Part shown: positions 1 to 62,061 of the stretch, piece after piece
Position numbering within the stretch: the first letter of the stretch is position 1
Layout of the letters: each line of letters begins with the position of its first letter
Assembly: GCA_013150955.1 (NCBI GenBank)
Contig: JAADJD010000032.1
Location: 1-62,061 of the forward strand
Direction of reading: 5' to 3'
DNA: 62,061 nt
Source: Calditrichota bacterium
GTDB taxonomy: Bacteria > Calditrichota > Calditrichia > RBG-13-44-9 > J042
Program-made: the position numbers and the translations under genes
The notes under the pieces: generated by a model
Told to the model about the DNA's origin: nothing
Databases searched by the model: none
What the model saw: only the letters and a program-made list of their open reading frames with translations

Positions 1-610
1 GAAGCTTTTTGATCTTATTATGTACATGCTGGAAGAAAAAGGCCTCATCCTGCGCAGAGGTACCCTTATAGACGCCAGTATTATCCAGGCGGCGCGGTGT
101 CCCCGCAAGAAAACACCCGATAGTGGGGACAATGAAGAAAGCCCCTCTCTGCAGCAGGACAGGGATGCGGATTTTCTTAAGCGTGGCAATCGTAGCTACT
201 ATGGGTATAAAGCTCACATTGGAGTTGATGAAGGTCCGGGGATTATCCGTCAGGGCAGTTTTACGGCGGCCAGTGTTCATGATTCCCAGGAGTTTGAGAA
301 ACGGCTTTGTAGGGATGAAACTTCGGTGTTTGCGGATAAGGCTTATGCAGAACATTCGAGGAAACGGTAGCTTTGTAGCCAAGGCGTGCATTGTGGCATA
401 TTGGACAGGGCCTATCGAAATCGAACGTTGTAGAATCATCAAAAGAAGCGGAATAAACAAAAGAGTCGAGTAAGAGGCGTGGTAGAATGCGTATTTGCTC
501 ATTTCAAAAACCCCTATGGGTTTCACCGGGAAAAACCCTTTTGAGGGAATAATTAAGGGATTTGCACAAGTATTTAAAGTCCCTTTGGCGATGAAAAGAA
601 AGGGTAATGG
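1..610 (+). pseudogene. IS5-family transposase remnant, C-terminal part
   Basis: The reading frame enters from the left edge and keeps recognisable DDE-transposase sequence: GTLIDASII, then a KRGNRSYYGYKAHIG segment typical of the IS5 family, then FADKAYAE. The same frame is interrupted by TAG at 368-370, TAG at 431-433 and TGA at 542-544. Transposase-like sequence nevertheless continues past the first two stops (RVRGVVECVFAHFKNPYGF near 455-520), so these are in-frame nonsense mutations in one old gene, not separate genes. The last conserved positions lie near 610 (a KRKGNGGKFVNF segment, shifted in frame). No terminal inverted repeat is recognisable on the right side. The remnant is inactive. 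The family assignment is from motif memory and the subgroup is not determined. Confidence 0.8.
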
Positions 611-689
611 AGGAAAATTTGTTAATTTTAGGCTACGAATTGATTTCATTGAATTGATTTTGTCTAAGATTTTTTCGTCGAATTTTTAA

Positions 690-1066
690 TTCGTCAATAC
701 AAGTATTTTTTCAAAGGTTTCATAATATCACTCCATAGTTGATTGTGTATCTTTAATTGGGGTTGAGGGAAAAAAGAATAAATTCAGTTTCCTGTCGACA
801 AAGTCAAAAATAATTAAATCACAAACAGCTGAGTTTATTAAAGATAACGGCACCGTTTTCGTAACAATGTTACTAAAAATTAAACGCATTTTAGAGAAAT
901 TACTACAAAAAAAGCATCATTTATCTGGAAAATGTTCCGAAAACTGATGGCAATGGTTAGCATACCTGAGATTTGCAATTGCTTTATGGGCAGTTGACAG
1001 GATTATGAACACCTAAATTCGAGATGGCGGTTTTTAAAGTAAGCTATTGCCTCATCAGCGTTGTGT
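690..1066. other. AT-rich non-coding stretch
   Basis: About 380 bases between the transposase remnant and the first MITE-like repeat. The sequence is AT-rich with no ORF of convincing composition, no ribosome site followed by a start, and no strong hairpin. It may be residual insertion-sequence DNA. Confidence 0.5.
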
Positions 1067-1071
1067 TTTAA

Positions 1072-1235
1072 CCCAGATCATGCAATAGCCTACGAATTAC
1101 ACGAATTAAAACGAATAAAAATAATAAAATCCATTTGATGATAGCTGGATAAAATGTGTTTCAGGGTTTATTCGCGATTTTGTAGATATTTTTTGGCTTC
1201 ATTCGCGTGATTCGTGGGTGAACGCATTATTTGGG
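1072..1235. repeat. MITE-like element, copy 1
   Basis: Full-length copy (164 bp) of the interspersed family. Left end CCCAGATCATGCAATAG, right end GCATTATTTGGG. The element is flanked on both sides by TTTAA (1067-1071 and 1236-1240), a 5-bp direct repeat read as a target-site duplication. The imperfect terminal inverted repeats extend about 35 bases into the element (CCTACGAATTACACGAAT on the left against ATTCGCGTGATTCGTGG on the right). The short ORFs crossing it are spurious. Confidence 0.85.
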
Positions 1236-1240
1236 TTTAA

Positions 1241-1739
1241 AGGAAACCACAGGGGCTTGTTCACGCGCTGATTATGCCCGAGTGTCCAGTCCAAAAGATT
1301 CGGGAAGTGTTCTAACAGATACCGATGTATTGGTACAGATTGCATGGGATGAAATTGTCCCTCCACAGATTCCTGACGAGCCTACATTGTTCATCATTTA
1401 CAACTACCAAAAAATGTCCGGTCTACACGCCCAGGCGAATGCCCGCGGCTACCGTATTCGTTAAAGGCCATCTGCTAACTGCCCACTGCCTACTGCATAC
1501 TGCCAACTGCCTACTGCCTCTCACTTCCCACTTTTCTTAAAATTGAGAATCTCCCTTCCCTTTCTCTCTCAAATCTGAGAATTCATTCACATTTGTAAAA
1601 CAATTCAACCAATACGTAACATTCTGTAGATTAATAAATTATATTAATTCTCATTAACACAATCCTCACTGGCATCGCAATTGCCTTTCTACAGTGTGCA
1701 ATGTAGAAATGACGCATTGAAAACTTGAGGTAAAGACTC
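1241..1739. other. Intergenic region with heptamer-like repeats
   Basis: No convincing gene. From about 1468 to 1525 the sequence is a loose tandem of seven-base units of the form YACTGCC (tactgcc, aactgcc, cactgcc), also seen at 28.0-28.6 kb and 48.7-48.8 kb. At 1630-1648 there is an AT-rich inverted repeat (ATTAAT, seven bases, ATTAAT) about 90 bases upstream of the MerR start, which could be part of its promoter. A 77-codon ORF across 1231-1464 begins inside the repeat and has no recognisable family. Confidence 0.45.
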
Positions 1740-2213
1740 GTGCAGGAGACCATTGGAAAATATGAACCCGTGCTCACCATCGGCACCGTTGCCAGACTGC
1801 TGAAAGTGGCCGTGCAAACGCTGCGCCTGTACGAGCAGGAAGGCCTGGTGCTGCCACACAAAACGCCCGGTGGACGGCGGATGTATTCCCTGCACGATGT
1901 GGAACGCCTGCAATGCATTCGGGAGATGATTACCGTACACGGGTTGAATCTTCAGGGCATTCGCAAATTGTATGCCCTGATCCCCTGCTGGGAATATCTC
2001 GGGGGACTGGACGCGGATTGCCGAACGTGTCCGGTGTATCATCAGGTGCAGGGCCCCTGCTGGAGTGTGCGGGACGTGGGACAAAAATGTCGACACCAAA
2101 ATTGCCGGGAATGCCCGGTGTATCGGTTGCCCATCAACTGCCACAGTTTGAAACAAATCATTTTCCAGCGGGGCGAGCCCGTTATCGATAACAATCAAAC
2201 ATCGAACACATAA
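1740..2213 (+). CDS. MerR-family regulator with Cys-rich C-terminus
   Basis: A 157-residue MerR-type transcription factor. The N-terminal winged helix-turn-helix occupies about residues 10-75 (LTIGTVARLLKVAVQTLRLY, then EGLVLP and GGRRMYS). After the linking helix, the C-terminal half is unusually rich in cysteine (CWEY, CRTC, CW, CRHQNCREC, NCH; nine Cys within about 55 residues), arranged like a metal or redox-sensing centre rather than a drug pocket. The start is GTG at 1740, with GAGG about nine bases upstream. The sulfide:quinone oxidoreductase starts 17 bases downstream on the same strand, so the likely job is control of that sulfur operon in response to a thiol-reactive or redox signal. 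The ligand is inference. I do not recognise a named subfamily. Confidence 0.85.
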   Translation: MQETIGKYEPVLTIGTVARLLKVAVQTLRLYEQEGLVLPHKTPGGRRMYSLHDVERLQCIREMITVHGLNLQGIRKLYALIPCWEYLGGLDADCRTCPVYHQVQGPCWSVRDVGQKCRHQNCRECPVYRLPINCHSLKQIIFQRGEPVIDNNQTSNT

Positions 2214-2230
2214 AACAAGCGAGGGTTGCT

Positions 2231-3460
2231 ATGAAGAAATTGCTTATTCTGGGGGCTGGCACCGCGGGAACCATCATGGTGAATAAACTGGCCCCGGTTT
2301 TGGACAAACGCGAATGGCAGATCACTCTGGTGGATCAGGACGAAATCCACTATTATCAACCCGGATTTCTATTCATTCCGTTTGGCATATACACCCGCCA
2401 GGATGTTATCAAGCCCAAACGGGATTTTTTCCCGCCAGGCGTTGAAGTGATCATTTCTCCCATCGAGCTGATCGAACCCGATCGCAATCGCGTGAAACTG
2501 CAGAACGGAAAGGTGCTGAACTACGACATCCTGATCATTGCCACCGGAAGCCACATCCATCCCGAAGAAACCGAAGGATTGCTGGACGGCGGCTGGCGGC
2601 AGAATATCTTCGATTTTTACACCGTGGATGGCGCCTGTGCGCTGGCCCAGCATTTGAAATACTGGGAAGGCGGCAAACTGGTAATGAACGTGGTGGAAAT
2701 GCCCATCAAATGCCCGGTGGCCCCACTGGAATTCGTTTTCCTGGCGGACTGGTGGTTCACCGAACAGGGCATTCGGGATAAGGTGGAGATCGAATACGTC
2801 ACCCCGCTGCCCGGAGCATTTACCAAACCCATCGCGTCCAAATATCTGGGAAATTTCCTGGAAAAGAAAAACATTCGCCTGGTGGCTGAATTTAACACCG
2901 GTCGAGTGGATAGCACCCGGAACAAACTCATCTCCTGGGATGGTCGCGAGGTGGATTATGATCTGCTGGTCATTGTCCCAACCATCATGGGCGCGGACGT
3001 TATCGGACGTTCGGGTATGGGTGATGATCTGAACTTCATCCCCACCGATCCGCACACGCTGCAATCCAAACAGTGGGAAAATATTTTCGTGATTGGTGAT
3101 GCCACCGACGTGCCCACCTCCAAAGCGGGATCGGTTGCCCATTTCGAATCGGAAATCCTGTTCGAAAACATTCTGCGCTACATCGACGGACGCCCCCTGC
3201 TCCCGGACTTTGACGGACACGCCAATTGTTTCATCGAATCGGGCTTTGGCAAAGGCCTGTTGATCGATTTCAACTACACGGTGGAACCGTTGCCGGGGAA
3301 ATTTCCCTTACCCGGCATTGGCCCCTACTCGCTTTTAGAGGAAACCCGGATGAACCACTGGGGCAAAATGATGTTCCGCTGGATGTACTGGAATTTGCTC
3401 CTGAAAGGAGCAGAATTACCCATCGAAGCACAAATGAACATGGCAGGAAAGAGGCGATAA
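2231..3460 (+). CDS. sqr: Sulfide:quinone oxidoreductase-like flavoprotein
   Basis: FAD-dependent pyridine nucleotide-disulfide reductase fold, 409 residues. The N-terminal dinucleotide-binding motif is LILGAGTAGT (residues 5-14). ATGSHIHPE near 104-112 and the FAD-closing segment NIFVIGDATDVPTSKAG (284-300) follow. Two cysteines sit where sulfide:quinone oxidoreductases carry their redox pair: Cys161 in PIKCPVAP and Cys333 in ANCFIESG. The enzyme oxidises sulfide at the cytoplasmic-membrane surface and passes electrons to quinone, leaving polysulfide or protein-bound sulfane sulfur. The first cysteine of classic type I enzymes is not obvious, which fits the divergent types. The downstream DUF1641, DsrC-like and DsrE-like genes follow at short spacing and give the context of sulfur-carrier handling. 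Confidence 0.88.
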   Translation: MKKLLILGAGTAGTIMVNKLAPVLDKREWQITLVDQDEIHYYQPGFLFIPFGIYTRQDVIKPKRDFFPPGVEVIISPIELIEPDRNRVKLQNGKVLNYDILIIATGSHIHPEETEGLLDGGWRQNIFDFYTVDGACALAQHLKYWEGGKLVMNVVEMPIKCPVAPLEFVFLADWWFTEQGIRDKVEIEYVTPLPGAFTKPIASKYLGNFLEKKNIRLVAEFNTGRVDSTRNKLISWDGREVDYDLLVIVPTIMGADVIGRSGMGDDLNFIPTDPHTLQSKQWENIFVIGDATDVPTSKAGSVAHFESEILFENILRYIDGRPLLPDFDGHANCFIESGFGKGLLIDFNYTVEPLPGKFPLPGIGPYSLLEETRMNHWGKMMFRWMYWNLLLKGAELPIEAQMNMAGKRR

Positions 3461-3462
3461 CC

Positions 3463-4179
3463 ATGGAAAACAAAACCATTCAACAACAACTGGAATCCAT
3501 TCAGCAGCAATTGAACTATATCGTCAGTGAGATTGAGGCCGAGCGTCGGCGACGGCGCGAACTGGAGGAACTGAAATCGGATCTCAACTTAATTGCCCGC
3601 GATGTGTTTCAGGCTGCGGTCGAGGAACTGGACGGTGTGGCCCAGCACATCGATACCGGTGATGTGCTCCACCTTCTAAAAAAGTTGCTGCGCAACGTGC
3701 GGAATCTCAGCAAACTCATGGATCAACTGGAAAGCCTGATGAGCTTTGTGGAAGATGCCGGCCCGCTGACCAAAGAGGTGGTTCTGGAGCTCATGCAAAC
3801 CCTGGATGAGCTGGATCGAAAGGGCTATTTCGACTTCATGGCCGAAGCACTGAAAATTATCGATACCATCGTTACCTCATTTACAGTAGAAGACGTCCGA
3901 TTGCTTCGGGAAAACATCGCACACATTCTGATCACCGTCAAGAACCTGACCCAGCCCGAAATGCTGGCCACAGTCAACAACGCGCTGAGCTTCTTTAAGG
4001 AGATGGACATTGAAATTGAAGAGGAAGTATCCTACTGGAAGATCTTTAAAGCATTGCGCGACCCGGAAATGCGGCGGGGCATTGCTTTCATGATTCAGTT
4101 CCTGAAAAACATGGCTTCCAAAAATGGGGAATTATTAAAACCTCTACAATCCAGGACAGAAACGAAACAGGAGGATTAA
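3463..4179 (+). CDS. DUF1641 family protein
   Basis: A 238-residue soluble, largely helical protein. Residues 1-50 are a charged coiled-coil (QQQLESIQQQLNYIVSEIEAE followed by RRRRREL), and the rest is amphipathic helix with LLKKLLRNVRNL and related segments. The frame is open further upstream, but ATG 3463 is the start: it lies two bases after the upstream stop with an AGGAAAGAGG ribosome site inside that gene's end. DUF1641 proteins commonly sit next to sulfide:quinone oxidoreductases and formate or hydrogenase-type flavoproteins, and are thought to act as accessory or docking subunits. The biochemical role is not established. Confidence 0.85.
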   Translation: MENKTIQQQLESIQQQLNYIVSEIEAERRRRRELEELKSDLNLIARDVFQAAVEELDGVAQHIDTGDVLHLLKKLLRNVRNLSKLMDQLESLMSFVEDAGPLTKEVVLELMQTLDELDRKGYFDFMAEALKIIDTIVTSFTVEDVRLLRENIAHILITVKNLTQPEMLATVNNALSFFKEMDIEIEEEVSYWKIFKALRDPEMRRGIAFMIQFLKNMASKNGELLKPLQSRTETKQED

Positions 4180-4181
4180 CC

Positions 4182-4496
4182 ATGGCAACCAAAACCATTG
4201 CCGGAAAAAGCATCGAAGTAGACGCCGAAGGCTTTTTGTTGAATCCAGACGATTGGAACGAGGCCATTGCGGAAGCGCTGGCCCGGGAAGAAGGCATTGA
4301 GCTTACGGAAGAACACTGGAAGGTCATTCGGTTTATGCGGCAGGACTTTAAAGAGCGCGGGCAGATTCCCACCATCCGGCGCATCAAAAACGCCGGGGGA
4401 ATTCCGGTACAGGATCTGTATCGCCTTTTCCCGGACGGCCCGGCCAAAAAAGCCGCGAAAATTGCGGGATTGGGTAAACCTCAGGGCTGCGTCTAA
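4182..4496 (+). CDS. DsrC/TusE-like sulfur-carrier protein, single C-terminal Cys
   Basis: A 104-residue member of the DsrC/TusE fold. Typical features are the N-terminal DAEGFLLNPDDWNE, the central EEHWKVIRFMRQDF and the flexible C-terminal arm ending GKPQGCV with the invariant penultimate cysteine. In true DsrC a second cysteine lies about eleven residues before it. Here that position is alanine, so the protein is a one-cysteine member that can carry a persulfide but cannot form the intramolecular trisulfide-type bridge used with dissimilatory sulfite reductase. An AGGAGG site precedes ATG 4182, three bases after the DUF1641 stop. No dsrAB is in the window. A role as acceptor of sulfur from the oxidoreductase is inference. 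Confidence 0.87.
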   Translation: MATKTIAGKSIEVDAEGFLLNPDDWNEAIAEALAREEGIELTEEHWKVIRFMRQDFKERGQIPTIRRIKNAGGIPVQDLYRLFPDGPAKKAAKIAGLGKPQGCV

Positions 4497-4539
4497 CCCT
4501 GAACAATAATCCAGAACGCCAAAACCACAGGAGGCACCG

Positions 4540-5016
4540 ATGGCGGTAGACAAAGAAAAATTAGGCAAAGTATCGATTATCATTTCCCGGGGAACGGTGG
4601 AGGGGATTTATCCTGGCCTGATCATGGCCAATGGTGCCCGAATGGAGGGCATCGAGGCGAATATCTTTTTTACGTTCTTCGGCCTGCATGCCATTCACAA
4701 AAAGAAAATGAAAAAAATCCGTGTGGATACGGTAGGGAATCCAGCGCTGGGCATTCCACCCATCATCGGCATCATTCCCGGCATGTCCGCAATGGTGACC
4801 CGGATGATGCTTAAGGAAATGGACAAACTGGATATTCCACCAGTGGATGAATTTCTGGAAATGATTGCAGCGGCGGGGGCGAACATTTACGCCTGTAAAG
4901 CGGCCATGGATATGTTCCATTTCACCAAAGAAGATTTGATTGATGAAGTAGCCGATGTACTGACCGTGGGGCAATTTTACGAAATAGCTGCCGGCGGCGC
5001 GATCATCTTCACCTGA
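4540..5016 (+). CDS. DsrE-family sulfur-relay protein (DsrE2-like)
   Basis: A 158-residue protein of the DsrE/DsrF-like superfamily. It opens with KVSIIISRGTVEG, has an alternating beta/alpha pattern with FFTFFGLHAI, and carries the conserved cysteine in IYACKAAMDMF near residue 119, the site that holds a persulfide in this family. The 40-residue insertion around GNPALGIPPIIGIIPGMSAM resembles the membrane-associated DsrE2 (peroxiredoxin-like) subgroup. It is the last gene of the sulfur operon. AGGAGG lies seven bases before ATG 4540, and a bidirectional hairpin terminator follows at 5041-5062. Substrate and partner are inferred from the neighbours. Confidence 0.85.
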   Translation: MAVDKEKLGKVSIIISRGTVEGIYPGLIMANGARMEGIEANIFFTFFGLHAIHKKKMKKIRVDTVGNPALGIPPIIGIIPGMSAMVTRMMLKEMDKLDIPPVDEFLEMIAAAGANIYACKAAMDMFHFTKEDLIDEVADVLTVGQFYEIAAGGAIIFT

Positions 5017-5033
5017 TAGCCGGTTCGTTCAAT

Positions 5034-5068
5034 GAAAAAATCCCGGGGCCACAGCCCCGGGATTTAAT
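5034..5068. terminator. Bidirectional rho-independent terminator
   Basis: Perfect 9-bp stem TCCCGGGGC (5041-5049) / GCCCCGGGA (5054-5062) with loop CACA, preceded by an A run and followed by TTTAAT. It lies between convergent genes and can serve both. Confidence 0.85.
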
Positions 5069-5093
5069 ATCTGTTCCCCATTTTCCATTCGCT

Positions 5094-6812
5094 TTATTTC
5101 AAGAGCAACATTTTTCGCGTCTGCTGGAACCGGGTGGTATAAAGCCGGAAATAATACATGCCACTGGGCAGATCCCGGGCTTCAAATTGAACCTCGTACT
5201 GTCCAGCACCGAGCTCTTTGTTTACCAGAGTCTTAACCAACTGTCCCAGGGCATTATACACTTCCAGCTTCACCTGAATCTTCACCGGCAGGTGAAACCG
5301 GATGGTGGTCACGGGATTGAATGGATTGGGATAGTTCTGGTAGAGCTGAAAACCACTGGAGACAGAAACAGTCGGATCGTCAATCCCGGTGATAACGGCA
5401 TAAAAGACAAAGACTTCATAGGCATAATAATAAAAGTAATGAAACGAATCCCAGAACCAGAAGCCACCTTTTGCCGCCACCCAGGCCGATCCATCCCAGC
5501 TTTCGAAGCGAAAATACTCCGGAAAACCCTGGGCATTATTCTCAAAAATTTTGCGCCAATCATTAACCCACTCGTTAAACTGGAGATCCCACCAAAAAGC
5601 AATGGTTTGCGCCAGATAACCATTTGCATCATACAGGTAAGCATATTTTACGGTATTTAACCAATCCAAGCTGTAGGCTTCCCATTGCTGATACTTGATG
5701 CTATCAATACGGCCTTCTGCATTTCGATAATAAATCGATCGGCGTTGATTTTCCCAGCGGCTGGAATCGGCATTCCATTGCTGATACGTAAACCCGGCAT
5801 AGTTTCCATTCTCATCATAATGATATAACGTTCGAGAACTGAATACCCAGTCATTTAACTGCGAATCCCAGGAATAACTGGTGATCTCCGCCCAGCGGCC
5901 ATTTTCGTATCGAACAATTGATCGGCTTATATTCACATACTGCCCCAGATTGGCATCCCACCGCATATAGATGGAGCCTGCATACCATCCATCTTCAGTC
6001 CATTCGTAAATATACTTGTAATCGCCTACCCATTGCCCGGTGTCATCGTTCCACACCTGGCGTTCGTATTCTACCATCTTGCCATCTGGATTATATGTAT
6101 AAAGATATCGAGATACATTCCTCCAGCTTGCTGAGACAATATCCCATTCCTGATAAACCGATTCAACCAACTTCCCATCCGCATTAAAACAATATAACGA
6201 CCTCCAGGTGTTCTCCCAGCGGGTGGAATCCGGATTCCATGATTGGGATCGAAATTCAATTAGATAACCATTTGAATCGTAGCTCAACAGGGAGCGAGAG
6301 GAAGGCACCCACTTTCTGGCAACGGTATCCCAATATTCGTAAATTCTTTCGATTAATTCGCCCTGATCATCGTAAATCGAGAGGGTTCGGATTTCGTTTT
6401 CCCAGCGGGCAGAATCGGGATTCCACACATACCGGACAAAGCGGAGATACCTGTTGTCGGCGTTGTATTCATATATTTCCTTGTAGCGGACACTATCCCT
6501 GACGTAAATGACACTATCTACCCGGAACTTGGTGACGGCCAGTAATTGTGGCACCTCATCACTGAATTGGGGTATGCGGGACAACCATTCTGCCTGATTC
6601 TCATCCAATCCCGCCTTGATGTAGCGTTCCCGAATCAGTTCCTGCTGCATTTCTCTGGCATCCACGGGTTTCATCAGAATCGGTGGTTTGCTTTGATCGG
6701 AAAACAGGTACGACTCGGGAATGGGTTCTCCACCGGCCCATGCCAGTAAAGGAAATGCCAACATCCATCCAAGAAAAAGCCACCAGGCAAATCGTTGTTG
6801 AATATTATGCAT
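5094..6812 (-). CDS. Secreted 31-residue-repeat protein with type IX sorting domain
   Basis: A 572-residue exported protein. Residues 1-27 are a signal peptide (positively charged MHNIQQR, a hydrophobic core, AWAGG cleavage region). From about residue 115 to 460 there are about eleven tandem units of 31 residues, each opening with W-[ND]-x5-W and containing R-x-x-Y-x-Y-x-x-x-G. The pattern recalls the YD/RHS and MORN-like aromatic repeats but is not a family I can name. The last 85 residues are a Por secretion-type sorting domain (NYPNPFNPVTTIRF, VYNALGQLVKTL, LPSGMYYFRL, ending KMLLLK), implying type IX secretion and cell-surface anchoring or release. GGAGG stands before ATG 6812. It is monocistronic. 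The function is unknown; adhesion or carbohydrate contact is only a guess. Confidence 0.85.
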   Translation of the reverse strand: MHNIQQRFAWWLFLGWMLAFPLLAWAGGEPIPESYLFSDQSKPPILMKPVDAREMQQELIRERYIKAGLDENQAEWLSRIPQFSDEVPQLLAVTKFRVDSVIYVRDSVRYKEIYEYNADNRYLRFVRYVWNPDSARWENEIRTLSIYDDQGELIERIYEYWDTVARKWVPSSRSLLSYDSNGYLIEFRSQSWNPDSTRWENTWRSLYCFNADGKLVESVYQEWDIVSASWRNVSRYLYTYNPDGKMVEYERQVWNDDTGQWVGDYKYIYEWTEDGWYAGSIYMRWDANLGQYVNISRSIVRYENGRWAEITSYSWDSQLNDWVFSSRTLYHYDENGNYAGFTYQQWNADSSRWENQRRSIYYRNAEGRIDSIKYQQWEAYSLDWLNTVKYAYLYDANGYLAQTIAFWWDLQFNEWVNDWRKIFENNAQGFPEYFRFESWDGSAWVAAKGGFWFWDSFHYFYYYAYEVFVFYAVITGIDDPTVSVSSGFQLYQNYPNPFNPVTTIRFHLPVKIQVKLEVYNALGQLVKTLVNKELGAGQYEVQFEARDLPSGMYYFRLYTTRFQQTRKMLLLK

Positions 6813-7013
6813 AACAGACCTCCATTAGTTTAATGATTGGTAATTAAACAACCGGGTAAGTCTCTCAACCCCCAAATCCACCATCCATTTATTTATCTGC
6901 CCCCTCAGATCCTGACCGGGTGGGTACTGGTCTAAAATAACCCCATTCGCTATTCAATCAAAATATTTTATAATGCAACATTTTTATCATCGACGGCTGG
7001 AGAAAGACTTTAA

Positions 7014-7290
7014 CCCGGATTATGCGATAGAACCGCGAATGACACGAATTAACACAAATAAAAATAATAAAATGCTCTTGATTCTATCTGGATGAAAATG
7101 TTTTTCCGGATATATTCGCTATTTTATTGATTTTTTCGAATTCATTCGCGTGATTCGTGGTTTAACACATTATTGGGGATAAAATCCATTGGATTTGATA
7201 TGAATGAAAACTTGTTTCGGTGTTTATTCGCGCTTTTGTGGATATTTTTGGTTTTATTCACATCATTCACAGTTTAAAGCAACATTTGGG
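7014..7290. repeat. MITE-like element, copy 2, plus right-half fragment
   Basis: A full copy at 7014-7178 (left end CCCGGATTATGCGATAG, right end CACATTATTGGGG) is followed directly by a right-half fragment of a second copy (7179-7290), beginning at the internal AAAATCCATTGGATT segment and ending CAACATTTGGG. The flanks TTTAA and ATAAA do not match, so any target duplication here is lost. The remaining intergenic bases at 6840-7013 hold no visible gene. Confidence 0.75.
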
Positions 7291-7301
7291 ATGAGCTGGC
7301 C

Positions 7302-10300
7302 CTATTCCCTTGCGCCCCACCCCAGCTTGCGCCGAATTTTGATGGCCCATTCTTCAAACAGGGTGTAAAAGATGGGCACGACAATCAACGTAAATGCGGT
7401 ACTGACCAGCATACCGCCAATGACAGACCGGGCCATGGGCGACCAGTTTTCTGATCCGGCACCCAGCTCCAGCGCCAGGGGCACCATGCCCAGAATGGTG
7501 GTCAGGGCGGTCATCAGCACCGGGCGCATGCGCACCCGTCCCGCTTCTTCCGCCGCCTGGTAGAGTTTCATCCCCCGCCGCCGTAACTGATTGGTGTAAT
7601 CCACCAGCACAATCCCATTGTTGACCACAATCCCCACCAGCATCACCAGTCCCACCAGAGACATCACACTGATGGGCGTCTGCGTAATGAACAGCATAAA
7701 GGCCGCTCCAATAAATGCCAGGGGAATGGTGAAAAAGATGATAAACGGATCGATCAACGACTCGAACTGGGAGGCCATGACCATGTACACCAAAATAATG
7801 GCGGCAAAGAAGGCGATGGTCAGGTAAAAGAACGAGGTTTGCTGATCTTCCGCGGTGCCACCGATGATCACCTGAAAATCGGACGGGATGGGCGTTTCGC
7901 GGATAATCCGGCGAATCTCCCGCACTGCAGAAGACAGATCGATTCCTGACAAATCGCACCCCACGGAGACAAACCGCTGCTGGTTTTCCCGATAAATCGT
8001 TGTAGGAGCAATATCTTCCCGGACTTCGGCCACTTCCGACAGGGGAATGCGTTTGCCATTCCACAAAGGAATCAGCAGGTTTTCCAGGGCTTCCTTTTGT
8101 TTCCGGAAGGGCTCATCAAACTGGACGTAAACATTGTATTCTTCCCCGGCCTCGCGGTAGAGGGCCACCACCTTTCCCTGAATGGCAGTGGAAATGTAGT
8201 CCGCCAGCTGCAGCACCGAAAGTTTGAGATCGTTCAGGCGCTGTCGATCGGGAACAATCTGCAGCTCCGGACTGCCCTCTTTCATATTCAGCGTAATGTC
8301 CACCAGTCCCGGCACCTGTTCCATCTTGCGCTTAATAGCCTCGGCAATGGCGCGTCCACGGGTCAAATCAAACCCCAGAATTTTCACTTCGATCTGGCGC
8401 TCCGTGGTGAACGTGCCCGGTTGGATAAATTCGTACGTGATGCCCGGAATTTCTTTCAGCCGCGCCCGCAGTCGATCTTCGATTTCAAACTGGCTTCGCT
8501 TGCGTTTTTCCATGGGGGTTAACCGAATCCGCAAAAACATGTTGTGACTGCCGGTTCCGGTAAACAGGGCGGCAATACCCTCGGTGGCACCAAAGGTGAC
8601 GTAAACATTTTCGGCTTCGGGGATTTCTTCGCGGACGATCTGTTCGATTTGTAACACGGTCTGTTCGGTTTGTTTGAGCGGGGTGCCAATTTCTCGTTCA
8701 ATGCGAACGATAATCAGGTTTTGATCGGTGCGGGGCAGGAACTCGCCACCCAGCGTCGCCGCCAGAATAATCGCCAGCACGAACAATCCAAACACCGATA
8801 ATAACACGCGTCCCCGGTGCCGCAGTGACCAGTGCAATACCCCACCATACCAGGCATTCAATCCGATGATCCACCGCCCCACAACGTCCTTCATCCGCTG
8901 CACCCAGGCAGGCCCCTTCAATACAACCGGCGTTTGCAGCAGCTGGTGAGACAGCAATGGGATTAAGGTTAATGCAATGATCAACGAGGCCATCAGGCTG
9001 AAACAGATCACGATGACCATATCGCTGAACAGCTCCCCGGCAATGTCCGGCACAAAGAGCACCGGAATGAAAACCGACACCGTGGTTAATGTGGAAGCAA
9101 TTATCGCCATGCCCACCTCGGTGGTGCCCACATCCACGGCCTGGTACAGCGATTCGCCCTTCTCCCGGTGACGAAAGACGTTTTCCAGCACCACGATGGA
9201 ATTGTCCACCAGCAACCCGATGGCCAGAGCCAATCCCGCCATGGAAATGATATTCAGCGTCAGGTTGAACGCCAGCATGATGGCAAATGTGGCCACCACC
9301 GCCACCGGAATGGAAATGCCCATGATGATGCTTCCCCGAAGGTTGCGTAAGAAGAACAGCAGAACCAGGAAAGACAGAAAGAACGCCTGAAAGCCAGTAT
9401 TGCGCAAATTATTAATGGAACGCATGATGAATTCCGACGCGTCGAAGATGACGCCGATTTCCGTCCCTTCGGGTAAAATTTCCTGAATTTGCGGCAGGGC
9501 GCGATTCACATTGCGGCAGGTCAGCACGGTGTTGGCATCCGATTGTTTATTGATTTGCAAGATCACGCCCGGCTTGTAATTGGTACGCACATCCCCAAAC
9601 CGCTCCTTGAAGCCATCTTCCACCACCGCCACATCGCGAACATAAATGGGCACGTTTTTCTCGTACTTGATCACCACATTCTCGATGTCGGCAATGCGAT
9701 GGTATTCACTGACGATTCGTAGATTGAAATTGGTTGTTGGTGTTTCGATGGTACCGGCCGGTAGCAGGGAAGTTTGCAACTGAATGGCCCGCACCACATC
9801 CTGCAACGACAGATTGTAAGCGGCCAGCTGAATGGGATTGACCCGCACATTGACCTGGCGTTGCAATCCTCCCAGGGCACTGGCGGCCGCCACACCCTCC
9901 ACCCGCTCCAGCAGGGGTTCAATCTGTTCATCCGAAAGTTTGCGCAACTCCGCCGGCCCCAGCAACGACGAACTGACCCCCAGGAACATGATCGGCTGCA
10001 GGGAGGGATCAAAGGCAAACACCAGCGGATCTTTGGCCTCATCTGGTAGCAAACCCCGCACTAAATCCAGCCGCTTGCGGACGTTATTTTCCGCCTGATC
10101 GATATCCGTCCCCCAATCGAATTGTAGAATGATGATGGAAAAACCCTGGGCGGACTGGGAATACACTTTCTTCACGTTCTTGGTGGCAGAAACCGTTTCC
10201 TCCAGCGGCCGGGTGATGAGATTTTCAATATCTGCCGGGCCCACTCCCTGATATTCCGTGATAATGCCGATGACGGGAAATTTAATGTCTGGCAAAAGAT

Positions 10301-10403
10301 CGATTTTTAACTGGGTAAGGGAAAACAATCCAAACCCAATCACGATCAGGTAAATCATGAAAAAGGTAATTTTACGGTCGATGGGCAGGGTGGAGATTCG
10401 CAT
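7302..10403 (-). CDS. RND efflux permease (HAE1/AcrB type)
   Basis: A 1033-residue inner-membrane transporter, normal length for the hydrophobe/amphiphile efflux family. It has the N-terminal transmembrane helix, [16 protein letters not shown], two large periplasmic loops, and a TM4 segment [20 protein letters not shown] carrying the proton-relay aspartate. The second half repeats the topology ([35 protein letters not shown]). It takes substrates from the periplasm or membrane and drives them out through the TolC-type channel using proton motive force. It is the last gene of a three-gene operon transcribed leftwards (TolC, adaptor, permease). A MITE-like element lies between adaptor and permease. 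Substrate specificity cannot be read. Confidence 0.95.
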
Positions 10404-10426
10404 ACCGAAGTTCCCTTCTCTTTAAT

Positions 10427-10590
10427 CTCAAATAATGGATGAAACCGCAGACCACGCGTTGAAACCCAAAAATATCCACAAAATCGCGAATGAACATCGA
10501 AACAGGTTCTCACCCATATCAAATCCAATGGATTTTATTATTTTTATTTATGTTCATTCGTGTCATTCGTGGTCGAATGCATCATCCGGG
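10427..10590. repeat. MITE-like element, copy 3 (inverted), at a stop codon
   Basis: Copy in the opposite orientation, starting CTCAAATAATGGATG and ending GCATCATCCGGG. It is flanked by TTAAT on both sides (10422-10426 and 10591-10595). The first three bases of the right duplication are the TAA stop (minus strand) of the efflux adaptor gene, so the element sits exactly at the end of that gene, inside the efflux operon. Confidence 0.85.
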
Positions 10591-11697
10591 TTAATCGGTC
10601 ACAATCCGAACAGGAAACCCTTCCTTCACCAGCTTCTGCCCCACAACGATCAATGAATCGCCAGCGGTCAGCCCCGTGCGGATCTGCACCCGGTCGTTGG
10701 ATTCGATGCCCGGTTCCACGCTGCGGGATACGGCCGTCCCGTTCTTCACCACAAACACGTAGTAACGCTTGCGATATTCGGACGTCCCCGTGCGGGGATT
10801 GATGACCACCTCGGTTCGAGACAGCAGGGCATTTTTGGGCACCACCAGGGTGCGGGTGGCTCGCTGCAGTTCGATGGAAAACTCCCCGTACAATCCCGAT
10901 GTCAACTTTCGGCGGGCATCGGTAATGGCCACCCGTATTTCGAAGGTGCGGCTGAGGGGATCGATGGCCGAATCCATTCGAAAAATGTACCCCTGAAAGG
11001 TCTGTCCCGGAATGGCCGGGAAGCGAGCCAGCACCTGTTGCCCCACATGGATCCGCTGGAAGTAGCGCTCGGGGACGTGAAGGATGGCCACCATGGCTCC
11101 CGGGGTGAGCAACCGAAAGACGGGCTGGCCGGCGGGAACCATGTCGTCCACATCAAAATAAATGGCCGCCACCGTCCCCGAAAACGGTGCCCGGAAAAAG
11201 GTGTTTTCGTACTGCTGGCGCGCCAGCTGGTAGGCCGCCCGGGCCTGGTTGCGCTGGGCATCCACCTGTTCCAGCTGACTGCTAACCTGATCAAATTGTT
11301 GAGCCGAGATGGCATTTTCCTGGTACAGCTGTGCCATGCGGTCATATTCTTTTTTTACCAGACGGTATTGCACTTCCGCCGCCTGATAGGCAGCTTCGGC
11401 CTGTTTCATCTGCTGCAGAAAAATTTCGTTTTCCTGCTGCCCCAGCAACTGACCGGTCGTCACCGACTGACCTACCGAGACGTGGATTGCCCGCATCTTT
11501 TCCGTCACCTTGCTGTACAACAGGGCTTCCCGGGCGGCTTCCAGGCCACCGGTCAAACTCAGGTATTGCGACAGTGAATCCTCCCGGACGACATACACTT
11601 TCACGGGAATGGGCTCCTGCCGGGGCATTTCCGCCTGCTGGCGGCAGGATAAACCAACCAGCATCACCAGTAATACAATCATCCGCATGTTGATCAT
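10591..11697 (-). CDS. RND efflux periplasmic adaptor (HlyD/MFP family)
   Basis: About 368 residues. The N-terminal hydrophobic segment ends in VGLSCRQQ, a lipobox-like site suggesting lipid anchoring at the periplasmic face, though the residues before Cys are not ideal. The adaptor hairpin and lipoyl halves are evident: KVTEKMRAIHVSVGQSVTTG, a heptad-rich helical hairpin of about residues 90-170, then FRAPFSGTVAAIYFDVDDMV, followed by the beta-barrel and membrane-proximal domains. The frame opens with GTG at 11706, but ATG 11697 has GAGG eight bases upstream and is preferred. It bridges the permease to the TolC-like channel. The stop codon is part of the target duplication of the downstream repeat. 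Confidence 0.92.
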   Translation of the reverse strand: MINMRMIVLLVMLVGLSCRQQAEMPRQEPIPVKVYVVREDSLSQYLSLTGGLEAAREALLYSKVTEKMRAIHVSVGQSVTTGQLLGQQENEIFLQQMKQAEAAYQAAEVQYRLVKKEYDRMAQLYQENAISAQQFDQVSSQLEQVDAQRNQARAAYQLARQQYENTFFRAPFSGTVAAIYFDVDDMVPAGQPVFRLLTPGAMVAILHVPERYFQRIHVGQQVLARFPAIPGQTFQGYIFRMDSAIDPLSRTFEIRVAITDARRKLTSGLYGEFSIELQRATRTLVVPKNALLSRTEVVINPRTGTSEYRKRYYVFVVKNGTAVSRSVEPGIESNDRVQIRTGLTAGDSLIVVGQKLVKEGFPVRIVTD

Positions 11698-11767
11698 CGC
11701 TTGCACCTCGCTTTCCTTTCCTCAAGCCTGTTCAGGCACATGATAAAGGTTACCGAAGAGGGGCTAT

Positions 11768-13153
11768 TTAATGACGCGCGTGAACTGCGTTTTTTTCCAG
11801 AATCTCATCCAGCTGGCCAATGGCTTTCAACAGTTTCAGCTGACTGATGTTGTAATCAAACACGCCCTGATGATATTTCAAAAGATTCTGGATGTGCTGC
11901 ACCTGTGCCGACAGCACCTCCAGCTGGGTGGCCATTCCCTGGCGAAAATACAGCCGGGCTAACCGCAAATTCTCCTGCGATGCCTCCACGGCTTTTTTCA
12001 AACCGTTCAATTTCCGGGACATTTCCTGCATTTGAAAATAGCGTTGCCGGACTTCCAGTACCACCTGCTGTTGAAGCTGCTGCAGTTGGAGTTGCAGTTT
12101 TTTATGTTGTACGCGGGCCTGCTGGTAATTCCACCAGCGTTCGCTCCCCTGAAACAGAGGAAACTGAATGGTAATCAGCGCCCGCTTGACCCGCACGTAA
12201 TCCGTTCCCGCGGGATACAGCTGATCCACCTGTGCCTGATGATCCACCGCAGCGGAGAAGGCAACACTGGGGAGAAACTGAGAGGCGGCAATGGTTTTTT
12301 GCTTGCTCACCGCCCGCGCTGAATGGGCCATCATCTGCAGTTCCGGGCGGTGCTGAAGGGCCAGGGCAGTCAACTCATCCAGCGATTTTTCACCAAGCCG
12401 ACCCAGAAAATCCATCACCTGCAGGCTATCCAGCACCACGATGGTATCCTGCGGACTTAGGTTCAGGATAAATTTGAGATTTTCCACCGCCAGTTTCTTT
12501 TGATGGCGGGCCGAGAGCACCGCCGGCTCCACCTCGGCCAACCGAGAACGGGCCTGCAGAACGTCCAGGCGGGAGGCACTGCCCACACGGTAGAATTTTT
12601 CCACCTGTTCCAGATTTTCCCGGGCCACCCGAACTGCCCCATCGTTTACCTGGATGAGCATCTCCGCCAGCAAAATCTGATAATAACTTTGCAACGCGCT
12701 TAAAATCACCCCCGCCTCCTGCCCGCGCAATTCCTCAGCCAGGGATTTCCGCAGCTCCCGCTGTGCCCCCCAATTGGCCCAGCGCAATCCACCCATAAAC
12801 AGCGGCAAATTAAGCTGCAGCGTGTGGGATACATTGTAGCGGGTACCCACCCGAACCCGCTGCGTGAGCCCGTTTATTTTAAACACAAATTCCGGCAGCT
12901 CGATGTTGCGGGTACCCACTCCCTGATAGCTAATCTGAGGTAAAAAGCGGGAAAGCGCCTTCCGTTCTTCCAGTTGCTGAATCCGATAATCCTGATAGGC
13001 GATCTGCAGGCTCAAATTGTTGGAGCGGGTTTTTCCCACCACGTCCTTCCAGGTCAGGGCAATGGTTCGGGGTTCCTGAGAAAACAGGGTGTGAAAGATC
13101 ATCAACACCAGGAATAGGATCCAGGTGTGGAAAGGCTTAGCGGAGCCATTCAT
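11768..13153 (-). CDS. TolC-family outer-membrane efflux channel
   Basis: Signal peptide (MNGSAKPFHTW, then a hydrophobic core, FSQEP), followed by the two structurally repeated outer-membrane efflux domains. Typical segments are LSLQIAYQDYRIQQLEERKALSRFLPQISY, LEQVEKFYRVGSASRLDVLQARSRLAEVE and, in the second repeat, LRLARLYFRQGMATQLEVLSAQVQ. Length about 461 residues. The frame opens at 13240, but ATG 13153 is chosen because GGGAGG lies six bases upstream and the signal peptide begins there. It forms the exit duct for the adjacent permease and is the first gene of the operon. Confidence 0.93.
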   Translation of the reverse strand: MNGSAKPFHTWILFLVLMIFHTLFSQEPRTIALTWKDVVGKTRSNNLSLQIAYQDYRIQQLEERKALSRFLPQISYQGVGTRNIELPEFVFKINGLTQRVRVGTRYNVSHTLQLNLPLFMGGLRWANWGAQRELRKSLAEELRGQEAGVILSALQSYYQILLAEMLIQVNDGAVRVARENLEQVEKFYRVGSASRLDVLQARSRLAEVEPAVLSARHQKKLAVENLKFILNLSPQDTIVVLDSLQVMDFLGRLGEKSLDELTALALQHRPELQMMAHSARAVSKQKTIAASQFLPSVAFSAAVDHQAQVDQLYPAGTDYVRVKRALITIQFPLFQGSERWWNYQQARVQHKKLQLQLQQLQQQVVLEVRQRYFQMQEMSRKLNGLKKAVEASQENLRLARLYFRQGMATQLEVLSAQVQHIQNLLKYHQGVFDYNISQLKLLKAIGQLDEILEKNAVHARH

Positions 13154-13609
13154 ACACCACCTCCCACCGTTCAAACGGTTCGTTCCGGTTCCGGTCAGAG
13201 GGCACACGCAAGCAGCCGCGTTGCTGCCCGGAACCACCATTCATTCTTCCAATCAAAGACCCGGGAATGCCATGAGTGCTCAGAAGGTTCAAGTTATTTT
13301 TCTCAAACCGGAAAATCAATTTGATTTTAAATAAGGCCTTCCCGGCACCTGAAAATCATCCACTGCCCCATCCACCTGACGACGCGTTTACGAGACGAAA
13401 AATTTTCTTAACCCTTCAATTCCTGAAAAAAATTTATTACTTTTGACCTTAAATTTCGGATACCTGACTTTAAGAATGGTTTACCTGTGCTGAAAAATGC
13501 GTCTGGATTCCGTCAAATGTCAGGGAACCCCAACCGATGCCTGTTCCCAGCGATCATGGGCACCGGGAAGGATTAATCCATCTTTTCACCCAAAATGGGA
13601 GACCGATCC
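13154..13609. promoter_or_regulatory. Divergent intergenic region
   Basis: About 450 bases between the divergently transcribed efflux operon and the phosphate-transport operon, so it must hold both promoters. It is AT-rich near 13405-13490. I see no palindromic operator strong enough to name and no small gene. Confidence 0.4.
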
Positions 13610-14287
13610 ATGCGTAGCATTCTGAGTTTGTTTGCGCGCTCCCCATTCTCTCCGCTTCAAACCCACATGTCCCGGGTTGCCGAATGTGTGCAGAAGCTGG
13701 AAGATCTGTTCCAGGCCTATTCCCAGGGCGATTACCAGCGCATTGAACAGCTGGTGGAAGAGATTTCCGAACTGGAACACATGGCCGACCTGACCAAAAA
13801 CGAGATCCGCAATAGCCTGCCCAAAGGCATTTTTCTGGCCATAAATCGAGCGGACCTGCTGGAGATTCTGGCGCTTCAGGACACCATTGCCGACAAGGCT
13901 GAAGACATCGGGGTATTGATGAGCCTGAAGCGGCTGGAACCGCTACCGGATATGCAGGAAGATCTGAAGAAATTCCTGGATAAGAATGTGGAAGCGGTCA
14001 ACAAGGCCCACGCCATCATCCGCCAGATGGACGAATTGCTGGAAAGCTCCTTTGGCGGACCGGAAGCAGAAAAGGTAAAGGAGATGGTGGATGAAGTCGC
14101 ATTTATGGAACACGAGGCCGATGTTTTGCAACGGAACCTGTTGAAAAAGATTTTCTCCATGGAGGACAATCTTCCCTTTTCCAGCTTTTATTTGTGGATC
14201 AGCATATTGCAAACGGTCGCATCGCTGGCGAATCTGGCAGAAAAACTGGGCAATCGGATCCGGATGCTACTGGACATCAAGCAATGA
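13610..14287 (+). CDS. DUF47/PhoU-like phosphate transport accessory protein
   Basis: A 225-residue all-helical protein of the TIGR00153/DUF47 family. It shows the family pattern of paired acidic motifs EEISELEHMADLTKNEIRNSLP and VDEVAFMEHEADVLQRNLLKKIF, which bind metal in PhoU-like proteins, and RADLLEILALQDTIADKAED in between. ATG 13610 is preferred over the in-frame ATG 13595 because GGGAG lies eight bases before it. It precedes the PiT transporter by 61 bases, the usual pairing. The family is thought to control low-affinity phosphate uptake through PiT, probably from the cytoplasmic side. Confidence 0.92.
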   Translation: MRSILSLFARSPFSPLQTHMSRVAECVQKLEDLFQAYSQGDYQRIEQLVEEISELEHMADLTKNEIRNSLPKGIFLAINRADLLEILALQDTIADKAEDIGVLMSLKRLEPLPDMQEDLKKFLDKNVEAVNKAHAIIRQMDELLESSFGGPEAEKVKEMVDEVAFMEHEADVLQRNLLKKIFSMEDNLPFSSFYLWISILQTVASLANLAEKLGNRIRMLLDIKQ

Positions 14288-14348
14288 ATGGGGAGCGTTC
14301 TAAACAGAACGCCCATTTGCGACTCCGGTTGATAGTAAGGAGGAATGT

Positions 14349-15773
14349 ATGTCTGCAGAAACGATACTACTTTTTCTGGCCATAGGGTTTGGATTTTACA
14401 TGGCCTGGAGCATTGGAGCCAACGACGTGGCCAACGCCATGGGCACCTCGGTGGGCTCCGGTGCATTGACAATCAAAAAGGCGGTTATCGTTGCCGCGGT
14501 GCTGGAATTTTCCGGCGCTTTCTTTGTGGGCACGCACGTGTCGGAGACCATCCGCAAGGGCATCATCAGTCCCGAAATATTTCAAAGCCAGCCCATGGAG
14601 CTGGCCTTTGGCATGACCGGCGCCCTGCTGGCGGCCGCCATCTGGCTGCAAATTGCCTCCTATTTTGGATGGCCCGTTTCCACTACCCATTCGATTGTGG
14701 GATCGGTTCTGGGATTTGGGGTTGTGATCGGTGGCATTCATGCGGCGGACTGGTCCAAAGTGGGCTCCATCGTGGCCAGCTGGATTGTCTCTCCACTGCT
14801 GAGCGGCACCATTGCCTTCTTTGTCTTCAACTTTTTGCGAAAATACATCTATTACAAGGAAAATCCCGTAGCGGCGGCCAAACGACTGGCTCCCTGGATT
14901 GTTTTTGTGGTCTTTTTTGTGCTTACCCTGGCACTGGTATTTAAGGGACTCAAGAACCTGCATCTGGATTTAAATTTCCGGGATGCTTCCCTCATTGCCG
15001 CCCTTGTGGGGGGAATTGCCGCCATCGTTAGCTATTTTCTGGTGCAGCGCATTCAACCGGTGCAGATTAAAGAACGCGAAATTGAGCGTCAGCCTCCCAT
15101 TGTGCGCCAGAAGTTGCCCCGGGTGGTACAGCAGCTGGAACGGATTGCCCGGGAATCGCGCGGCGAGATTAAAAACAAACTTACCTACATCTACCAGGAT
15201 CTGAAAACCATCAACGAAGAGATTAAGCTGGGGACAGAGGTGGAACAGACCACCTCGGAATACAAAACGGTTCAGAAAATTTTTGTGTACCTTCAGGTGC
15301 TGAGTGCCAGCTTTGTGGCCTTTGCCCACGGTGCCAACGACGTGGCCAATGCCGTGGGTCCCTTGGCCGCGGTGATCGCCATCCTGCAGTCGGGCATCGT
15401 TGCCCTGAAGACCGAGGTTCCCATGTGGACGTTAGCCCTGGGCGGCCTGGGCATTGTGATCGGCCTCTCCACCTGGGGCTGGCGCGTCATGGAAACCATC
15501 GGGAAGAAAATCACTGAACTGACCCCGACGCGGGGCTTCGCCGCGGAATTTTCTGCCGCCTGTACCATTGTCCTGGCCTCCAAAATGGGACTGCCCATCA
15601 GTACCACCCACACCCTGGTGGGGGCAGTGCTGGGCGTGGGACTGGCACGGGGAATTGGCGCCCTGAACTTGCGAACCATTCTGGACATCATCATCTCCTG
15701 GATTGTCACCATTCCCATCGGAGCTGGTGGCGCCATCATCTTCTACTACATTCTGAAGGGGCTTTTCGGGTAG
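14349..15773 (+). CDS. pit: PiT-family inorganic phosphate transporter
   Basis: A 474-residue integral membrane protein with the duplicated PiT signature: SIGANDVANAMGTSVGSGAL near residue 20 and AHGANDVANAVGPLAAV in the second half. Each is followed by the Trp/Ser/Thr-rich SxxHSxxG-type segments (WPVSTTHSIVGSVLGFG, LPISTTHTLVGAVLGVG). About ten to eleven transmembrane helices surround a central cytoplasmic loop (about residues 225-310, charged, coiled-coil-like). It imports phosphate with H+ or Na+. AAGGAGG precedes ATG 14349 by five bases. The genes form an operon with the upstream DUF47 regulator and end at a hairpin near 15798-15817. Confidence 0.95.
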   Translation: MSAETILLFLAIGFGFYMAWSIGANDVANAMGTSVGSGALTIKKAVIVAAVLEFSGAFFVGTHVSETIRKGIISPEIFQSQPMELAFGMTGALLAAAIWLQIASYFGWPVSTTHSIVGSVLGFGVVIGGIHAADWSKVGSIVASWIVSPLLSGTIAFFVFNFLRKYIYYKENPVAAAKRLAPWIVFVVFFVLTLALVFKGLKNLHLDLNFRDASLIAALVGGIAAIVSYFLVQRIQPVQIKEREIERQPPIVRQKLPRVVQQLERIARESRGEIKNKLTYIYQDLKTINEEIKLGTEVEQTTSEYKTVQKIFVYLQVLSASFVAFAHGANDVANAVGPLAAVIAILQSGIVALKTEVPMWTLALGGLGIVIGLSTWGWRVMETIGKKITELTPTRGFAAEFSAACTIVLASKMGLPISTTHTLVGAVLGVGLARGIGALNLRTILDIIISWIVTIPIGAGGAIIFYYILKGLFG

Positions 15774-15797
15774 TCCAGGCGGAATTTTCTGTTTACG

Positions 15798-15817
15798 CCC
15801 CTGTTTTCAGGGGTTTT
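15798..15817 (+). terminator. Rho-independent terminator after pit
   Basis: CCCCTG-TTTT-CAGGGG stem-loop followed directly by TTTT, 24 bases after the pit stop. The stem is only 6 bp, so efficiency is uncertain. Confidence 0.6.
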
Positions 15818-15844
15818 GAGTTGAGCGATCTGCGTTTAATTTAA

Positions 15845-16010
15845 CCCAGATTATGCATTCGCCTACGAATGACACGAATGAACACCAATAAAAATAATAA
15901 AATGCACTTGATTCTATTTAGATGAAATGTTTTCCCGGATATATTCGCTATTTTTTTGATTTTTTTTTCGAATTCGTTCGCTTGATTCATGGTTTAACGA
16001 ATTATTTACG
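15845..16010. repeat. MITE-like element, copy 4
   Basis: Left end CCCAGATTATGCATTCG. The right end is decayed, AATTATTTACG in place of ATTATTTGGG. Flanking TTTAA repeats at 15840-15844 and 16011-16015 support a 5-bp target duplication. Confidence 0.8.
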
Positions 16011-16015
16011 TTTAA

Positions 16016-16230
16016 CCCAAAGTTATTCATGAAACCGCAAATCACGCGAATAAATCCAAAACATATTCTCAAAATCGCAAATACCCCCCGAAACATATTT
16101 TCATCCAGACACAATCCAATGTATTTTATTGGTTTTATTTGTGTGAATTCGTAGGCTATTGCTTAATCTGGGTTTATTATTTTTATTGGTGTTGATTCGT
16201 GTAATTCGCGGTTCTAATGCATAATCAGGG
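16016..16230. repeat. MITE-like element, copy 5 (inverted) with extra right arm
   Basis: Immediately after copy 4 and sharing its TTTAA, an inverted copy runs from CCCAAAGTTATTC to GCTTAATCTGGG (16016-16172). It continues into an additional arm, TTTATTATTTTTATTGGTG to AATCAGGG (16173-16230), that again resembles a reversed element end. The same kind of extra arm recurs at 33.9 kb and 41.0 kb. Confidence 0.75.
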
Positions 16231-16249
16231 TTACCCCCCCCATTCAATC

Positions 16250-16702
16250 TCAATCCCCCGAATCCTTCTGATGCCGCGCCTCTCTGTCCGATACCGCCTC
16301 CAGAGCATCCAGGAAGGGACACTCGCCGGCCGGGCCTTCTCCCGTACAGGTGGCGGCCAGTTGCTCCAGCGCCCGCTTCATCTGCACCAGCTCCCGAATT
16401 TTCCGCTCGATGGTCTCCACCTTCTGCAATGCCCGCTGGCGCACATCCTCGCAGGTGGTGTCGGGATCCATCCGCAAATCCAGCAAGTCGCGGATCTCCT
16501 TCAGGGTAAATCCCAGCTGCTTGGCCCGTTTAATAAAGTGCAGCCGCCTTAAATCCTGCTGATCATACACCCGATAGCCGGCATTCGTTCGCCGGGGCGG
16601 AGGCATCACGCCCACCTGCTCGTAATAGCGGATGGTCTCCAGATGCACACCGGCGCGTCGCGCCAGCTCCCCCACCGTCATGCGACCATCTTTCATGGCC
16701 AT
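16250..16702 (-). CDS. MerR-type metal-responsive regulator (mercury-like Cys triad)
   Basis: About 150 residues. The N-terminal winged helix is MTVGELARRAGVHLETIRYYEQVG with PPRRTNAGYRVYDQQD, followed by the dimerisation coiled coil. All three cysteines of the Hg(II)-binding set of MerR appear in place: one in DTTCEDV, and a C-x8-C pair in TCTGEGPAGECPFLDAL, which matches the spacing and the following CPLI/CPFL context of MerR itself. This makes Hg(II), or another thiophilic metal such as Pb(II), a likely ligand. The longest frame starts at 16831, but ATG 16702 or 16696 better fits the family length. No mercuric reductase or transport gene is near; the divergent neighbour is NfeD. Confidence 0.88.
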   Translation of the reverse strand: MAMKDGRMTVGELARRAGVHLETIRYYEQVGVMPPPRRTNAGYRVYDQQDLRRLHFIKRAKQLGFTLKEIRDLLDLRMDPDTTCEDVRQRALQKVETIERKIRELVQMKRALEQLAATCTGEGPAGECPFLDALEAVSDREARHQKDSGD

Positions 16703-16824
16703 TCCCCACTTTCCATTCTTTTTCTCATTCCCGGTCAGCATACGGCGGATTCGGCAGCGAGTCAAGATGAAAATATTCTCCCTGCGATCATTTCCAATGA
16801 TCTTCTGGAAAACCGCTTTTGAAC

Positions 16825-16839
16825 AGGCCAATCCGGCCT
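16825..16839. promoter_or_regulatory. Inverted repeat in the MerR/NfeD intergenic region
   Basis: AGGCC-AATCC-GGCCT, a 15-bp dyad between the divergent MerR and NfeD genes. It may be an operator. Its position upstream of the NfeD promoter rather than between -35 and -10 is not typical of MerR sites. Confidence 0.3.
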
Positions 16840-16851
16840 ACCGAAAAAGGC

Positions 16852-16880
16852 TTGACATAAAAATGCGGATGTATTAAACT
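16852..16880 (+). promoter_or_regulatory. Sigma-70-type promoter for NfeD gene
   Basis: A consensus -35 TTGACA (16852-16857) is followed after 17 bases by TAAACT (16875-16880) as -10, 27 bases before the ATG at 16908. The normal 17-bp spacing differs from the 19-20 bp spacing typical of MerR-activated promoters. Confidence 0.55.
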
Positions 16881-16907
16881 GAACAAAGTAAAAAGAAAAA
16901 AATTTAT

Positions 16908-18194
16908 ATGATTCGAAAACTTTTTCCTTTATGGCTGCTGATTGCCGGAACGCTCTACGCCCAGGAAGTTGTTCACGTCATTCAGATTGATGGGGTCATC
17001 AACCCGGTTGCGCAGAATTTTATCCATAATAACATCGAGAAGGCCGAAGAGGCCAACGCCCATGCCCTGGTGATTATGCTGGATACACCAGGCGGACTGA
17101 TGAAATCCATGCGCATGATCGTTAAGGACATGTTAACCGCATCCATTCCCATTGTGGTGTATGTGGCACCGTCGGGATCCCGGGCGGGCTCGGCAGGGGT
17201 GTTCATCACCCTGGCCGCCCACGTGGCCGCCATGGCCCCGGGAACGAACATCGGTGCCGCCCACCCGGTCGCTTTCGGCATGGGAGCGGACACCAGCCAG
17301 ACGATGATGGAAAAGGTTACCAACGATGCGGTTGCCTTCATCAAAAGCATTGCCGAAAAGCGTGGCCGCAATGTGGAATGGGCTGAACAGGCCGTCCGCA
17401 AAAGCGTCTCCATCACCGAAACGGAAGCGCTGGAATTAAACGTGATTGACTTTATTGCCCCCACCCTGGATAGCCTGCTGGTGCTGATGGACGGCATGGA
17501 GGTGGAAACCAGTCAGGGAAAGGTGACCCTGCACACCCGAAACGCTCGCATCAAGCGCATCGAGATGTCCTTCCGGTATCGGGTCTTAAACGTGATCAGC
17601 GATCCCAATGTGGCTTACATCCTGATGCTCATTGGCATCTACGGCATTCTATTCGAGCTGTACAATCCCGGCTCCATCTTTCCCGGCGTGATCGGCGCCA
17701 TCTCCCTGATCCTGGCCTTCTACGCCCTGCAAACGTTGCCCATCAATTATGCGGGATTGCTGCTCATTATTCTGGCAATCATCCTGTTCTTATTAGAAAT
17801 TAAAATACCCAGTTATGGACTTTTAACCATCGGAGGAATTGTGTCTCTGGTACTCGGATCGCTCATGCTGTTTGAATCGCCCCTGCCTTTTCTGCGGGTA
17901 TCCTGGAAGGTCATTGCCGCGGCCACCCTCACCACGGCCCTGTTTTTCCTGTTTGCGATCGGGATGGGCATCCGCGCGCAGCGGAAGAAACCCACCACCG
18001 GTAGCGAAGGCCTGGTCGGAGAATTTGGCGAGGCCATCGAAACGTTTCGCAAAGGTGCCGGTCAGGTGATGGTGCACGGCGAAATCTGGAAGGCCAAAAG
18101 TCGCGACACCATCCGCAAAGGAGACCCCATTCGGGTGACCCGGGTGGATGGCCTCCATTTGCGGGTTCAAAAAGTGGACGAAGAAACCGAATAG
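16908..18194 (+). CDS. NfeD-family membrane serine protease (long form)
   Basis: A 428-residue protein with a signal peptide (MIRKLFPLWLLIAGTLYAQ). It has a ClpP/crotonase-fold protease domain: LDTPGGLMKSMRMI, the serine nucleophile in SGSRAGSAGVFI near residue 97, and the AAHVAAMAPGTNIGAAHPV segment. Four to five transmembrane helices follow (about 220-350), and a C-terminal OB-fold NfeD domain (GSEGLVGEFGEAIE to IRVTRVDGLHLRVQ). Long NfeD proteins cleave the hydrophobic C-terminus of a partner stomatin or slipin and are normally encoded beside it, as here with the slipin at 18755. They are linked to membrane microdomains and quality control. Confidence 0.93.
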   Translation: MIRKLFPLWLLIAGTLYAQEVVHVIQIDGVINPVAQNFIHNNIEKAEEANAHALVIMLDTPGGLMKSMRMIVKDMLTASIPIVVYVAPSGSRAGSAGVFITLAAHVAAMAPGTNIGAAHPVAFGMGADTSQTMMEKVTNDAVAFIKSIAEKRGRNVEWAEQAVRKSVSITETEALELNVIDFIAPTLDSLLVLMDGMEVETSQGKVTLHTRNARIKRIEMSFRYRVLNVISDPNVAYILMLIGIYGILFELYNPGSIFPGVIGAISLILAFYALQTLPINYAGLLLIILAIILFLLEIKIPSYGLLTIGGIVSLVLGSLMLFESPLPFLRVSWKVIAAATLTTALFFLFAIGMGIRAQRKKPTTGSEGLVGEFGEAIETFRKGAGQVMVHGEIWKAKSRDTIRKGDPIRVTRVDGLHLRVQKVDEETE

Positions 18195-18251
18195 GAGAAT
18201 CCCAGATGATTCAAATAAATGGGTTCCTAACCAAAAACGAGCAAATCCTCC

Positions 18252-18488
18252 ATGGCAACCCAGAAAGCCAAAAAAACCTATTACGAACGCAACCGCGAGA
18301 AAATCCTCCTCAAGATGAAGCAGCGCTACCAGCAAGACCCAGACTATCGCGAAAAGACCAAACAACTGGCACGTAAACGTTACCATGAGGACGAAGCATA
18401 CCGGAAAGCGACCATCGAACGGGCGAAAAAACGATACCGAGAAATGAAAGCCAAGAAACCATCCACGGGTGGAAATCGCAAAGCGTAA
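18252..18488 (+). CDS. Small, very basic repeat protein between NfeD and slipin
   Basis: A 78-residue protein, about 40 percent Lys plus Arg, predicted wholly helical. It consists of three to four 18-residue units, each ending in K-[RQ]-x-R and starting with Tyr (YYERNREKILLKMKQR, YQQDPDYREKTKQLARKR, YHEDEAYRKATIERAKKR, YREMKAKK). The composition suggests nucleic-acid or acidic-membrane contact. There is no good ribosome site before ATG 18252. A GGAG site does precede an overlapping 54-codon frame at 18206, so translation of this ORF is not certain. Its position inside the NfeD-slipin pair is unusual. No family recognised beyond similarity to low-complexity Y-x-x-N-x-E-K repeats. Confidence 0.5.
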   Translation: MATQKAKKTYYERNREKILLKMKQRYQQDPDYREKTKQLARKRYHEDEAYRKATIERAKKRYREMKAKKPSTGGNRKA

Positions 18489-18754
18489 CCCATCGCCGGA
18501 CCGACCCCGTGGTGTTGGTAACCAGGAGTGGACGGGTGGGGAGAATCCAACAACGTAAAATACGAGGAGCCTGATTCGCCTCCATGCAAACGATGCATGC
18601 CCCTGCCGCGGGATTTTCAAACGGTTTTTCAACTCCCGAATCGCACCATGTAACCGGAAACGGCTCCTGTTAACTGAAAAAAAGGAGGTTCAATCTTACG
18701 GTTTTGAATAGAAATGACTAAATTTGAGCGGTCAGAAAAATTCTGGAGGAGGTC

Positions 18755-19522
18755 ATGCCTGCATTTGTCACGATTTTAATTCTGGTTCTGGCGCTGTTGG
18801 CCAGTGCCATCCGGGTGTTACGGGAGTATGAGCGCGGTGTTATTTTCCGATTGGGTCGATTAATCGGGGCCAAAGGCCCGGGATTGATTTTACTGATCCC
18901 GTTTATCGATCGCATGATCAAAGTCAGCCTGCGGACGGTGGTCATGGACGTCCCTCCACAGGATGTGATTACCCGGGACAACGTCTCGGTTCAGGTGAAT
19001 GCGGTGGTGTATTTTCGGGTGATCAATCCCGAAAAGGCGGTGGTGGAAGTGGAGAATTATCTGTTTGCCACCTCGCAGTTATCCCAGACCACCCTGCGTT
19101 CCATTGTGGGGCAGGTGGAGCTGGATGAATTGCTGGCTCAGCGGGAAAAGATCAATAAAGAACTGCAGGAGATTATCGACAAACATTCCGATCCCTGGGG
19201 CGTGAAAGTTTCCCTGGTTGAAATCAAGCATATCGATTTACCGATCGAAATGAAGCGGGCCATGGCCCGACAGGCCGAAGCCGAGCGGGAACGCCGTTCC
19301 AAAATCATCCACGCCGAAGGAGAATACCAGGCCGCCGAAAAACTGCAACAGGCCGCCGAAATCATCAGCAAGTATCCCGTGGCCATTCAGTTGCGATTCC
19401 TGCAGACCCTGACCGAAGTGGCCTCGGAAAACAATTCCACGACGATTTTCCCGGTTCCCATCGATCTCTTCGCTCCCTTCCTTTCCAGCTGGCACAAGGG
19501 CGACGGCAGCGCAAAGAAATAA
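18755..19522 (+). CDS. Slipin (stomatin/SPFH-domain membrane protein)
   Basis: A 255-residue SPFH protein. One N-terminal membrane hairpin ([16 protein letters not shown]) is followed by [32 protein letters not shown], the hallmark stomatin signature. Then come [24 protein letters not shown] and a C-terminal coiled coil ([22 protein letters not shown]) that drives ring assembly. GGAGGAGG stands just before ATG 18755. The C-terminal hydrophobic [15 protein letters not shown] is the type of sequence cut by NfeD proteases. It likely works with the NfeD protein 560 bases upstream in membrane scaffolding. Confidence 0.93.
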
Positions 19523-19560
19523 GCCCCATCACCCGGAAAACCACATTGCACCAGAACACA

Positions 19561-19590
19561 AAAGGGCGGTCGGGAACCGCCCTTTCTATT
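19561..19590. terminator. Terminator between slipin and the cytochrome operon
   Basis: Perfect 10-bp stem AAAGGGCGGT / ACCGCCCTTT (19561-19570, 19576-19585), loop CGGGA, followed by CTATTTT. It lies between convergent genes and can act in both directions. Confidence 0.85.
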
Positions 19591-19648
19591 TTCCGCAGCC
19601 ATCCAATGACTGGGATGGCAATCTCGTGGTCCTGTCCGACAGGGACAA

Positions 19649-20935
19649 TCAGGATTCGCTCTTCTGTTCGGATTCAATCTGGCGCAATTTAATAAACAGC
19701 CCGATGATCAACAGCGTGGTAAACAGGGTGGCAAACAGAAACCCCTTCCGCCGACGGTGATATTCCTTGATTTCCTCCAGTGCCAGTTGAATGGCCTCTT
19801 TCGCCCGCTCCAGCCCGGTTTTGGTCTTCTCCTCCACCTGTTTGGGATCAAAGGTATGCACCACCGTGCGGGCGTGAATCAGCTGTTGATGGGCATCCTT
19901 TAACAAATACTCGATGTCCAGATCATCCATTCCAATGATCTGCACCCGCTTTTTAAGCACCTTTGCGGAATCGATGGCCGTGGTTAGATCCAGCAGCAGC
20001 TGGCGGATTTGCACGGCAGCCTTGTAGCCTTCATCGCCCTCATCGTGACAATCGATGCAGGTGGACTGTTCTCCCACGCCCACCATGTCGTCATTGGTCG
20101 GCGGCACCGAATGGTAACCATGGCACTCAATACAATCGTGCAAATCCATTTTCTTGAACTCTTCGGCCATCTTGGTCTTCTGAAAGTATTGCAGATTGTT
20201 GATGTGGCAATTGCCACAGACCTGCCCGATGGAGGTCACCCCGGGGGGTAACGCACCATGATTGCCATGACAATCGTTACAGGCCGGCGCCCCCACATCT
20301 TTCTTCTTCAGCAGGGCCTGACCGTGCACACTTTCGGCATATTTTTCAAACTGATCGGTGGGAATTTTGTAACTGGCCATGTAGTCGGGATCGCTGTGGC
20401 ACTTCTTACAGGTTATGGGCACATTGGTGGGATAAACCGAAGAGCGCGGATCGGAAGCCGGAAACACCGCATGACTGGTATGACAATCGGTACAAACGGC
20501 CACCTTGGTATCGCCCTTCAGCAACAGCTTTCCGTGGCGACTGGTATAATACTGCTCTTCCTGATCCGTTTCCACCTGCGGCCGGAATTGTCGCATGAAG
20601 TTTATATCCGAATGGCATTTCCCGCAAAATCGGGGCACCTCCCGCTTGTCGGGAATTCCCACGTATCCCCGCGCAGGATCCATGGCAATGTCCATGTCAT
20701 CGGAGGTGGGATCGCCCCCGTGGCAGCCGGCACAGGATAATCCCACGCGCAGGTGAATGTCATTTTCGTGCAGCCCCTCGGGCAACGCCTCTTCGTCGAT
20801 ATGGCAGGCCACACACTGATCCACTTCCACCAGTCGTTGCAGGTTTGTGGTTTTATCATCGTCCTGGGATTGCGCCATGAGTGGGCCAACACCCAGGAAA
20901 AGACTCATCAAAATGCCCAGATACCCGATCTTCAT
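19649..20935 (-). CDS. Nine-haem membrane-anchored cytochrome c
   Basis: About 428 residues. It has a signal peptide (MKIGYLGILMSLFLGVGPLMAQ), then nine CxxCH haem sites (CVACH, CAGCH, CGKCH, CTDCH, CKKCH, CNDCH, CGNCH, CIECH, CIDCH) up to about residue 310. A coiled helical stalk follows, with a C-terminal transmembrane helix (GFLFATLFTTLLIIGLFI) ending in the cytoplasm. Extra histidines (SRHGKLL, SVHGQALL) could be distal ligands, as in the NapC/NrfH and octahaem families. ATG 20935 is preferred to the frame start at 20965 because AGAGG lies eight bases before it. As third gene after Rieske and cytochrome b, it probably replaces cytochrome c1 as electron acceptor of that complex. Confidence 0.9.
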   Translation of the reverse strand: MKIGYLGILMSLFLGVGPLMAQSQDDDKTTNLQRLVEVDQCVACHIDEEALPEGLHENDIHLRVGLSCAGCHGGDPTSDDMDIAMDPARGYVGIPDKREVPRFCGKCHSDINFMRQFRPQVETDQEEQYYTSRHGKLLLKGDTKVAVCTDCHTSHAVFPASDPRSSVYPTNVPITCKKCHSDPDYMASYKIPTDQFEKYAESVHGQALLKKKDVGAPACNDCHGNHGALPPGVTSIGQVCGNCHINNLQYFQKTKMAEEFKKMDLHDCIECHGYHSVPPTNDDMVGVGEQSTCIDCHDEGDEGYKAAVQIRQLLLDLTTAIDSAKVLKKRVQIIGMDDLDIEYLLKDAHQQLIHARTVVHTFDPKQVEEKTKTGLERAKEAIQLALEEIKEYHRRRKGFLFATLFTTLLIIGLFIKLRQIESEQKSES

Positions 20936-20954
20936 AATTGTCCTCTGAAGATTT

Positions 20955-22037
20955 TTATAAAACATATCCTAAAATCGTCATCACACCGATATACACCAGC
21001 ACCGCCACACCAATAAACTCCATGGGCTGGATGCGCCGTCCCGGACGTTCCTTCAGCGCCCAGAAGGGTACCAGCATCCAGGCCAGTCCCCCTACCATAA
21101 ACAACAGAATGCCCAGCACCTCCCCTTCAATGAACAATACGTGGCCGGGCAGCAATTTCAACGTCTGGAACATGAACATGAAGTACCATTCGGGACGAAT
21201 GCCGGCAGGAGCGGGGGCAAATGGATCGGCCTTCAACCCCAGCTCCCAGGGATAGTAGACCGCCAGAAAGACCAGAATGTCGAACACGATCAACCAGAGA
21301 ATTAAATCCCGTAACAGGAAATTGGGGAAAAAGGGAATGTATTTTTTCTTCGATTCGGGCAGATTGGCCAGGTGCTCCGGTTCGCTCATGCCGTGTTTCT
21401 GCACAAATACCAGATGCAACGCCAGCACCAGCATAAAAATCGCCGGCAGCAGGGTTATGTGAATGGCATAAAAGCGGTAGATGGTGGCGCCGGTAACGTC
21501 CGATCCGCCCCGGAGCACTTTCATGATGATGGGCCCCACAATGGGCACGGCACCTACAATTTCGGTGCCCACTTTGGTGGCAAAGAACGCCAGCTCGTTC
21601 CAGGGCAGCAGGTAACCGCTAAATCCAAAGGCCAGGGCCAGGCTCAACAAAATGAACCCTGAAACCCAGGTCAGCTCCCGCGGTTTTTTGTACGCCCGGG
21701 TGAAAAAGGTGCTGAACATGTGCACAAAGGCAAAAAAGATCATCAAATTGGCGGACCAGCTATGAATGGAACGAATCAGCCAGCCGAAGCGCACCTTGGT
21801 TAACAGAAAGCGCAAACTCTCGTACGAACTATCCGGCCCGGGCTGATAATACATGGACAGCAAAATTCCGGTGAATGCCTGAATCAAAAATAAAAACAGC
21901 GTGACCCCACCCATGTAGTACCAGATTGTATGCTCGTGCACCGGTACCTTTTTGTGCTTACCAAATTCGATCAGGGGGGTCAAATCGTACCGTTCATCCA
22001 GCCAGTCGTAAACCTTTTTAAAAATGTTCCGTTTCAT
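20955..22037 (-). CDS. Cytochrome b of a bc-type complex (b6 plus subunit IV fused)
   Basis: A 360-residue membrane protein. The N-terminal four-helix part carries the b-haem histidines in [20 protein letters not shown] and in the [23 protein letters not shown] helix. The C-terminal part has the quinol-site motif PEWY ([11 protein letters not shown]) and three further helices. Its length lies between cytochrome b6 and full mitochondrial-type cytochrome b, fitting a fused b6/subunit IV arrangement with a shortened end. It oxidises menaquinol or ubiquinol at the membrane. It starts two bases after the Rieske stop and ends 20 bases before the nine-haem cytochrome start. Confidence 0.94.
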
Positions 22038-22039
22038 CG

Positions 22040-22480
22040 CTAACCCAGATTGGTTGGTTTTTCTATAATGATTTCATTTTTTTGAATCCGCACCACGTAC
22101 GGCATTAACGGGCGTGGCGGTGGCCCCGAAATGTTTTTCCCCGTCAGATCGTACATGCCGTTATGACAGGCGCACCAGATGTGTTTGGTATCCTCCCGAT
22201 ACTGCACTATGCAATCCAGATGCGTACAGATTGCCGAAAAGGCCCGAAATTCCCCCGTTTCTGTACGAATCAACAACACCGGTTTGCGACCAAATTTGAT
22301 GATTTTACCGCTGTTGGGGGGAAAATCATCGACCTTTCCGGCCTTAACCGAATTGAGGGACTGTTCTTCCACTTTGGGAGGAATCAGGTAGGTGATGAGG
22401 GGATACAACACACTGGCCAGCCAGCCCAGTAATCCACCGCCAATTAAAAAGTTGGTAAACTTGCGTCGATTCACTTCCAT
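22040..22480 (-). CDS. Rieske 2Fe-2S protein
   Basis: A 146-residue protein with an N-terminal signal-anchor ([24 protein letters not shown]). The Rieske cluster motifs are CTHLDC and CACHNGMYD, giving the two Cys and two His ligands, followed by [14 protein letters not shown]. Aspartate in the first motif, where bc1 proteins have glycine (CTHLGC), and the short length both resemble b6f-type and menaquinol-linked Rieske proteins. It is the first gene of a three-gene unit with cytochrome b and the multihaem cytochrome, and passes electrons from quinol to that cytochrome on the periplasmic side. Confidence 0.94.
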
Positions 22481-22940
22481 GGTTCTACTTGTCGTTTTGA
22501 TTAGACCCGAATTTATTCGTTAACTCGATTCGAAACACCTGCTTACATAATACGAAAAAAATGGGAAATACCCAATAGCCCGGCCTTCACCCCGTAAAAA
22601 ATCCAGCCATCGCGAGCGGACCACAACCAACAGGCATTGAGCACCGGGATTCTCCCGCGCCGTTTTCGGTGACTGCAAAATCGCCATCCCGCTGCCGGCT
22701 ATTGCAAATTTCCTGAAAAATCCCTGCTGTCAAAGAACCCCTCTTCCGGGACTTGCCCCCTGTGGAAGCGCCCGGGCAATTTCACACGCATTAAATTTTG
22801 AACATTGAGAAAAATATAACTTTCAAGAATATTCACAATGATGATAATCAGGGTCAAACATGATTTTTATCATTTCCGAAGTTGACGCCTGATATTTCCG
22901 GGAAATGCCGCCCTCTGAAACCGTTCCGCCAGCGGTTTAA
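22481..22940. promoter_or_regulatory. Upstream region of the bc-type operon
   Basis: 460 bases without a gene. At 22860-22873 the sequence ATGAT-TTTT-ATCAT is a dyad close to the Fnr consensus TTGAT-N4-ATCAA. It lies about 380 bases before the Rieske start, far for a direct promoter site. AT-rich promoter-like DNA lies near 22790-22830. Confidence 0.35.
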
Positions 22941-23123
22941 CCCAAATAATGCATTAAACCCAAATAAAGCGTTAAACCACGAATCACGCGAATGAATTCG
23001 AAAAAAATTAACAAAATAGCGAATATATCCGGGAAAACATTTTCATCCAGATAGAGTCAAGTGCATTTTATTATTTTTATTAGTGATTATTCGTGTAATT
23101 CGTAGGCGAATGCATAATCCGGG
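22941..23123. repeat. MITE-like element, copy 6 (inverted), at a stop codon
   Basis: An 18-base end fragment (CCCAAATAATGCATTAAA) precedes a full copy from CCCAAATAAAGCG (22959) to GCATAATCCGGG (23123). TTAAA flanks the full copy on both sides (22954-22958, 23124-23128). The right-hand TTA is the stop codon of the following minus-strand cytochrome gene. Confidence 0.85.
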
Positions 23124-24317
23124 TTAAAACACATCCGCCCGGCCATTGATGTGCAGATCCTTGCCAATAATGTTCAGATCCGCATCCACCACCCGCTGAT
23201 GACAATTGGCACAGCTGGATGCGCCCACGGGCAGATGTCCGGTGGGCGGCAACCCATGGCAGGTCCCGCATTCCGCCTGCCCGGTTTCCGGTTGATTCCA
23301 GATCACCGTCGCAAAGTTTCCCGTAATGACGGAGTCCGCATAAAACGCCGGGTACTGGCTGCTATCCCGATAAAACACAAATGCACCGTGGCAGTACACG
23401 CTGGCACAGGTAGCCTGCTCGCGATTCCACAACGGCAACACCCGACCCGAATCCGCAGCCAATGGATTAAACTGCACTTCTGCAGGCAGAGGCAAATTGT
23501 CCACATGTCCCGCGGCAAAAAGCGAATCCGGTTGCAGATGACAGATTCGGCAATCCCGCGCGTACGCTGTGGTCAGGGTGGTATCGGCCAAATGATGTGG
23601 ATGCGCCCCCACCCCGATGGCCTCCGGCAGGGTGTGATCGCCCAGATCCTTTGGTGGAGCGGCATTGGCCCACGGGGGTACCGGGGCCTCAAAATCGCCG
23701 TGGCAGGTATTGCAGGCCTCCGGCCCATTGTCCTGCGTGTGGCACCGTCGGCAATTTTTTTTGGCAATGCCCTTTCCCCCATATGTGCGACCATGACAGG
23801 GCCGACAGAGCCGCAGGTTCCACTGAACATTCTCGGCAATGTAGACGCCATGGAAGGTCGCATCTTGCTCATCGGCAAATCCTTCTGGATGGGGGTAGAC
23901 CCGGTGGCATTCACTGCCATAACAGGAAACCTTGCTGTCGCCGCCCTCAAAATTTTCGCCGTGGCAGTGTTGACAGCTGGAGAGGTCGTAATTCAAGGTT
24001 TGTTGCAGGAACCGCCCATGAAAGGCCTCGGCACCGGGTATGGCAAACCCCTCCGGATGGGGGAAGGAAATGTGGCATCCCTGTCCGTAACAACCGATGC
24101 CCGCCTTTCCACCGCGGAAATCCTCCCCGTGGCAACTCTGGCAGCTTCGAAGCGTCAGGCTACTGTCCACCAGCAGTACCTTTCCATGAAAGTTGGGGGA
24201 TTGGGTATCCATCCATCCCGCGGGATGCGTGGGAACGGCCACGGGTATGCGCTGTTCACTACAGCTCAACCACAGGGCAATCAAAAATAAGGATACAATC
24301 CGGTAATACGCTCTCAT
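23124..24317 (-). CDS. Multihaem cytochrome c lipoprotein with CxxxxCH domains
   Basis: About 397 residues. The signal ends in a lipobox-like ALWLSC, suggesting an outer-membrane lipoprotein. I count eight CxxCH sites (CQSCH, CQHCH, CRPCH, CRRCH, CNTCH, CRICH, CGTCH, CANCH) and three CxxxxCH sites (CYGQGCH, CYGSECH, CASVYCH). The pair CASVYCHG...CGTCHGLPPTGH matches the Geobacter CxxxxCH...CxxCH domain pattern. ATG 24317 is chosen over the frame start at 24356: AGGAG precedes it and the lipoprotein signal begins there. Last gene after the porin and the 12-haem cytochrome, with spacing of only 14 bases from the latter. It is the probable surface-facing component of a trans-outer-membrane conduit. 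Confidence 0.88.
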   Translation of the reverse strand: MRAYYRIVSLFLIALWLSCSEQRIPVAVPTHPAGWMDTQSPNFHGKVLLVDSSLTLRSCQSCHGEDFRGGKAGIGCYGQGCHISFPHPEGFAIPGAEAFHGRFLQQTLNYDLSSCQHCHGENFEGGDSKVSCYGSECHRVYPHPEGFADEQDATFHGVYIAENVQWNLRLCRPCHGRTYGGKGIAKKNCRRCHTQDNGPEACNTCHGDFEAPVPPWANAAPPKDLGDHTLPEAIGVGAHPHHLADTTLTTAYARDCRICHLQPDSLFAAGHVDNLPLPAEVQFNPLAADSGRVLPLWNREQATCASVYCHGAFVFYRDSSQYPAFYADSVITGNFATVIWNQPETGQAECGTCHGLPPTGHLPVGASSCANCHQRVVDADLNIIGKDLHINGRADVF

Positions 24318-24331
24318 GGGTTCCCATTCTC

Positions 24332-25252
24332 CTATTTTCCATGACAGGGCTGGCAAATTTGCTCGGCATTGGACTGGTGACAGGCCAGGCAGGCCTCCAG
24401 ATCGTTCAATGCCTCCCAGCGGTGCCTGCCCCCATCTCCGGGAATCCGATTGCTCCAGCCGGCCACATGGTTATGGGGCATGACCTGAAAATCCCGATGG
24501 CAATCCACACAGAACATGCGATCGCGATGGCAGCTGGAACAATCTTTCTGGCGTCCCTGGGCTTCCAGCGCATGCGTGAAGGCATAATTTAACGGATGGG
24601 TGAACCGTTCCAGGTTATCCCCTTCATGACAACGCTGGCAGTCCCGGGTTTGATGACAGAGGCGACAGTCCTTTCCAGCGGTCAGGGAACGGTTCTGGAG
24701 CCGCGCCAGATCGGCATGGCGATGTTCAAAATCCGGGCCGTGACTGACCGGCTTTAACGGTTCATCCGGAAGGTGGCAGCTTCGACAATCGGTCCACAGC
24801 CCCCGGCGGTCATGGCAGTCCATACAGCTGGCCATGTCCGGTAAATCGTACGCCGTCACCCGATCCTTATCTTTTACCCGGGGATGACAGGTCTGGCAGG
24901 CCAGTCCCGCCACCGCGTGTTGACGGTGTGAAAATAATCGATTATACGTATCCACCCGGGGAATCAATGCCACTTCTTCAGGTTGCTGATGGCACAGCCC
25001 GCATTCCTCCTCGGCTTCCACATCGTGGCAATCCCCACAGGCCGCCATTTCCGGAAACAGATCGTCCATCCCCTGCTCACTGCGGACCGCCCCGGGATGG
25101 CAATCCAGGCAATCCATCTCGTTTTCAACCACGTGCAATTTGTGCGAAAAGATCAGCCCACTGGACTGGGGAGACGATTGGGCAGTTCCCATCCGAAAGA
25201 GGGTCAATCCAGTTCCCAACCCAATCAGGCAAAGTAAAAGGTAGCGGTTCAT
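24332..25252 (-). CDS. Periplasmic 12-haem cytochrome c
   Basis: A 306-residue exported protein (MNRYLLLCLIGLGTGLTLF, then GTAQSS). It has twelve CxxCH sites: CLDCH, CGDCH, CGLCH, CQTCH, CMDCH, CRSCH, CRLCH, CQRCH, CSSCH, CVDCH, CLACH, CQPCH. Class III-like His patterns (FSHKLHVV, FSHRQHAV, FTHPLNY) before them would supply distal ligands. About 25 residues per haem is the dense packing of nanowire-like cytochromes. It lies 20 bases downstream of the beta-barrel gene and 14 bases before the lipoprotein cytochrome, as expected for the plug of a porin-cytochrome complex. That role is inferred from order and composition. Confidence 0.9.
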   Translation of the reverse strand: MNRYLLLCLIGLGTGLTLFRMGTAQSSPQSSGLIFSHKLHVVENEMDCLDCHPGAVRSEQGMDDLFPEMAACGDCHDVEAEEECGLCHQQPEEVALIPRVDTYNRLFSHRQHAVAGLACQTCHPRVKDKDRVTAYDLPDMASCMDCHDRRGLWTDCRSCHLPDEPLKPVSHGPDFEHRHADLARLQNRSLTAGKDCRLCHQTRDCQRCHEGDNLERFTHPLNYAFTHALEAQGRQKDCSSCHRDRMFCVDCHRDFQVMPHNHVAGWSNRIPGDGGRHRWEALNDLEACLACHQSNAEQICQPCHGK

Positions 25253-25271
25253 GGTTTACGTTTCTCCTTAA

Positions 25272-26456
25272 TCAAATATCAAACCGATAGAACAGACGCA
25301 GCAGGGCCCGTAAATCGTTGCGAAAGTATGTGTTCAGGCTCTGCTGCAAATCGGCGTCCAGCTGCAATTTTGGGCCATGGCGATAGGTCAATCCCAGCGA
25401 ATAAGCGGTGGCCTCCTCGCCAATGGCAACGGTGTGCCGCTGGAAATTGTAATAGCTGCTGTGCGCACGAAGGGTAAATCGGGAGGTGAGCGGATAGCGG
25501 ACGTCTCCATAAACGCCCAGATTCTGTCCACCAAATCCGTTTTGCAGGATAATGCCCACGTGACCCCACTGCTGGGAGCATCCCAGAATCCATTGATTGG
25601 TGATGTCGGAATCGTACCAGGTTCGCAGATATTGCAGGGAAAAAAGCCATTGATGCCAGCGGTATCCCACACTGCTGCGGAGCTGATCAAATCCCCGAAT
25701 CTGGAAGATTTGAAAATAGGAATCCTCCCGTATGCGGGGCTTCTGATGATTCCATTCCACCATCACCTGCCAGGGTTCCCGGTAATAGCCCATCAGATGA
25801 CGGAACAGCTGCACACTTTTGCCGGGGATGTTGTATTCCAGATTGGTATGATACAGCAGGTACCGGCTCAAACGACCGCTAATCCCCACTCCCGCCAGTT
25901 GATGCAGCAATTGACGCCCTTTTTGTTGATGAAGAATGCTGGCCGTTATGCGCAGCCGGGAAGACCCGGCCCAGTTCAGATAGACCCCGTAAGCCATCCC
26001 CTCGGTGGATGCATTCCAGCGCCATTGCCGATCAAAGGGAGCCCGGCTCCCCAGCAGAAACCGCAGGTTCAGGGAACCGGCGGACTGCCAGGTAACTTGC
26101 AGGGCATCGAAGGTGCCATTCCATACACCGGCGTATAGAAACTGTCGTCCCAGGCGCAGTGTTAGCCGACGATCCGTCCGCTGCCACTGAAGATACAGGT
26201 GATAAAACCGGTCCTCCCAGCGAGGCGCCGGTCCCCGATAAGCAAACCGCAAGTAGCCACGGGTTGAAAATCCGGGAAGCGCATTACTGCGCAGTTGGAA
26301 TTGGAGGACTTGATAAAAATCGGTCAACGATTCCTGATCAGGTGGTTGCCACCGGTACACCATGGATTGCAGGCTTCCCTGAAGGTGCACCTGAGCAGAA
26401 AGAGAAAAAATGAAGATCAAAACCAGAGGTAAACCCTTTTTGATGAGCGTTCTCAT
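25272..26456 (-). CDS. Outer-membrane beta-barrel, porin of a cytochrome conduit
   Basis: A 394-residue exported protein (signal peptide MRTLIKKGLPLVLIFIFSLSAQ). After it the sequence alternates polar and aromatic residues in strands bordered by Trp/Tyr throughout (LYLQWQRTDRRLTLRLGRQ, VYLNWAGSSRLRITASILH, WHQWLFSLQYLRTWY) and ends with LLRLFYRFDI, a terminal strand with aromatic residues near the C-terminus. This is the signature of a barrel of about 16-20 strands. It is the first gene of a unit with two multihaem cytochromes, matching the porin/periplasmic/outer cytochrome organisation known from Geobacter and Shewanella, though sequence similarity to OmbB or MtrB cannot be judged by eye. 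Confidence 0.8.
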   Translation of the reverse strand: MRTLIKKGLPLVLIFIFSLSAQVHLQGSLQSMVYRWQPPDQESLTDFYQVLQFQLRSNALPGFSTRGYLRFAYRGPAPRWEDRFYHLYLQWQRTDRRLTLRLGRQFLYAGVWNGTFDALQVTWQSAGSLNLRFLLGSRAPFDRQWRWNASTEGMAYGVYLNWAGSSRLRITASILHQQKGRQLLHQLAGVGISGRLSRYLLYHTNLEYNIPGKSVQLFRHLMGYYREPWQVMVEWNHQKPRIREDSYFQIFQIRGFDQLRSSVGYRWHQWLFSLQYLRTWYDSDITNQWILGCSQQWGHVGIILQNGFGGQNLGVYGDVRYPLTSRFTLRAHSSYYNFQRHTVAIGEEATAYSLGLTYRHGPKLQLDADLQQSLNTYFRNDLRALLRLFYRFDI

Positions 26457-26835
26457 GACAAAGATCCCGTTTTTGGTGAAAACGGTTCAATCGGTAAGGG
26501 ATCGACTCATCCGCCGGCCATCTTCCGAAGGCCATTCCGGGTCGACGCCCGACACCGATCCCAGATGCAGGCAAAGTCCAAAGCACTTCACAATAATAAT
26601 ATTTGACTTTGAAAACATTCATAAAAAATATCCGGAAGCCATCGGTGCCACTGCAGGTCATTCGTTCACCGGATTTGTTTATCGTTTAAATGCCTGTATG
26701 CGATTGTTGTCGATTTCGGGACCGTGCTCCGGAAGCAATTTTCCGCAGCTTTCTGCTGGACATCCGCCAATCGGGTCGAGAAAAAGGAAATTTTTTGCCA
26801 TGTGAAGGTTTCCGGATGCATTTCTCCATCTTCAA
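26457..26835. promoter_or_regulatory. Upstream region of the porin-cytochrome operon
   Basis: 380 bases without a convincing gene. It contains the promoter of the leftward operon. A half-site TTCACA (26588-26593) next to AT-rich DNA (AATAATAATATTTGA) resembles one half of the TTCACATGTGAA dyad seen upstream of the Crp/Fnr gene at 29.3 kb. The regulatory link is a guess. Confidence 0.3.
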
Positions 26836-27011
26836 CCCAGATTAAGCAATAGCCTACGAATGACACGAATTAACACGAATAAAACCAATAAAATACATTG
26901 GATTGTGTCCGGATGAAAATGTGTTGAAAATGTGTTCCAGGGTTTATTCGCGATTTTGTAGATATTTTTTGGTTTCATTCGCGTGATTCGTGGTTTATTA
27001 CATAATTTGGG
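26836..27011. repeat. MITE-like element, copy 7
   Basis: Left end CCCAGATTAAGCAATAG, right end ACATAATTTGGG, with the exact flanking repeat TTCAA (26831-26835, 27012-27016). An internal short duplication (GAAAATGTGTT twice) makes this copy 176 bp. It ends 21 bases from the stop of the Crp/Fnr gene. Confidence 0.85.
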
Positions 27012-27031
27012 TTCAATGCATTCAATGGACG

Positions 27032-27730
27032 CTACTTGCGGGCAATCTCTGCCAGCTTTTCGGGATCCAGGATTTTCAACCGTTTGCGATCGAATTCAAT
27101 GATGCCCTTGTTGCGAAATTCCGCCAGCAGCCGGTACACGGTGTAGCGATTGGAGTGGATGAAATTGGCCAGATCCTTGCGTCCCACCCGAATGTTGATA
27201 TTTCCATCCGCATCCACGCCAAAGGTGGACTGAAGGTACAGAATGGTTTCCGCCAGCCGCTGGGCCATTTTCTTGGAAGTGACTTCCACGATGCGTTCGT
27301 CAATTTCTTCCAGGTGGTAGATGATTTGTTTCATCAGTTTGATGATCAGATCCGGGTGCTTGCGGAATAGGCGCAACAGGTCTGATTTGCTCAGAAAATA
27401 CCCGGCCGTTGGTTCCAGGGCAATCGCCGTTTTGTCAAATTTTTGAAATCCGAGTAAGCAGCGTAGCCCAATTACCTCCCCATTCCCCGCAAACGCCACA
27501 ATGCGTTCCCGCTGATGAGGATTCCCTTTAATTAATTTGACCTTCCCCCGACAAATGCAAAAAATATCTTCCGCAGGTTCCCCTTCGCGGAAGATCACCT
27601 CTCCCCCGCGAAATTGTCGATAGCGTGCCCGCTGTTCCAGGGCACCCATCTCATCGGCGGGGCAGGTGGCAAACAACGGCAGGGTACGCAATGAAGGTGG
27701 TGTATGATTACTCTGAAGTTGACTTTCCAT
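27032..27730 (-). CDS. Crp/Fnr-family regulator 1
   Basis: A 232-residue protein. The cyclic-nucleotide-binding fold is at about residues 18-140 (FRGGEVIFREGEPAEDIFCICRGKVKL; VIGLRCLLG). It is followed by the long dimerisation helix (IYHLEEIDERIVEVTSKKMAQRLAE) and a Crp-type helix-turn-helix (RVGRKDLANFIHSNRYTVYRLL). Cysteines (CPAD, ICIC region, RCLLG) are not in the classical Fnr iron-sulfur spacing. It has its own promoter region and no partner gene downstream. Its closeness to the cytochrome operons suggests, but does not prove, control of respiration. Confidence 0.92.
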   Translation of the reverse strand: MESQLQSNHTPPSLRTLPLFATCPADEMGALEQRARYRQFRGGEVIFREGEPAEDIFCICRGKVKLIKGNPHQRERIVAFAGNGEVIGLRCLLGFQKFDKTAIALEPTAGYFLSKSDLLRLFRKHPDLIIKLMKQIIYHLEEIDERIVEVTSKKMAQRLAETILYLQSTFGVDADGNINIRVGRKDLANFIHSNRYTVYRLLAEFRNKGIIEFDRKRLKILDPEKLAEIARK

Positions 27731-27944
27731 GCTTCATCTGGGTGTTCGTTTAAAATGTCCATAACAAATTTTCAAACAAGGATGTCTTAAATGCAATGAT
27801 ATTAATCAGCCGAAATTATGACATTTGACATATTTTATGGAGCAATACTGTCGCTCGATTTTTTCAGAGTCGGCAGGTTCCTTCTGTATCCCGCAAAGCA
27901 GAAAACGGAGGCCTGTTTATTTACCGGTGCGCATCGTTCCAATA

Positions 27945-28580
27945 TGATCAGGGCAGGCGCAGGCTTCATGCCTGCGCATTCCAAAGTAACCCGACTCTCC
28001 CGAGTCGGTCGTCCCGCAAGGCGGGACGTGTATTGATCATTGCCCACTGCCAATTGCCTACTGAATTGTAGCCCGACTCTCCAGAGTCGGTCGTCCCGCG
28101 AAGCGGGACGTATGTTGATCATCACGTTTGTTTGGTTGCGTATACGCACAGGCATATCGCCTGCGTTTGCCAGATTCTGGGTGGGTATACCCATAAACGG
28201 TAAGCATTTCGTTTTGGGAAGATGAATCCGTTTTAACAGGCGGTGGCATAACCGCGGGCATAAAGCCCGCGGCTACCCTTGCCCACTGTCTACTGCCAAC
28301 TGCCTACTGAACTGTAGCTCGACTCTCCAGAGTCGGTCGTCCCGCAAGGCGGGACGTGTATTGATCATTGCCCACTGCCAATTGCCTACTGGAAAATGGG
28401 CGTAAAGCCCGCGGCTACCCTTGCCTACTGCCTACTGCCAACTGCACACTGAACTGTAGCCCGACTCTCCAGAGTCGGTCGTCCCGCAAAGCGGGACGTG
28501 TATTGATCATTGCCCACTGCCAATTGCTAACTGCAAACTGCACACTGCCAACTGGACCAACGCCTGCGGCTACCAGGACC
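27945..28580. repeat. Block of double-hairpin (REP-like) repeats
   Basis: Four copies of a module (near 27988, 28068, 28316 and 28456). Each is made of GTAGCCCGACTCTCC-AGAGTCGG, a palindrome, followed by GTCCCGCAAGGCGGGAC, a second palindrome. Then come GTATTGATCATTGCC and a run of YACTGCC heptamers. Between them are further hairpins such as CCGCGGGC-ATAAA-GCCCGCGG (28252-28272) and GCAGGC/GCCTGC around 27950-27980. The whole 890-base gap between the two Crp/Fnr genes contains no plausible gene. One more copy is at 48.74 kb. Confidence 0.85.
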
Positions 28581-28630
28581 AAGATAAATTACCGGGGAAT
28601 CAGACTGAATGGATGGTAAAAGACGGGCAC

Positions 28631-29341
28631 CTATTTATACACATTCCCGATGCGGATTAATTCATTCACATCCAGCAATTTGATTTTTTTACCTTCCAGG
28701 GCAATGATATTCTGTTCCTTGAATTCGCTTAACAACCGGATGACCGTCTCCGTGGCGGTTCCCACAATGTTGGCCAGATCTTCGCGGGTCAGATTGATGT
28801 TCAACGTCTGCTTGTCGGAGTTGGTCCCGTACTTCTGTTTCAGCAACAGCAGAACCGTGGCCAGTCGCTCCCGCACCGATTTCTGAGCCAGATCCAGCAT
28901 GTAGCGTTCGGCCGTCTCCAGCTCTTCGCACAAAATTTTCATTAGTTGCAGGGAAAATTCCATGTTCCGCTGAAGCACGCTGAAAAAGTCTTCCTTCGGG
29001 ATGAAGCAGACTGCGCTGTCCTCCAGCGCCTCCGCCGACGCTTTGTAGTGCGAACCACTGATCAGCGAGCGGAAACCGAAGAAATCACCATCCCCCACCA
29101 GACGCACAATCTGTTCCTTGCCGTTGTTGCCCAGTTTATAAATCTTGGCCTTTCCCTTGTGCATGCAAAAAATTCCCAGCGGATAATCCCCTTCGAAAAA
29201 GATGGTCTCCCCTTTTCGGTAAAATCGGCATCCCCGCAAACGGGACAGGCGCTGAAGGTCTTCGGTGGAGAGGTATTTGAAAATGGATTTCAGGCGTGTT
29301 CCGCAGGTTTCGCACTCCGGTGCAAATCGTCGCTGAGGCAT
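28631..29341 (-). CDS. Crp/Fnr-family regulator 2 with N-terminal CxxC
   Basis: A 236-residue protein. It begins with CETCGTRLKSIF, the N-terminal Cys-pair layout common in Fnr-like regulators of the Bacteroidota side. It then has a cNMP-binding fold (FYRKGETIFFEGDYPLGIFCMHKGKAKIYKL), a long helix and a Crp-type helix-turn-helix (NLTREDLANIVGTATETVIRLLSEF). Further cysteines (GCRFY, CMHKG, VCFIP) could complete an iron-sulfur or redox site. A dyad TTCACATGTGAA lies 21 bases upstream of the start, consistent with autoregulation. It is divergent from the EVE-domain gene. The effector is not determinable by reading. Confidence 0.92.
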   Translation of the reverse strand: MPQRRFAPECETCGTRLKSIFKYLSTEDLQRLSRLRGCRFYRKGETIFFEGDYPLGIFCMHKGKAKIYKLGNNGKEQIVRLVGDGDFFGFRSLISGSHYKASAEALEDSAVCFIPKEDFFSVLQRNMEFSLQLMKILCEELETAERYMLDLAQKSVRERLATVLLLLKQKYGTNSDKQTLNINLTREDLANIVGTATETVIRLLSEFKEQNIIALEGKKIKLLDVNELIRIGNVYK

Positions 29342-29361
29342 GGCTGCCTTCCTTCTACATA

Positions 29362-29373
29362 TTCACATGTGAA
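29362..29373. promoter_or_regulatory. Palindromic operator candidate TTCACATGTGAA
   Basis: Perfect 12-bp dyad in the 127-bp divergent gap between the Crp/Fnr gene and the EVE gene, with TTGTGAG and TTGTTCACAAT-like half-sites nearby (29393, 29433). TGTGA/TCACA half-sites are the classical Crp recognition bases. Confidence 0.5.
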
Positions 29374-29468
29374 ATTATTATATTGTGAGAAAAAAATCCA
29401 GTTAATTTAAATGTTCTGGTGAGATTGTTCACAATTTCAACGTTGTCAAATTAAACAGGAGGTTCATC

Positions 29469-29942
29469 ATGAGGTACTGGTTATTGAAATCGGAGCCGGA
29501 GACGTATTCCTGGACGGATTTAAAATCCCAGCCCAATCAAACCGATATCTGGGATGGGGTTCGAAATTACCAGGCCCGCAACTTTCTGCGGGATATGCGC
29601 ATAAATGATCTGGCGTTTTTCTACCACAGCGTCGTTCGTCCACAGGCGATCGTGGGCATTGTCCGCATCGTTCGCGAAGCCTACCCCGATCCCACCCAGT
29701 TTGATCCCCAAAGTCCCTATTACGATCCCAAATCCGATCCCGACCAACCACGGTGGGTGGCAGTGGATGTGCAGGCGGTGCAAGATGTTTTACCCCCGAT
29801 CACCCGCGATGAACTAAAATCCATACCGGAACTGGAAGACATGCCGCTGCTGCGAAAAGGAAATCGCCTGTCCGTACAACCGGTAACCCCACAGCAATGG
29901 CAACGGATTCTGGCTCTGCGGAACATTCCCGAACTGAGTTAG
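29469..29942 (+). CDS. EVE-domain protein
   Basis: A 157-residue single-domain protein of the EVE (PUA-like) family. It starts MRYWLLKSEPETYSW and contains WDGVRNYQARNFLRDMRINDLAFFYHS, GIVRIVREAYPD, WVAVDVQAV and LLRKGNRLSVQPVT, in the order of human THYN1 and bacterial homologues. The fold has an aromatic-lined pocket that binds modified bases, and members are linked to DNA or RNA modification recognition. AGGAGG stands before ATG 29469. No restriction or modification gene is adjacent. Confidence 0.94.
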   Translation: MRYWLLKSEPETYSWTDLKSQPNQTDIWDGVRNYQARNFLRDMRINDLAFFYHSVVRPQAIVGIVRIVREAYPDPTQFDPQSPYYDPKSDPDQPRWVAVDVQAVQDVLPPITRDELKSIPELEDMPLLRKGNRLSVQPVTPQQWQRILALRNIPELS

Positions 29943-29993
29943 TTTCGAATGTCCCCATGTAGCCGGACTCCGGTCCGAGGTTGGTGCAATGAA

Positions 29994-30148
29994 CCCAGAT
30001 TATGCATTAGCCTACGAATGACACGAATTAACACAAATAAAATACATTGGATTGTATCTGGATGAAAATGTGTACCAGGGTTTATTCGCGATTTTGTAGA
30101 TATTTTTTGATTTCATTCGTGTGATTCGCGTTTAATGCCTTATTTGGG
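29994..30148. repeat. MITE-like element, copy 8
   Basis: Left end CCCAGATTATGCATTAG, right end GCCTTATTTGGG. Flanks ATGAA and ATAAA differ at one base, perhaps a decayed target duplication. The rest of the 29943-30339 gap has no gene. Confidence 0.75.
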
Positions 30149-30339
30149 ATAAACACGATCATTTGTGCAGAAATTGAGGGAGATAGCCACAAATTCTATC
30201 CACACCCGGAAACAGGCGGGGTTTCTAAAAAGCATCTGGCAAATGGATCAAAAATTCCGTATTATTTTACCGCTATTATACGGGATTGCGATAAGGCTCT
30301 GAAATCGATTGTTCAAACAAATTATCTGGAGGAGGTCTT

Positions 30340-31998
30340 ATGAAAACCGGGATATTCTGGTTAATCATATTGCTGTTGGCGTTTGGCCTAACCTCCTGCG
30401 CCAATGAGGAGGGACAATTAAAAAAGGCCGAGGCCCAAATTGATGAATCGGATATTGCCCGCCATATATCGGTTCTGGCGTCGGATGAATTTGGTGGACG
30501 GGCACCGGCATCCGAGGGCGAGAAAAAGACCCTGGAATATCTGACCCGAGCGTTCCAGGAGATGGGATTGCAACCGGGCAATGGCGATAGCTTTCTGCAG
30601 GAAGTTCCGCTGGTGGAAATCACCGCCGATCCCAACATGACCCTGAAAATCCAGGGGAAAGGCAAACGAGCCCGCTTTAAATATCTGGATGAATTTGTGG
30701 CGGGTACGCGTCGGGTCCAGGAACGGGTTGAGGTGAAAAACTCCCAGCTGGTTTTTGTGGGATACGGCATCGTGGCCCCGGAATACGGCTGGAACGATTA
30801 TGCCGGCATCGATGTGAAGGGTAAAACGGTCATCATGCTGGTCAATGATCCCGGATATGCCACCGGAGATTCCACACTGTTTAACGGCAAGGCGATGACC
30901 TACTACGGACGCTGGACCTACAAATATGAAGAAGCGGCCCGACAGGGAGCAGCCGGGGCCATCATCATTCATGAGACCGGAGCTGCGGGATATCCCTGGG
31001 AAGTGGTGCGCAATAGCTGGTCCGGAGCCCAGTTCTACCTGCAAACCGATCACGGCAACATGGATCGTTGCGCTTTTGAAAGCTGGGTTACCCTGGATGT
31101 GGCCCGGAAAATTTTTCAGATGGCCGGAAAGGATCTGGATGCCCTCATGAAGGCGGCATCCCGGCGGGGATTCAAACCCCAACCGTTGCCCCTTTCGGTG
31201 TCGCTAACCATTAAAAACACCCTGCGCTATTCCAAATCCAACAACTTTCTCGCCCTGCTACCGGGAAGCGACCGGAAAGATGAAGTGGTGATTTACATGG
31301 CCCACTGGGATCATCTGGGCATCAATCCCACGCTGGAGGGCGATTCGATTTTGAACGGTGCACGGGATAATGCCACCGGCATTGCCGCGCTGATAGAAAT
31401 TGCGCAGGCTTTTAAAGCCCTGCCCCGTCCGCCCAGACGATCGGTGCTTTTCCTGGCTGTGGCCGCTGAGGAACAGGGCCTGCTGGGATCGGAATATTAT
31501 GCCACCCATCCGGTCTATCCGCTGAAACAAACCGTGGCCGCCATCAATATGGACGGAATGAATGTGTTTGGGCCGATGAAAGATGTTACCATCATCGGCT
31601 ACGGTTTTTCGGAGCTGGACGATTATGTGAAACAGGAAGCCAAAAAGCAGGGACGATATGTCCGACCAGATCCCGAACCGGAAAAAGGCTATTACTTCCG
31701 GTCGGATCATTTCAATTTCGCCAAACAGGGGGTACCGGCCCTGTATGCCGACCACGGAATCGACCATGTGGAGCACGGGGAAAAATGGACTCTGGAAAAA
31801 CTGGACTGGTGGATTAAGAATTTCTATCACAAACCCGGTGACGAATATGATCCTTCCTGGTGGGATCTGTCGGGCATGGTGCAGGATGTACAGTTGCTGT
31901 TCCGGGTGGGCTATCGGCTGGCCAACTCGAATCATTTCCCCAACTGGCGGGAAGGTACCGAGTTCCGGGCCAAACGCGATCAGATGATGGCCGAGTAA
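30340..31998 (+). CDS. M28-family metallopeptidase lipoprotein with PA domain
   Basis: A 552-residue protein. The signal ends in LTSC, so it is a probable lipoprotein. A protease-associated (PA) insert spans about residues 130-265 (VGYGIVAPEYGWNDYAGIDVKGKTVIMLVNDPG). The di-zinc aminopeptidase core has its ligands visible: MAHWDHLG, NGARDNATGIA, AAEEQGLLGSEY, MDGMNVFG and the final RSDHFNFAKQGVPALYADHG. It would release N-terminal amino acids from peptides in the periplasm or at the cell surface. GGAGGAGG precedes ATG 30340. A strong hairpin follows the stop. Confidence 0.93.
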   Translation: MKTGIFWLIILLLAFGLTSCANEEGQLKKAEAQIDESDIARHISVLASDEFGGRAPASEGEKKTLEYLTRAFQEMGLQPGNGDSFLQEVPLVEITADPNMTLKIQGKGKRARFKYLDEFVAGTRRVQERVEVKNSQLVFVGYGIVAPEYGWNDYAGIDVKGKTVIMLVNDPGYATGDSTLFNGKAMTYYGRWTYKYEEAARQGAAGAIIIHETGAAGYPWEVVRNSWSGAQFYLQTDHGNMDRCAFESWVTLDVARKIFQMAGKDLDALMKAASRRGFKPQPLPLSVSLTIKNTLRYSKSNNFLALLPGSDRKDEVVIYMAHWDHLGINPTLEGDSILNGARDNATGIAALIEIAQAFKALPRPPRRSVLFLAVAAEEQGLLGSEYYATHPVYPLKQTVAAINMDGMNVFGPMKDVTIIGYGFSELDDYVKQEAKKQGRYVRPDPEPEKGYYFRSDHFNFAKQGVPALYADHGIDHVEHGEKWTLEKLDWWIKNFYHKPGDEYDPSWWDLSGMVQDVQLLFRVGYRLANSNHFPNWREGTEFRAKRDQMMAE

Positions 31999-32022
31999 GC
32001 GGACTGATCTTCCGGAAAAAAT

Positions 32023-32064
32023 CTTCTTCCCCGCATTCCAGTGGAATGTGGGGAAGAAGCCTTT
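32023..32064 (+). terminator. Terminator after the M28 peptidase gene
   Basis: 17-bp stem CTTCTTCCCCGCATTCC / GGAATGTGGGGAAGAAG (32023-32039, 32043-32059; one G-T pair), loop AGT, followed by CCTTTT. The 32065-32366 stretch after it has no recognisable gene. Confidence 0.8.
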
Positions 32065-32371
32065 TCCACAAGAGGGAACCAATCACCTTTCAGAAACCGG
32101 GACAATCAATTGAGAACACCATACTGCTGGGATCCTGTTAGGGTGTGGATTCGGTCACTGTGTAGTTCCCCACGGAATGAAGCAGGTGTCCTGCAGGTTT
32201 TGGGTATTCAACTGTGAAACCATGCGGTATTTTCGATACACCACGCTGTCCCATTCCGGAAAATTGTCCAGCATGCTTCCACTTTCACGAACCAGAGGGG
32301 CGGTTTCCTGAACCAAATTTTTCACACAACGCCAATTCCACAGCCAATTGAAAATGAGGTGTTATCATAAA

Positions 32372-32705
32372 CCCGGATTATGCTTGAAACCACGAATTAC
32401 ACGAATGAACACAAATGAAATCAACAAAATCCATTGGATTATGTCGGGATAAAAATTTGTTGCGGGGTTTATCCCAGATTATGCAATAGCCTACGAATTA
32501 CACGAATGAACACAAATAAAACCAATATAATACATTGGATTGTTTCTGGATGAAAATGTGTTTCAAGGTTTATTCGCGATTTTTTGGATATTTTTTGTTT
32601 CATTCGTGTGATTCGCGGTTTATTGTATAATTTGGGTTTATTCGCGATTTTGTGGATATTTTCAGGATTCATTCGCGTGATTCGCCGTTCAACGCGTCAT
32701 TTGGA
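32372..32705. repeat. Nested MITE-like elements, copies 9 and 10
   Basis: The outer copy is split. Its left half runs from CCCGGATTATGC (32372) to GGGGTTTAT, and its right half resumes TTTATTCGCGATTTTG and ends CATTTGGA (32705). A full second copy (CCCAGATTATGC to AATTTGGG, 32473-32636) is inserted in its middle. The inserted copy has TTTAT on both sides (32468-32472, 32637-32641) and the outer copy has ATAAA on both sides (32367-32371, 32706-32710). This nesting fits transposition in two steps. Confidence 0.88.
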
Positions 32706-32727
32706 ATAAACAATAGAGGAGGTTCTT

Positions 32728-33621
32728 ATGTTGCGATCGATCATCACCAGCCTGTTCATCGGGCTGTTTATCCTGATTCATCCGGTTCACAGTCAACGGG
32801 ATTTTTCACAGGTGGAAATCAGGGCCATTCACGTGGCGGGCAATATTTACGCGCTGGAGGGCGCCGGCGGTAAAATTGGCGTTTCCGTTGGCGAAGATGG
32901 CATTCTGATTGTGGATGACCAATTCGCCCCGCTGGCCGATAAAATCCGGGCCGCGTTGAGAGAGCTGGGAGAAGGGAAATTGCGATTTATTTTGAACACC
33001 CACTGGCACGGTGACCACACCGGGGGCAATCCCGAGTTCGGCCCCGAAGTTCCCATCATTGCCCACACCAATGTGCGCAAACGGCTGATGCAGGAGCACC
33101 GACGGGGAGATCGGGTCATTCCCCCAATGAAGAAGGAAGGCCTGCCCGTGATTACGTTCGATGAATCCCTCTCCATCCACTTTAATGGCGAGGAAATTCG
33201 GGCCATTCATTTTCCCCACGGACATACCGATGGAGACCTGATCATCTTTTTCACCCAATCCAATGTGGTGCACATGGGGGATGTGATGTTTGCCGGGCGG
33301 TTCCCTTTTGTGGATCTGGACAGCGGGGGCAATGTGCAGGGTCTGATTGAAAATGTGGAAGCCATCATTCAGCAACTTCCGGCGGACGTCAAAATCATTC
33401 CCGGTCACGGCCCGATTTCCAATCTGGACGACCTGAAAGCCTATTTAACCATGCTGAAGGAAACCACAGCATACGTACGGCAACAGATGGCGACCGGGAA
33501 ATCGCTGCAAGACATTCAGAAGGCCGGTCTGCCGGAAAAGTGGAAATCCTGGAGCTGGAATTTCATTTCCACCGAACGGTGGATTGAGATAATTTACCGA
33601 AGCTATCAGGATCAATCGTAA
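32728..33621 (+). CDS. Metallo-beta-lactamase-fold hydrolase, exported
   Basis: A 297-residue protein with signal peptide (FIGLFILIHPVHSQ). The zinc-binding residues of the fold are clear: NTHWHGDHTGGN near residue 92, the later His in FPHGHTDGDLI, the Asp in HMGDVMFAG and the final His in IPGHGPIS. The layout resembles periplasmic MBL enzymes such as the SoxH and quinoprotein relay-system type rather than true beta-lactamases. The C-terminal segment (WKSWSWNFISTERWIEIIYRS) is shared with that group. AGGAGG precedes ATG 32728. The substrate is unknown. Confidence 0.9.
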   Translation: MLRSIITSLFIGLFILIHPVHSQRDFSQVEIRAIHVAGNIYALEGAGGKIGVSVGEDGILIVDDQFAPLADKIRAALRELGEGKLRFILNTHWHGDHTGGNPEFGPEVPIIAHTNVRKRLMQEHRRGDRVIPPMKKEGLPVITFDESLSIHFNGEEIRAIHFPHGHTDGDLIIFFTQSNVVHMGDVMFAGRFPFVDLDSGGNVQGLIENVEAIIQQLPADVKIIPGHGPISNLDDLKAYLTMLKETTAYVRQQMATGKSLQDIQKAGLPEKWKSWSWNFISTERWIEIIYRSYQDQS

Positions 33622-33716
33622 CGGCCTTCATCCTGTGTCCATGGATTCCGTGGGATCCGCGGCCTGGACATGAATCACAGGCATTTACGCGCGGTTAAAA
33701 CAGCAACCGGGTTTAA

Positions 33717-33985
33717 CCCGGATTATGCATTAGACCGCGAATTGCACGAATGAACACAAATAAAAATAATCCCAGATTATGCATTAGACCACGAATTGCA
33801 CGAATTAACACAAATAAAAATAATCAAATACATTAGATCAGATCTGGATGAAAATTCGTTTTTCGAGGTTTCTTCGTGATTTTATTGATGTATTTTGGTT
33901 TCATTCGCGTGATTCGTGGTTTGATGCATTATTTGAGTTTATTTGTGTCCATTCGTGTCATTCGCGGTTTAAAACACAATCTGGG
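33717..33985. repeat. Composite MITE-like element, copy 11, at a stop codon
   Basis: An outer left end (CCCGGATTATGCATTAG, 33717) is followed after 54 bases by a complete copy (CCCAGATTATGC at 33771 to GCATTATTTGAG at 33937). An extra reversed arm ending ACAATCTGGG (33985) follows. The whole composite is flanked by TTTAA (33712-33716, 33986-33990), and the right duplication contains the TAA stop of the minus-strand M20 peptidase gene. Bases 33622-33711 show no gene. Confidence 0.82.
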
Positions 33986-33986
33986 T

Positions 33987-35453
33987 TTAATTAAATTGCT
34001 GGATCAGGTCAATGATGAACCGCACCCCGTTTATCAGGTTTCGGGTGGAGATGCGTTCATTGATACCGTGAATGCGCGGCAGATCATCGTTTCGAAATTG
34101 CAGGGGCAGAAACCGATACACCGCCCGCGAGACACTGTAGTAGTACCGGGAATCGGTTGCCCCCAGCACCGTGTAAGGTGCCACCAGGGTACCGGGAAAA
34201 ATTCGCCGAATGCTGTGCGAAACCCGGCGAAACGCCTCCCCATCGATGGGTGAAACGGGAGACGGATTGATGGCCAATTTGCCGTAAATGTCGATGTGAA
34301 TGGATGGATCATCGATGACTTTGCGGACGTGCTCAATGACCTGTTCCACGCTTTCCCCGGGTCGAATCCGGAAATTGACCAGGGCGGTGGCTTTTGCGGG
34401 CAGGATGTTGGATTTGACTCCACCGTGAATCACCGTCACCGCGGAGGTGGTGCGCACCAGGGCATTGGTTGCCGGTTGTTTTTCCAGTTGCCGAATAAGC
34501 AGGGGGCTAAACAGCCAGCGATTGGCGATAATCAATCGCGGCAAAAACGGCATGTGCCTGCCTACTGCATCGAAGAACGCCCGGGTAGGCCCTGTGATGG
34601 CCGCAGGCAGGGGATGATTTTCCAGCCGCTGAATGGCCGCCGCCAGCCTTCCGATGGCCGTGTGACGCGGCGGCATGGAGGAGTGTCCCGGTGTACCGCG
34701 GGCAGTCAGGCACAGGGTCACGTATCCCTTTTCCGCAATACCCACCATGGCTACTGGACGGTTGATGCCCGCAATGCCATCCTTTAAAATGGTGCCGCCC
34801 TCGTCCAGTACCAGCTCAAATTCCAGGCCCTGCTCCTGGAACAACCGGGCCATGTGACGCGCCCCCTCCAGTCCCCCAATTTCCTCATCGTGGCCAATGG
34901 CCACATAAATCGAACGCTGCGGGCGAAATCCCCGGCCAATCAAATACTCCAGTGCTTCCAGTGTGATCATCGTACCCGCCTTGTCATCAATGGCGCCCCG
35001 TCCCCAGATGAATCCATCGGCAATGGCACCGGAAAACGGCGGCTGACGCCAGGCCCCCAGCGTGGCACTATCCACCGGAACCACATCATAGTGAGCCAGA
35101 AATAACAACGGCTTCTGGCTGGCCTCCGCTCCCGGCCAGTGTAAAATCAAGCTCCATCGATTCACCGATTGAACATGCAGGGTCGAAAAAACGCCCGGAA
35201 AGCGAGTGGACAGGAAGGTCAGAAACGCCCGAAATGCCGCTGTGTCCCGTCTGGCATCGTCACGGGAAATCGTTGGAAATTGAAGGGCCCGGGAAAATCG
35301 TTCTACCATTTTCAGGGAATCGGCTGCGGAGATCTCCGGTAGTTTATCGGAGGGAATCTTCACTTCCTCCGGTTGAAATCGCCAGGTATTCCCAACCAGC
35401 ACCACCACCAACAGGATCAATCCCGCAATGATCCAGCGAAAAACGTGCTTCAT
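33987..35453 (-). CDS. M20-family metallopeptidase (PM20D1/CPS1-like)
   Basis: A 488-residue protein with an N-terminal signal-anchor (WIIAGLILLVVVLVGNTW). The M20 di-metal core is clear: LLFLAHYDVVPVD (His ligand), IWGRGAIDDKAGTMITLEAL (bridging Asp), GHDEEIGGLEGAR (catalytic Glu pair), LDEGG, and a terminal segment ending PYTVLGATDSRYY. The order and length fit the carboxypeptidase S / PM20D1 subgroup, which cleaves or forms N-acyl amino acids or hydrolyses dipeptides. It probably acts on the periplasmic face. The stop codon coincides with the target duplication of the adjoining repeat. Confidence 0.92.
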   Translation of the reverse strand: MKHVFRWIIAGLILLVVVLVGNTWRFQPEEVKIPSDKLPEISAADSLKMVERFSRALQFPTISRDDARRDTAAFRAFLTFLSTRFPGVFSTLHVQSVNRWSLILHWPGAEASQKPLLFLAHYDVVPVDSATLGAWRQPPFSGAIADGFIWGRGAIDDKAGTMITLEALEYLIGRGFRPQRSIYVAIGHDEEIGGLEGARHMARLFQEQGLEFELVLDEGGTILKDGIAGINRPVAMVGIAEKGYVTLCLTARGTPGHSSMPPRHTAIGRLAAAIQRLENHPLPAAITGPTRAFFDAVGRHMPFLPRLIIANRWLFSPLLIRQLEKQPATNALVRTTSAVTVIHGGVKSNILPAKATALVNFRIRPGESVEQVIEHVRKVIDDPSIHIDIYGKLAINPSPVSPIDGEAFRRVSHSIRRIFPGTLVAPYTVLGATDSRYYYSVSRAVYRFLPLQFRNDDLPRIHGINERISTRNLINGVRFIIDLIQQFN

Positions 35454-35473
35454 ACAATTCCCCTTTCTTTCAT

Positions 35474-35639
35474 CCCAGATTATACATTAGCCTACGAATG
35501 ACACGAATTAACACCAATAAAAATAATAGAATACACTGGATTCTATCCTGGATGAAAATGTTTTCCCAGATATATTCGCTATTTTGTTGATTTTTTTCGA
35601 ATTCATTCGCGTGATTCGTGTTTTAACACATTATTTGGG
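35474..35639. repeat. MITE-like element, copy 12
   Basis: Left end CCCAGATTATACATTAG, right end CACATTATTTGGG, with exact flanking TTCAT repeats (35469-35473, 35640-35644). It lies 20 bases upstream of the M20 peptidase start. Between 35645 and 35809 nothing gene-like is seen. Confidence 0.85.
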
Positions 35640-35809
35640 TTCATTTCAACAGGTGCTTAAAACCATTTTATCCGTCGTTCGACTGGTTCAACAGGGTGCC
35701 CTTCCCCCCATTTAGCCCCACCGGCGATAAAATTCACCACCCCACTGCCTTCTCCCGATGCCGAAGCGAAGACAAATCGCCTCGGCAGAGGCCCCCCATC
35801 GAAAAAAAT

Positions 35810-36532
35810 CTACGGGTTTTTCTTCTGCCTGCGAAACAGCGGAGTGGTTACCGCCCACAGCACATATCCTGATGCCAGGGTAATCAGCCCCAGCAGCGAG
35901 AGGATCCGCAGGATCCAGTTGTTAAAATTCTCCCGTTCTTTGAAATCAAGGATGTGAAGCATCCACAGAAAGTCAAAGCCTCGCCAGATGTGATTGCGAT
36001 GGGCGGTTACCCGCCCGCTGTTGGCATGCACGTACACCCGCGTCCCCTTCCAGTAATCGAAATCAATCCGATACGCCGGAATGGGCCCCTTGTATTCCCC
36101 ACCCTTTTGCTCAATCCAGTGAACGGCCTTGATGGGCACTCTGGGCCGGAAATCGGCACGGGCGATCTCAATGGCCATTTCCCGGGAGATGGGAGAAAGT
36201 TTATTGCCGCTTCGGGCATCGAACATCTCCACCCGATCGTTATCCTGGTACAGGCGATAAACCGGACGTTCCCGAAACGTGGCCAGCTCTATTCGCTCCA
36301 CAAACGTCAGGCTTGTGTTCTTTAAAATAGAATCCGGAGGGAGAAAACCGGAGTGGGATTTCACATTCACCGGCTCTGCAGGAACGCGATCGGTAGTTCC
36401 CCGGACGTCATCAATATGAAACCAGGAGAAATAGAATCCACCCAGCGTCCAGAAGAACAGCTGGATTCCCACCAGGCTTCCCAGCCGGCGGTGCCACTTG
36501 CGGGAAAATTTCTGAATCGCGCGTCGATTCAT
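35810..36532 (-). CDS. PepSY-domain membrane protein
   Basis: A 240-residue protein. An N-terminal transmembrane helix (LGSLVGIQLFFWTLGGFYFSW) and a C-terminal one (LSLLGLITLASGYVLWAVTTPLF) flank a periplasmic region. That region contains PepSY-like segments (SPISREMAIEIARADF; PAYRIDFDYWKGTRVYVHANSGRVTAHRN). The layout is that of small PepSY_TM-associated proteins, some of which are linked to iron or flavin-dependent reduction at the membrane. The histidines in WMLHILDF and the TM boundary could bind haem. No operon partner in close spacing. Confidence 0.85.
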   Translation of the reverse strand: MNRRAIQKFSRKWHRRLGSLVGIQLFFWTLGGFYFSWFHIDDVRGTTDRVPAEPVNVKSHSGFLPPDSILKNTSLTFVERIELATFRERPVYRLYQDNDRVEMFDARSGNKLSPISREMAIEIARADFRPRVPIKAVHWIEQKGGEYKGPIPAYRIDFDYWKGTRVYVHANSGRVTAHRNHIWRGFDFLWMLHILDFKERENFNNWILRILSLLGLITLASGYVLWAVTTPLFRRQKKNP

Positions 36533-36775
36533 CCGTTCATCCTCTGCTTTTGGTTTCCTTCTGGTTCTTTCGCCGCCTCATCAACCACTCCGGTACAATC
36601 CGGTTTCTCCCTCCATCCCTGAACCAGAGAATCCGATGGGGATATTTATTGAATTCTGCCTGGCGTTTTGTCCGATCATTGGACAGCCATCCTGTTCGCT
36701 CCATGAACAACGTTCATTTTTCCAGAGACCATTTTACCGCCAGAGCAATTTACTTAATTCCAAGTAATGTAATAA

Positions 36776-36922
36776 CCCGAGAATCACACGAATGAAACCC
36801 AAAATATCCCCAAAATTGCGAATAAACTTTAAAACAAATTTTCATCCGGATATTATCCGATGGTTTTTATTATTTTTATTTGTGTTCATTCGTGTCATTC
36901 GTGGTCTAATGCATATTCAGGG
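36776..36922. repeat. MITE-like element, copy 13 (inverted, shortened)
   Basis: The left end has lost about 18 bases (CCCGAGAATCACACG), and the right end is GCATATTCAGGG. No matching flanking repeat remains. It occupies most of the gap before the gamma-glutamyltransferase stop. Nothing else is visible between 36533 and 36775. Confidence 0.7.
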
Positions 36923-36969
36923 TCGCTCCACCAACCAGTAGCCGGTGCCATTCGCCAGGGATCCGGAAG

Positions 36970-38667
36970 TTAGTAGCCGGCTGCCTGACCGTCTTTTCGG
37001 GATTCCGACGCACCGTAGTACACCCTGTTTTTTGCATCGTACATGATGGCCTGATATCCGCCGTATCCCCCGCTGCTGAAGCGAATCCGATGTCCCCGTC
37101 GCATCAACTCCCGAATGACTTCATAGTCGAAGCCGGTTTCCAGGTGCACCCAGCCGCCATCGGTCATCTTTCCACCCGTGGGTTGAGACGATCCGCTATG
37201 GCGAATGCGCGGGGCATCCCCGGCTTCCTGAATATTCATTCCAAAATCGATGATATTGATCAAAATCTGGACGTGTCCCTGGGGCTGCATATCGCCCCCC
37301 ATAACGCCAAAGCTTAAAAAGGGTTCACCGTCTTTGGTTACAAATCCCGGAATGATGGTGTGAAAGGGTCGTTTGTGAGGGGCGTAGGTGTTGAAATGGC
37401 CCTCTTCCAGGGTGAACAATTCGCCCCGATCCTGCAGGATGAAACCCAGGTCATCCGGGGTCATTCCCGAACCCATTCCCCGGAAATTGCTTTGAATCAG
37501 CGAGACCATGTTGCCTTCGGCATCGGCCACGGTCAGGTAGATGGTGTCGCCGGCTTCCAGAGCAGGGTTCCCGGCATCGTAGCGCCGGGCCGCCCGTTTG
37601 GGATCGATTAACGCCCGACGTTTTGCCGCATATTCTTTAGATATCAATTCTTTGACCGGAATTTTATTAAAATCCGGATCGGCGTAAAATTTGGCGCGAT
37701 CTTCAAACACCAGCTTCTTGGCTTCCACAAAATAGTGAATGTAATCGGCACTGCCGAATCCCATGCTCCGAATGTCGTAGCCTTCCAGGATGTTCAACAT
37801 TTGCAAAACCGCAATTCCCTGACCATTGGGCGGCAACTGCCACACATCATAGCCCCGATAGTTCGTGGAAACCGGCTCCACCCATTCCGACCGGTGATCT
37901 TCAAAGTCCTTCATGGTCAGGAATCCCCCGTTGCGCTGCATGTAATCAACAATGGTACGGGCAATTTCCCCGCGGTAAAACACATCCCTTCCCCCACGGG
38001 CAATCTTTTCCAGCGTATTGGCCAGATAGGGATTGCGGAAGATTTCTCCCTTTCTCGGTGCCCGTCCATTGATGGTAAAAATCTTCTCGAAATTGGGATA
38101 CTTCCTGAGAATCGGCACACTCCGCTGCCAGTAATACGCAATGAGTTCACTGACCGGAAAGCCCTCCCGTGCATAGCGGATGGCCGGTTCCAGAATTTCT
38201 TCCATGGACAAACGTCCAAACTTTTTATGCAATTCGAACCAGCCGTCCACACATCCCGGAACGGTGACCGGCAAGGGGCCATGAGAAGGGATTTTCTTGT
38301 AGCCATTCTTTTTGAAGTATTCCAGCGTCAGGGCATAGGGGGAACGGCCACTGGCATTCAAACCGTACAGCTTTTTCGTTTTGGCATCCCAGACGATGGC
38401 AAACAGATCGCCTCCGATTCCGTTGCCGGTGGGTTCCATCAGTCCCAGGGCAGCATTGGCCGCTATGGCGGCATCCACGGCCGACCCGCCCTTTTTTAAA
38501 ATGTCCAGGGCAATCTGCGTGGCCAGTGGCTGGCTGGTCGCCGCCATGCCGTTTCGGGCAATCACTTCCGAACGCGTGGCAAATTTCCTTCCTGTAATTC
38601 GATCACCCGAATAAGCCTCTATACCGATCAAAACAATAAGGATTCCTAACAGCCAAACTCTCATCAT
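36970..38667 (-). CDS. ggt: Gamma-glutamyltransferase family (Ntn hydrolase)
   Basis: A 565-residue exported protein. The N-terminal signal is followed by the family core NGMAATSQPLATQIALDILKKGGSAVDAAIAANAALGLMEPTGNGIGGD. The autocatalytic nucleophile is the threonine in GDTIYLTVADAEGNMVSLIQSNF near residue 370, corresponding to DTTH-SVVD-GN in characterised enzymes. It would be self-cleaved into two subunits. SYGSG-type pocket residues appear as RGMGSGM, and GVMGGDMQPQGHVQ follows. It transfers or hydrolyses gamma-glutamyl groups of glutathione-like thiols or peptides in the periplasm. It lies 33 bases after the DUF885 gene stop, probably co-transcribed. Confidence 0.93.
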   Translation of the reverse strand: MMRVWLLGILIVLIGIEAYSGDRITGRKFATRSEVIARNGMAATSQPLATQIALDILKKGGSAVDAAIAANAALGLMEPTGNGIGGDLFAIVWDAKTKKLYGLNASGRSPYALTLEYFKKNGYKKIPSHGPLPVTVPGCVDGWFELHKKFGRLSMEEILEPAIRYAREGFPVSELIAYYWQRSVPILRKYPNFEKIFTINGRAPRKGEIFRNPYLANTLEKIARGGRDVFYRGEIARTIVDYMQRNGGFLTMKDFEDHRSEWVEPVSTNYRGYDVWQLPPNGQGIAVLQMLNILEGYDIRSMGFGSADYIHYFVEAKKLVFEDRAKFYADPDFNKIPVKELISKEYAAKRRALIDPKRAARRYDAGNPALEAGDTIYLTVADAEGNMVSLIQSNFRGMGSGMTPDDLGFILQDRGELFTLEEGHFNTYAPHKRPFHTIIPGFVTKDGEPFLSFGVMGGDMQPQGHVQILINIIDFGMNIQEAGDAPRIRHSGSSQPTGGKMTDGGWVHLETGFDYEVIRELMRRGHRIRFSSGGYGGYQAIMYDAKNRVYYGASESRKDGQAAGY

Positions 38668-38700
38668 GGCACCTCACAACGTTTCGGTTTTAACTCGGGT

Positions 38701-40422
38701 TTATAATCCCATTAACTCTTTCACAAATTTTGGTGGTGGGGAACCGTAGGACAGCATCTGATCGTGCATCTGTTTCAAGCTCCGCGAGCGACCATATCGG
38801 GCTTCATAGGCAGATCGGATGGCGTTGATTTCCTCGTTGCCCACAAAATAGGTGGACAATTGGGTGGACGTCAGACAGGCCCGTCGCCATTTTCCGGCGG
38901 CTTCCCCTTCTTCCTGAAAGCCTTCCTTCATCATTAGCTCCATGGCCTCCGCCTCGGTCATGTTACCGGCATGAATCTTCTGGTCGATGATGGCATTAAT
39001 GATGAGCCGCAGGCGCATCTTCAACTGCTGCATTTTTACTTCAGGGCCACCGAATCCGTGTTCGACCATCAACTGTTCGGCGTAAGTGGCCCAGCCTTCC
39101 ACAAACGTTCCACTGCTGAAGATGGCCCGGATCAGGGTGGGCGCTTTGAATTTATTTGCATGTGCCAGCTGTAAATAATGGCCCGGTACCGCCTCGTGGA
39201 TGGTCAGATCCTGGAGCATGTAATTGTTGTACTCGCGAAAATAGGATTCCACCCGCTCGGGACTCCAGTTCGCCGGCGGTGGAGAAATGGCATAAAATGT
39301 CTCGCCATGCTCTTCCAGAGGGCCAGGGGCATCGCAATAGGCAACCGCAATTCCGCGCTGAAACTCCGGCATCACAATGATCCGGATGGGTTCATCGGGA
39401 ACGCTGACCAGTTGTTTGTCGCGGACAAACTGGGTACAGGCCTTCAGGTACTGGCGTGCCAGATCCACAATGTTATCGGCAGTAGGATGATCATCGGCCA
39501 GACGATCCAGCACTTTCCGAATCACCTGCTGTTGATCCAGTTGCTCCGGGTCTTCATCCGGGAAGAAACGCTGGAATAACGGCAACGCGGTGCGGAACAT
39601 CTCGTCCCGGGTTTCCCGAAGCGCCGTTTCTGCCCGTCGGAGAATGTCTTCGGGAGGCAAATCGGAAAAAAGGGTGTACTTCAACTTCTGGCGGTATTTC
39701 ACCGCCCCCAGTCGAAAATCTCCCCTGGAACGAGGCAACAGATCCTTCTCCAACCAGCGCCCGTATTCCCGCAATGCCACCACGGCTTCCTGCTGCACGG
39801 GTTCAATCTTGGCTTTCAGTTCCGGTACCTGCTCCAGAAACGCGTTGAGTTCATTCTCAATCAAATTAATCGTCCCACGATTCTGCAAAATGGCCGTTTC
39901 CGTATGAATCCGCGGTGGATTCTTGAGATTCATCATGGCCGCCTGGATCACCTCCGGCACCTGCTTCAAACGGGCTGCCACATTTTGCAACCGCTCCTCC
40001 AGTGGGGCAAATTCCCTGGCCAATAAAGCGTAAATGGCACTACCAACGTTGTAAACCAGAGGATTCCACTCGTACTCCCGAAGGGTATCCAGCTGAAAAA
40101 TCATTGATTGCAAATGGTTGCGTAAAATCTGATAATCAATCCGATTGGTCGTGGACAATCGATGGGGATCTATACTCTTTAGCGAATCCAGATAACGACG
40201 ATTCAACTGCAAGCTGGCGCGAAATCCCCGTTGACTGTAATCATTTAACCGATGGTCATAACGGTGATCGCCCAGATAGGTCGCATATTCCGGATACAAT
40301 TCCAGCATTGCTTCGATGTACTGATTGGCCAGCCGAACAAACTCTTGATCGGCATCCGGGCGTGCGGTACATGAAAACATGACAAAAGCCATCAGCCCCA
40401 TCAAGATAAAATACTTATTCAT
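38701..40422 (-). CDS. DUF885 family metallopeptidase-like lipoprotein
   Basis: A 573-residue protein. The N-terminus MNKYFILMGLMAFVMFSC is a lipoprotein signal. The DUF885 hallmark HEAVPGHYLQLAH (an HExxxGH-type metal site), followed by FVEGWATYAEQL, lies at about residues 415-465. The preceding NRIDYQILRNHLQ and IRIIVMPEFQRG segments fit the family. DUF885 proteins resemble M32/M2-type zinc peptidases, but few have assigned substrates. First gene of a two-gene unit with gamma-glutamyltransferase, suggesting cooperation in peptide breakdown. Confidence 0.9.
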   Translation of the reverse strand: MNKYFILMGLMAFVMFSCTARPDADQEFVRLANQYIEAMLELYPEYATYLGDHRYDHRLNDYSQRGFRASLQLNRRYLDSLKSIDPHRLSTTNRIDYQILRNHLQSMIFQLDTLREYEWNPLVYNVGSAIYALLAREFAPLEERLQNVAARLKQVPEVIQAAMMNLKNPPRIHTETAILQNRGTINLIENELNAFLEQVPELKAKIEPVQQEAVVALREYGRWLEKDLLPRSRGDFRLGAVKYRQKLKYTLFSDLPPEDILRRAETALRETRDEMFRTALPLFQRFFPDEDPEQLDQQQVIRKVLDRLADDHPTADNIVDLARQYLKACTQFVRDKQLVSVPDEPIRIIVMPEFQRGIAVAYCDAPGPLEEHGETFYAISPPPANWSPERVESYFREYNNYMLQDLTIHEAVPGHYLQLAHANKFKAPTLIRAIFSSGTFVEGWATYAEQLMVEHGFGGPEVKMQQLKMRLRLIINAIIDQKIHAGNMTEAEAMELMMKEGFQEEGEAAGKWRRACLTSTQLSTYFVGNEEINAIRSAYEARYGRSRSLKQMHDQMLSYGSPPPKFVKELMGL

Positions 40423-40759
40423 AGCGCCCCCTCCATTTCATCTAAACATCTTTCTTTTCTTGCTTTCGCGATTCTTAAAAGGTTAATCGAAGCGATTTCA
40501 ACCGAAATCGGGCCGGTGTTCTGGACAAAAACGTGCAAAACGTTAAAAGTGGAAGCCTGCGGACAAGTGGATGCAAGGCTGGATAAAATATCAAATCTAT
40601 CATTGAAAAGACCCGACTTATTCAGTGAATCCCGTCAAAAATACAAGCCATAACATAATTATCTGAGGGCAATTTATCAAGAAGAGAAAGAGAAAAGCCG
40701 GGAAAATCTTTTGAGGGAAGGACGCAATGTGTCTGAATTTGATGTTTATATCAACTTCA

Positions 40760-41017
40760 ATGTTGCATGAAACCACAAATCACGCGAATGAATTCGAATA
40801 ATCCCAAATAATGCATTAAACCGCGAATCACACGAATGAAACCAGAAAATACCTACAAAATCGCGAATATATCCAGGGAAACATTTTCATCCAGATACAA
40901 TCCAATGTACTTTATTTGTTTTATTTGTGTTAATTCGTGTAATTCGTGGTCTAATGCATTATTTGGGTTTATTTGTGTGAATTCGCGTCATTCGTAGGAT
41001 AATGCACATCATCCGGG
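40760..41017. repeat. Composite MITE-like element, copy 14 (inverted)
   Basis: A full copy (CCCAAATAATGC at 40803 to GCATTATTTGGG at 40967) carries an extra left arm (TGTTGCATGAAACCAC to TCGAATAAT) and an extra right arm (TTTATTTGTGTG to CATCATCCGGG). The junctions AATAAT|CCC and GGG|TTTATT are the same as in the composite at 33.7 kb. The stretch 40423-40759 has no gene. Confidence 0.78.
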
Positions 41018-41030
41018 CTCATCCAAAATA

Positions 41031-41068
41031 AAAGGGCCCCGGATCCACATAGGAATCCAGGGCCCTTT
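41031..41068 (-). terminator. Terminator after the 716-residue surface protein gene
   Basis: Stem AAAGGGCCC / GGGCCCTTT (41031-41039, 41060-41068), with inner GGAT / ATCC pairing. On the minus strand it ends in a T run. Confidence 0.8.
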
Positions 41069-41099
41069 GTTTGGGGAGAGACACGCCAGTAAATCCGGA

Positions 41100-43250
41100 T
41101 TATTTCATCAGCACCATTGCTTTGGTTTGAATGCCGTCAGCAGTCTTCAGCTGGTAGAAGTACAATCCCGATGCCACCCGATTCCCCTGATCATCGGTTG
41201 CATTCCAGATGAACTTGTAGCTACCCTGCTTCATCACACCGTCGAACAGCACCTTCACCTTCTGACCCAGCACGTTGTAGATCACCAGAGAAGCCCGCTG
41301 GCTACGCGCCATATCCACCCGAATGGTTGTGCTCGGGTTAAACGGATTGGGATAGGCATCATACAGGCGGGTGGTACGGATAACGGATGCCTGATCCCCT
41401 TCGTCGATGGAGACCACCCGGGTGATTTCAATGCTCACCTGCGGATTCAGGCCAGTTTGCTCATCCACCTCGATAATCTCGGTGGCATCTTCGTAACCAT
41501 AACCGGTGGCCAGAATTTCGTAAGTTCCGTAGGTTTCGATCGGCAGTTCGAATTGACCGGTTTCATCTGAATAGCCAGCAGCGAACCACTCGGTTTCACC
41601 CACTTTTCGCACGTAGACGGTGATGCCACTCAGATCATCCGTCGATTGGGTGGGAATACCACCGGGAGGCGTTAAAACAGTAATGTCCCCACTCACTTTA
41701 CCCAGGGCCGTACTCAGATCCCGTTTGGCCAGCACAAAGTCGATGCCCTGACGATGGTCGTTGATCACCAGCGTATCTGCTTCTTCGGCAGAGAGTTTGT
41801 CATCGTAGAATTCGGGGATGTAGTCAAAGCCACCCCAGGCTTGCAGAACAACCACAGTGCCTCTGGGGAAACCAATCAGTTCATAGTAGCCCTGCTCATC
41901 GATCTGAGCATACTGGACACCCACCGTGCTGTAGGCAATCACCTGACCAAAAGGCGGTACGGATCCGTCATCCCCAACCACACGACCGGAAATGGTAAAT
42001 TGCGTATCCGTGGGCACCGGTGTTAACGAAAAGTCGATGCCACTCACCGTATCGTTGGGCATAATGGGGATGGGATCGGCCGTCAAATACGTGGGCTGAT
42101 TGTCATAAAATTCCACAAAATATCCATCCTTAAAAGAGAACCCAATTACCGAATCGGCAGCCAGGAAGGTCTTGCCTTCGTAGAAATAATTACCGCTGGA
42201 GTCCGCAACCACATGGGCCTTGTTGTAAATGCTGTAATGCACATTGTAACTGACGAACGCGACATGAGCACCCGGAATGGGATCGCCCGTGCTCTCATCG
42301 GTTACCATACCGGTAATGGCGAAATCGGCCAGTTCAGTAATATCGGGCAAATTGAAGTCAATGCCGCTGGTATCACTCGTGACCTCGATTGGTGTGGCAT
42401 TGAACGGCAGGCGAGCATCTTCATAAAAAATGGTAATCAGGCTACGATGCTGCTGGATAAATCCGTCACAGCGAACGATGTAGGTATCATTGGGTTTCAA
42501 CTTAATGGTGTAATCGCCATTCATGTCTGGCATGGCAAAATAAATGCGGCCGGTGTTCAAAGAATGTGCAGTCACAAACACCCAGGTATAGTCTTCCACA
42601 TTGGCCACATTGCCACTCAACGTGCGGAATTCTTCCAGAACAATGTCCAGAAACTGGGTATCGTTCTCGGCAACGGTCACAAAATCATTCCAGTCCAGAT
42701 ATTCGCTGGACCCAGGAACCCGCACAAAGTATTCTCCAGCCGGAACTCCCTGGAAAAAGTCTCCGTTGCTGTCGGTAACGGCCACAAACAACGGCGAAGA
42801 CGATTCCACACTATCGCGATCCCACAGGGAACTATCCTGAATGGCATAAATAAACACGTTCACACCGGCTACACCCTGGCCTTTAAAGGACACATGACCG
42901 GCAATCGCCGAGTTGAATTTCGGCTCCAGGGCCATATCCACAGTCACCGTCTTTCCCACATCCACGGTCACATCCTGAGAAAATGGCTTATAATTCACCG
43001 TATCCCCGGAAGCCACGCGATAATTCCCCGCCACCACAAGCATCGAATAATTCCCATTCTGATCCGTGTACGTCGTCACGGTCACGTTGGAATCCAGATT
43101 CGTGATGTTTACCGGGAACAGAATGAGAGGCGAGCCATCGGTGCTCAGGGTGACCTTCCCCTCGATGGTTCCAAACTGGGGTACCTGAGCAAAGCCCACA
43201 AAGGCCATCAACAGTACGATGCTCAGGGTAACCATCCATTTGCGATTCAT
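41100..43250 (-). CDS. Secreted carboxypeptidase-regulatory-like repeat protein, type IX sorted
   Basis: A 716-residue protein. The signal peptide is (MNRKWMVTLSIVLLMAFVGFAQ). It then has about seven beta-sandwich repeats of the carboxypeptidase regulatory-like type, each with G-x-V/I opening, G-x-Y and L-P/V-x-G turns. Examples are GTIEGKVTLSTDGSPLILFP, AGHVSFKGQGVAGVNVFIYA, ITGMVTDESTGDPIPGAHVA and ISGRVVGDDGSVPPFGQVIA. The last 80 residues are a sorting domain (DAYPNPFNPSTTIRV, IYNVLGQKVKVLFD, ASGLYFYQLKT, ending KAMVLMK). AGGAGG precedes ATG 43250. It is likely a cell-surface structural or adhesive protein with no visible catalytic motif. Confidence 0.88.
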   Translation of the reverse strand: MNRKWMVTLSIVLLMAFVGFAQVPQFGTIEGKVTLSTDGSPLILFPVNITNLDSNVTVTTYTDQNGNYSMLVVAGNYRVASGDTVNYKPFSQDVTVDVGKTVTVDMALEPKFNSAIAGHVSFKGQGVAGVNVFIYAIQDSSLWDRDSVESSSPLFVAVTDSNGDFFQGVPAGEYFVRVPGSSEYLDWNDFVTVAENDTQFLDIVLEEFRTLSGNVANVEDYTWVFVTAHSLNTGRIYFAMPDMNGDYTIKLKPNDTYIVRCDGFIQQHRSLITIFYEDARLPFNATPIEVTSDTSGIDFNLPDITELADFAITGMVTDESTGDPIPGAHVAFVSYNVHYSIYNKAHVVADSSGNYFYEGKTFLAADSVIGFSFKDGYFVEFYDNQPTYLTADPIPIMPNDTVSGIDFSLTPVPTDTQFTISGRVVGDDGSVPPFGQVIAYSTVGVQYAQIDEQGYYELIGFPRGTVVVLQAWGGFDYIPEFYDDKLSAEEADTLVINDHRQGIDFVLAKRDLSTALGKVSGDITVLTPPGGIPTQSTDDLSGITVYVRKVGETEWFAAGYSDETGQFELPIETYGTYEILATGYGYEDATEIIEVDEQTGLNPQVSIEITRVVSIDEGDQASVIRTTRLYDAYPNPFNPSTTIRVDMARSQRASLVIYNVLGQKVKVLFDGVMKQGSYKFIWNATDDQGNRVASGLYFYQLKTADGIQTKAMVLMK

Positions 43251-43422
43251 ATAATTTTCCTCCTGTTTTTTGAACCGGTTTTATTAATACAACAAGTGTG
43301 CCAGGATAGCGAAGCAAACGGGCGCATCCCATTTCAGATATCCGAATATGAAATTCAATAATTCAAGAAAGCTGCATATTCATGCATGAAACACATTGGC
43401 CGGACAATAGCACAATTTGTCT

Positions 43423-43458
43423 TATGAAGTTTTTTCATAGATACGAAAAAACTTCATA
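43423..43458 (-). terminator. Perfect inverted repeat after the DUF5683-like gene
   Basis: TATGAAGTTTTTTC / GAAAAAACTTCATA, a perfect 14-bp stem with loop ATAGATAC. It abuts the stop codon at 43459. The T-rich stem suits an intrinsic terminator of the leftward kinase operon. Confidence 0.7.
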
Positions 43459-44277
43459 CTAAAATGTCCACACCCATCGCAACTGCACTCCCGAAACCGC
43501 GGGTGAAAGGGTGATCCGATGAGCGGAGGTACCCAATTGTTCTCCTACTGAATTACCTGTGATGGATCGGTAAAGATCGTAGATTCCGAAAACACTCCAG
43601 AGGCCGTATTGAATCCAGAGGGCATTTCGAATCTTGTACGATCGATTGTATCGATTGTAATACAGATCGAAATCCTGGCGGGCAGACAGATATGCATCTT
43701 CCAGTTCACGGGTTTTCTGGGTGTAATACAGGGCACTTCCCAGCAAGATTGAGGATATTCCCATGAATATCCAGCCTCGTTTTGATTGTCCCACCAGCAT
43801 ATGTCCACTTCCGGGCAGCACCACGCCCGCAACGACCGGAATGGGCGATACCGATGGCATGCTTAGCTGGGGCGGAGGTACAGATGGATTTGTTCCTTTT
43901 CCCTCATCCTGCTGCAAGCGCAATTTTTCCTTGCGATAATAGTTGTAAAATTCAATGATTTTCGGGGATGTGATTCGTGGATCCAGCTGAAAGTCTGGAA
44001 ACACCGCCAGTATCTCGTCAATGATCTGCCGTGCCCGGACGGTATCGCCCAGCGCATAAGCGGCATTTAGCATGTACTGATAAATCAGCAGGCTATCCTG
44101 GCGGGATAAATACGGCTCCCCCAGCAAAAAACGCCCCTTTTTTAATACCAGATCAAACTTAAATTGACGGAAGTCTTCTTCCAGACGCTGGATTTCGGCC
44201 CGCGTATCCTGCGCGGGCAGCCCGACTCCCATCAGCAAAACCACAACAATCACACCACAGAACCCAATGCGTTTCAT
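43459..44277 (-). CDS. DUF5683-like membrane protein with N-terminal helical domain
   Basis: A 272-residue protein. It has a signal peptide (VIVVVLLMGVGLPAQ), an alpha-helical TPR/YfiO-like region at about 25-120 (YQYMLNAAYALGDTVRARQIIDEILAVFPDFQLD), then a proline-rich linker. The membrane part VVAGVVLPGSGHMLVGQSKRGWIFMG resembles the DUF5683 / P-G-x-GQ transmembrane motif. The last segment (RITLSPAVSGVQLRWVWTF) is beta-rich. The start overlaps the kinase stop by four bases (ATGA), so the two are translationally coupled. The function is unknown. It may be the effector or envelope partner of the kinase. Confidence 0.8.
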   Translation of the reverse strand: MKRIGFCGVIVVVLLMGVGLPAQDTRAEIQRLEEDFRQFKFDLVLKKGRFLLGEPYLSRQDSLLIYQYMLNAAYALGDTVRARQIIDEILAVFPDFQLDPRITSPKIIEFYNYYRKEKLRLQQDEGKGTNPSVPPPQLSMPSVSPIPVVAGVVLPGSGHMLVGQSKRGWIFMGISSILLGSALYYTQKTRELEDAYLSARQDFDLYYNRYNRSYKIRNALWIQYGLWSVFGIYDLYRSITGNSVGEQLGTSAHRITLSPAVSGVQLRWVWTF

Positions 44278-45896
44278 AAGTCCTTTTTCCGTCTGGTTAT
44301 CGGCAATTCCTGAAGCACCACCGATTTTTCAATGACCAGCTGTCCCTTCCAGCGAAGGGTATCCTCATACGTCTGGTAAAACTCATTCTCGATCCGTAAA
44401 ATGTGTGTCCGTTTGGTTAAATAAATAGGCTTCTTAAACGGGGTAATCCCAATAAATTGCCCATCGATGTACACCTTTCCCCAGGGGATAACCTGCAGAT
44501 CCAGTCGCATAAACAGGGTATCCAGATTGTAAGCGACCACATTCAGGCGGTTGGGATATACCACAATGGTATCTGACCAGGAAGGATAATCCGGATTTTG
44601 CAGGGAGAGAATATATTTCCCCGGCTGCACCTGCAGCGGTTTCAACATTGGGGTCACATCCATAAACTGGTAATTCAAATAAACCCGGCACCAGGGCCAG
44701 GTGCGAACCAGCAAAGCGGTCTCTTCCGCTTCTCCTGAGCTCAGCGTGTCTGTATGGGGTGAAAGTTCCACGGGTTGAGGGGATTCGATGTTGACCGAAA
44801 GTTCAGCAGGGTTTTGCGCTGCGGTCATTTTGGAATTTTCGGGAAGGGGTAACGGCGGAGAAACAGCAAGCACTGCATTTCCACTATCGGATACTGCCGT
44901 GACGTCCTGGTGAGTGGAATCGGCCGCCAGAAAGGCAAAACGCCAGATATCTTCCCGGCTCTGCCAGAAGAGGATCCCCAGCAGGATAAACACACCAGCC
45001 GCCACCAAGGCCAGCCGGCGTTTCCGGGGAAAAACGCTTTTCTTCCCGGCAGGCACTTGATGCCGCGCAGAATCCTTCAGCCCTCCCCCGTGATGAACGC
45101 GAAATACCTGCACCACTTCCAGTGCGGATGCCGGCCGCTTTTCAGGTTCCTTTTCCAGCATCCGATGCACGAGCCTGGTGAACCAATCCGGCAAATCCGA
45201 TCGCCGCTTCGAAATCTCCGCGGGTTCCGTGCTTAAAATCCGGGAAAACAGTTCTCCAATATGTTCGGCGTAAAACGGATGCTCCCCGGTGGCCATCTGG
45301 TAAAAGATTACCCCCAGTGCAAATACATCGGTGGCGGGACTGACAGGTAGATTATTGATCTGTTCAGGGGCCATGTACAGCGGGGTGCCCAGCAAATTGC
45401 CTTCGTTGGTAATGCGGGTCAATCGCTCGTGTACCGACAGGCCAAAATCGGTAATTTTGACCCGCCCATCCCGATCAATCAAAATGTTTTCTGGCTTTAA
45501 ATCCCGATGAATGTATCCTTTCTCATGAAATACAGCCACACTGGAAGCAATTTGAAAGGCCAGGTCAAGGATCTGGTCGGCATCCAGCTGACGATCCCGG
45601 ATGTATTCCTGTAAATTCTGCCCTTCCACATACTCCATGGCAATAAAATACTGACCATCCTCTTCCCCAAAATCGTAGATCTGGACAATGGCGGGATGAT
45701 TCAGATCGGCAACAATCCGGGCTTCCCGTTCAAATCGCTGGATCAGGGTCTGATCGCCACCGGTGTAGACTTTCAGGAAGGTTTTTCGCCCCAAATGCTG
45801 GTGAACTGCCAGATAAACGCGCGCCGTTCCCTTATCCAGGATGGTCTCCAGAATCCGATAGTTGCCAATGCGATGTTGGGACGTGTGATTGGGCAT
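44274..45896 (-). CDS. Ser/Thr protein kinase with PEGA domain
   Basis: A 540-residue protein. The Hanks-type kinase domain spans about residues 10-270: a degenerate glycine loop (ILDKGTARVYLA), the catalytic lysine in TFLKVY, the HRDLKPENILID catalytic loop, DFGLSV and the MAPEQI activation segment. A single transmembrane helix follows (LALVAAGVFILLGILFW, about 295-315). The periplasmic PEGA-type repeats are GKYILSLQNPDYPSWSDTI and WGKVYIDGQFIGITPFKKPI. PEGA domains bind envelope components, so the protein can link surface sensing to phosphorylation. Located between a sigma-54 activator (upstream) and the DUF5683-like gene. Confidence 0.93.
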   Translation of the reverse strand: MPNHTSQHRIGNYRILETILDKGTARVYLAVHQHLGRKTFLKVYTGGDQTLIQRFEREARIVADLNHPAIVQIYDFGEEDGQYFIAMEYVEGQNLQEYIRDRQLDADQILDLAFQIASSVAVFHEKGYIHRDLKPENILIDRDGRVKITDFGLSVHERLTRITNEGNLLGTPLYMAPEQINNLPVSPATDVFALGVIFYQMATGEHPFYAEHIGELFSRILSTEPAEISKRRSDLPDWFTRLVHRMLEKEPEKRPASALEVVQVFRVHHGGGLKDSARHQVPAGKKSVFPRKRRLALVAAGVFILLGILFWQSREDIWRFAFLAADSTHQDVTAVSDSGNAVLAVSPPLPLPENSKMTAAQNPAELSVNIESPQPVELSPHTDTLSSGEAEETALLVRTWPWCRVYLNYQFMDVTPMLKPLQVQPGKYILSLQNPDYPSWSDTIVVYPNRLNVVAYNLDTLFMRLDLQVIPWGKVYIDGQFIGITPFKKPIYLTKRTHILRIENEFYQTYEDTLRWKGQLVIEKSVVLQELPITRRKKDL

Positions 45897-45897
45897 A

Positions 45898-47385
45898 TCA
45901 GAGCCCCAGTTCTTTCACTTTTTGCTGCAGCGTTCTCAGCGAAATTCCAAGGCTCTTCGCTGCTTTCGTTTTATTTCCATTAAACTCCTTCAGGCGCTGG
46001 ATGATCAGCATATTTTTAAATTCTTCCAGCGTCCCTTCGAACTGCGGCACATCCAGCTCATCAAACTGAATATCGTTGGCGTCGATCACTTCCCCATCAC
46101 AGAAAATCAACGCCCTTTTGATGATATTTTCCAGCTGGCGGACATTTCCCGGCCAGTTGTAGCTCATCAACTTTTTCATCGCGGCACTGGTAATGCGTAT
46201 GGGTTTTTCCAGGTTTTCCCTTTCCAGAAAATGTTTGACCAGCAGGGGAATGTCTTCCTTGCGTTCCCGGAGCGGAGGCACCTCGATATTAATCACATTG
46301 ATGCGATAGTACAAATCTTCGCGGAACTTTCCACTTTTAACCAATTCCACCAGATTTTGATTGGTTGCAGCAATGATGCGCACATCGATCTTGCGCACAA
46401 AATTTTCTCCCAGCCGGATGATCTCTTTATTCTGCAGCACGCGCAACAATTTGGTTTGTAGTTCGGTCGGCAACTCGGCAATCTCATCCAGAAAAAGCGT
46501 ACCGCCGTTGACCGCTTCGAAGAGCCCGATCTTATCGGTATGGGCACCGGTAAACGCTCCCTTTTTATAGCCAAACAGTTCACTTTCCAGGATGGTGCTG
46601 GGAATGTTGCCAATGTACTGGGCAATGAACGGTTTGTTTCGTCGCGGACTAAGTTCATGAATGGCACGGGCAACCAGATCCTTTCCGGTTCCGTTCTCCC
46701 CGGTGATCAGCACGGAGACGTCCGACGCCGCCACCTTCTTAATCAAATGAAACAGGCGTTTCATCACCGGTGTTTCCCCGATTAAATTGGGAATACCGGC
46801 CGTTTGCTCAATCTTGTTTTTCAATAACAAATTTTCCTTTTCGATGGCATTTTTGCGCAGCACATGCTCCAGAGTCAGGGACGCGATGGGGGCAAAGAAA
46901 GAGAGTAACTGCCGGGCGGCTTCGTTGAAGCGCTGGCGATTTTTCCGGCTATCGAAATACATGATGCCGTAGACGCGATTCTCCACAATGAGGGGAAATG
47001 CCAGGACGGCATGGATGTCGTGCATCACCACGCTGCTGCTGCCACGATATTCGGCATCATTCTGCACGTCAAACGAAAGCACCGCTTCTTTACTTTCCAG
47101 AACTTTACGGAAAATGGTCTGGGAGAACTGAATGCTTTCATCCCGATGCTTGGAACGGATAATCTGGGGAGTGAATCGGTTTTCGGTTTCATCATAATAA
47201 ATGAAGGCACCGACTTCGGCACCGGTTTCTTCAATCAGCTGCTCCAGCACATGCTCCAGTACGTTCGCCGCATCCTGAACCGTGATCAGGGAACGGGTCA
47301 GCTCGTAGATTACCCGAAGATGTCGGGGCTCCAGCTTATCATACTGAATATCCATCTCTTCGGTGTTGGTCAACTTCAGTGTCAT
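45898..47385 (-). CDS. GAF-domain sigma-54-dependent activator (NtrC type)
   Basis: A 495-residue protein. An N-terminal GAF sensor (about 20-170; VLEQLIEETGAEVGAFIYYD) precedes the AAA+ domain. That domain has Walker A GENGTGKD, the sigma-54-contacting loop KGAFTGAH, Walker B TLFLDEIAEL and the sensor motif IIAATNQ. A C-terminal Fis helix-turn-helix follows (NKTKAAKSLGISLRTLQQKVKEL). It lacks a receiver domain, so control is by the GAF ligand or by the adjacent kinase; FHA is absent. It sits in an operon between the lipoprotein gene and the kinase; the gap to the kinase start is two bases. Start at 47385 is uncertain; an in-frame ATG lies ten codons in. Confidence 0.92.
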   Translation of the reverse strand: MTLKLTNTEEMDIQYDKLEPRHLRVIYELTRSLITVQDAANVLEHVLEQLIEETGAEVGAFIYYDETENRFTPQIIRSKHRDESIQFSQTIFRKVLESKEAVLSFDVQNDAEYRGSSSVVMHDIHAVLAFPLIVENRVYGIMYFDSRKNRQRFNEAARQLLSFFAPIASLTLEHVLRKNAIEKENLLLKNKIEQTAGIPNLIGETPVMKRLFHLIKKVAASDVSVLITGENGTGKDLVARAIHELSPRRNKPFIAQYIGNIPSTILESELFGYKKGAFTGAHTDKIGLFEAVNGGTLFLDEIAELPTELQTKLLRVLQNKEIIRLGENFVRKIDVRIIAATNQNLVELVKSGKFREDLYYRINVINIEVPPLRERKEDIPLLVKHFLERENLEKPIRITSAAMKKLMSYNWPGNVRQLENIIKRALIFCDGEVIDANDIQFDELDVPQFEGTLEEFKNMLIIQRLKEFNGNKTKAAKSLGISLRTLQQKVKELGL

Positions 47386-47484
47386 CTCCCCACGGCTCTG
47401 TTTTTGTGTTTCTGGAAAATTCTGACTTCACGATGTCTTTCTGAAAAGCCATCCCGGCCGACTCTGGATTCCCTGTTTTGCAAA

Positions 47485-48498
47485 TTACGATTTAAAATAA
47501 TCAAAAACCAGTGCTTTCGATTGACAGACGTTGCCAAAACGATCTTCCACCTGCAACACCCAGGTGTAGGTACCATCCGTTAGCCGATCCAGTATCGCCG
47601 GATCGTCCAGTTCAAATTGCGATTCGGTGGCGGGGATGGGGGCAAATTCGCCGATTTTTTGCGTCGTCGGGGTTACCTGCACCAGCACAATGCGGTAAAA
47701 AAACTGATATGGCAGATTTACCGGTTCCCATTTAAATAAAATGGATCCGGTTTCCGTCCGGCCTTCCTTGGGTAGCAGGGGATTCAACTTTACCGCAATC
47801 ACCCGCCGAATGGTATGAGGCTGATCCACAATACTGTCCTGAGGTGTATTTTTTACCACCAGCGCAAAATCCAGTTCGGTAATTTCTTCCTTGGTCACGT
47901 CCCCCGGTAACCGCTTAATATTAAAACTGGTGATGTAATAATCTTCCTCACGCTCCAGGGTATCCCGAAACGCGGAGTCCAGCAAGGCCAGGTATACCAC
48001 CTGGATGTCTCCCATTCCATCGGGATCATCTATCCAGGCCTGCATGGTCAGTCGAGTAATGCGAGATGCGGAATTGTAGAAGGAATAAAACCGCTTTCGC
48101 ACCAGCCGGGGTTGGGCATTCAGCAACAAAGTGAACTGGTTGGTCACCTCTTCCAATGGTACCGACAGGGTATTGGGGAAAAAATTATCCGCACGGGCGT
48201 GAACGATCAGGGAATCCACCGGATCGTGCTCCCAGAGCACTTCACCCCGTTCATCGGTGACGCCGGCAAGCCCCAGTTTTTCTTCGGTTAAAAAAACACC
48301 GGGAATGCCCTTTGCGGGATCGGACATTGCCCGCACCAGTATCCGGGTGCGCATCTTCTGGATGTAATTATCCGCTTTGGGATCAAAGGGATTGAGCCGG
48401 GGTGCCTCGCAACCCGGTAGCAGGAATAAAATTCCGATGGCCACACCGGCGCCAATCGCCGCACGCCACCGTTTTTTAAAACCCTCCGGTAACCACAT
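47485..48498 (-). CDS. Lipoprotein with beta-sandwich domains, unknown function
   Basis: A 337-residue protein. The N-terminal hydrophobic segment ends LLPGC, a good lipobox, and is followed by EAPRLNPFDPKADNY. A CnaB-like region (IPGVFLTEEKLGLAGVTDERGEVLW) and two Ig/FN3-like segments (LTMQAWIDDPDGMGDIQVVYLAL; YTWVLQVEDRFGNVCQSKALVF) follow. There is no catalytic motif. It is first in the leftward operon with the sigma-54 activator and kinase, 99 bases upstream of the activator. It may be an envelope sensor or surface component. Confidence 0.75.
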   Translation of the reverse strand: MWLPEGFKKRWRAAIGAGVAIGILFLLPGCEAPRLNPFDPKADNYIQKMRTRILVRAMSDPAKGIPGVFLTEEKLGLAGVTDERGEVLWEHDPVDSLIVHARADNFFPNTLSVPLEEVTNQFTLLLNAQPRLVRKRFYSFYNSASRITRLTMQAWIDDPDGMGDIQVVYLALLDSAFRDTLEREEDYYITSFNIKRLPGDVTKEEITELDFALVVKNTPQDSIVDQPHTIRRVIAVKLNPLLPKEGRTETGSILFKWEPVNLPYQFFYRIVLVQVTPTTQKIGEFAPIPATESQFELDDPAILDRLTDGTYTWVLQVEDRFGNVCQSKALVFDYFKS

Positions 48499-49215
48499 GT
48501 TCTGAGATTCCCACCGCCTCCTTTTTTAATCTATTGATTTTATTGAATAAATCTCAAAAAGTTCGTGATTGCAAACACGAATTTAATTTACGGGAACCGA
48601 ATCATTTTTCCAATATGTCGCCTGGAGATTTGGGAGCCATCAGGGCGTATTCTTCATGCCATGGAGTTAAAATTCTGCGAAGGGCGGGGGAGGGAGGCTA
48701 CCGATTTGAGAGAATTGGGCGAGAATTTAGTAGGCAATTGGCAGTGGGCAATGATCAATACACGTCCCGCTCTTCGGGACGACCGACTCTGGAGAGTCGG
48801 GCTACAATTCAGTAGGCAATTGGCAGTGGGTAAGGGTAGCCGCGGGCTTTACGCCTGCGGGACAATAAACGAAAGGAAATGGAGAATGACCCGCACGCAT
48901 AAATAAACCCAAATAATGCAATAAACCGCGAATCATGCAAATGAAACCAAAAAATATCTACAAAATCGCGAATAAACCCTGGAACACATTTTCGTCCAGA
49001 CACAATCCAATGTATTTTATTGGTTTTATTTGTGTTCATTCGTGTAATTCGTAGGCCATTGCATCATTTGGATAAAATATAGCCTCTCCCGCACTGCGGG
49101 AGAGGCTAACGACTCTGGAGAGTTGGGTTACATTGGAAAGCACAGGCATAAAGCCTGCGCCTACCACTCCTTATTCCCCTATTTCCCTATTCCCTTATAC
49201 CCCTATATTCCCTTT
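48499..49215. repeat. Repeat-rich intergenic region: hairpin repeat and MITE-like copy 15
   Basis: No gene is visible. An inverted copy of the double-hairpin module is at about 48738-48815 (GTCCCGCTCTTCGGGAC and CCGACTCTGGAGAGTCGG with heptamers). A CCGCGGGC/GCCTGCGG-type hairpin is near 48840. A MITE-like copy runs 48908-49071 (CCCAAATAATGC to CATCATTTGG), flanked by ATAAA on both sides (48903-48907, 49072-49076) if one terminal G is lost. Further short hairpins (CTCCCGCACTGCGGGAG near 49087, CAGGCATAAAGCCTG near 49143) precede the next gene's stop. Confidence 0.8.
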
Positions 49216-51453
49216 CTACTTCAACACCACCATTTTTCGGATCTGCACAAACCGGTTGGCTGGATTGTTCACATCCACCGCTTCCAGCTTGTAAAAATAA
49301 ATGCCTGTGGGAACCTGCGCTTCCCAGGTTACCTGATAATAACTGGGACTCTGTTCCTGATTCACCAGTGTAGCAATGCGCTGCCCGAGTGTGTTATAAA
49401 TTTCCAGCACCACCTTACTGCGGAAAGGAATCCCATATCGGATGGTGGTTACCGGATTAAATGGATTGGGAAAGTTCTGCTCCAGAACAAATACCGTGGG
49501 CCGTTGTGCCGGTACATCAATGCCGGTAATATTGACCTGGAATGTCCGCACTTCGCTAAATTCGCCCCAACCGGCGGCATTCTTTGCTCGAACCCGCCAC
49601 CAGTATTTTTGCCCGTTTTGCAAATGGGTCACCCACTTGGTGGTATCGGTTACCTGACTGTCAATCTCGGAAATGGCGAACAAGGAATCGGTGGCCACTT
49701 CCACCCAGTAGGCGGTGACCATGGGTTCGGCCTTCTGCCACACCAGCTGAACGCTATCGGCGGACACGGTGGCTTGATTTTCTGGCGATACCAATACCAC
49801 CGCTCCCGGTCGTTGCAATCCAGTTGTAAAATGCCATGTTGGAGACCATTCGCTGGCGCCGGTAAAATTCACCGCCTGCACGCGCCAGTAATAGGTGGTT
49901 AAATATTCCAATCCGGAAACGGTAAAGGCGGTATCTCCAACCACCGTTTCCTCCCGGACCAATTGAGCAAACAGCGAATCCTTTGCCAGCTGCAGCCGGT
50001 AATTATCGGCTCCCTGAACAGCGTTCCAGACCAAAGTTACACTCACGTCCAGATCGGTTTGTCCATTGGCAGGAGAAACCAGACCGGGTGCAACTGGATT
50101 CTGATCATATTTTAAAATGGCAATGGCACTGCCCACACTATCGATGCTGGTTGTCCCCACAACATAGACGTTCCCCTGTTCATCCACTGCAATATCCATG
50201 GCCTGATCGGACTTATCTCCGGCACTGCTAAACCGTTGCTCCCATTCCATCTGTCCGGCGGCGTTGAATCGCAAAGTGGCAAAATCCGGCCCACTGCCGC
50301 CGCCATTGCTTTGCCCGGTAACGTACACATTCCCCTGGATATCCAGCGCCATGGCATTCAAATCGTCCCAGCTATCCCCGGGGCCATTGTAATCGGCTAC
50401 CCAGTTTAAATTTCCATCCGCATCGTATTGCAGCAACACAAAATTCCGTTCGGTGTCGAAAAGGGATCCTCCGATAGTTCCCGCCACGTAGATCCTTCCG
50501 TCCGCTGAGACCCGGATGGCATCCGGTTCGTCACCGGTTTTCTGAGGATTGTCATAAACCCGCGTCCACTGGCGAACGCCATCGCTACGGTATTTCAACA
50601 ACAGGATGTCCATCGAACCGCTTTCGTTAGAAAGCCCGGTTACGTACAGGCTGTTGTGATCGGCCGAAAGGGCCAATGCCACCGGCAAATCATTGCTACT
50701 GGATGCTCCGGCGTAGCGATCCACCCAGACCTCGTTGCCCAGCGAATCGAGCTTGATGATGACCATATCTGGTTTACTTTGACTGTCGTTGCTGTGTCCC
50801 ACCACATACACATTGCCCCATCGATCGACCAGCAGATCAATGCCTTCATCGTATTCCTGGAACCCATCGTAATGATAAGCCCATTGCTGCGCGCCGTCGG
50901 CGCTAATTTTCAACACCAGCAGGTCTGGAGGGGTAAACCCCGAATTGCCTTCCATGCTATTTCCGGTGAGATAAACATTACCCAGATCATCCAGTGCCAG
51001 GGCTTTGGGCACGTCCGAAAGACCGGCGTTTCCATCATAATCCAGACGCCAGCGCAGATTCAGGTCATTGTCGTAAGCCAGAAGCACAATATTTTCCGTA
51101 TTGTCCGCCTGATCGCTCTGTATGGCCACATACACGTTGCCATGGCTATCGACAATCAAATCCTTCACATCGTCAAATTTATTGGCGGAACCGTTAAACA
51201 CAGCGCTATCCAGCAGGGTACCATCGGACGCGTATTTTAAGATGAGGACATCCGAAGTGTAATCCGATTGGATCCGTTGACCGGCTACAAAAATATTGCC
51301 ATTCCCATCCAGGGCAACAAAAGAACCGAAATCCCCATTGAAGGCCGTCCCCGAGCTAAACACCCGACTCCACTCCAGCGAAACGGTGGTTTGTGAAACC
51401 GCCAATCCCACCATCAGCAAAATCATAATGATCGTACGCATTTGTCCATTCAT
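49216..51453 (-). CDS. SBBP beta-propeller surface protein, type IX sorted
   Basis: A 745-residue protein. The signal peptide (MRTIIMILLMVGLAVSQ) is followed by seven to eight SBBP-type beta-propeller blades, each with a G-N-[VI]-[YF]-V-[AT]-G core. Examples are GNIFVAGQRI, GNVYLTGNSM, GNVYVVGHSN, GRIYVAGTIG, GNVYVTGQSN and GNVYVVGTTS. Two fibronectin type III domains (VTLVWNAVQGADNYRLQLA...; VQLVWQKAEPMVTAYWVEVA...) and a Por-type sorting domain (NFPNPFNPVTTIRY, IYNTLGQRIATLV, PTGIYFYKLE) complete it. GGGAGG precedes ATG 51453. Probably an extracellular surface protein; ligand unknown. Confidence 0.92.
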   Translation of the reverse strand: MNGQMRTIIMILLMVGLAVSQTTVSLEWSRVFSSGTAFNGDFGSFVALDGNGNIFVAGQRIQSDYTSDVLILKYASDGTLLDSAVFNGSANKFDDVKDLIVDSHGNVYVAIQSDQADNTENIVLLAYDNDLNLRWRLDYDGNAGLSDVPKALALDDLGNVYLTGNSMEGNSGFTPPDLLVLKISADGAQQWAYHYDGFQEYDEGIDLLVDRWGNVYVVGHSNDSQSKPDMVIIKLDSLGNEVWVDRYAGASSSNDLPVALALSADHNSLYVTGLSNESGSMDILLLKYRSDGVRQWTRVYDNPQKTGDEPDAIRVSADGRIYVAGTIGGSLFDTERNFVLLQYDADGNLNWVADYNGPGDSWDDLNAMALDIQGNVYVTGQSNGGGSGPDFATLRFNAAGQMEWEQRFSSAGDKSDQAMDIAVDEQGNVYVVGTTSIDSVGSAIAILKYDQNPVAPGLVSPANGQTDLDVSVTLVWNAVQGADNYRLQLAKDSLFAQLVREETVVGDTAFTVSGLEYLTTYYWRVQAVNFTGASEWSPTWHFTTGLQRPGAVVLVSPENQATVSADSVQLVWQKAEPMVTAYWVEVATDSLFAISEIDSQVTDTTKWVTHLQNGQKYWWRVRAKNAAGWGEFSEVRTFQVNITGIDVPAQRPTVFVLEQNFPNPFNPVTTIRYGIPFRSKVVLEIYNTLGQRIATLVNQEQSPSYYQVTWEAQVPTGIYFYKLEAVDVNNPANRFVQIRKMVVLK

Positions 51454-51677
51454 GTAGACCTCCCCATATTAGATTTGTTTTCTTCCGTTTCAATGAACCC
51501 TGATGACCTTGGTTGGATATTGCAAGCCTGATGCCAGGATAAAATAGTTTCGGGCATCCAACAATACGAAAGGTAATTCCAGCTATTTCAAGACGTTACC
51601 TGCATCTGTTATGCGATCCGCCCATTTCGATTTCTCATCCGGATCATGCAATTTTTGCGTCACCCGGCAATTTTTAC

Positions 51678-52778
51678 CTACTCTTCCACGGGCGAATAGA
51701 CTTCATACCCCCAGGCTTCAAAACATTTTCCCCACTGTTCCCGAATGCGATCGCGTAACGCTGGAGGCAGAGGGGCATGCACATTCTTCTTGTATGTTCG
51801 CATGGACTGAACATAGCGCTCCAGCTTGGGCAAAAGAGCGTCAAATCCGCGCAGATGAAAATGGCGATAAATTTGCTCCATCACCGCAATGGGTTCTTTC
51901 TCCAGCCGCTCAAACGAGGTTTCCAGAAAATGATCCCGGGGAATTAAATCCACATCTTCAAAAAACGCATCGTACATCAACCGGTAGCGTTTAATGATGC
52001 CCTCATCGATTTTTTCTGGAATGGGGCGTTGCAAATAGGAAAGCGGCACGGCCGTCTGGTACAGTTTCTGGGTGGAACGAAACACCACGTACGGGTTGCG
52101 ATGAATATGAATGAAGCGTGCATTGGGGAATAATTCCAGCAATAATGAAATTCGTGCGGTGTGGGTGGGGGACTTTAACACCAGCTGGCGATTTCCGTAC
52201 CGCAAAACCAGTTTTTTCAGAAACGTTTCCAGCACTGCCTTCCATTGCGCTCGCTCTGCTGCGGAAGCCTGTTTAAACGTCAGATAACGATCGTACACCT
52301 CCTCCCGCCGGGGAAACGACCAGCCCATAATCGGAGACAACAGGCACATGTTGTTAATGGCAAATTCATCTTCCGCCGGACTGTTATAGGCGACCATGAC
52401 GTTGTCCATGGGACGCTTGCGGGCTTTTCGATTCTCCAGCCGCCGCGCTATGACATCCTCCTGTGTTAAAAATGTGTAGGGATTGGACACCTCATATAAA
52501 TTGGGATAGATAAATTGATCGTCCAGGGCAAACAAATTATGCAGCAAGGTTGTACCACTTCGCCAGTGCCCGATGATGAATATCGGTGGCTGATCGATGT
52601 TGACCTGCTGAATCTGCTCCCCGAACAGGCGATCCTCTTTCTTTTTCATCCGGGAATTGTAAAGGCTAATAAAGGTGAGTTTTAGTGCCCTGGGAAAATA
52701 TTGGGGATCCACCTGAAAACGATTGTCTTTTAAAATCTTTTGCCAGAGGTCAAAGGTAATACCCAGCAACGTGTCCAT
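51678..52778 (-). CDS. Sulfotransferase-family protein
   Basis: A 366-residue protein of the P-loop sulfotransferase type. The PAPS 5'-phosphosulfate loop is IIGHWRSGTTLLHNLF near residue 75. The 3'-phosphate-binding region is ARFIHIHRNPYVVFRSTQKLY, with VLKSPTHTARI before it. The family (Sulfotransfer_3-like) transfers sulfate from PAPS to hydroxyl or amine groups of lipids, sugars or small molecules. It is the last gene of the NRPS-associated operon, 22 bases after the phosphopantetheinyl transferase. A tailoring role on the peptide is plausible but inferred. No PAPS-synthesis gene is visible in the window. Confidence 0.9.
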   Translation of the reverse strand: MDTLLGITFDLWQKILKDNRFQVDPQYFPRALKLTFISLYNSRMKKKEDRLFGEQIQQVNIDQPPIFIIGHWRSGTTLLHNLFALDDQFIYPNLYEVSNPYTFLTQEDVIARRLENRKARKRPMDNVMVAYNSPAEDEFAINNMCLLSPIMGWSFPRREEVYDRYLTFKQASAAERAQWKAVLETFLKKLVLRYGNRQLVLKSPTHTARISLLLELFPNARFIHIHRNPYVVFRSTQKLYQTAVPLSYLQRPIPEKIDEGIIKRYRLMYDAFFEDVDLIPRDHFLETSFERLEKEPIAVMEQIYRHFHLRGFDALLPKLERYVQSMRTYKKNVHAPLPPALRDRIREQWGKCFEAWGYEVYSPVEE

Positions 52779-52800
52779 AGCTAACCTTTTTCATTTCATT

Positions 52801-53601
52801 TTATGATTCATCAGTTTTAATGGTGCGCTCTTCTTTCACCGCGAATCGATCCAGCAGCTGCTGTAAGAATGTGTTGCAAATGTGAAAACATTCCACATCT
52901 ACTGCGGGTTGCTGGACTGCAGCTGCGGCCATATAGGCCTTTTCCGGCTGAAGGTGAATCAATTTCCACTCCTCCCGCTTCCCCAGCTCTTCTTTCAACG
53001 TCAGAATACCGGGCGGTTCATCTGGCAGCAGGGTTACATCAAACCAGTTCAGGGGGATGGAAAGTCCCCGTCCGTGCGCTTTAATAAACGCTTCCTTCCG
53101 CGTCCAGCAGCGGAAGAACGATTCCACCTGCTCCTCACCAGACAATCGAGATAGTTTTTGATATTCCGTGGGGGAGAAAAATCGTCTGGCAATGTCCAAT
53201 CCTGAATGGCGGGAATCGATCCGCTCCACGTCCACCCCCACGGGACGATCATTCACAAATCCCAGCAAAATAACATCACCGGAATGGGACAGGTTAAACT
53301 GAATGTTCACCGGATTCTGCTCCGGATGTAAAAAGGGCTTTCCAAATTGATTGTACTGAAACCGTAGCGATTGGGGATGTTGCTTCAAATAAGCTGCCAG
53401 CAATAAGCGGAGAACCGCCCGCCCCAGGATATAGCGCTGCCGATCCGCCTCAAAGTGGAATCGCCGGGCTCGATCCCTTTCATCTTCGGATAACAATCTG
53501 GCCAGTCGGGTAAGAACCGGTTGTCCTTCAGCAACGGTCATCCTCCACAGATGCACACTCCGGGTTGGCAGGGTGTTGATGTGTTCTACGGGTTGCCACA
53601 T
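52801..53601 (-). CDS. Sfp-type 4'-phosphopantetheinyl transferase
   Basis: A 266-residue protein with the Sfp-type signature: FNLSHSGDVILLGFVNDRPVGVDVERID (magnesium-binding Asp and Glu) and FFRCWTRKEAFIKAHGRGL, about 43 residues apart, with RYILGRAVLRLLLA before them. Sfp-type enzymes attach phosphopantetheine to peptidyl carrier domains. The start is ATG 53601, seven bases before the TEII stop in direction of transcription, with GCAGGAG upstream. It activates the NRPS encoded in the same operon. Confidence 0.93.
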   Translation of the reverse strand: MWQPVEHINTLPTRSVHLWRMTVAEGQPVLTRLARLLSEDERDRARRFHFEADRQRYILGRAVLRLLLAAYLKQHPQSLRFQYNQFGKPFLHPEQNPVNIQFNLSHSGDVILLGFVNDRPVGVDVERIDSRHSGLDIARRFFSPTEYQKLSRLSGEEQVESFFRCWTRKEAFIKAHGRGLSIPLNWFDVTLLPDEPPGILTLKEELGKREEWKLIHLQPEKAYMAAAAVQQPAVDVECFHICNTFLQQLLDRFAVKEERTIKTDES

Positions 53602-53607
53602 GGCCGT

Positions 53608-54390
53608 TTACTCCTGCTTCAGTGTCCGTGCTCGCACCCGGATCTCCAGCTCACGGGTTAAAATTTCAATGATCTCCATCCGAAAGTCATTGAGGAAAAA
53701 ATGACCGCCGGGGAAAAATCGGGCCGTAAATTTTGAGCGGGTCTGTTCCTTCCAGGCTTCCACCTGTTCCGGCCTGACGGAAACATCCTTTAATCCCCCA
53801 AACGCTGTAATGGGAACGTCCAGCGGTGGTTCCGGCCGGTAAACATAATTTTCACACATCCCAAAATCGGCACGAAGGATGGGTAACAAAATTTCCATTA
53901 ATTCCTGATGTTCCAGGACTTCCGCGGGGGTACCGTCCAGTTCTTTCAACTTTGCTTTGAATTCCGCATCCGGCAAGGTATGCAGAGGGGGATCGGCCTC
54001 GTCCGGTATGGTAGGGGCATTGCGACCGGAAACAAACAGCTGCAACGGCAACGGCAAACCATGACGTCGGAAATAGCGGATCAATTCAAAGCCAATCAAC
54101 GCCCCCATGCTATGGCCGAAAATGGCATACGGTCGGTTCAAATGGGATTTCAACGCCGCAGCCAGATCGGGAATTAATCTGTCCAGTTCGCGGTACGGGG
54201 TTTCCAGTAGTCGCTTCCCTCTACCGGGCAACTCAATGGCCACCAGCTCAATAAACTCCGGTAACACCTCCACCCAATTCCGGTAAATTACGCTACCAGC
54301 ACCCGCATAAGGGAAACAAAACAATCGTACCGGCGCGTTGGGATTGGGTCGCGGAATCACCAACCATCGATTTTCGGCCGAAACCGTCAT
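53608..54390 (-). CDS. Type II thioesterase (NRPS editing)
   Basis: About 260 residues. It shows the alpha/beta-hydrolase TEII pattern: LFCFPYAGAGSVIYRNW, IFGHSMGALIGFEL (nucleophile Ser), an acidic residue in PITAFGGLKDVSV and a final GGHFFLND with catalytic His. TEII enzymes remove mischarged groups from carrier domains. The longest frame begins at 54414, but ATG 54390 is preferred because an AAGGA site and the family N-terminus (ENRWLVIPRPNPNAPVRLFC) follow it. It lies between MbtH and the phosphopantetheinyl transferase. Confidence 0.94.
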   Translation of the reverse strand: MTVSAENRWLVIPRPNPNAPVRLFCFPYAGAGSVIYRNWVEVLPEFIELVAIELPGRGKRLLETPYRELDRLIPDLAAALKSHLNRPYAIFGHSMGALIGFELIRYFRRHGLPLPLQLFVSGRNAPTIPDEADPPLHTLPDAEFKAKLKELDGTPAEVLEHQELMEILLPILRADFGMCENYVYRPEPPLDVPITAFGGLKDVSVRPEQVEAWKEQTRSKFTARFFPGGHFFLNDFRMEIIEILTRELEIRVRARTLKQE

Positions 54391-54522
54391 CACCTGTCCA
54401 TTCCTTTCGTGCATGGGTTTCTAATATTTCCGGTTTTTTCCAGACGCCCTCTAAAAATACCAAATGGCGGGGCAAACCACACCGGACTCCCTGACCCGAT
54501 TTCTCCCCCGCCATCTGGTGGT

Positions 54523-54753
54523 TTAATTTTTCTGGCTCTGCTCCATTTGAGCCATTTTCTTCCGCAAACTCAGCGGCCGCATATCCGTCCACACTTCTTT
54601 AATATAGGCCAGACACTCTTCCTTTGTTCCGGTTTTGCCCACGTCCTTCCAGCCCAGAGGATTCTCGCGATCGGCCGGCCAGATGGAATATTGTTCCTCA
54701 TGATTCACCACAACCTTGTAAATCATTTTGTCTTCCCGGTCTTCAGCGCTCAT
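54523..54753 (-). CDS. MbtH-like protein
   Basis: A 76-residue protein with the MbtH signature: [51 protein letters not shown], including the conserved N-E-E-Q-Y-S-x-W-P and the G-W motif. MbtH proteins bind adenylation domains and are needed for their solubility or activity. AGGAGG lies eight bases before ATG 54753. An imperfect long hairpin GGCGGGG...CCCCGCC (about 54465-54515) between it and the thioesterase may act on the transcript. Partner is the NRPS of this cluster. Confidence 0.96.
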
Positions 54754-54899
54754 ATCCGCGTCCTCCTGATTTTTTTATAAACTAACCTTTTTTCTCCACA
54801 TAGCGTGTGATTTGATATCCAATTCTATTAAATGAATTTTTTAATCGCCTCAGTTCCCCATTGACTTCAAAGCCCTAATGTTTCTTCAAGTTAGAATTC

Positions 54900-56210
54900 T
54901 TACCCGTTCATCGACTCCGGCGTTTTGGGTTGATCGAAGGCCAGAAACTGCCGGAAACTGCGCCGCATGGCGACCATTAAAATAATGAAAATGATGATGG
55001 TTCCACAGGCGATGAAGACCAGCGGTATGTTTTTACCGGTTAAATCCCCCACAATGCCGCCAACCCCCATGCCCAGCGGAGCAATGCTGGCCGAAAAGGT
55101 GTTCAACAGGCCAAACACCCTGCCGCGCATTTCGGTGGCGATGACCTGCTGCAGGATGCTGATGATGTTCACAAAAATGAATCCGCCCATCATGCCGGAA
55201 AGGCAGGCAAAAATTACTGCCAGAGAAGGCACGATGAACAATCCCAGGGCAATGGGGGTTAACCCCTGTACCAGCATGGCCAGGATTAACACCACTGCCC
55301 GGCGTTTTCCCCGAAACCGAAATATCCCGGCAAAGATAGAGCCCATGAGCGATCCCACCCCCAGGGCCAGCAGCAGCAGCCCCACCCATTCTTCACCAAT
55401 TTTTAAAAAATCCAGCACATAAAATGGTAGCAAAACCATGATGGGCATGGTGAAAAAATTTAAGATAGCCGAAGCCAGAAACAATCCCCGGAGCCCTGGA
55501 AAATGCCACATGAATTCAAAGCCTTCTTTCAGATCCTGCTTAATCTTCGCCAGTAGGGTTCCCGAATCTTCTCTCTGGCTTCGCTGGACATCCGGTATTT
55601 TGATGAACGATTCCGAGATGGCGGAAATCCAGTAGGTCAGCCCGTTGATCAGCACGATCATCGGCGCACCGATGGCTTTGTAAAGAAATCCTCCAATGGC
55701 CGTTCCGATAAACCCCGCCACCCGGAAGGATGCCTGACGCAATGAATTGGCCCGTTCAATCATCTCCCGCGGAACAATGCTGGGAATGGAGGCCGTAACC
55801 GCGGGGATGAAAAACGAACTGACAATGCCATTCAGCGTGACCACAATAAACATTCCCAGCAGGATTACCCGCACGTGCGTGGGGTACATAAACATCAGTG
55901 TTCCCAGGCTGAACATCAATAATCCACTGATGGCATCGCTGGTTACAATGATTTTTTTGCGAGAAAACCGATCGGCAAATACGCCACCCAGAGCGCTGGA
56001 AAAAACTGCCGGGATGCTGGCCAGCATCATCAGGATCCCCAGAATGCTGCTGGACTCGGTCACTTCCTTTACCCACAGCATCATGGCAATGGAAAACAAT
56101 TCGGAGCCTGCGCGGCTCACAAACTGTCCCTGCCACAGCAGCACGTAATTGGCATTCAACAGGCGCGTGGGTTCCTGCAAATCATTCTTGCGTTCGATAG
56201 AGACATCCAT
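54900..56210 (-). CDS. MFS exporter (EntS/MFS_3 type)
   Basis: About 436 residues, 12 predicted transmembrane helices. Characteristic segments are LLWQGQFVSRAGSELFSIAMMLWV, the loop 2-3 motif GGVFADRFSRKKII, SLRQASFRVAGFIGTAIGGFLY and GSLMGSIFAGIF. The MFS_3 group contains siderophore and antibiotic exporters. The frame begins with TTG at 56243; ATG 56210 has GAGGTGG just upstream and is preferred. It is the first gene after the NRPS and probably exports the peptide. A MITE-like copy separates it from the NRPS stop. Confidence 0.92.
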   Translation of the reverse strand: MDVSIERKNDLQEPTRLLNANYVLLWQGQFVSRAGSELFSIAMMLWVKEVTESSSILGILMMLASIPAVFSSALGGVFADRFSRKKIIVTSDAISGLLMFSLGTLMFMYPTHVRVILLGMFIVVTLNGIVSSFFIPAVTASIPSIVPREMIERANSLRQASFRVAGFIGTAIGGFLYKAIGAPMIVLINGLTYWISAISESFIKIPDVQRSQREDSGTLLAKIKQDLKEGFEFMWHFPGLRGLFLASAILNFFTMPIMVLLPFYVLDFLKIGEEWVGLLLLALGVGSLMGSIFAGIFRFRGKRRAVVLILAMLVQGLTPIALGLFIVPSLAVIFACLSGMMGGFIFVNIISILQQVIATEMRGRVFGLLNTFSASIAPLGMGVGGIVGDLTGKNIPLVFIACGTIIIFIILMVAMRRSFRQFLAFDQPKTPESMNG

Positions 56211-56334
56211 TTTCCACCTCGATTGGTTTAACCGCTTGCCCAATTTCCGTCGCTCCTTTCATCACGTTCCAGGTTGCGCTGGTACTCTCAGGTTTGTTGA
56301 TTCCGGCATTTTTCGTCTTCACCATTCCATTTAA

Positions 56335-56487
56335 CCCAGATTACGCACTAAACCACGAGTTGTACGAATTAACACTAATAAAATACATTGAACATATCTG
56401 GATGAAAATTCATTTCGAGGTTTATTCGCGATTTTATTGACATTTTTGGTTCATTCGCGTGATTCGCAGTTGAATGCATTATCCGGG
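56335..56487. repeat. MITE-like element, copy 16
   Basis: Left end CCCAGATTACGCACTAA, right end GCATTATCCGGG, exact TTTAA flanking repeats (56330-56334, 56488-56492). It lies in the NRPS operon, between the NRPS stop (56519) and the exporter start. Confidence 0.85.
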
Positions 56488-56518
56488 TTTAACCGATTCG
56501 TTGTTTTTCCGCGAATGA

Positions 56519-59500
56519 TCACCTCTTCAGGGCCTTTCGAATTTGTTCCGCCAGCTGCTGAACGTGTGGGTCGGTCATCATGCTGAGATGATCTCCCGGT
56601 ACCCGAAGAATCTCCACTCCGTCCTCTGCCAGTTCCTTCCATCCAAGGTCCAGCGGCAGATCTGGATCGTTGGCATGTTCATCGGAGACCACCACGGTAA
56701 TCTTTCCGGGATACGGACGATGTTTGTAACGCCGCCAGGCTTCGGTCTGCGTCTGGATGATTCGAATATAATTTTTAAACATGGCCTGGGTAATAAAGCG
56801 CGGTAAAATTTTGGCTTTTTTGGCTTTTTTCAGCACAAACTTAAACCGGGCATCGGAATCCATGGCGCGCAATTCGTCCACCGAAAGGTCAAAATAGCGC
56901 CTAAACATATCCACCAGCATTTCGGCTTCGTCCTCGGGTTCGTCGTCCGGCAAATACGGCCCCTGGTCCAGCATGCCCAGAAACGCCACCGATTGCCCCA
57001 TGGCCACCAGCTGTTGCGCCATCTCGTAGGCAATGATTACCCCCAGAGACCAGCCAGCGATGTGGTACGGGCCTTCGGGCTGTCGCTTGCGGATGGCCTC
57101 CACGTAAGCGGTGGCCATTTCTTCAATTTCCGTGTGGATGGGCTGTTTTCCGGTCAGCCCTTTTGCCTGAATCCCGTAAACCGGGAATTCGCTGCCCAGC
57201 AGACGCCCCAGCTCGGCGTACCAGTGGACGCTGCCACCGGATGGATGCACGATGTAGAGGGTCGGTTCGCCAGTGGGCTTCTTGCCCTTCCACAGTTTGA
57301 TTAACGGAGACCATTTCTCCTCTCTGGCGGATTGCTCTTCCCGGAGGAGTTCGGCCAATTTCTCGATGGTCGGCTCCTGTACCAGGGTTACCAGCGGCAC
57401 CTCCTTCTGGAACCGCTCCTGAATCAGCGTAATCAATCGCAATGCCAGCAGGGAATGGCCACCCAGATCGAAGAAATTATCCCGGATACCGATGGGACGC
57501 ACATTCAACACCTCCTCCCACAGACGCACCAGTTTGAGTTCCAGGGCATCCCGTGGGGGCACAAATTCTTTCCGGATCACGGCCTCGCCACCGGGTTCCG
57601 GGAGACGCCGACGGTCAATTTTACCGTTGGGCGTCAGTGGAAAGGTCTCCATCTCCACAAATACTGAGGGCACCATGTAATCTGGCAAATACTGTTTTAG
57701 ATATTGCTGGAGATCGTCGATAGCCGGGCCAGGCGTGGTTGCGGGAATAAAGTAGGCCACCAGCCGTTTTTCGCCCCCGGCGTCGTCCCTTGCCACCACC
57801 ACCGCTTCTTTAACCGCAGGATGCCCGGCCAGGGTGGCCTCGATTTCCCCCAGTTCAATCCGAAAACCCCGCACCTTAACCTGATGATCAATCCGCCCCA
57901 GAAACTCGATGGTACCATCGGGCAGGTAACGGGCCAGGTCACCGGTACGGTAGAGCCGGCTGCCCGGTTCTTTCGAGAACGGATTGGGCACAAACTTTTC
58001 GGCGGTCAAATCGGGTTGATTGAGGTAGCCGCGAGCCAACCCCACGCCGGCAATACACAACTCTCCCGGCACGCCCACGGGCTGGAGGTTCAGATTTTCA
58101 TCCACAATGTAGACCTGAACATTGGCAATGGGTTTTCCGATGGGCACGTTGGTACCGTCCGGTGCCTTTTTAACCGGATGCACGGTGGCACACACGGTAT
58201 TTTCCGTGGGCCCATAGGCATTGATGAAACGCCGCCCCTTAGCCCAGCGCTGTACCAGCTCCGGTGGACAGGCCTCGCCAGCAGATACGATCGTTTTCAA
58301 ATGGGGCAGTTTGGCATCCGGAAGCACCGCCAGTACCGAGGGGGGTAAGGTAATTTTGGTGATCATTTCCACCTGAAGCATATCCACAAAGGTTTCACCA
58401 AAGGTCAACCATTCTTCGTCAGTTAGGTACAGGCGGGCGCCGCGGCAAAGGGTAATGAAAATCTCGGAAACCGAAGCATCGAAGCTGAAGGAAGCAAACT
58501 GCAGCACCCGGCTGTCGGGACGAATTCCAAAAGCATCAATTTGCGCCTGAACCAGATTGACCAATCCCCGATGCTGAATCATGGTGCCCTTGGGCTTACC
58601 CGTCGAGCCGGAAGTGTAAATGACATAAGCCAGATTGTCCGGAAATACCGCCACATCCGGATTCTTTCGGGCCATTTTCTCGATTTCATCCCACTGCGCA
58701 TCCAGCAAAATGCGTGTCCCTTCAAAATCTTCAAATCGGCTGGCATAGGCCTTTTTGGTTAACAACACCGGCACCCCCGCATCTTCCAGCATGTAAAACA
58801 GCCGTTCATCGGGATATTTCGGATCCAGCGGCAGGTAAGCGCCTCCGGCTTTCAGGATGGCCAGGATGGCCACCACCATTTCCACAGACTTCTCCACGCT
58901 GACGCCCACCACGGTCTCGGATCGTACCCCAAGGGAGATTAAATAATGCGCCAGCTGATTGGCCTTTTCATTCAGCTCTTTGTAAGATAACTGGATGCGC
59001 TGCAGGGTGCTCTGGCGGAACACCAGCGCCACCGCATCGGGTGTTTTGGTAACCTGCTTTTCAAACAACTCGTGAATGCATCGCTTTTCGGAAAATTTTC
59101 GCGCGGTATTGTTCCAGCCTTCCACCACCTGACGATATTCTCGCGGGGTGACAATGTCCACATGGGCCAGGGGCCTTTCCAGATCCTCCGCCAGCTGCTG
59201 AAGAATCCGCTGATAATGCCCCAGCATGCGCTTGATGGTTGCCGGACTGAACCGCTGAATATCGTATACGGCCTCTATTTGCAACACATCGCCCGGCAAC
59301 ACACCCAGCGTGATCGGGAAATTGGTTTGTTCTCGGGTCAGGATGTCGATCACCTGCAGGTCGCCCTGGGTATCGCCGACCGTTGAGGACACGGGATAGT
59401 TTTCGAATACCACCAGCGTCTGGAATAACGGTAGATCCGGTGGAACATCGCTCCACTGTTGTATTCGGACCAGCGGGGTGTATTCATATTGACGGATTTC

Positions 59501-62061
59501 CGCCTGGTTCTCCTGCAAGCGTTTCAGCCAATCGGCTACAGATTCTTCGGGAGCGATCTGGACCCGAACAGGCAACGTGTTGATAAAAATGCCCACCATT
59601 GCATCGGATCCGGCCAGATCCGCCGGGCGGCCGGACGTGGTTGCACCAAAGACCACGTCTTTTTCCCCGCTGTAGCGGCTTAACAATAACGCCCAGGCTC
59701 CCTGGATCAGGGTATTCAACGTCAGCTGATGCTTGCGGGCGATTTCGTTCAAACGACGGGTTAAGTCCCGGGATAGCCGTAGCTCTTCCTTGCGGGATAT
59801 TTCCTCTGGTTGCCGATCCCATTGTTTTTCGGGCTCCTGAATGAGCGGCGTGGGGGCCTGAAAGCCCTTCAAATAATTTTTCCAGAACGATTCGGCTTCC
59901 TGAAGATCCTGTCGTTGCAGCCAGGCGATATAATCGCGGAAGGGACGCGGTGGTGGCAACGATATGTCCTCCCCATGCTGATACGCCTGGTACAGAGTGA
60001 ACAATTCATTTAAAAGGATCGGTACCGCCCATCCATCCACCAGCAGGTGGTGGTAGGTCCAAACCAGCTGAACGGTGTCCGCTTCCAGCTGCAGGATGTG
60101 CACCCGCATCAACGGCGGCTGATGCAAATCGAATCCCCGGCGCCGTTGTTCATTCAAAAAGTTCAGCAGCCGTTGCTGGCGGTCTTCGGGAGAAACCGAT
60201 CGCCAATCTTTGACCTCCACGGGAATTTTCGCCTCTCGATAAACCACCTGGTGAGGTTCCTCCAATCCCTCCCATACAAAACCGGTTCGTAAAATACTGT
60301 GGCGTTTCAGGACCATTTCCCAGGCCCTTCGGAAGGCTTCCATGTCCAGTTTGCCCTTCAGGGTGGCGCTTAACTGCTCCACGTAAATGCCACTTTGCGG
60401 TGCCAGCAAATAGTGGAACAGCATTCCCTGCTGCATGGGCGTCAATGGGTAAATGTCTTCCACCTGCCGTGGTTCTTTGAGGATCCGATCCAGCGCTTCC
60501 TGATTCAGCCGCGCCAGTGGAAAGTCTGATGGAGTAAAGGCCGGCGCGGGTGTCTGGAGGGAATGTTCCACAATATCTCGAAGCGCCTCGATGTACAGGC
60601 GCGCAAAGGTCTCCATGCGCTTCTTTTGAAATTGATTGCCACTGTAGATAAACACAAACTGCAGGCGATTGCCACTGACGTTTCCGATAATGTCGATTAA
60701 ATGGGTGCGCGGGGCTCCGGGATCGCGATCCGGCCCTTTGTTAACATCGGTGCCACCAAACAATCCAGCGGCTCCCTCCCCGCTGCCCTGGTTAAACTGT
60801 CCCAGATAGTTGAAGCTGATGGGCGGATGGGGTAGTTTTTTCAATTGCTGCCGAATGGTCTCATCCGGACACAGGTATCGCAGAATACCAAATCCAATGC
60901 CCCTTTCGGGAATGGCCCGCAGTTCTTCCTTTACCGCTCGAATGACCGCACCCATGTCCTCCTCAACCGGGGCTTCCAGGATGACCGGATACAGAGAAGT
61001 AAACCAGCCCACGGTGCGCGAGATGTTCACATCCGGGAAGAGATCCTCACGGCCGTGCCCCTCCAGTTCCACAAGTAAACGCCGCTGCTGCGTCCAGCGA
61101 TGGTAGGCCCTGACCAGTGCCGCCAGTAAAATCTCCGAAATATGGGTCCGATAGGTGCGGGGACTTTCCTGCAACAACACCTGCGTATCTTCCGGATTCA
61201 GGCTCACGGTAATTTCCTGGCTGGAGGCTTCGGAATTGTCCCCCTCCGGGTTGTCTGGCACTAAAGGACTGACCTTCCGCCCCGCCAGACGGGTCCAGTA
61301 CTCCGCCTCCTTCAACAGATCTTCGGAACGGGCATATTCCTGAAGTTTTTGCGCCCAGTATTTATAGGATGTGGTTTTGGGCGGCAATTGTACCTTCTGC
61401 CCCGCACTCAACTGCTGATAAGCCAGCTGGATATCCTCCAGAAGAATGCGCCAGGATACACCATCCATGGCCAGATGATGAACGGTAATGAAAATCTTAC
61501 CGGGCGCATCCGGCCCCTCATCAAAATAGGCAAACAGCCATGCCGGCCCGTGAAGTAGGTTCAGAGTGCTCTGGTACCAGGCGGTTAACTGCTCCTCCTT
61601 CTCCCGGCGTTCTTTCTCACCCAAATCCGACAGATCCACATACTCGAAAGGCACAAAGTCCAGATCATCGGAAATGTACTGGGACCATCCCTTTTCGGTG
61701 CGTTTAAAACGCAGGCGGAGCATGTCGTGATGCTCCTGAACGGCCGCCACCACCTGCTGCAGGATTTGCCAATCCAGCTGCCGGTTCACGGACAGGATAA
61801 TGCTTTGATTCCAGTGGTGTGGGTTGGGCAGATTCAATTCGAAGAACCAGTGCTGGATGGGTGTCAGCGGCACCTCGCCGGTGACCAGGCCCTGTTCCGC
61901 CTGAATGACCGGTCCACTGCCGGCCACAGCAGCCAATCCTTCAATCGTGGGATGCTGGAAAATATCTCTGGGCGTGATGCGAATGCCGGCCTGATTGGCA
62001 CGGGCAATCACCTGAATGCTCAAGATGCTGTCCCCGCCCAGCTCAAAAAAGTTGTCCCGGA
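56519..62061 (-). CDS. Nonribosomal peptide synthetase, C-terminal part (PCP-E-C-A-PCP-TE)
   Basis: Open to the window edge; the start lies beyond 62061. Reading from the N-terminal side: the end of a carrier domain ([11 protein letters not shown], Ser site); an epimerisation domain ([49 protein letters not shown]); and a condensation domain with [12 protein letters not shown] and HHLLVDGWA. An adenylation domain follows ([65 protein letters not shown]). A carrier domain ([16 protein letters not shown]) and a type I thioesterase ([14 protein letters not shown], final GDH) finish it. Manual reading of the ten specificity positions gives D-A-S-T-V-A-A-V-C plus the invariant Lys, an aromatic (Tyr/Phe-like) code. 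The penultimate residue should be D-configured. It is the last module: TE releases the product. Confidence 0.95.
   Translation of the reverse strand, partial: [1846 protein letters not shown]

What the first reader, a model, noticed from the sequence alone, without database searches (positions are those of the whole stretch)
23124..26456. Candidate porin-cytochrome conduit for extracellular electron transfer
A beta-barrel gene is followed at 20 and 14 bases by a dense 12-haem periplasmic cytochrome and an 11-site lipoprotein cytochrome. The order and composition match outer-membrane electron conduits of metal reducers, but the proteins do not obviously look like MtrABC or OmbB/OmaB/OmcB, so this may be a separate lineage of conduit. 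Combined with the upstream quinol-oxidising complex, it gives a route from quinol to the cell exterior.
Basis: partly seen in the sequence, partly recalled or inferred. Interest (0 to 1): 0.72.

Follow-up and report, generated by a model that had tools for sequence, protein, structure and literature searches.

The report
Porin-cytochrome electron conduit in Calditrichota
Three neighbouring genes of an uncultured Calditrichota bacterium very probably build a haem-filled outer-membrane pore that passes electrons through the cell wall; it is a divergent but genuine relative of the known Geobacter (Pcc) conduit, not a new invention.

Summary
In detail: on the minus strand a beta-barrel gene (26456..25272), a 12-haem cytochrome (25252..24332) and a lipoprotein cytochrome with 8 CX2CH + 3 CX4CH (24317..23124), 19 and 14 nt apart. 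The host is a Calditrichota. The trio recurs, usually in this order, through most of class Calditrichia; barrel and 12-haem gene recur together in many other phyla. The claim that they are not OmbB/OmaB-like is wrong: the barrel profile aligns full length with the porin, and the C-terminal half of the 12-haem protein with the 8-haem cytochrome, of ombB-omaB-omcB-like clusters in Desulfuromonadia; the cytochrome match survives masking the haem motifs. MtrB/PioB is absent. The barrel models with about 22 strands and no plug, and co-evolves with the 12-haem protein. Only the surface cytochrome is unrelated to OmcB. This is a divergent Pcc conduit, a new member of a known kind; Pcc-like systems in Caldithrix were already noted (PMC6137239). 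The adjacent Rieske/cytochrome b/9-haem genes lie downstream, and the linkage is kept only in the sister species and partly in one other genome, so a full quinol-to-exterior route is plausible but unproven. Direction and outside partner are unknown.

The parts
25272..26456 (-). OmbB-like outer-membrane beta-barrel (394 aa, signal peptide, ~22 predicted strands, no plug domain)
   Evidence: hhalign 99.9%, 379 columns against Desulfuromonadia ombB-like; AF2 pLDDT 86, pTM 0.74
24332..25252 (-). periplasmic dodecahaem cytochrome (306 aa, 12 CXXCH + 12 other His); residues ~168-306 OmaB-like, residues ~30-165 extra c7-like half
   Evidence: (masked control)
23124..24317 (-). outer-membrane lipoprotein multihaem cytochrome (397 aa, 8 CX2CH + 3 CX4CH, lipobox LWLSC; repeats FHG...CxxCHGxxFxGG at 43, 99, 155; C-terminal GSu_C4xC__C2xCH domain)
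22040..22480 (-). Rieske iron-sulphur protein (146 aa), candidate inner-membrane partner
   Evidence: PF00355 2e-14
20955..22037 (-). cytochrome b (360 aa, b6 + subunit-IV-like), candidate inner-membrane partner
   Evidence: PF00033 2e-49; ExtP model 212 bits, below its cut-off
19649..20965 (-). 9-haem cytochrome with C-terminal hydrophobic anchor, candidate inner-membrane partner
27032..27730 (-). Crp/Fnr-type regulator upstream of the barrel gene, conserved at the same place in the sister species
   Evidence: L024
28631..29341 (-). second Crp/Fnr-type regulator, also conserved in place in the sister species
   Evidence: L024

Best explanation
A Pcc-type trans-outer-membrane electron conduit. 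The ~22-strand OmbB-like barrel is a scaffold; the 12-haem protein enters it from the periplasm, most likely with its OmaB-like C-terminal half inside the barrel and its extra c7-like N-terminal half reaching into the periplasm to take electrons from periplasmic or inner-membrane cytochromes; the lipoprotein cytochrome sits on the cell surface, receives the electrons from the wire and hands them to an outside acceptor (mineral, humic substance, other cell, surface cytochrome). Shown: gene order, homology of barrel and wire to OmbB/OmaB-like proteins, haem and ligand count, predicted barrel, lipobox, co-evolution, conservation as a unit. Inferred: insertion, which half is inside, direction (outward more likely), partners and final acceptor.
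For: Trio and spacing. Conserved unit: full-length 12-haem homologues in most Calditrichia, in the same order barrel-cytochrome-lipoprotein; across many phyla 65 of 76 cytochrome-A-like ORFs have a barrel-size haem-free ORF directly upstream, most of the rest being contig ends or overlapping starts. Homology to ombB-omaB-omcB-like clusters of Desulfuromonadia: barrel hits about 1e-25 to 1e-43, the 8-haem neighbour about 1e-17 to 1e-25; hhalign 99.9% over 379 columns for the barrel, 99.8% over 131 columns (31% identity) for the cytochrome; with haem motifs masked the cytochrome pair keeps 95%, six other multihaem pairs fall to 29% or less. 12 haems match 12 non-motif His, 10 of them invariant in 17 homologues. 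AF2 barrel pLDDT 86, about 22 strands, no plug, within the 18-22 motifs reported for Pcc porins (PMC4245776). Barrel and cytochrome trees share their main groups; Mantel r 0.84, 0 of 2000 permutations as high. Relatives carry ImcH-like (NapC/NirT 6-haem), CbcL-like (multihaem + b561) or Rieske/cyt b modules beside the conduit, known or proposed quinol oxidases of extracellular electron transfer (PMC6295460).
Against: No expression, biochemistry or complex model; the cytochrome model is poor (pLDDT 63), so insertion is not modelled. The reference Geobacter-type loci were identified by class (PpcA-type genes above the curated cut-off in G344) and by layout, not by identity to a named Geobacter gene. 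Fe(III) respiration is not known for Caldithrix and had not been explicitly tested (PMC6137239). The surface cytochrome has no OmcB homology.
Confidence: 0.87

Rival explanations
1. Same conduit, opposite direction or another substrate: it takes electrons from outside (Fe(II), sulphide minerals, a syntrophic partner) into the periplasm, ending at oxygen or nitrate, or serves a soluble acceptor rather than a mineral.
For: The genome holds three COX1-family genes. Pcc clusters occur in bacteria that do not reduce solid Fe/Mn (PMC4245776); [quoted passage not shown] Cyc2-like iron-oxidase homologues are reported in Calditrichota MAGs (PMC9769843).
Against: ImcH-like genes, so far tied only to quinol oxidation (PMC6295460), lie beside the conduit in several relatives; the characterised Geobacter relatives work outward.
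Confidence: 0.25
2. The conduit and the adjacent Rieske/cytochrome b/9-haem genes are independent; the latter feeds oxygen or nitrate respiration and adjacency is accidental.
For: The 9-haem gene is found in 16 of 40 Calditrichia genomes but was seen next to the conduit only in G000, G001 and G036; 643-nt gap; in C. abyssi a Rieske/cyt b pair lies in the nitrate reductase locus (PMC5317091); G000 has CbcL-like genes elsewhere.
Against: In G036, from another family, the 9-haem gene ends directly at the barrel gene (L031), so adjacency exists in two families.
Confidence: 0.45
3. A conduit lineage unrelated to known ones.
For: No Pfam, NCBIfam or PDB family recognises the barrel above cut-off; the surface cytochrome has no relative with a solved structure.
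Against: Profile homology of barrel and plug to OmbB/OmaB-like proteins.
Confidence: 0.04
4. The barrel is an unrelated porin or transporter that merely neighbours cytochromes.
For: Best fold matches are usher, MOMP, OprD-type and AlgE barrels; weak Porin_4 hit below cut-off.
Against: All matches are about 10% identical with TM below 0.6; strong barrel hits pair with the 12-haem gene; co-evolution.
Confidence: 0.03

Closest known systems
Geobacter Pcc complex OmbB-OmaB-OmcB (Liu 2014; Shi 2014, PMC4245776)
   Same: Gene order porin - periplasmic multihaem - OM lipoprotein cytochrome; homologous porin (full length) and homologous periplasmic cytochrome (C-terminal half); porin size about 400 aa
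   Different: Periplasmic protein has 12 haems instead of 8 through an extra c7-like N-terminal half; surface cytochrome not homologous to OmcB and shorter
Ignavibacterium album Pcc IALB_1837-1839 (Shi 2014)
   Same: Enlarged periplasmic cytochrome (14 haems, 400 aa) with a surface cytochrome that has atypical haem motifs; 14-haem relatives of this size are in our set (L142, L169)
   Different: Not compared by sequence here; haem number differs
Conduit of probable Caldithrix abyssi (G017, L039) and pcc-like systems noted in Caldithrix (PMC6137239)
   Same: Same phylum, homologous barrel and 12-haem protein, same order
   Different: Barrel about 22% identical, small 4-haem lipoprotein, CbcL-like neighbour; a separate branch in both trees. 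Identity of G017 with C. abyssi is inferred from size (4.98 Mb, single contig; PMC5317091)
Geobacter ExtABCD and ExtEFG / OetABI (PMC6148476, PMC10553843)
   Same: Also a dodecahaem periplasmic protein, an 18-21 strand barrel and surface lipoproteins
   Different: Sequence relation not tested; the Ext and OmcB complexes are reported to share no homology
Shewanella MtrCAB
   Same: Same working principle
   Different: MtrB is a larger barrel of another family (PF11854 not found); decahaem MtrA, not 12

Membership tests
Pcc (OmbB/OmaB/OmcB-type) | porin-like outer-membrane protein of the OmbB family | tested here: met
   hhalign 99.9% over 379 columns against ombB-like of Desulfuromonadia; A1 profile hits about 1e-25 to 1e-43
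Pcc (OmbB/OmaB/OmcB-type) | 18-22 transmembrane strands | tested here: met
   AF2 model, about 22 strands, pLDDT 86
Pcc (OmbB/OmaB/OmcB-type) | periplasmic multihaem (5-14) cytochrome of the OmaB family | tested here: met
   12 haems; C-terminal half aligns with OmaB-like at 99.8%, 95% with haem motifs masked
Pcc (OmbB/OmaB/OmcB-type) | outer-membrane lipoprotein multihaem cytochrome in the same cluster | tested here: met
   lipobox Cys invariant in 14 homologues, 8+3 haem sites; surface location itself not shown
Pcc (OmbB/OmaB/OmcB-type) | surface cytochrome homologous to OmcB (not a required feature: Pcc surface cytochromes vary 4-100% in identity, PMC4245776) | tested here: not met
   (masked 29%, 13 columns)
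Pcc (OmbB/OmaB/OmcB-type) | passes electrons across a lipid bilayer | not testable with these tools
   needs purified complex
Mtr (MtrB/PioB) | MtrB_PioB barrel PF11854 | tested here: not met
   no Pfam hit in the window barrel; none over cut-off in 20 relatives
Mtr (MtrA) | decahaem MtrA/DmsE-type cytochrome | tested here: not met
   TIGR03508 17.5 bits against cut-off 192; 12 haems
ExtABCD / ExtEFG (OetABI) | homology to ExtB or ExtE barrels and ExtA or ExtG cytochromes | not tested
Quinol-to-exterior chain with the adjacent Rieske/cyt b complex | stable genomic linkage of the two modules | tested here: inconclusive
   linked in G000 and G001, partly G036; unlinked in most of the 16 genomes with the 9-haem gene

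The most novel reading that the evidence does not exclude
Calditrichota hold a distinct Pcc variant in which the OmaB core was lengthened by a c7-like half into a 12-haem wire long enough to span the membrane and part of the periplasm, ending in a surface arm whose tandem haem repeats vary in number (9 to 23 sites), and which is plugged into exchangeable inner-membrane quinol modules (Rieske/cyt b/9-haem, ImcH-like, CbcL-like), making the phylum broadly electroactive.
Probability: 0.3. Interest if true: 0.5.

Novelty: new member of a known kind. Interest (0 to 1): 0.33.

Why it matters
It places a nearly class-wide outer-membrane electron conduit in Calditrichia, a class with hardly any tested extracellular respiration, and shows that current Pfam and NCBIfam models miss these Pcc porins although profile comparison recovers them across many phyla. 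A probable cultured carrier (Caldithrix abyssi) makes the prediction testable. It is not a new mechanism.

Tried and rejected
Mtr-type conduit: rejected. Unrelated new conduit family: rejected after the Desulfuromonadia comparison. Ordinary transporter barrel: rejected. Solved relatives of the barrel or surface cytochrome: none; the 12-haem protein hits only c7-type and related proteins (12-haem 3ov0, alternative complex III subunits). AF2 of the 12-haem protein was too poor for a fold search. Complex prediction could not be run (single chains only). Promoter/terminator scan no better than shuffles, so co-transcription of the two modules is undecided. Supplementary files of the cited papers were not available, so published Caldithrix Pcc loci could not be matched gene by gene.

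Full report
Observation. The minus strand of 26456..23124 encodes a 394-aa barrel-like protein without haem motifs, a 306-aa protein with 12 CXXCH, and a 397-aa lipoprotein with 8 CX2CH and 3 CX4CH, with spacers of 19 and 14 nt. Shine-Dalgarno sequences AAGGAG and AGGAG precede the ATGs at 25252 and 24317 (sequence). The Rieske, cytochrome b and 9-haem genes (22480..19649) lie downstream on the same strand after a 643-nt gap, not upstream.

Host and conservation. The host genome (4.07 Mb, 99.7% complete) is a Calditrichota: its relatives in the named collection are mostly Calditrichota/Calditrichia MAGs. Full-length homologues of the 12-haem protein occur in most genomes of the class, and in nearly every case the same genes follow in the same order. 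Alignments A1-A3 show invariant glycines and aromatic residues in the barrel, all haem motifs except two dispensable ones in the 12-haem protein (some relatives have 11), and an invariant lipobox cysteine in the surface cytochrome. The window protein has 12 haem motifs and exactly 12 other histidines, 10 of them invariant in 17 sequences, as expected for an all bis-His wire.

What it is. Outside the class the 12-haem profile finds full-length relatives in many phyla, almost always directly downstream of a haem-free ORF of barrel size, about 390-550 aa. There the two profiles hit clusters of a 402-418 aa barrel, an 8-haem protein of about 230 aa and a lipoprotein cytochrome of 500-813 aa, once in tandem (L211), which is the published ombB-omaB-omcB layout (PMC4245776). 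hhalign aligns the two barrel families over 379 columns (99.9%) and the OmaB-like family with residues 168-306 of the 12-haem protein (99.8%, 31% identity). Because CXXCH motifs can create false similarity, the motifs were masked: the OmaB pair keeps 95% over 119 columns, whereas comparisons with the 9-haem, surface-cytochrome and OmcB-like families fall to 29% or less. The surface cytochrome is not OmcB-like; Pcc surface cytochromes are known to be extremely diverse. MtrB/PioB was not found. The conduit is therefore a divergent Pcc complex. The identification of the reference loci as ombB-omaB-omcB rests on class and layout, not on identity with a named gene.

Structure and co-evolution. AF2 gives a confident barrel of about 22 strands without a plug domain (pLDDT 86, pTM 0.74), inside the 18-22 strands reported for Pcc porins. 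Fold search finds only generic large barrels (usher FimD, MOMP, OprD-type, AlgE; about 10% identity). An empty barrel of this size would leave the outer membrane open, which fits a scaffold filled by a partner (inference). A back-of-envelope estimate (22 strands, lumen about 30 A; mature 12-haem protein about 38 kDa with haems, so a rod of about 80 A by 27 A) shows that the wire could fit (inference). Barrel and 12-haem trees show the same main groups, with the window in a 14-member Calditrichia clade supported in both (99 and 97), and the distance matrices correlate at r = 0.84. Calditrichia hold at least three conduit branches, and G010, G032 and G036 carry two conduits each.

Inner-membrane partners. 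In relatives the conduit sits next to different quinol-oxidase modules: NapC/NirT-type 6-haem proteins of the ImcH kind (L026, L030, L035, L036, L134, L169; Pfam tested on L036), CbcL-like multihaem-b561 fusions (L026, L040), and Rieske/cyt b/9-haem in the window and its sister species (families in PMC6295460). The 9-haem gene is present in 16 of 40 class genomes but was seen near the conduit only in G000, G001 and G036. The host genome also holds CbcL-like genes on another contig and three haem-copper oxidase family genes. So a quinol-to-exterior chain is likely to exist, but which module feeds the conduit here is open, and inward electron flow cannot be excluded.

Novelty. Pcc-like systems in Caldithrix were noted before (PMC6137239), and enlarged 12-14 haem periplasmic subunits are known from Anaeromyxobacter, Kuenenia and Ignavibacterium (PMC4245776). 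What is added is the demonstration of near class-wide conservation, the domain relation (OmaB core plus c7-like extension), co-evolution, and the variable surface arm. This is a new member of a known kind.

Noticed in passing
window, 18 places incl. 1202, 7145, 22977, 26978, 33904, 40773-40997: Dispersed repeat TTCGCGTGATTCGTGG: 18 matches with up to 2 mismatches against 0.03 expected; copies flank the conduit operon on both sides (22977 and 26978).
   Followed up: partly
L030:5295-7916 and L036:2708-4639: Multihaem cytochromes with an MtrC/MtrF-like domain and a type IX secretion C-terminal signal (Por_Secre_tail) lie near the conduit: probable T9SS-exported surface cytochromes.
   Followed up: no
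L030:148-2319, L027:4556-5863, window 23124-24317: The surface cytochrome varies in number of haem sites (9 in most, 11 in the window, 13 and 23 in others), with an FHG...CxxCHG repeat that recurs in it.
   Followed up: partly
L206-L208 (Desulfuromonadia family f262): A 12-haem relative follows a 485-568 aa barrel-size ORF and is followed, after a small ORF, by a ~1200-aa protein with 7 CXXCH: another conduit layout.
   Followed up: no
L169 (G018): Conduit with a 14-haem wire followed by two tandem surface cytochromes (12+3 and 9+2 sites).
   Followed up: no

Follow-up and report, generated by a model that had tools for sequence, protein, structure and literature searches.

A MITE-like repeat nested within a copy of its own family in a Calditrichota genome, with a resident IS1380-family element as its probable partner

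Introduction

In bacteria, MITEs that share their terminal repeats with a resident IS are called 'type I' MITEs in a passage of PMC3542288, and according to a passage of PMC3281130 MITEs may occupy up to 2% of a bacterial genome. The same part of PMC3281130 gives 5-bp direct repeats for IS1247, a published element of the IS1380 family. The repeat family described here resembles type I bacterial MITEs in being short and non-coding, in its terminal inverted repeats and target duplications, in its hundreds of intergenic copies and in sharing its ends with an IS of the same genome. It differs from them in taking up about 4% of the sampled sequence, against the figure of up to 2% in that passage of PMC3281130, and in having several independent nests at one internal site. 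Its probable partner is like the IS1380 family in its transposase, which scores above the NCBIfam cut-off, and in its ends, which start with CC; the 5-bp duplication of the MITE is also that given for IS1247 in the passage of PMC3281130. Unlike IS1380 elements, the MITE is devoid of genes; it has only its 17 terminal bases in common with the resident IS, from which its ACGAAT-rich arms do not come. The open-licence literature, searched for the letters of the repeat and, by titles and the beginnings of abstracts, for this MITE family, yielded no description of it.

The locus lies in the window, the whole stretch of 62,061 nucleotides analysed (contig JAADJD010000032.1 of the Calditrichota bacterium assembly GCA_013150955.1).

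Structure of the nested locus

The nested locus consists of the following features:

32367 to 32371, plus strand: ATAAA, 5-bp target duplication to the left of the outer element (direct sequence reading)
32372 to 32472, plus strand: left part of the outer MITE, model positions 1-101 (sequence reading and profile match)
32468 to 32472, plus strand: first TTTAT, the last 5 bp of the outer left part (sequence reading)
32473 to 32636, plus strand: inner complete MITE of 164 bp, CCCAGATTATGCAATAG ... GTATAATTTGGG (sequence reading and profile match)
32637 to 32641, plus strand: second TTTAT, the target duplication from the inner element (sequence reading)
32642 to 32705, plus strand: right part of the outer MITE, model positions 102-165, ending in TTTGGA (sequence reading and profile match)
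32706 to 32710, plus strand: ATAAA, 5-bp target duplication to the right of the outer element (sequence reading)

Read directly, the outer left part terminates in GGGGTTTAT, and the inner element starts with CCCAGATT and ends with AATTTGGG. Removal of the insert and one TTTAT leaves an outer element of 165 nt without a gap, which is the length of the family consensus. Around the insert, the outer copy aligns to model positions 1-102 and 94-164, the overlap corresponding to the duplicated 5 bp and a few bases that match by chance. The final bases of the outer copy are GGA, not GGG. The initial annotation had placed one repeat inside another at 32367-32710, with TTTAT on both sides of the insert and ATAAA on both sides of the outer copy; this is borne out to the base, and the coordinates, with both outer duplications included, are exact. 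Its restoration of an uninterrupted element likewise stands, the rejoined 165 nt being free of the gap that it had named as contrary evidence. The mobility it had claimed is upheld by exact target duplications at both levels, by the gap-free rejoining and by the same architecture at independent sites.

The single-strand fold of the inner copy has a z-score of -8.4. The window had no Rfam match at the gathering score, and RNAalifold gave no conserved end-to-end stem and no conserved fold for the inverted repeat. A role as RNA was rejected on these two results, and the repeat is therefore treated as a DNA element.

The repeat family

A profile built from the window copies was applied to a further 400 kb of the genome as well; in the total of 462,061 bases it has 164 non-overlapping matches, 80 of them near full length. 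The family makes up 4.06% of this sequence (4.8% of the window and 3.6%, 3.7% and 7.0% of contigs C29, C20 and C40, respectively). Extrapolation to the 4.07-Mb assembly, from sampled contigs that were chosen for having hits, gives about 1,400 matches and about 700 full copies; a genome-wide search with the model scored 150 candidates, which is not a full family count. The 165-bp consensus, with CCCAGATTATGCATTAG at its start and TTTAATGCATTATTTGGG at its end, contains an imperfect inverted repeat over about 50 bp, and the copies diverge from it by 14% on average.

The target duplication of the family is 5 bp long, with the pattern WTNAW. Exact identity of the 5-bp flanks is found for 30 of 81 near full-length copies; when the flanks were re-paired 2000 times, the mean was 6.7 and no trial exceeded 15. 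Each of the other lengths (2-4 and 6-10 bp) is found for 0-3 of the 81. Intact flanks are seen, for example, around three single copies in the window:

1072 to 1235, plus strand: single family copy, TTTAA on both sides (profile match)
26836 to 27011, plus strand: single family copy, TTCAA on both sides (profile match)
35474 to 35639, plus strand: single family copy, TTCAT on both sides (profile match)

Genes are avoided, just 3 of 80 full copies lying mostly within an ORF of at least 120 aa; such ORFs hold 8,242 of the 11,097 WTNAW sites (74%). The family accounts for about 29% of the intergenic DNA in the sample (18,760 of 65,570 bases). The repeat is thus MITE-like: short, non-coding, with terminal inverted repeats and a target duplication, and present in high copy number.

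Another repeat family, of about 142 bp and unrelated to this one, is also present in the window, with several copies in a row at 27928-28539 and inverted copies some 20 kb away at 48700-48833.

Other nests and relative age

The matches in the 462 kb form 90 clusters, 44 of which hold more than one match. A full copy lies between two halves of another in 15 candidates. Ten of these are clean nests, in which the outer halves meet almost or entirely without a gap (rejoined lengths of 152 to 167 nt); the 5-bp flanks are identical in seven of them and agree at 4 of 5 positions in the remaining three. The insertion sites, around model positions 44, 53, 97, 109 and 113, conform to WTNAW or nearly so. 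Four of the ten nests share one orientation and one internal TTTAT, at about model position 97; they are separate events, since their inner and outer copies have different nearest relatives. The five remaining candidates, in which the middle of the outer copy is missing and the flanks match at 2-3 of 5 bases, were not accepted as clean nests. Two clusters in the window that are not clean nests are:

33717 to 33985, strand not assigned: full copy between two end fragments (profile match)
40759 to 41017, minus strand: full copy between two end fragments, flanks matching at 3 of 5 bases (profile match)

A recurrent pattern, seen in many clusters (for instance L032-L040 and C29), is a full copy preceded by the element's first 48 bp, both in one orientation. 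These clusters are perhaps nests trimmed by recombination between direct repeats.

As a reference for age we used the consensus of 70 full copies, excluding nest inserts. The mean distance to this consensus is 0.112 for inner copies, 0.160 for outer copies and 0.142 for the 70 copies themselves. The relative age order suggested by the initial annotation was put to the divergence check it had proposed and is upheld: in the window nest the inner copy is at 0.098 and the outer at 0.164, and across the ten nests the inner copy is nearer the consensus in nine, with one tie. If each copy is instead compared with the 70 others and the distances are averaged, the inner copy is nearer in eight of the ten. 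The trend towards a younger inner copy is clear, yet not universal across the nests.

A candidate partner of the IS1380 family

The source genome encodes an IS1380-family transposase (G000:C18:3-1085) that matches NF033539 with 219.4 bits, against a cut-off of 180, and also PF13701. Its gene lies behind the terminus CCCAGATTACGCAATAG, and the right ends of the IS finish in CTAATGCGTAATCTGGG. Five left ends (one a remnant) and five right ends were found on contigs. Because the assembly breaks inside the IS, the two sides of single copies are unpaired; the left flanks are TTTAA in four of five cases and AGATT in one, and the right flanks TTTAA in three of five, TTAAA in one and ATAAT in one. This prevalence of TTTAA would fit the target duplication of the MITE. 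Where seen, the copies are near-identical, with 100% identity over 86 bp in three contig ends and 95% in the remnant. The one readable copy, on contig C18, appears frameshifted, judging by two overlapping frames. A second CCCAGATT is located directly upstream of the end of this copy (L051 1381-1430).

The right end of the IS and the left end of the MITE have 16 of 17 bases in common and little beyond. Allowing up to 3 mismatches, the 17-mer of the IS occurs 87 times within MITE copies and once outside them in the 462 kb. As the two share the 17-bp end and no interior, the MITE is not a simple deletion derivative of the IS. From these ends, the multi-copy IS1380-family IS of the same genome is probably the driver of the MITE. 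The present IS may nevertheless be younger than most MITE copies, since its copies are near-identical and those of the MITE are 14% diverged; an older relative may have made most of the MITE insertions.

Seven PF01609 transposase loci are present in the genome, and MITE-like ends were found only at the IS1380 one. Two of the others were read in detail: a transposase on contig C4, which we take to be IS982-like, and a degraded one on contig C8, presumably IS5-like. Neither is bounded by family ends. The family copies near the other PF01609 transposases are ordinary copies or fragments, and these transposases were rejected as partners. Separately, a DDE_Tnp_1 transposase remnant with two in-frame stops lies at the start of the contig (window 182-529), and its relative on contig C8 (L049) is also degraded.

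Related genomes

The comparison covered 40 genomes of the class; a search at the level of the phylum likewise covered 40. Some family match is present in 12 of 40 genomes; outside the source genome the matches are weak and number at most 13 per genome, and the burst of family copies is confined to the source genome among the 40. The transposase is likewise found at high identity only in the source genome among 40, with distant IS1380 relatives in G017 (26-34% identity) and G016 (one, at 27%). In G017, one of these has TTTAA on both sides and another does not.

In G001, the one genus-mate among the genomes compared, the neighbouring genes of the locus are in the same order, and the corresponding 8-kb stretch contains no family copy (nothing better than E 0.94). 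The comparison with related strains proposed earlier thus succeeded in part: the genus-mate has no copy between conserved neighbours, but the spacer is too diverged for an empty site to be defined at the level of the base. Elsewhere in this genome (L042 2441-2747) there is one related element, 307 bp long and flanked on either side by ATAAT, which is perhaps another nest. Its middle differs from that of the window family, being a palindromic-looking sequence of the ACAAAG type.

The inner arm in other phyla

The ACGAAT-rich inner arm corresponds to a non-coding motif of 27 bp, CCACGAATNACACGAATNAACACNAAT, with 24 fixed bases. It is present in many unrelated genomes, in at least 94 stretches, 80 of them among the matches listed (L072-L151); by their titles we take those listed to span about 16 phyla. 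As most are metagenome bins, misbinning is possible; isolates, such as Flavobacterium foetidum, also carry the motif. A shorter form, CCACGAATNACACGAATNAACAC, is found in 2 of the 40 genomes of the phylum, 123 times in the source genome and 4 times in G016, and its reversed control in none. The first 23 positions of the arm are common to these repeats and the window family (for example, window 32390-32412). Unlike the window family, the pan-bacterial copies start directly at CCACG, without the CCCAGAT end. An inverted partner lies within 400 nt at 35 of the 80 listed foreign arm loci, and these loci have no convincing target duplication, again unlike the window family. In the open-licence literature we found no published name for palindromic repeats with CCACGAATNACACGAATNAACACNAAT arms.

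It is possible, and we put it forward tentatively and with more doubt than conviction, that a frame of the IS1380 type (17-bp ends and 5-bp duplication) captured the arms of this palindromic repeat, near-unchanged across about 16 phyla, and that the capture led, in this lineage, to the burst of about 1,400 copies and fragments.

Mechanism and alternatives

Duplication pairs, exact rejoining, recurrence elsewhere and the order of divergence establish two insertions at the locus. Very probably these were successive insertions of one MITE family, moved in trans by an IS1380-family transposase. The older copy would have entered an ATAAA site between two genes, and a second copy would later have entered the internal TTTAT of the older one, duplicating those 5 bases. 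From the sequences we infer that the enzyme, a DDE transposase, is encoded by the IS of which this genome still has several copies; it would recognise the shared 17-bp terminal repeat CCCAGATTAYGCAWTAG and cut WTNAW targets with a 5-bp stagger. Nests would arise because WTNAW sites are plentiful in the element, which itself accounts for so much of the intergenic DNA, and no special self-targeting needs to be invoked. Among the points against the IS1380 reading, an exact duplication survives in only 30 of the 81 copies; the lack of a shared interior, the apparent frameshift of the readable IS copy and the unpaired IS flanks also weigh against it. The MITE might instead have been moved by another transposase, lost or unsampled, whose ends would be similar and whose stagger would also be 5 bp; the IS1380 copies would then be late arrivals or descendants. 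The 14% average divergence of the MITEs, set against the almost identical IS copies, would fit such a history; the match of the MITE ends, and apparently of its target preference, to the resident IS, and the restriction of MITE-like ends to the C18 locus among the seven PF01609 loci, speak against it, and we consider it unlikely.

The other alternatives concern the nesting itself. Recombination between family copies, by unequal exchange or gene conversion, could give a nested look without insertion, and the five of 15 candidates with the outer middle missing and unmatched flanks, as well as the frequent clusters of the left 48 bp plus a full copy, suggest that recombination also acts on the family. 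A 5-bp direct repeat, however, is not a product of recombination, and inner and outer copies are 0.16-0.28 apart and have different nearest relatives; a tandem or gene-conversion origin was rejected on these distances and relatives, and recombination, contradicted for the ten clean nests, is extremely improbable as their source. The nested pair might also be a composite that moved as one unit and was copied to four places with the same nest site. The internal site and orientation common to four nests would be expected of it, but the nearest relatives differ among the four inner and the four outer copies, so they were not copied together, making a composite very unlikely. Successive insertion thus accounts for the nests, and the element probably behaves as an ordinary MITE whose IS1380 partner can be identified, the nesting being real but ordinary.

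Significance

The presence of the inner arm in many phyla raises the question of how so short a sequence is kept almost unchanged across such distant lineages; if the capture reading is true, the palindromic repeat would be a genetic element of wide distribution in its own right. For the MITE family, the nests provide a relative clock and an empty site within the genome, and since the partner IS can be named, its mobilisation in trans is directly testable.
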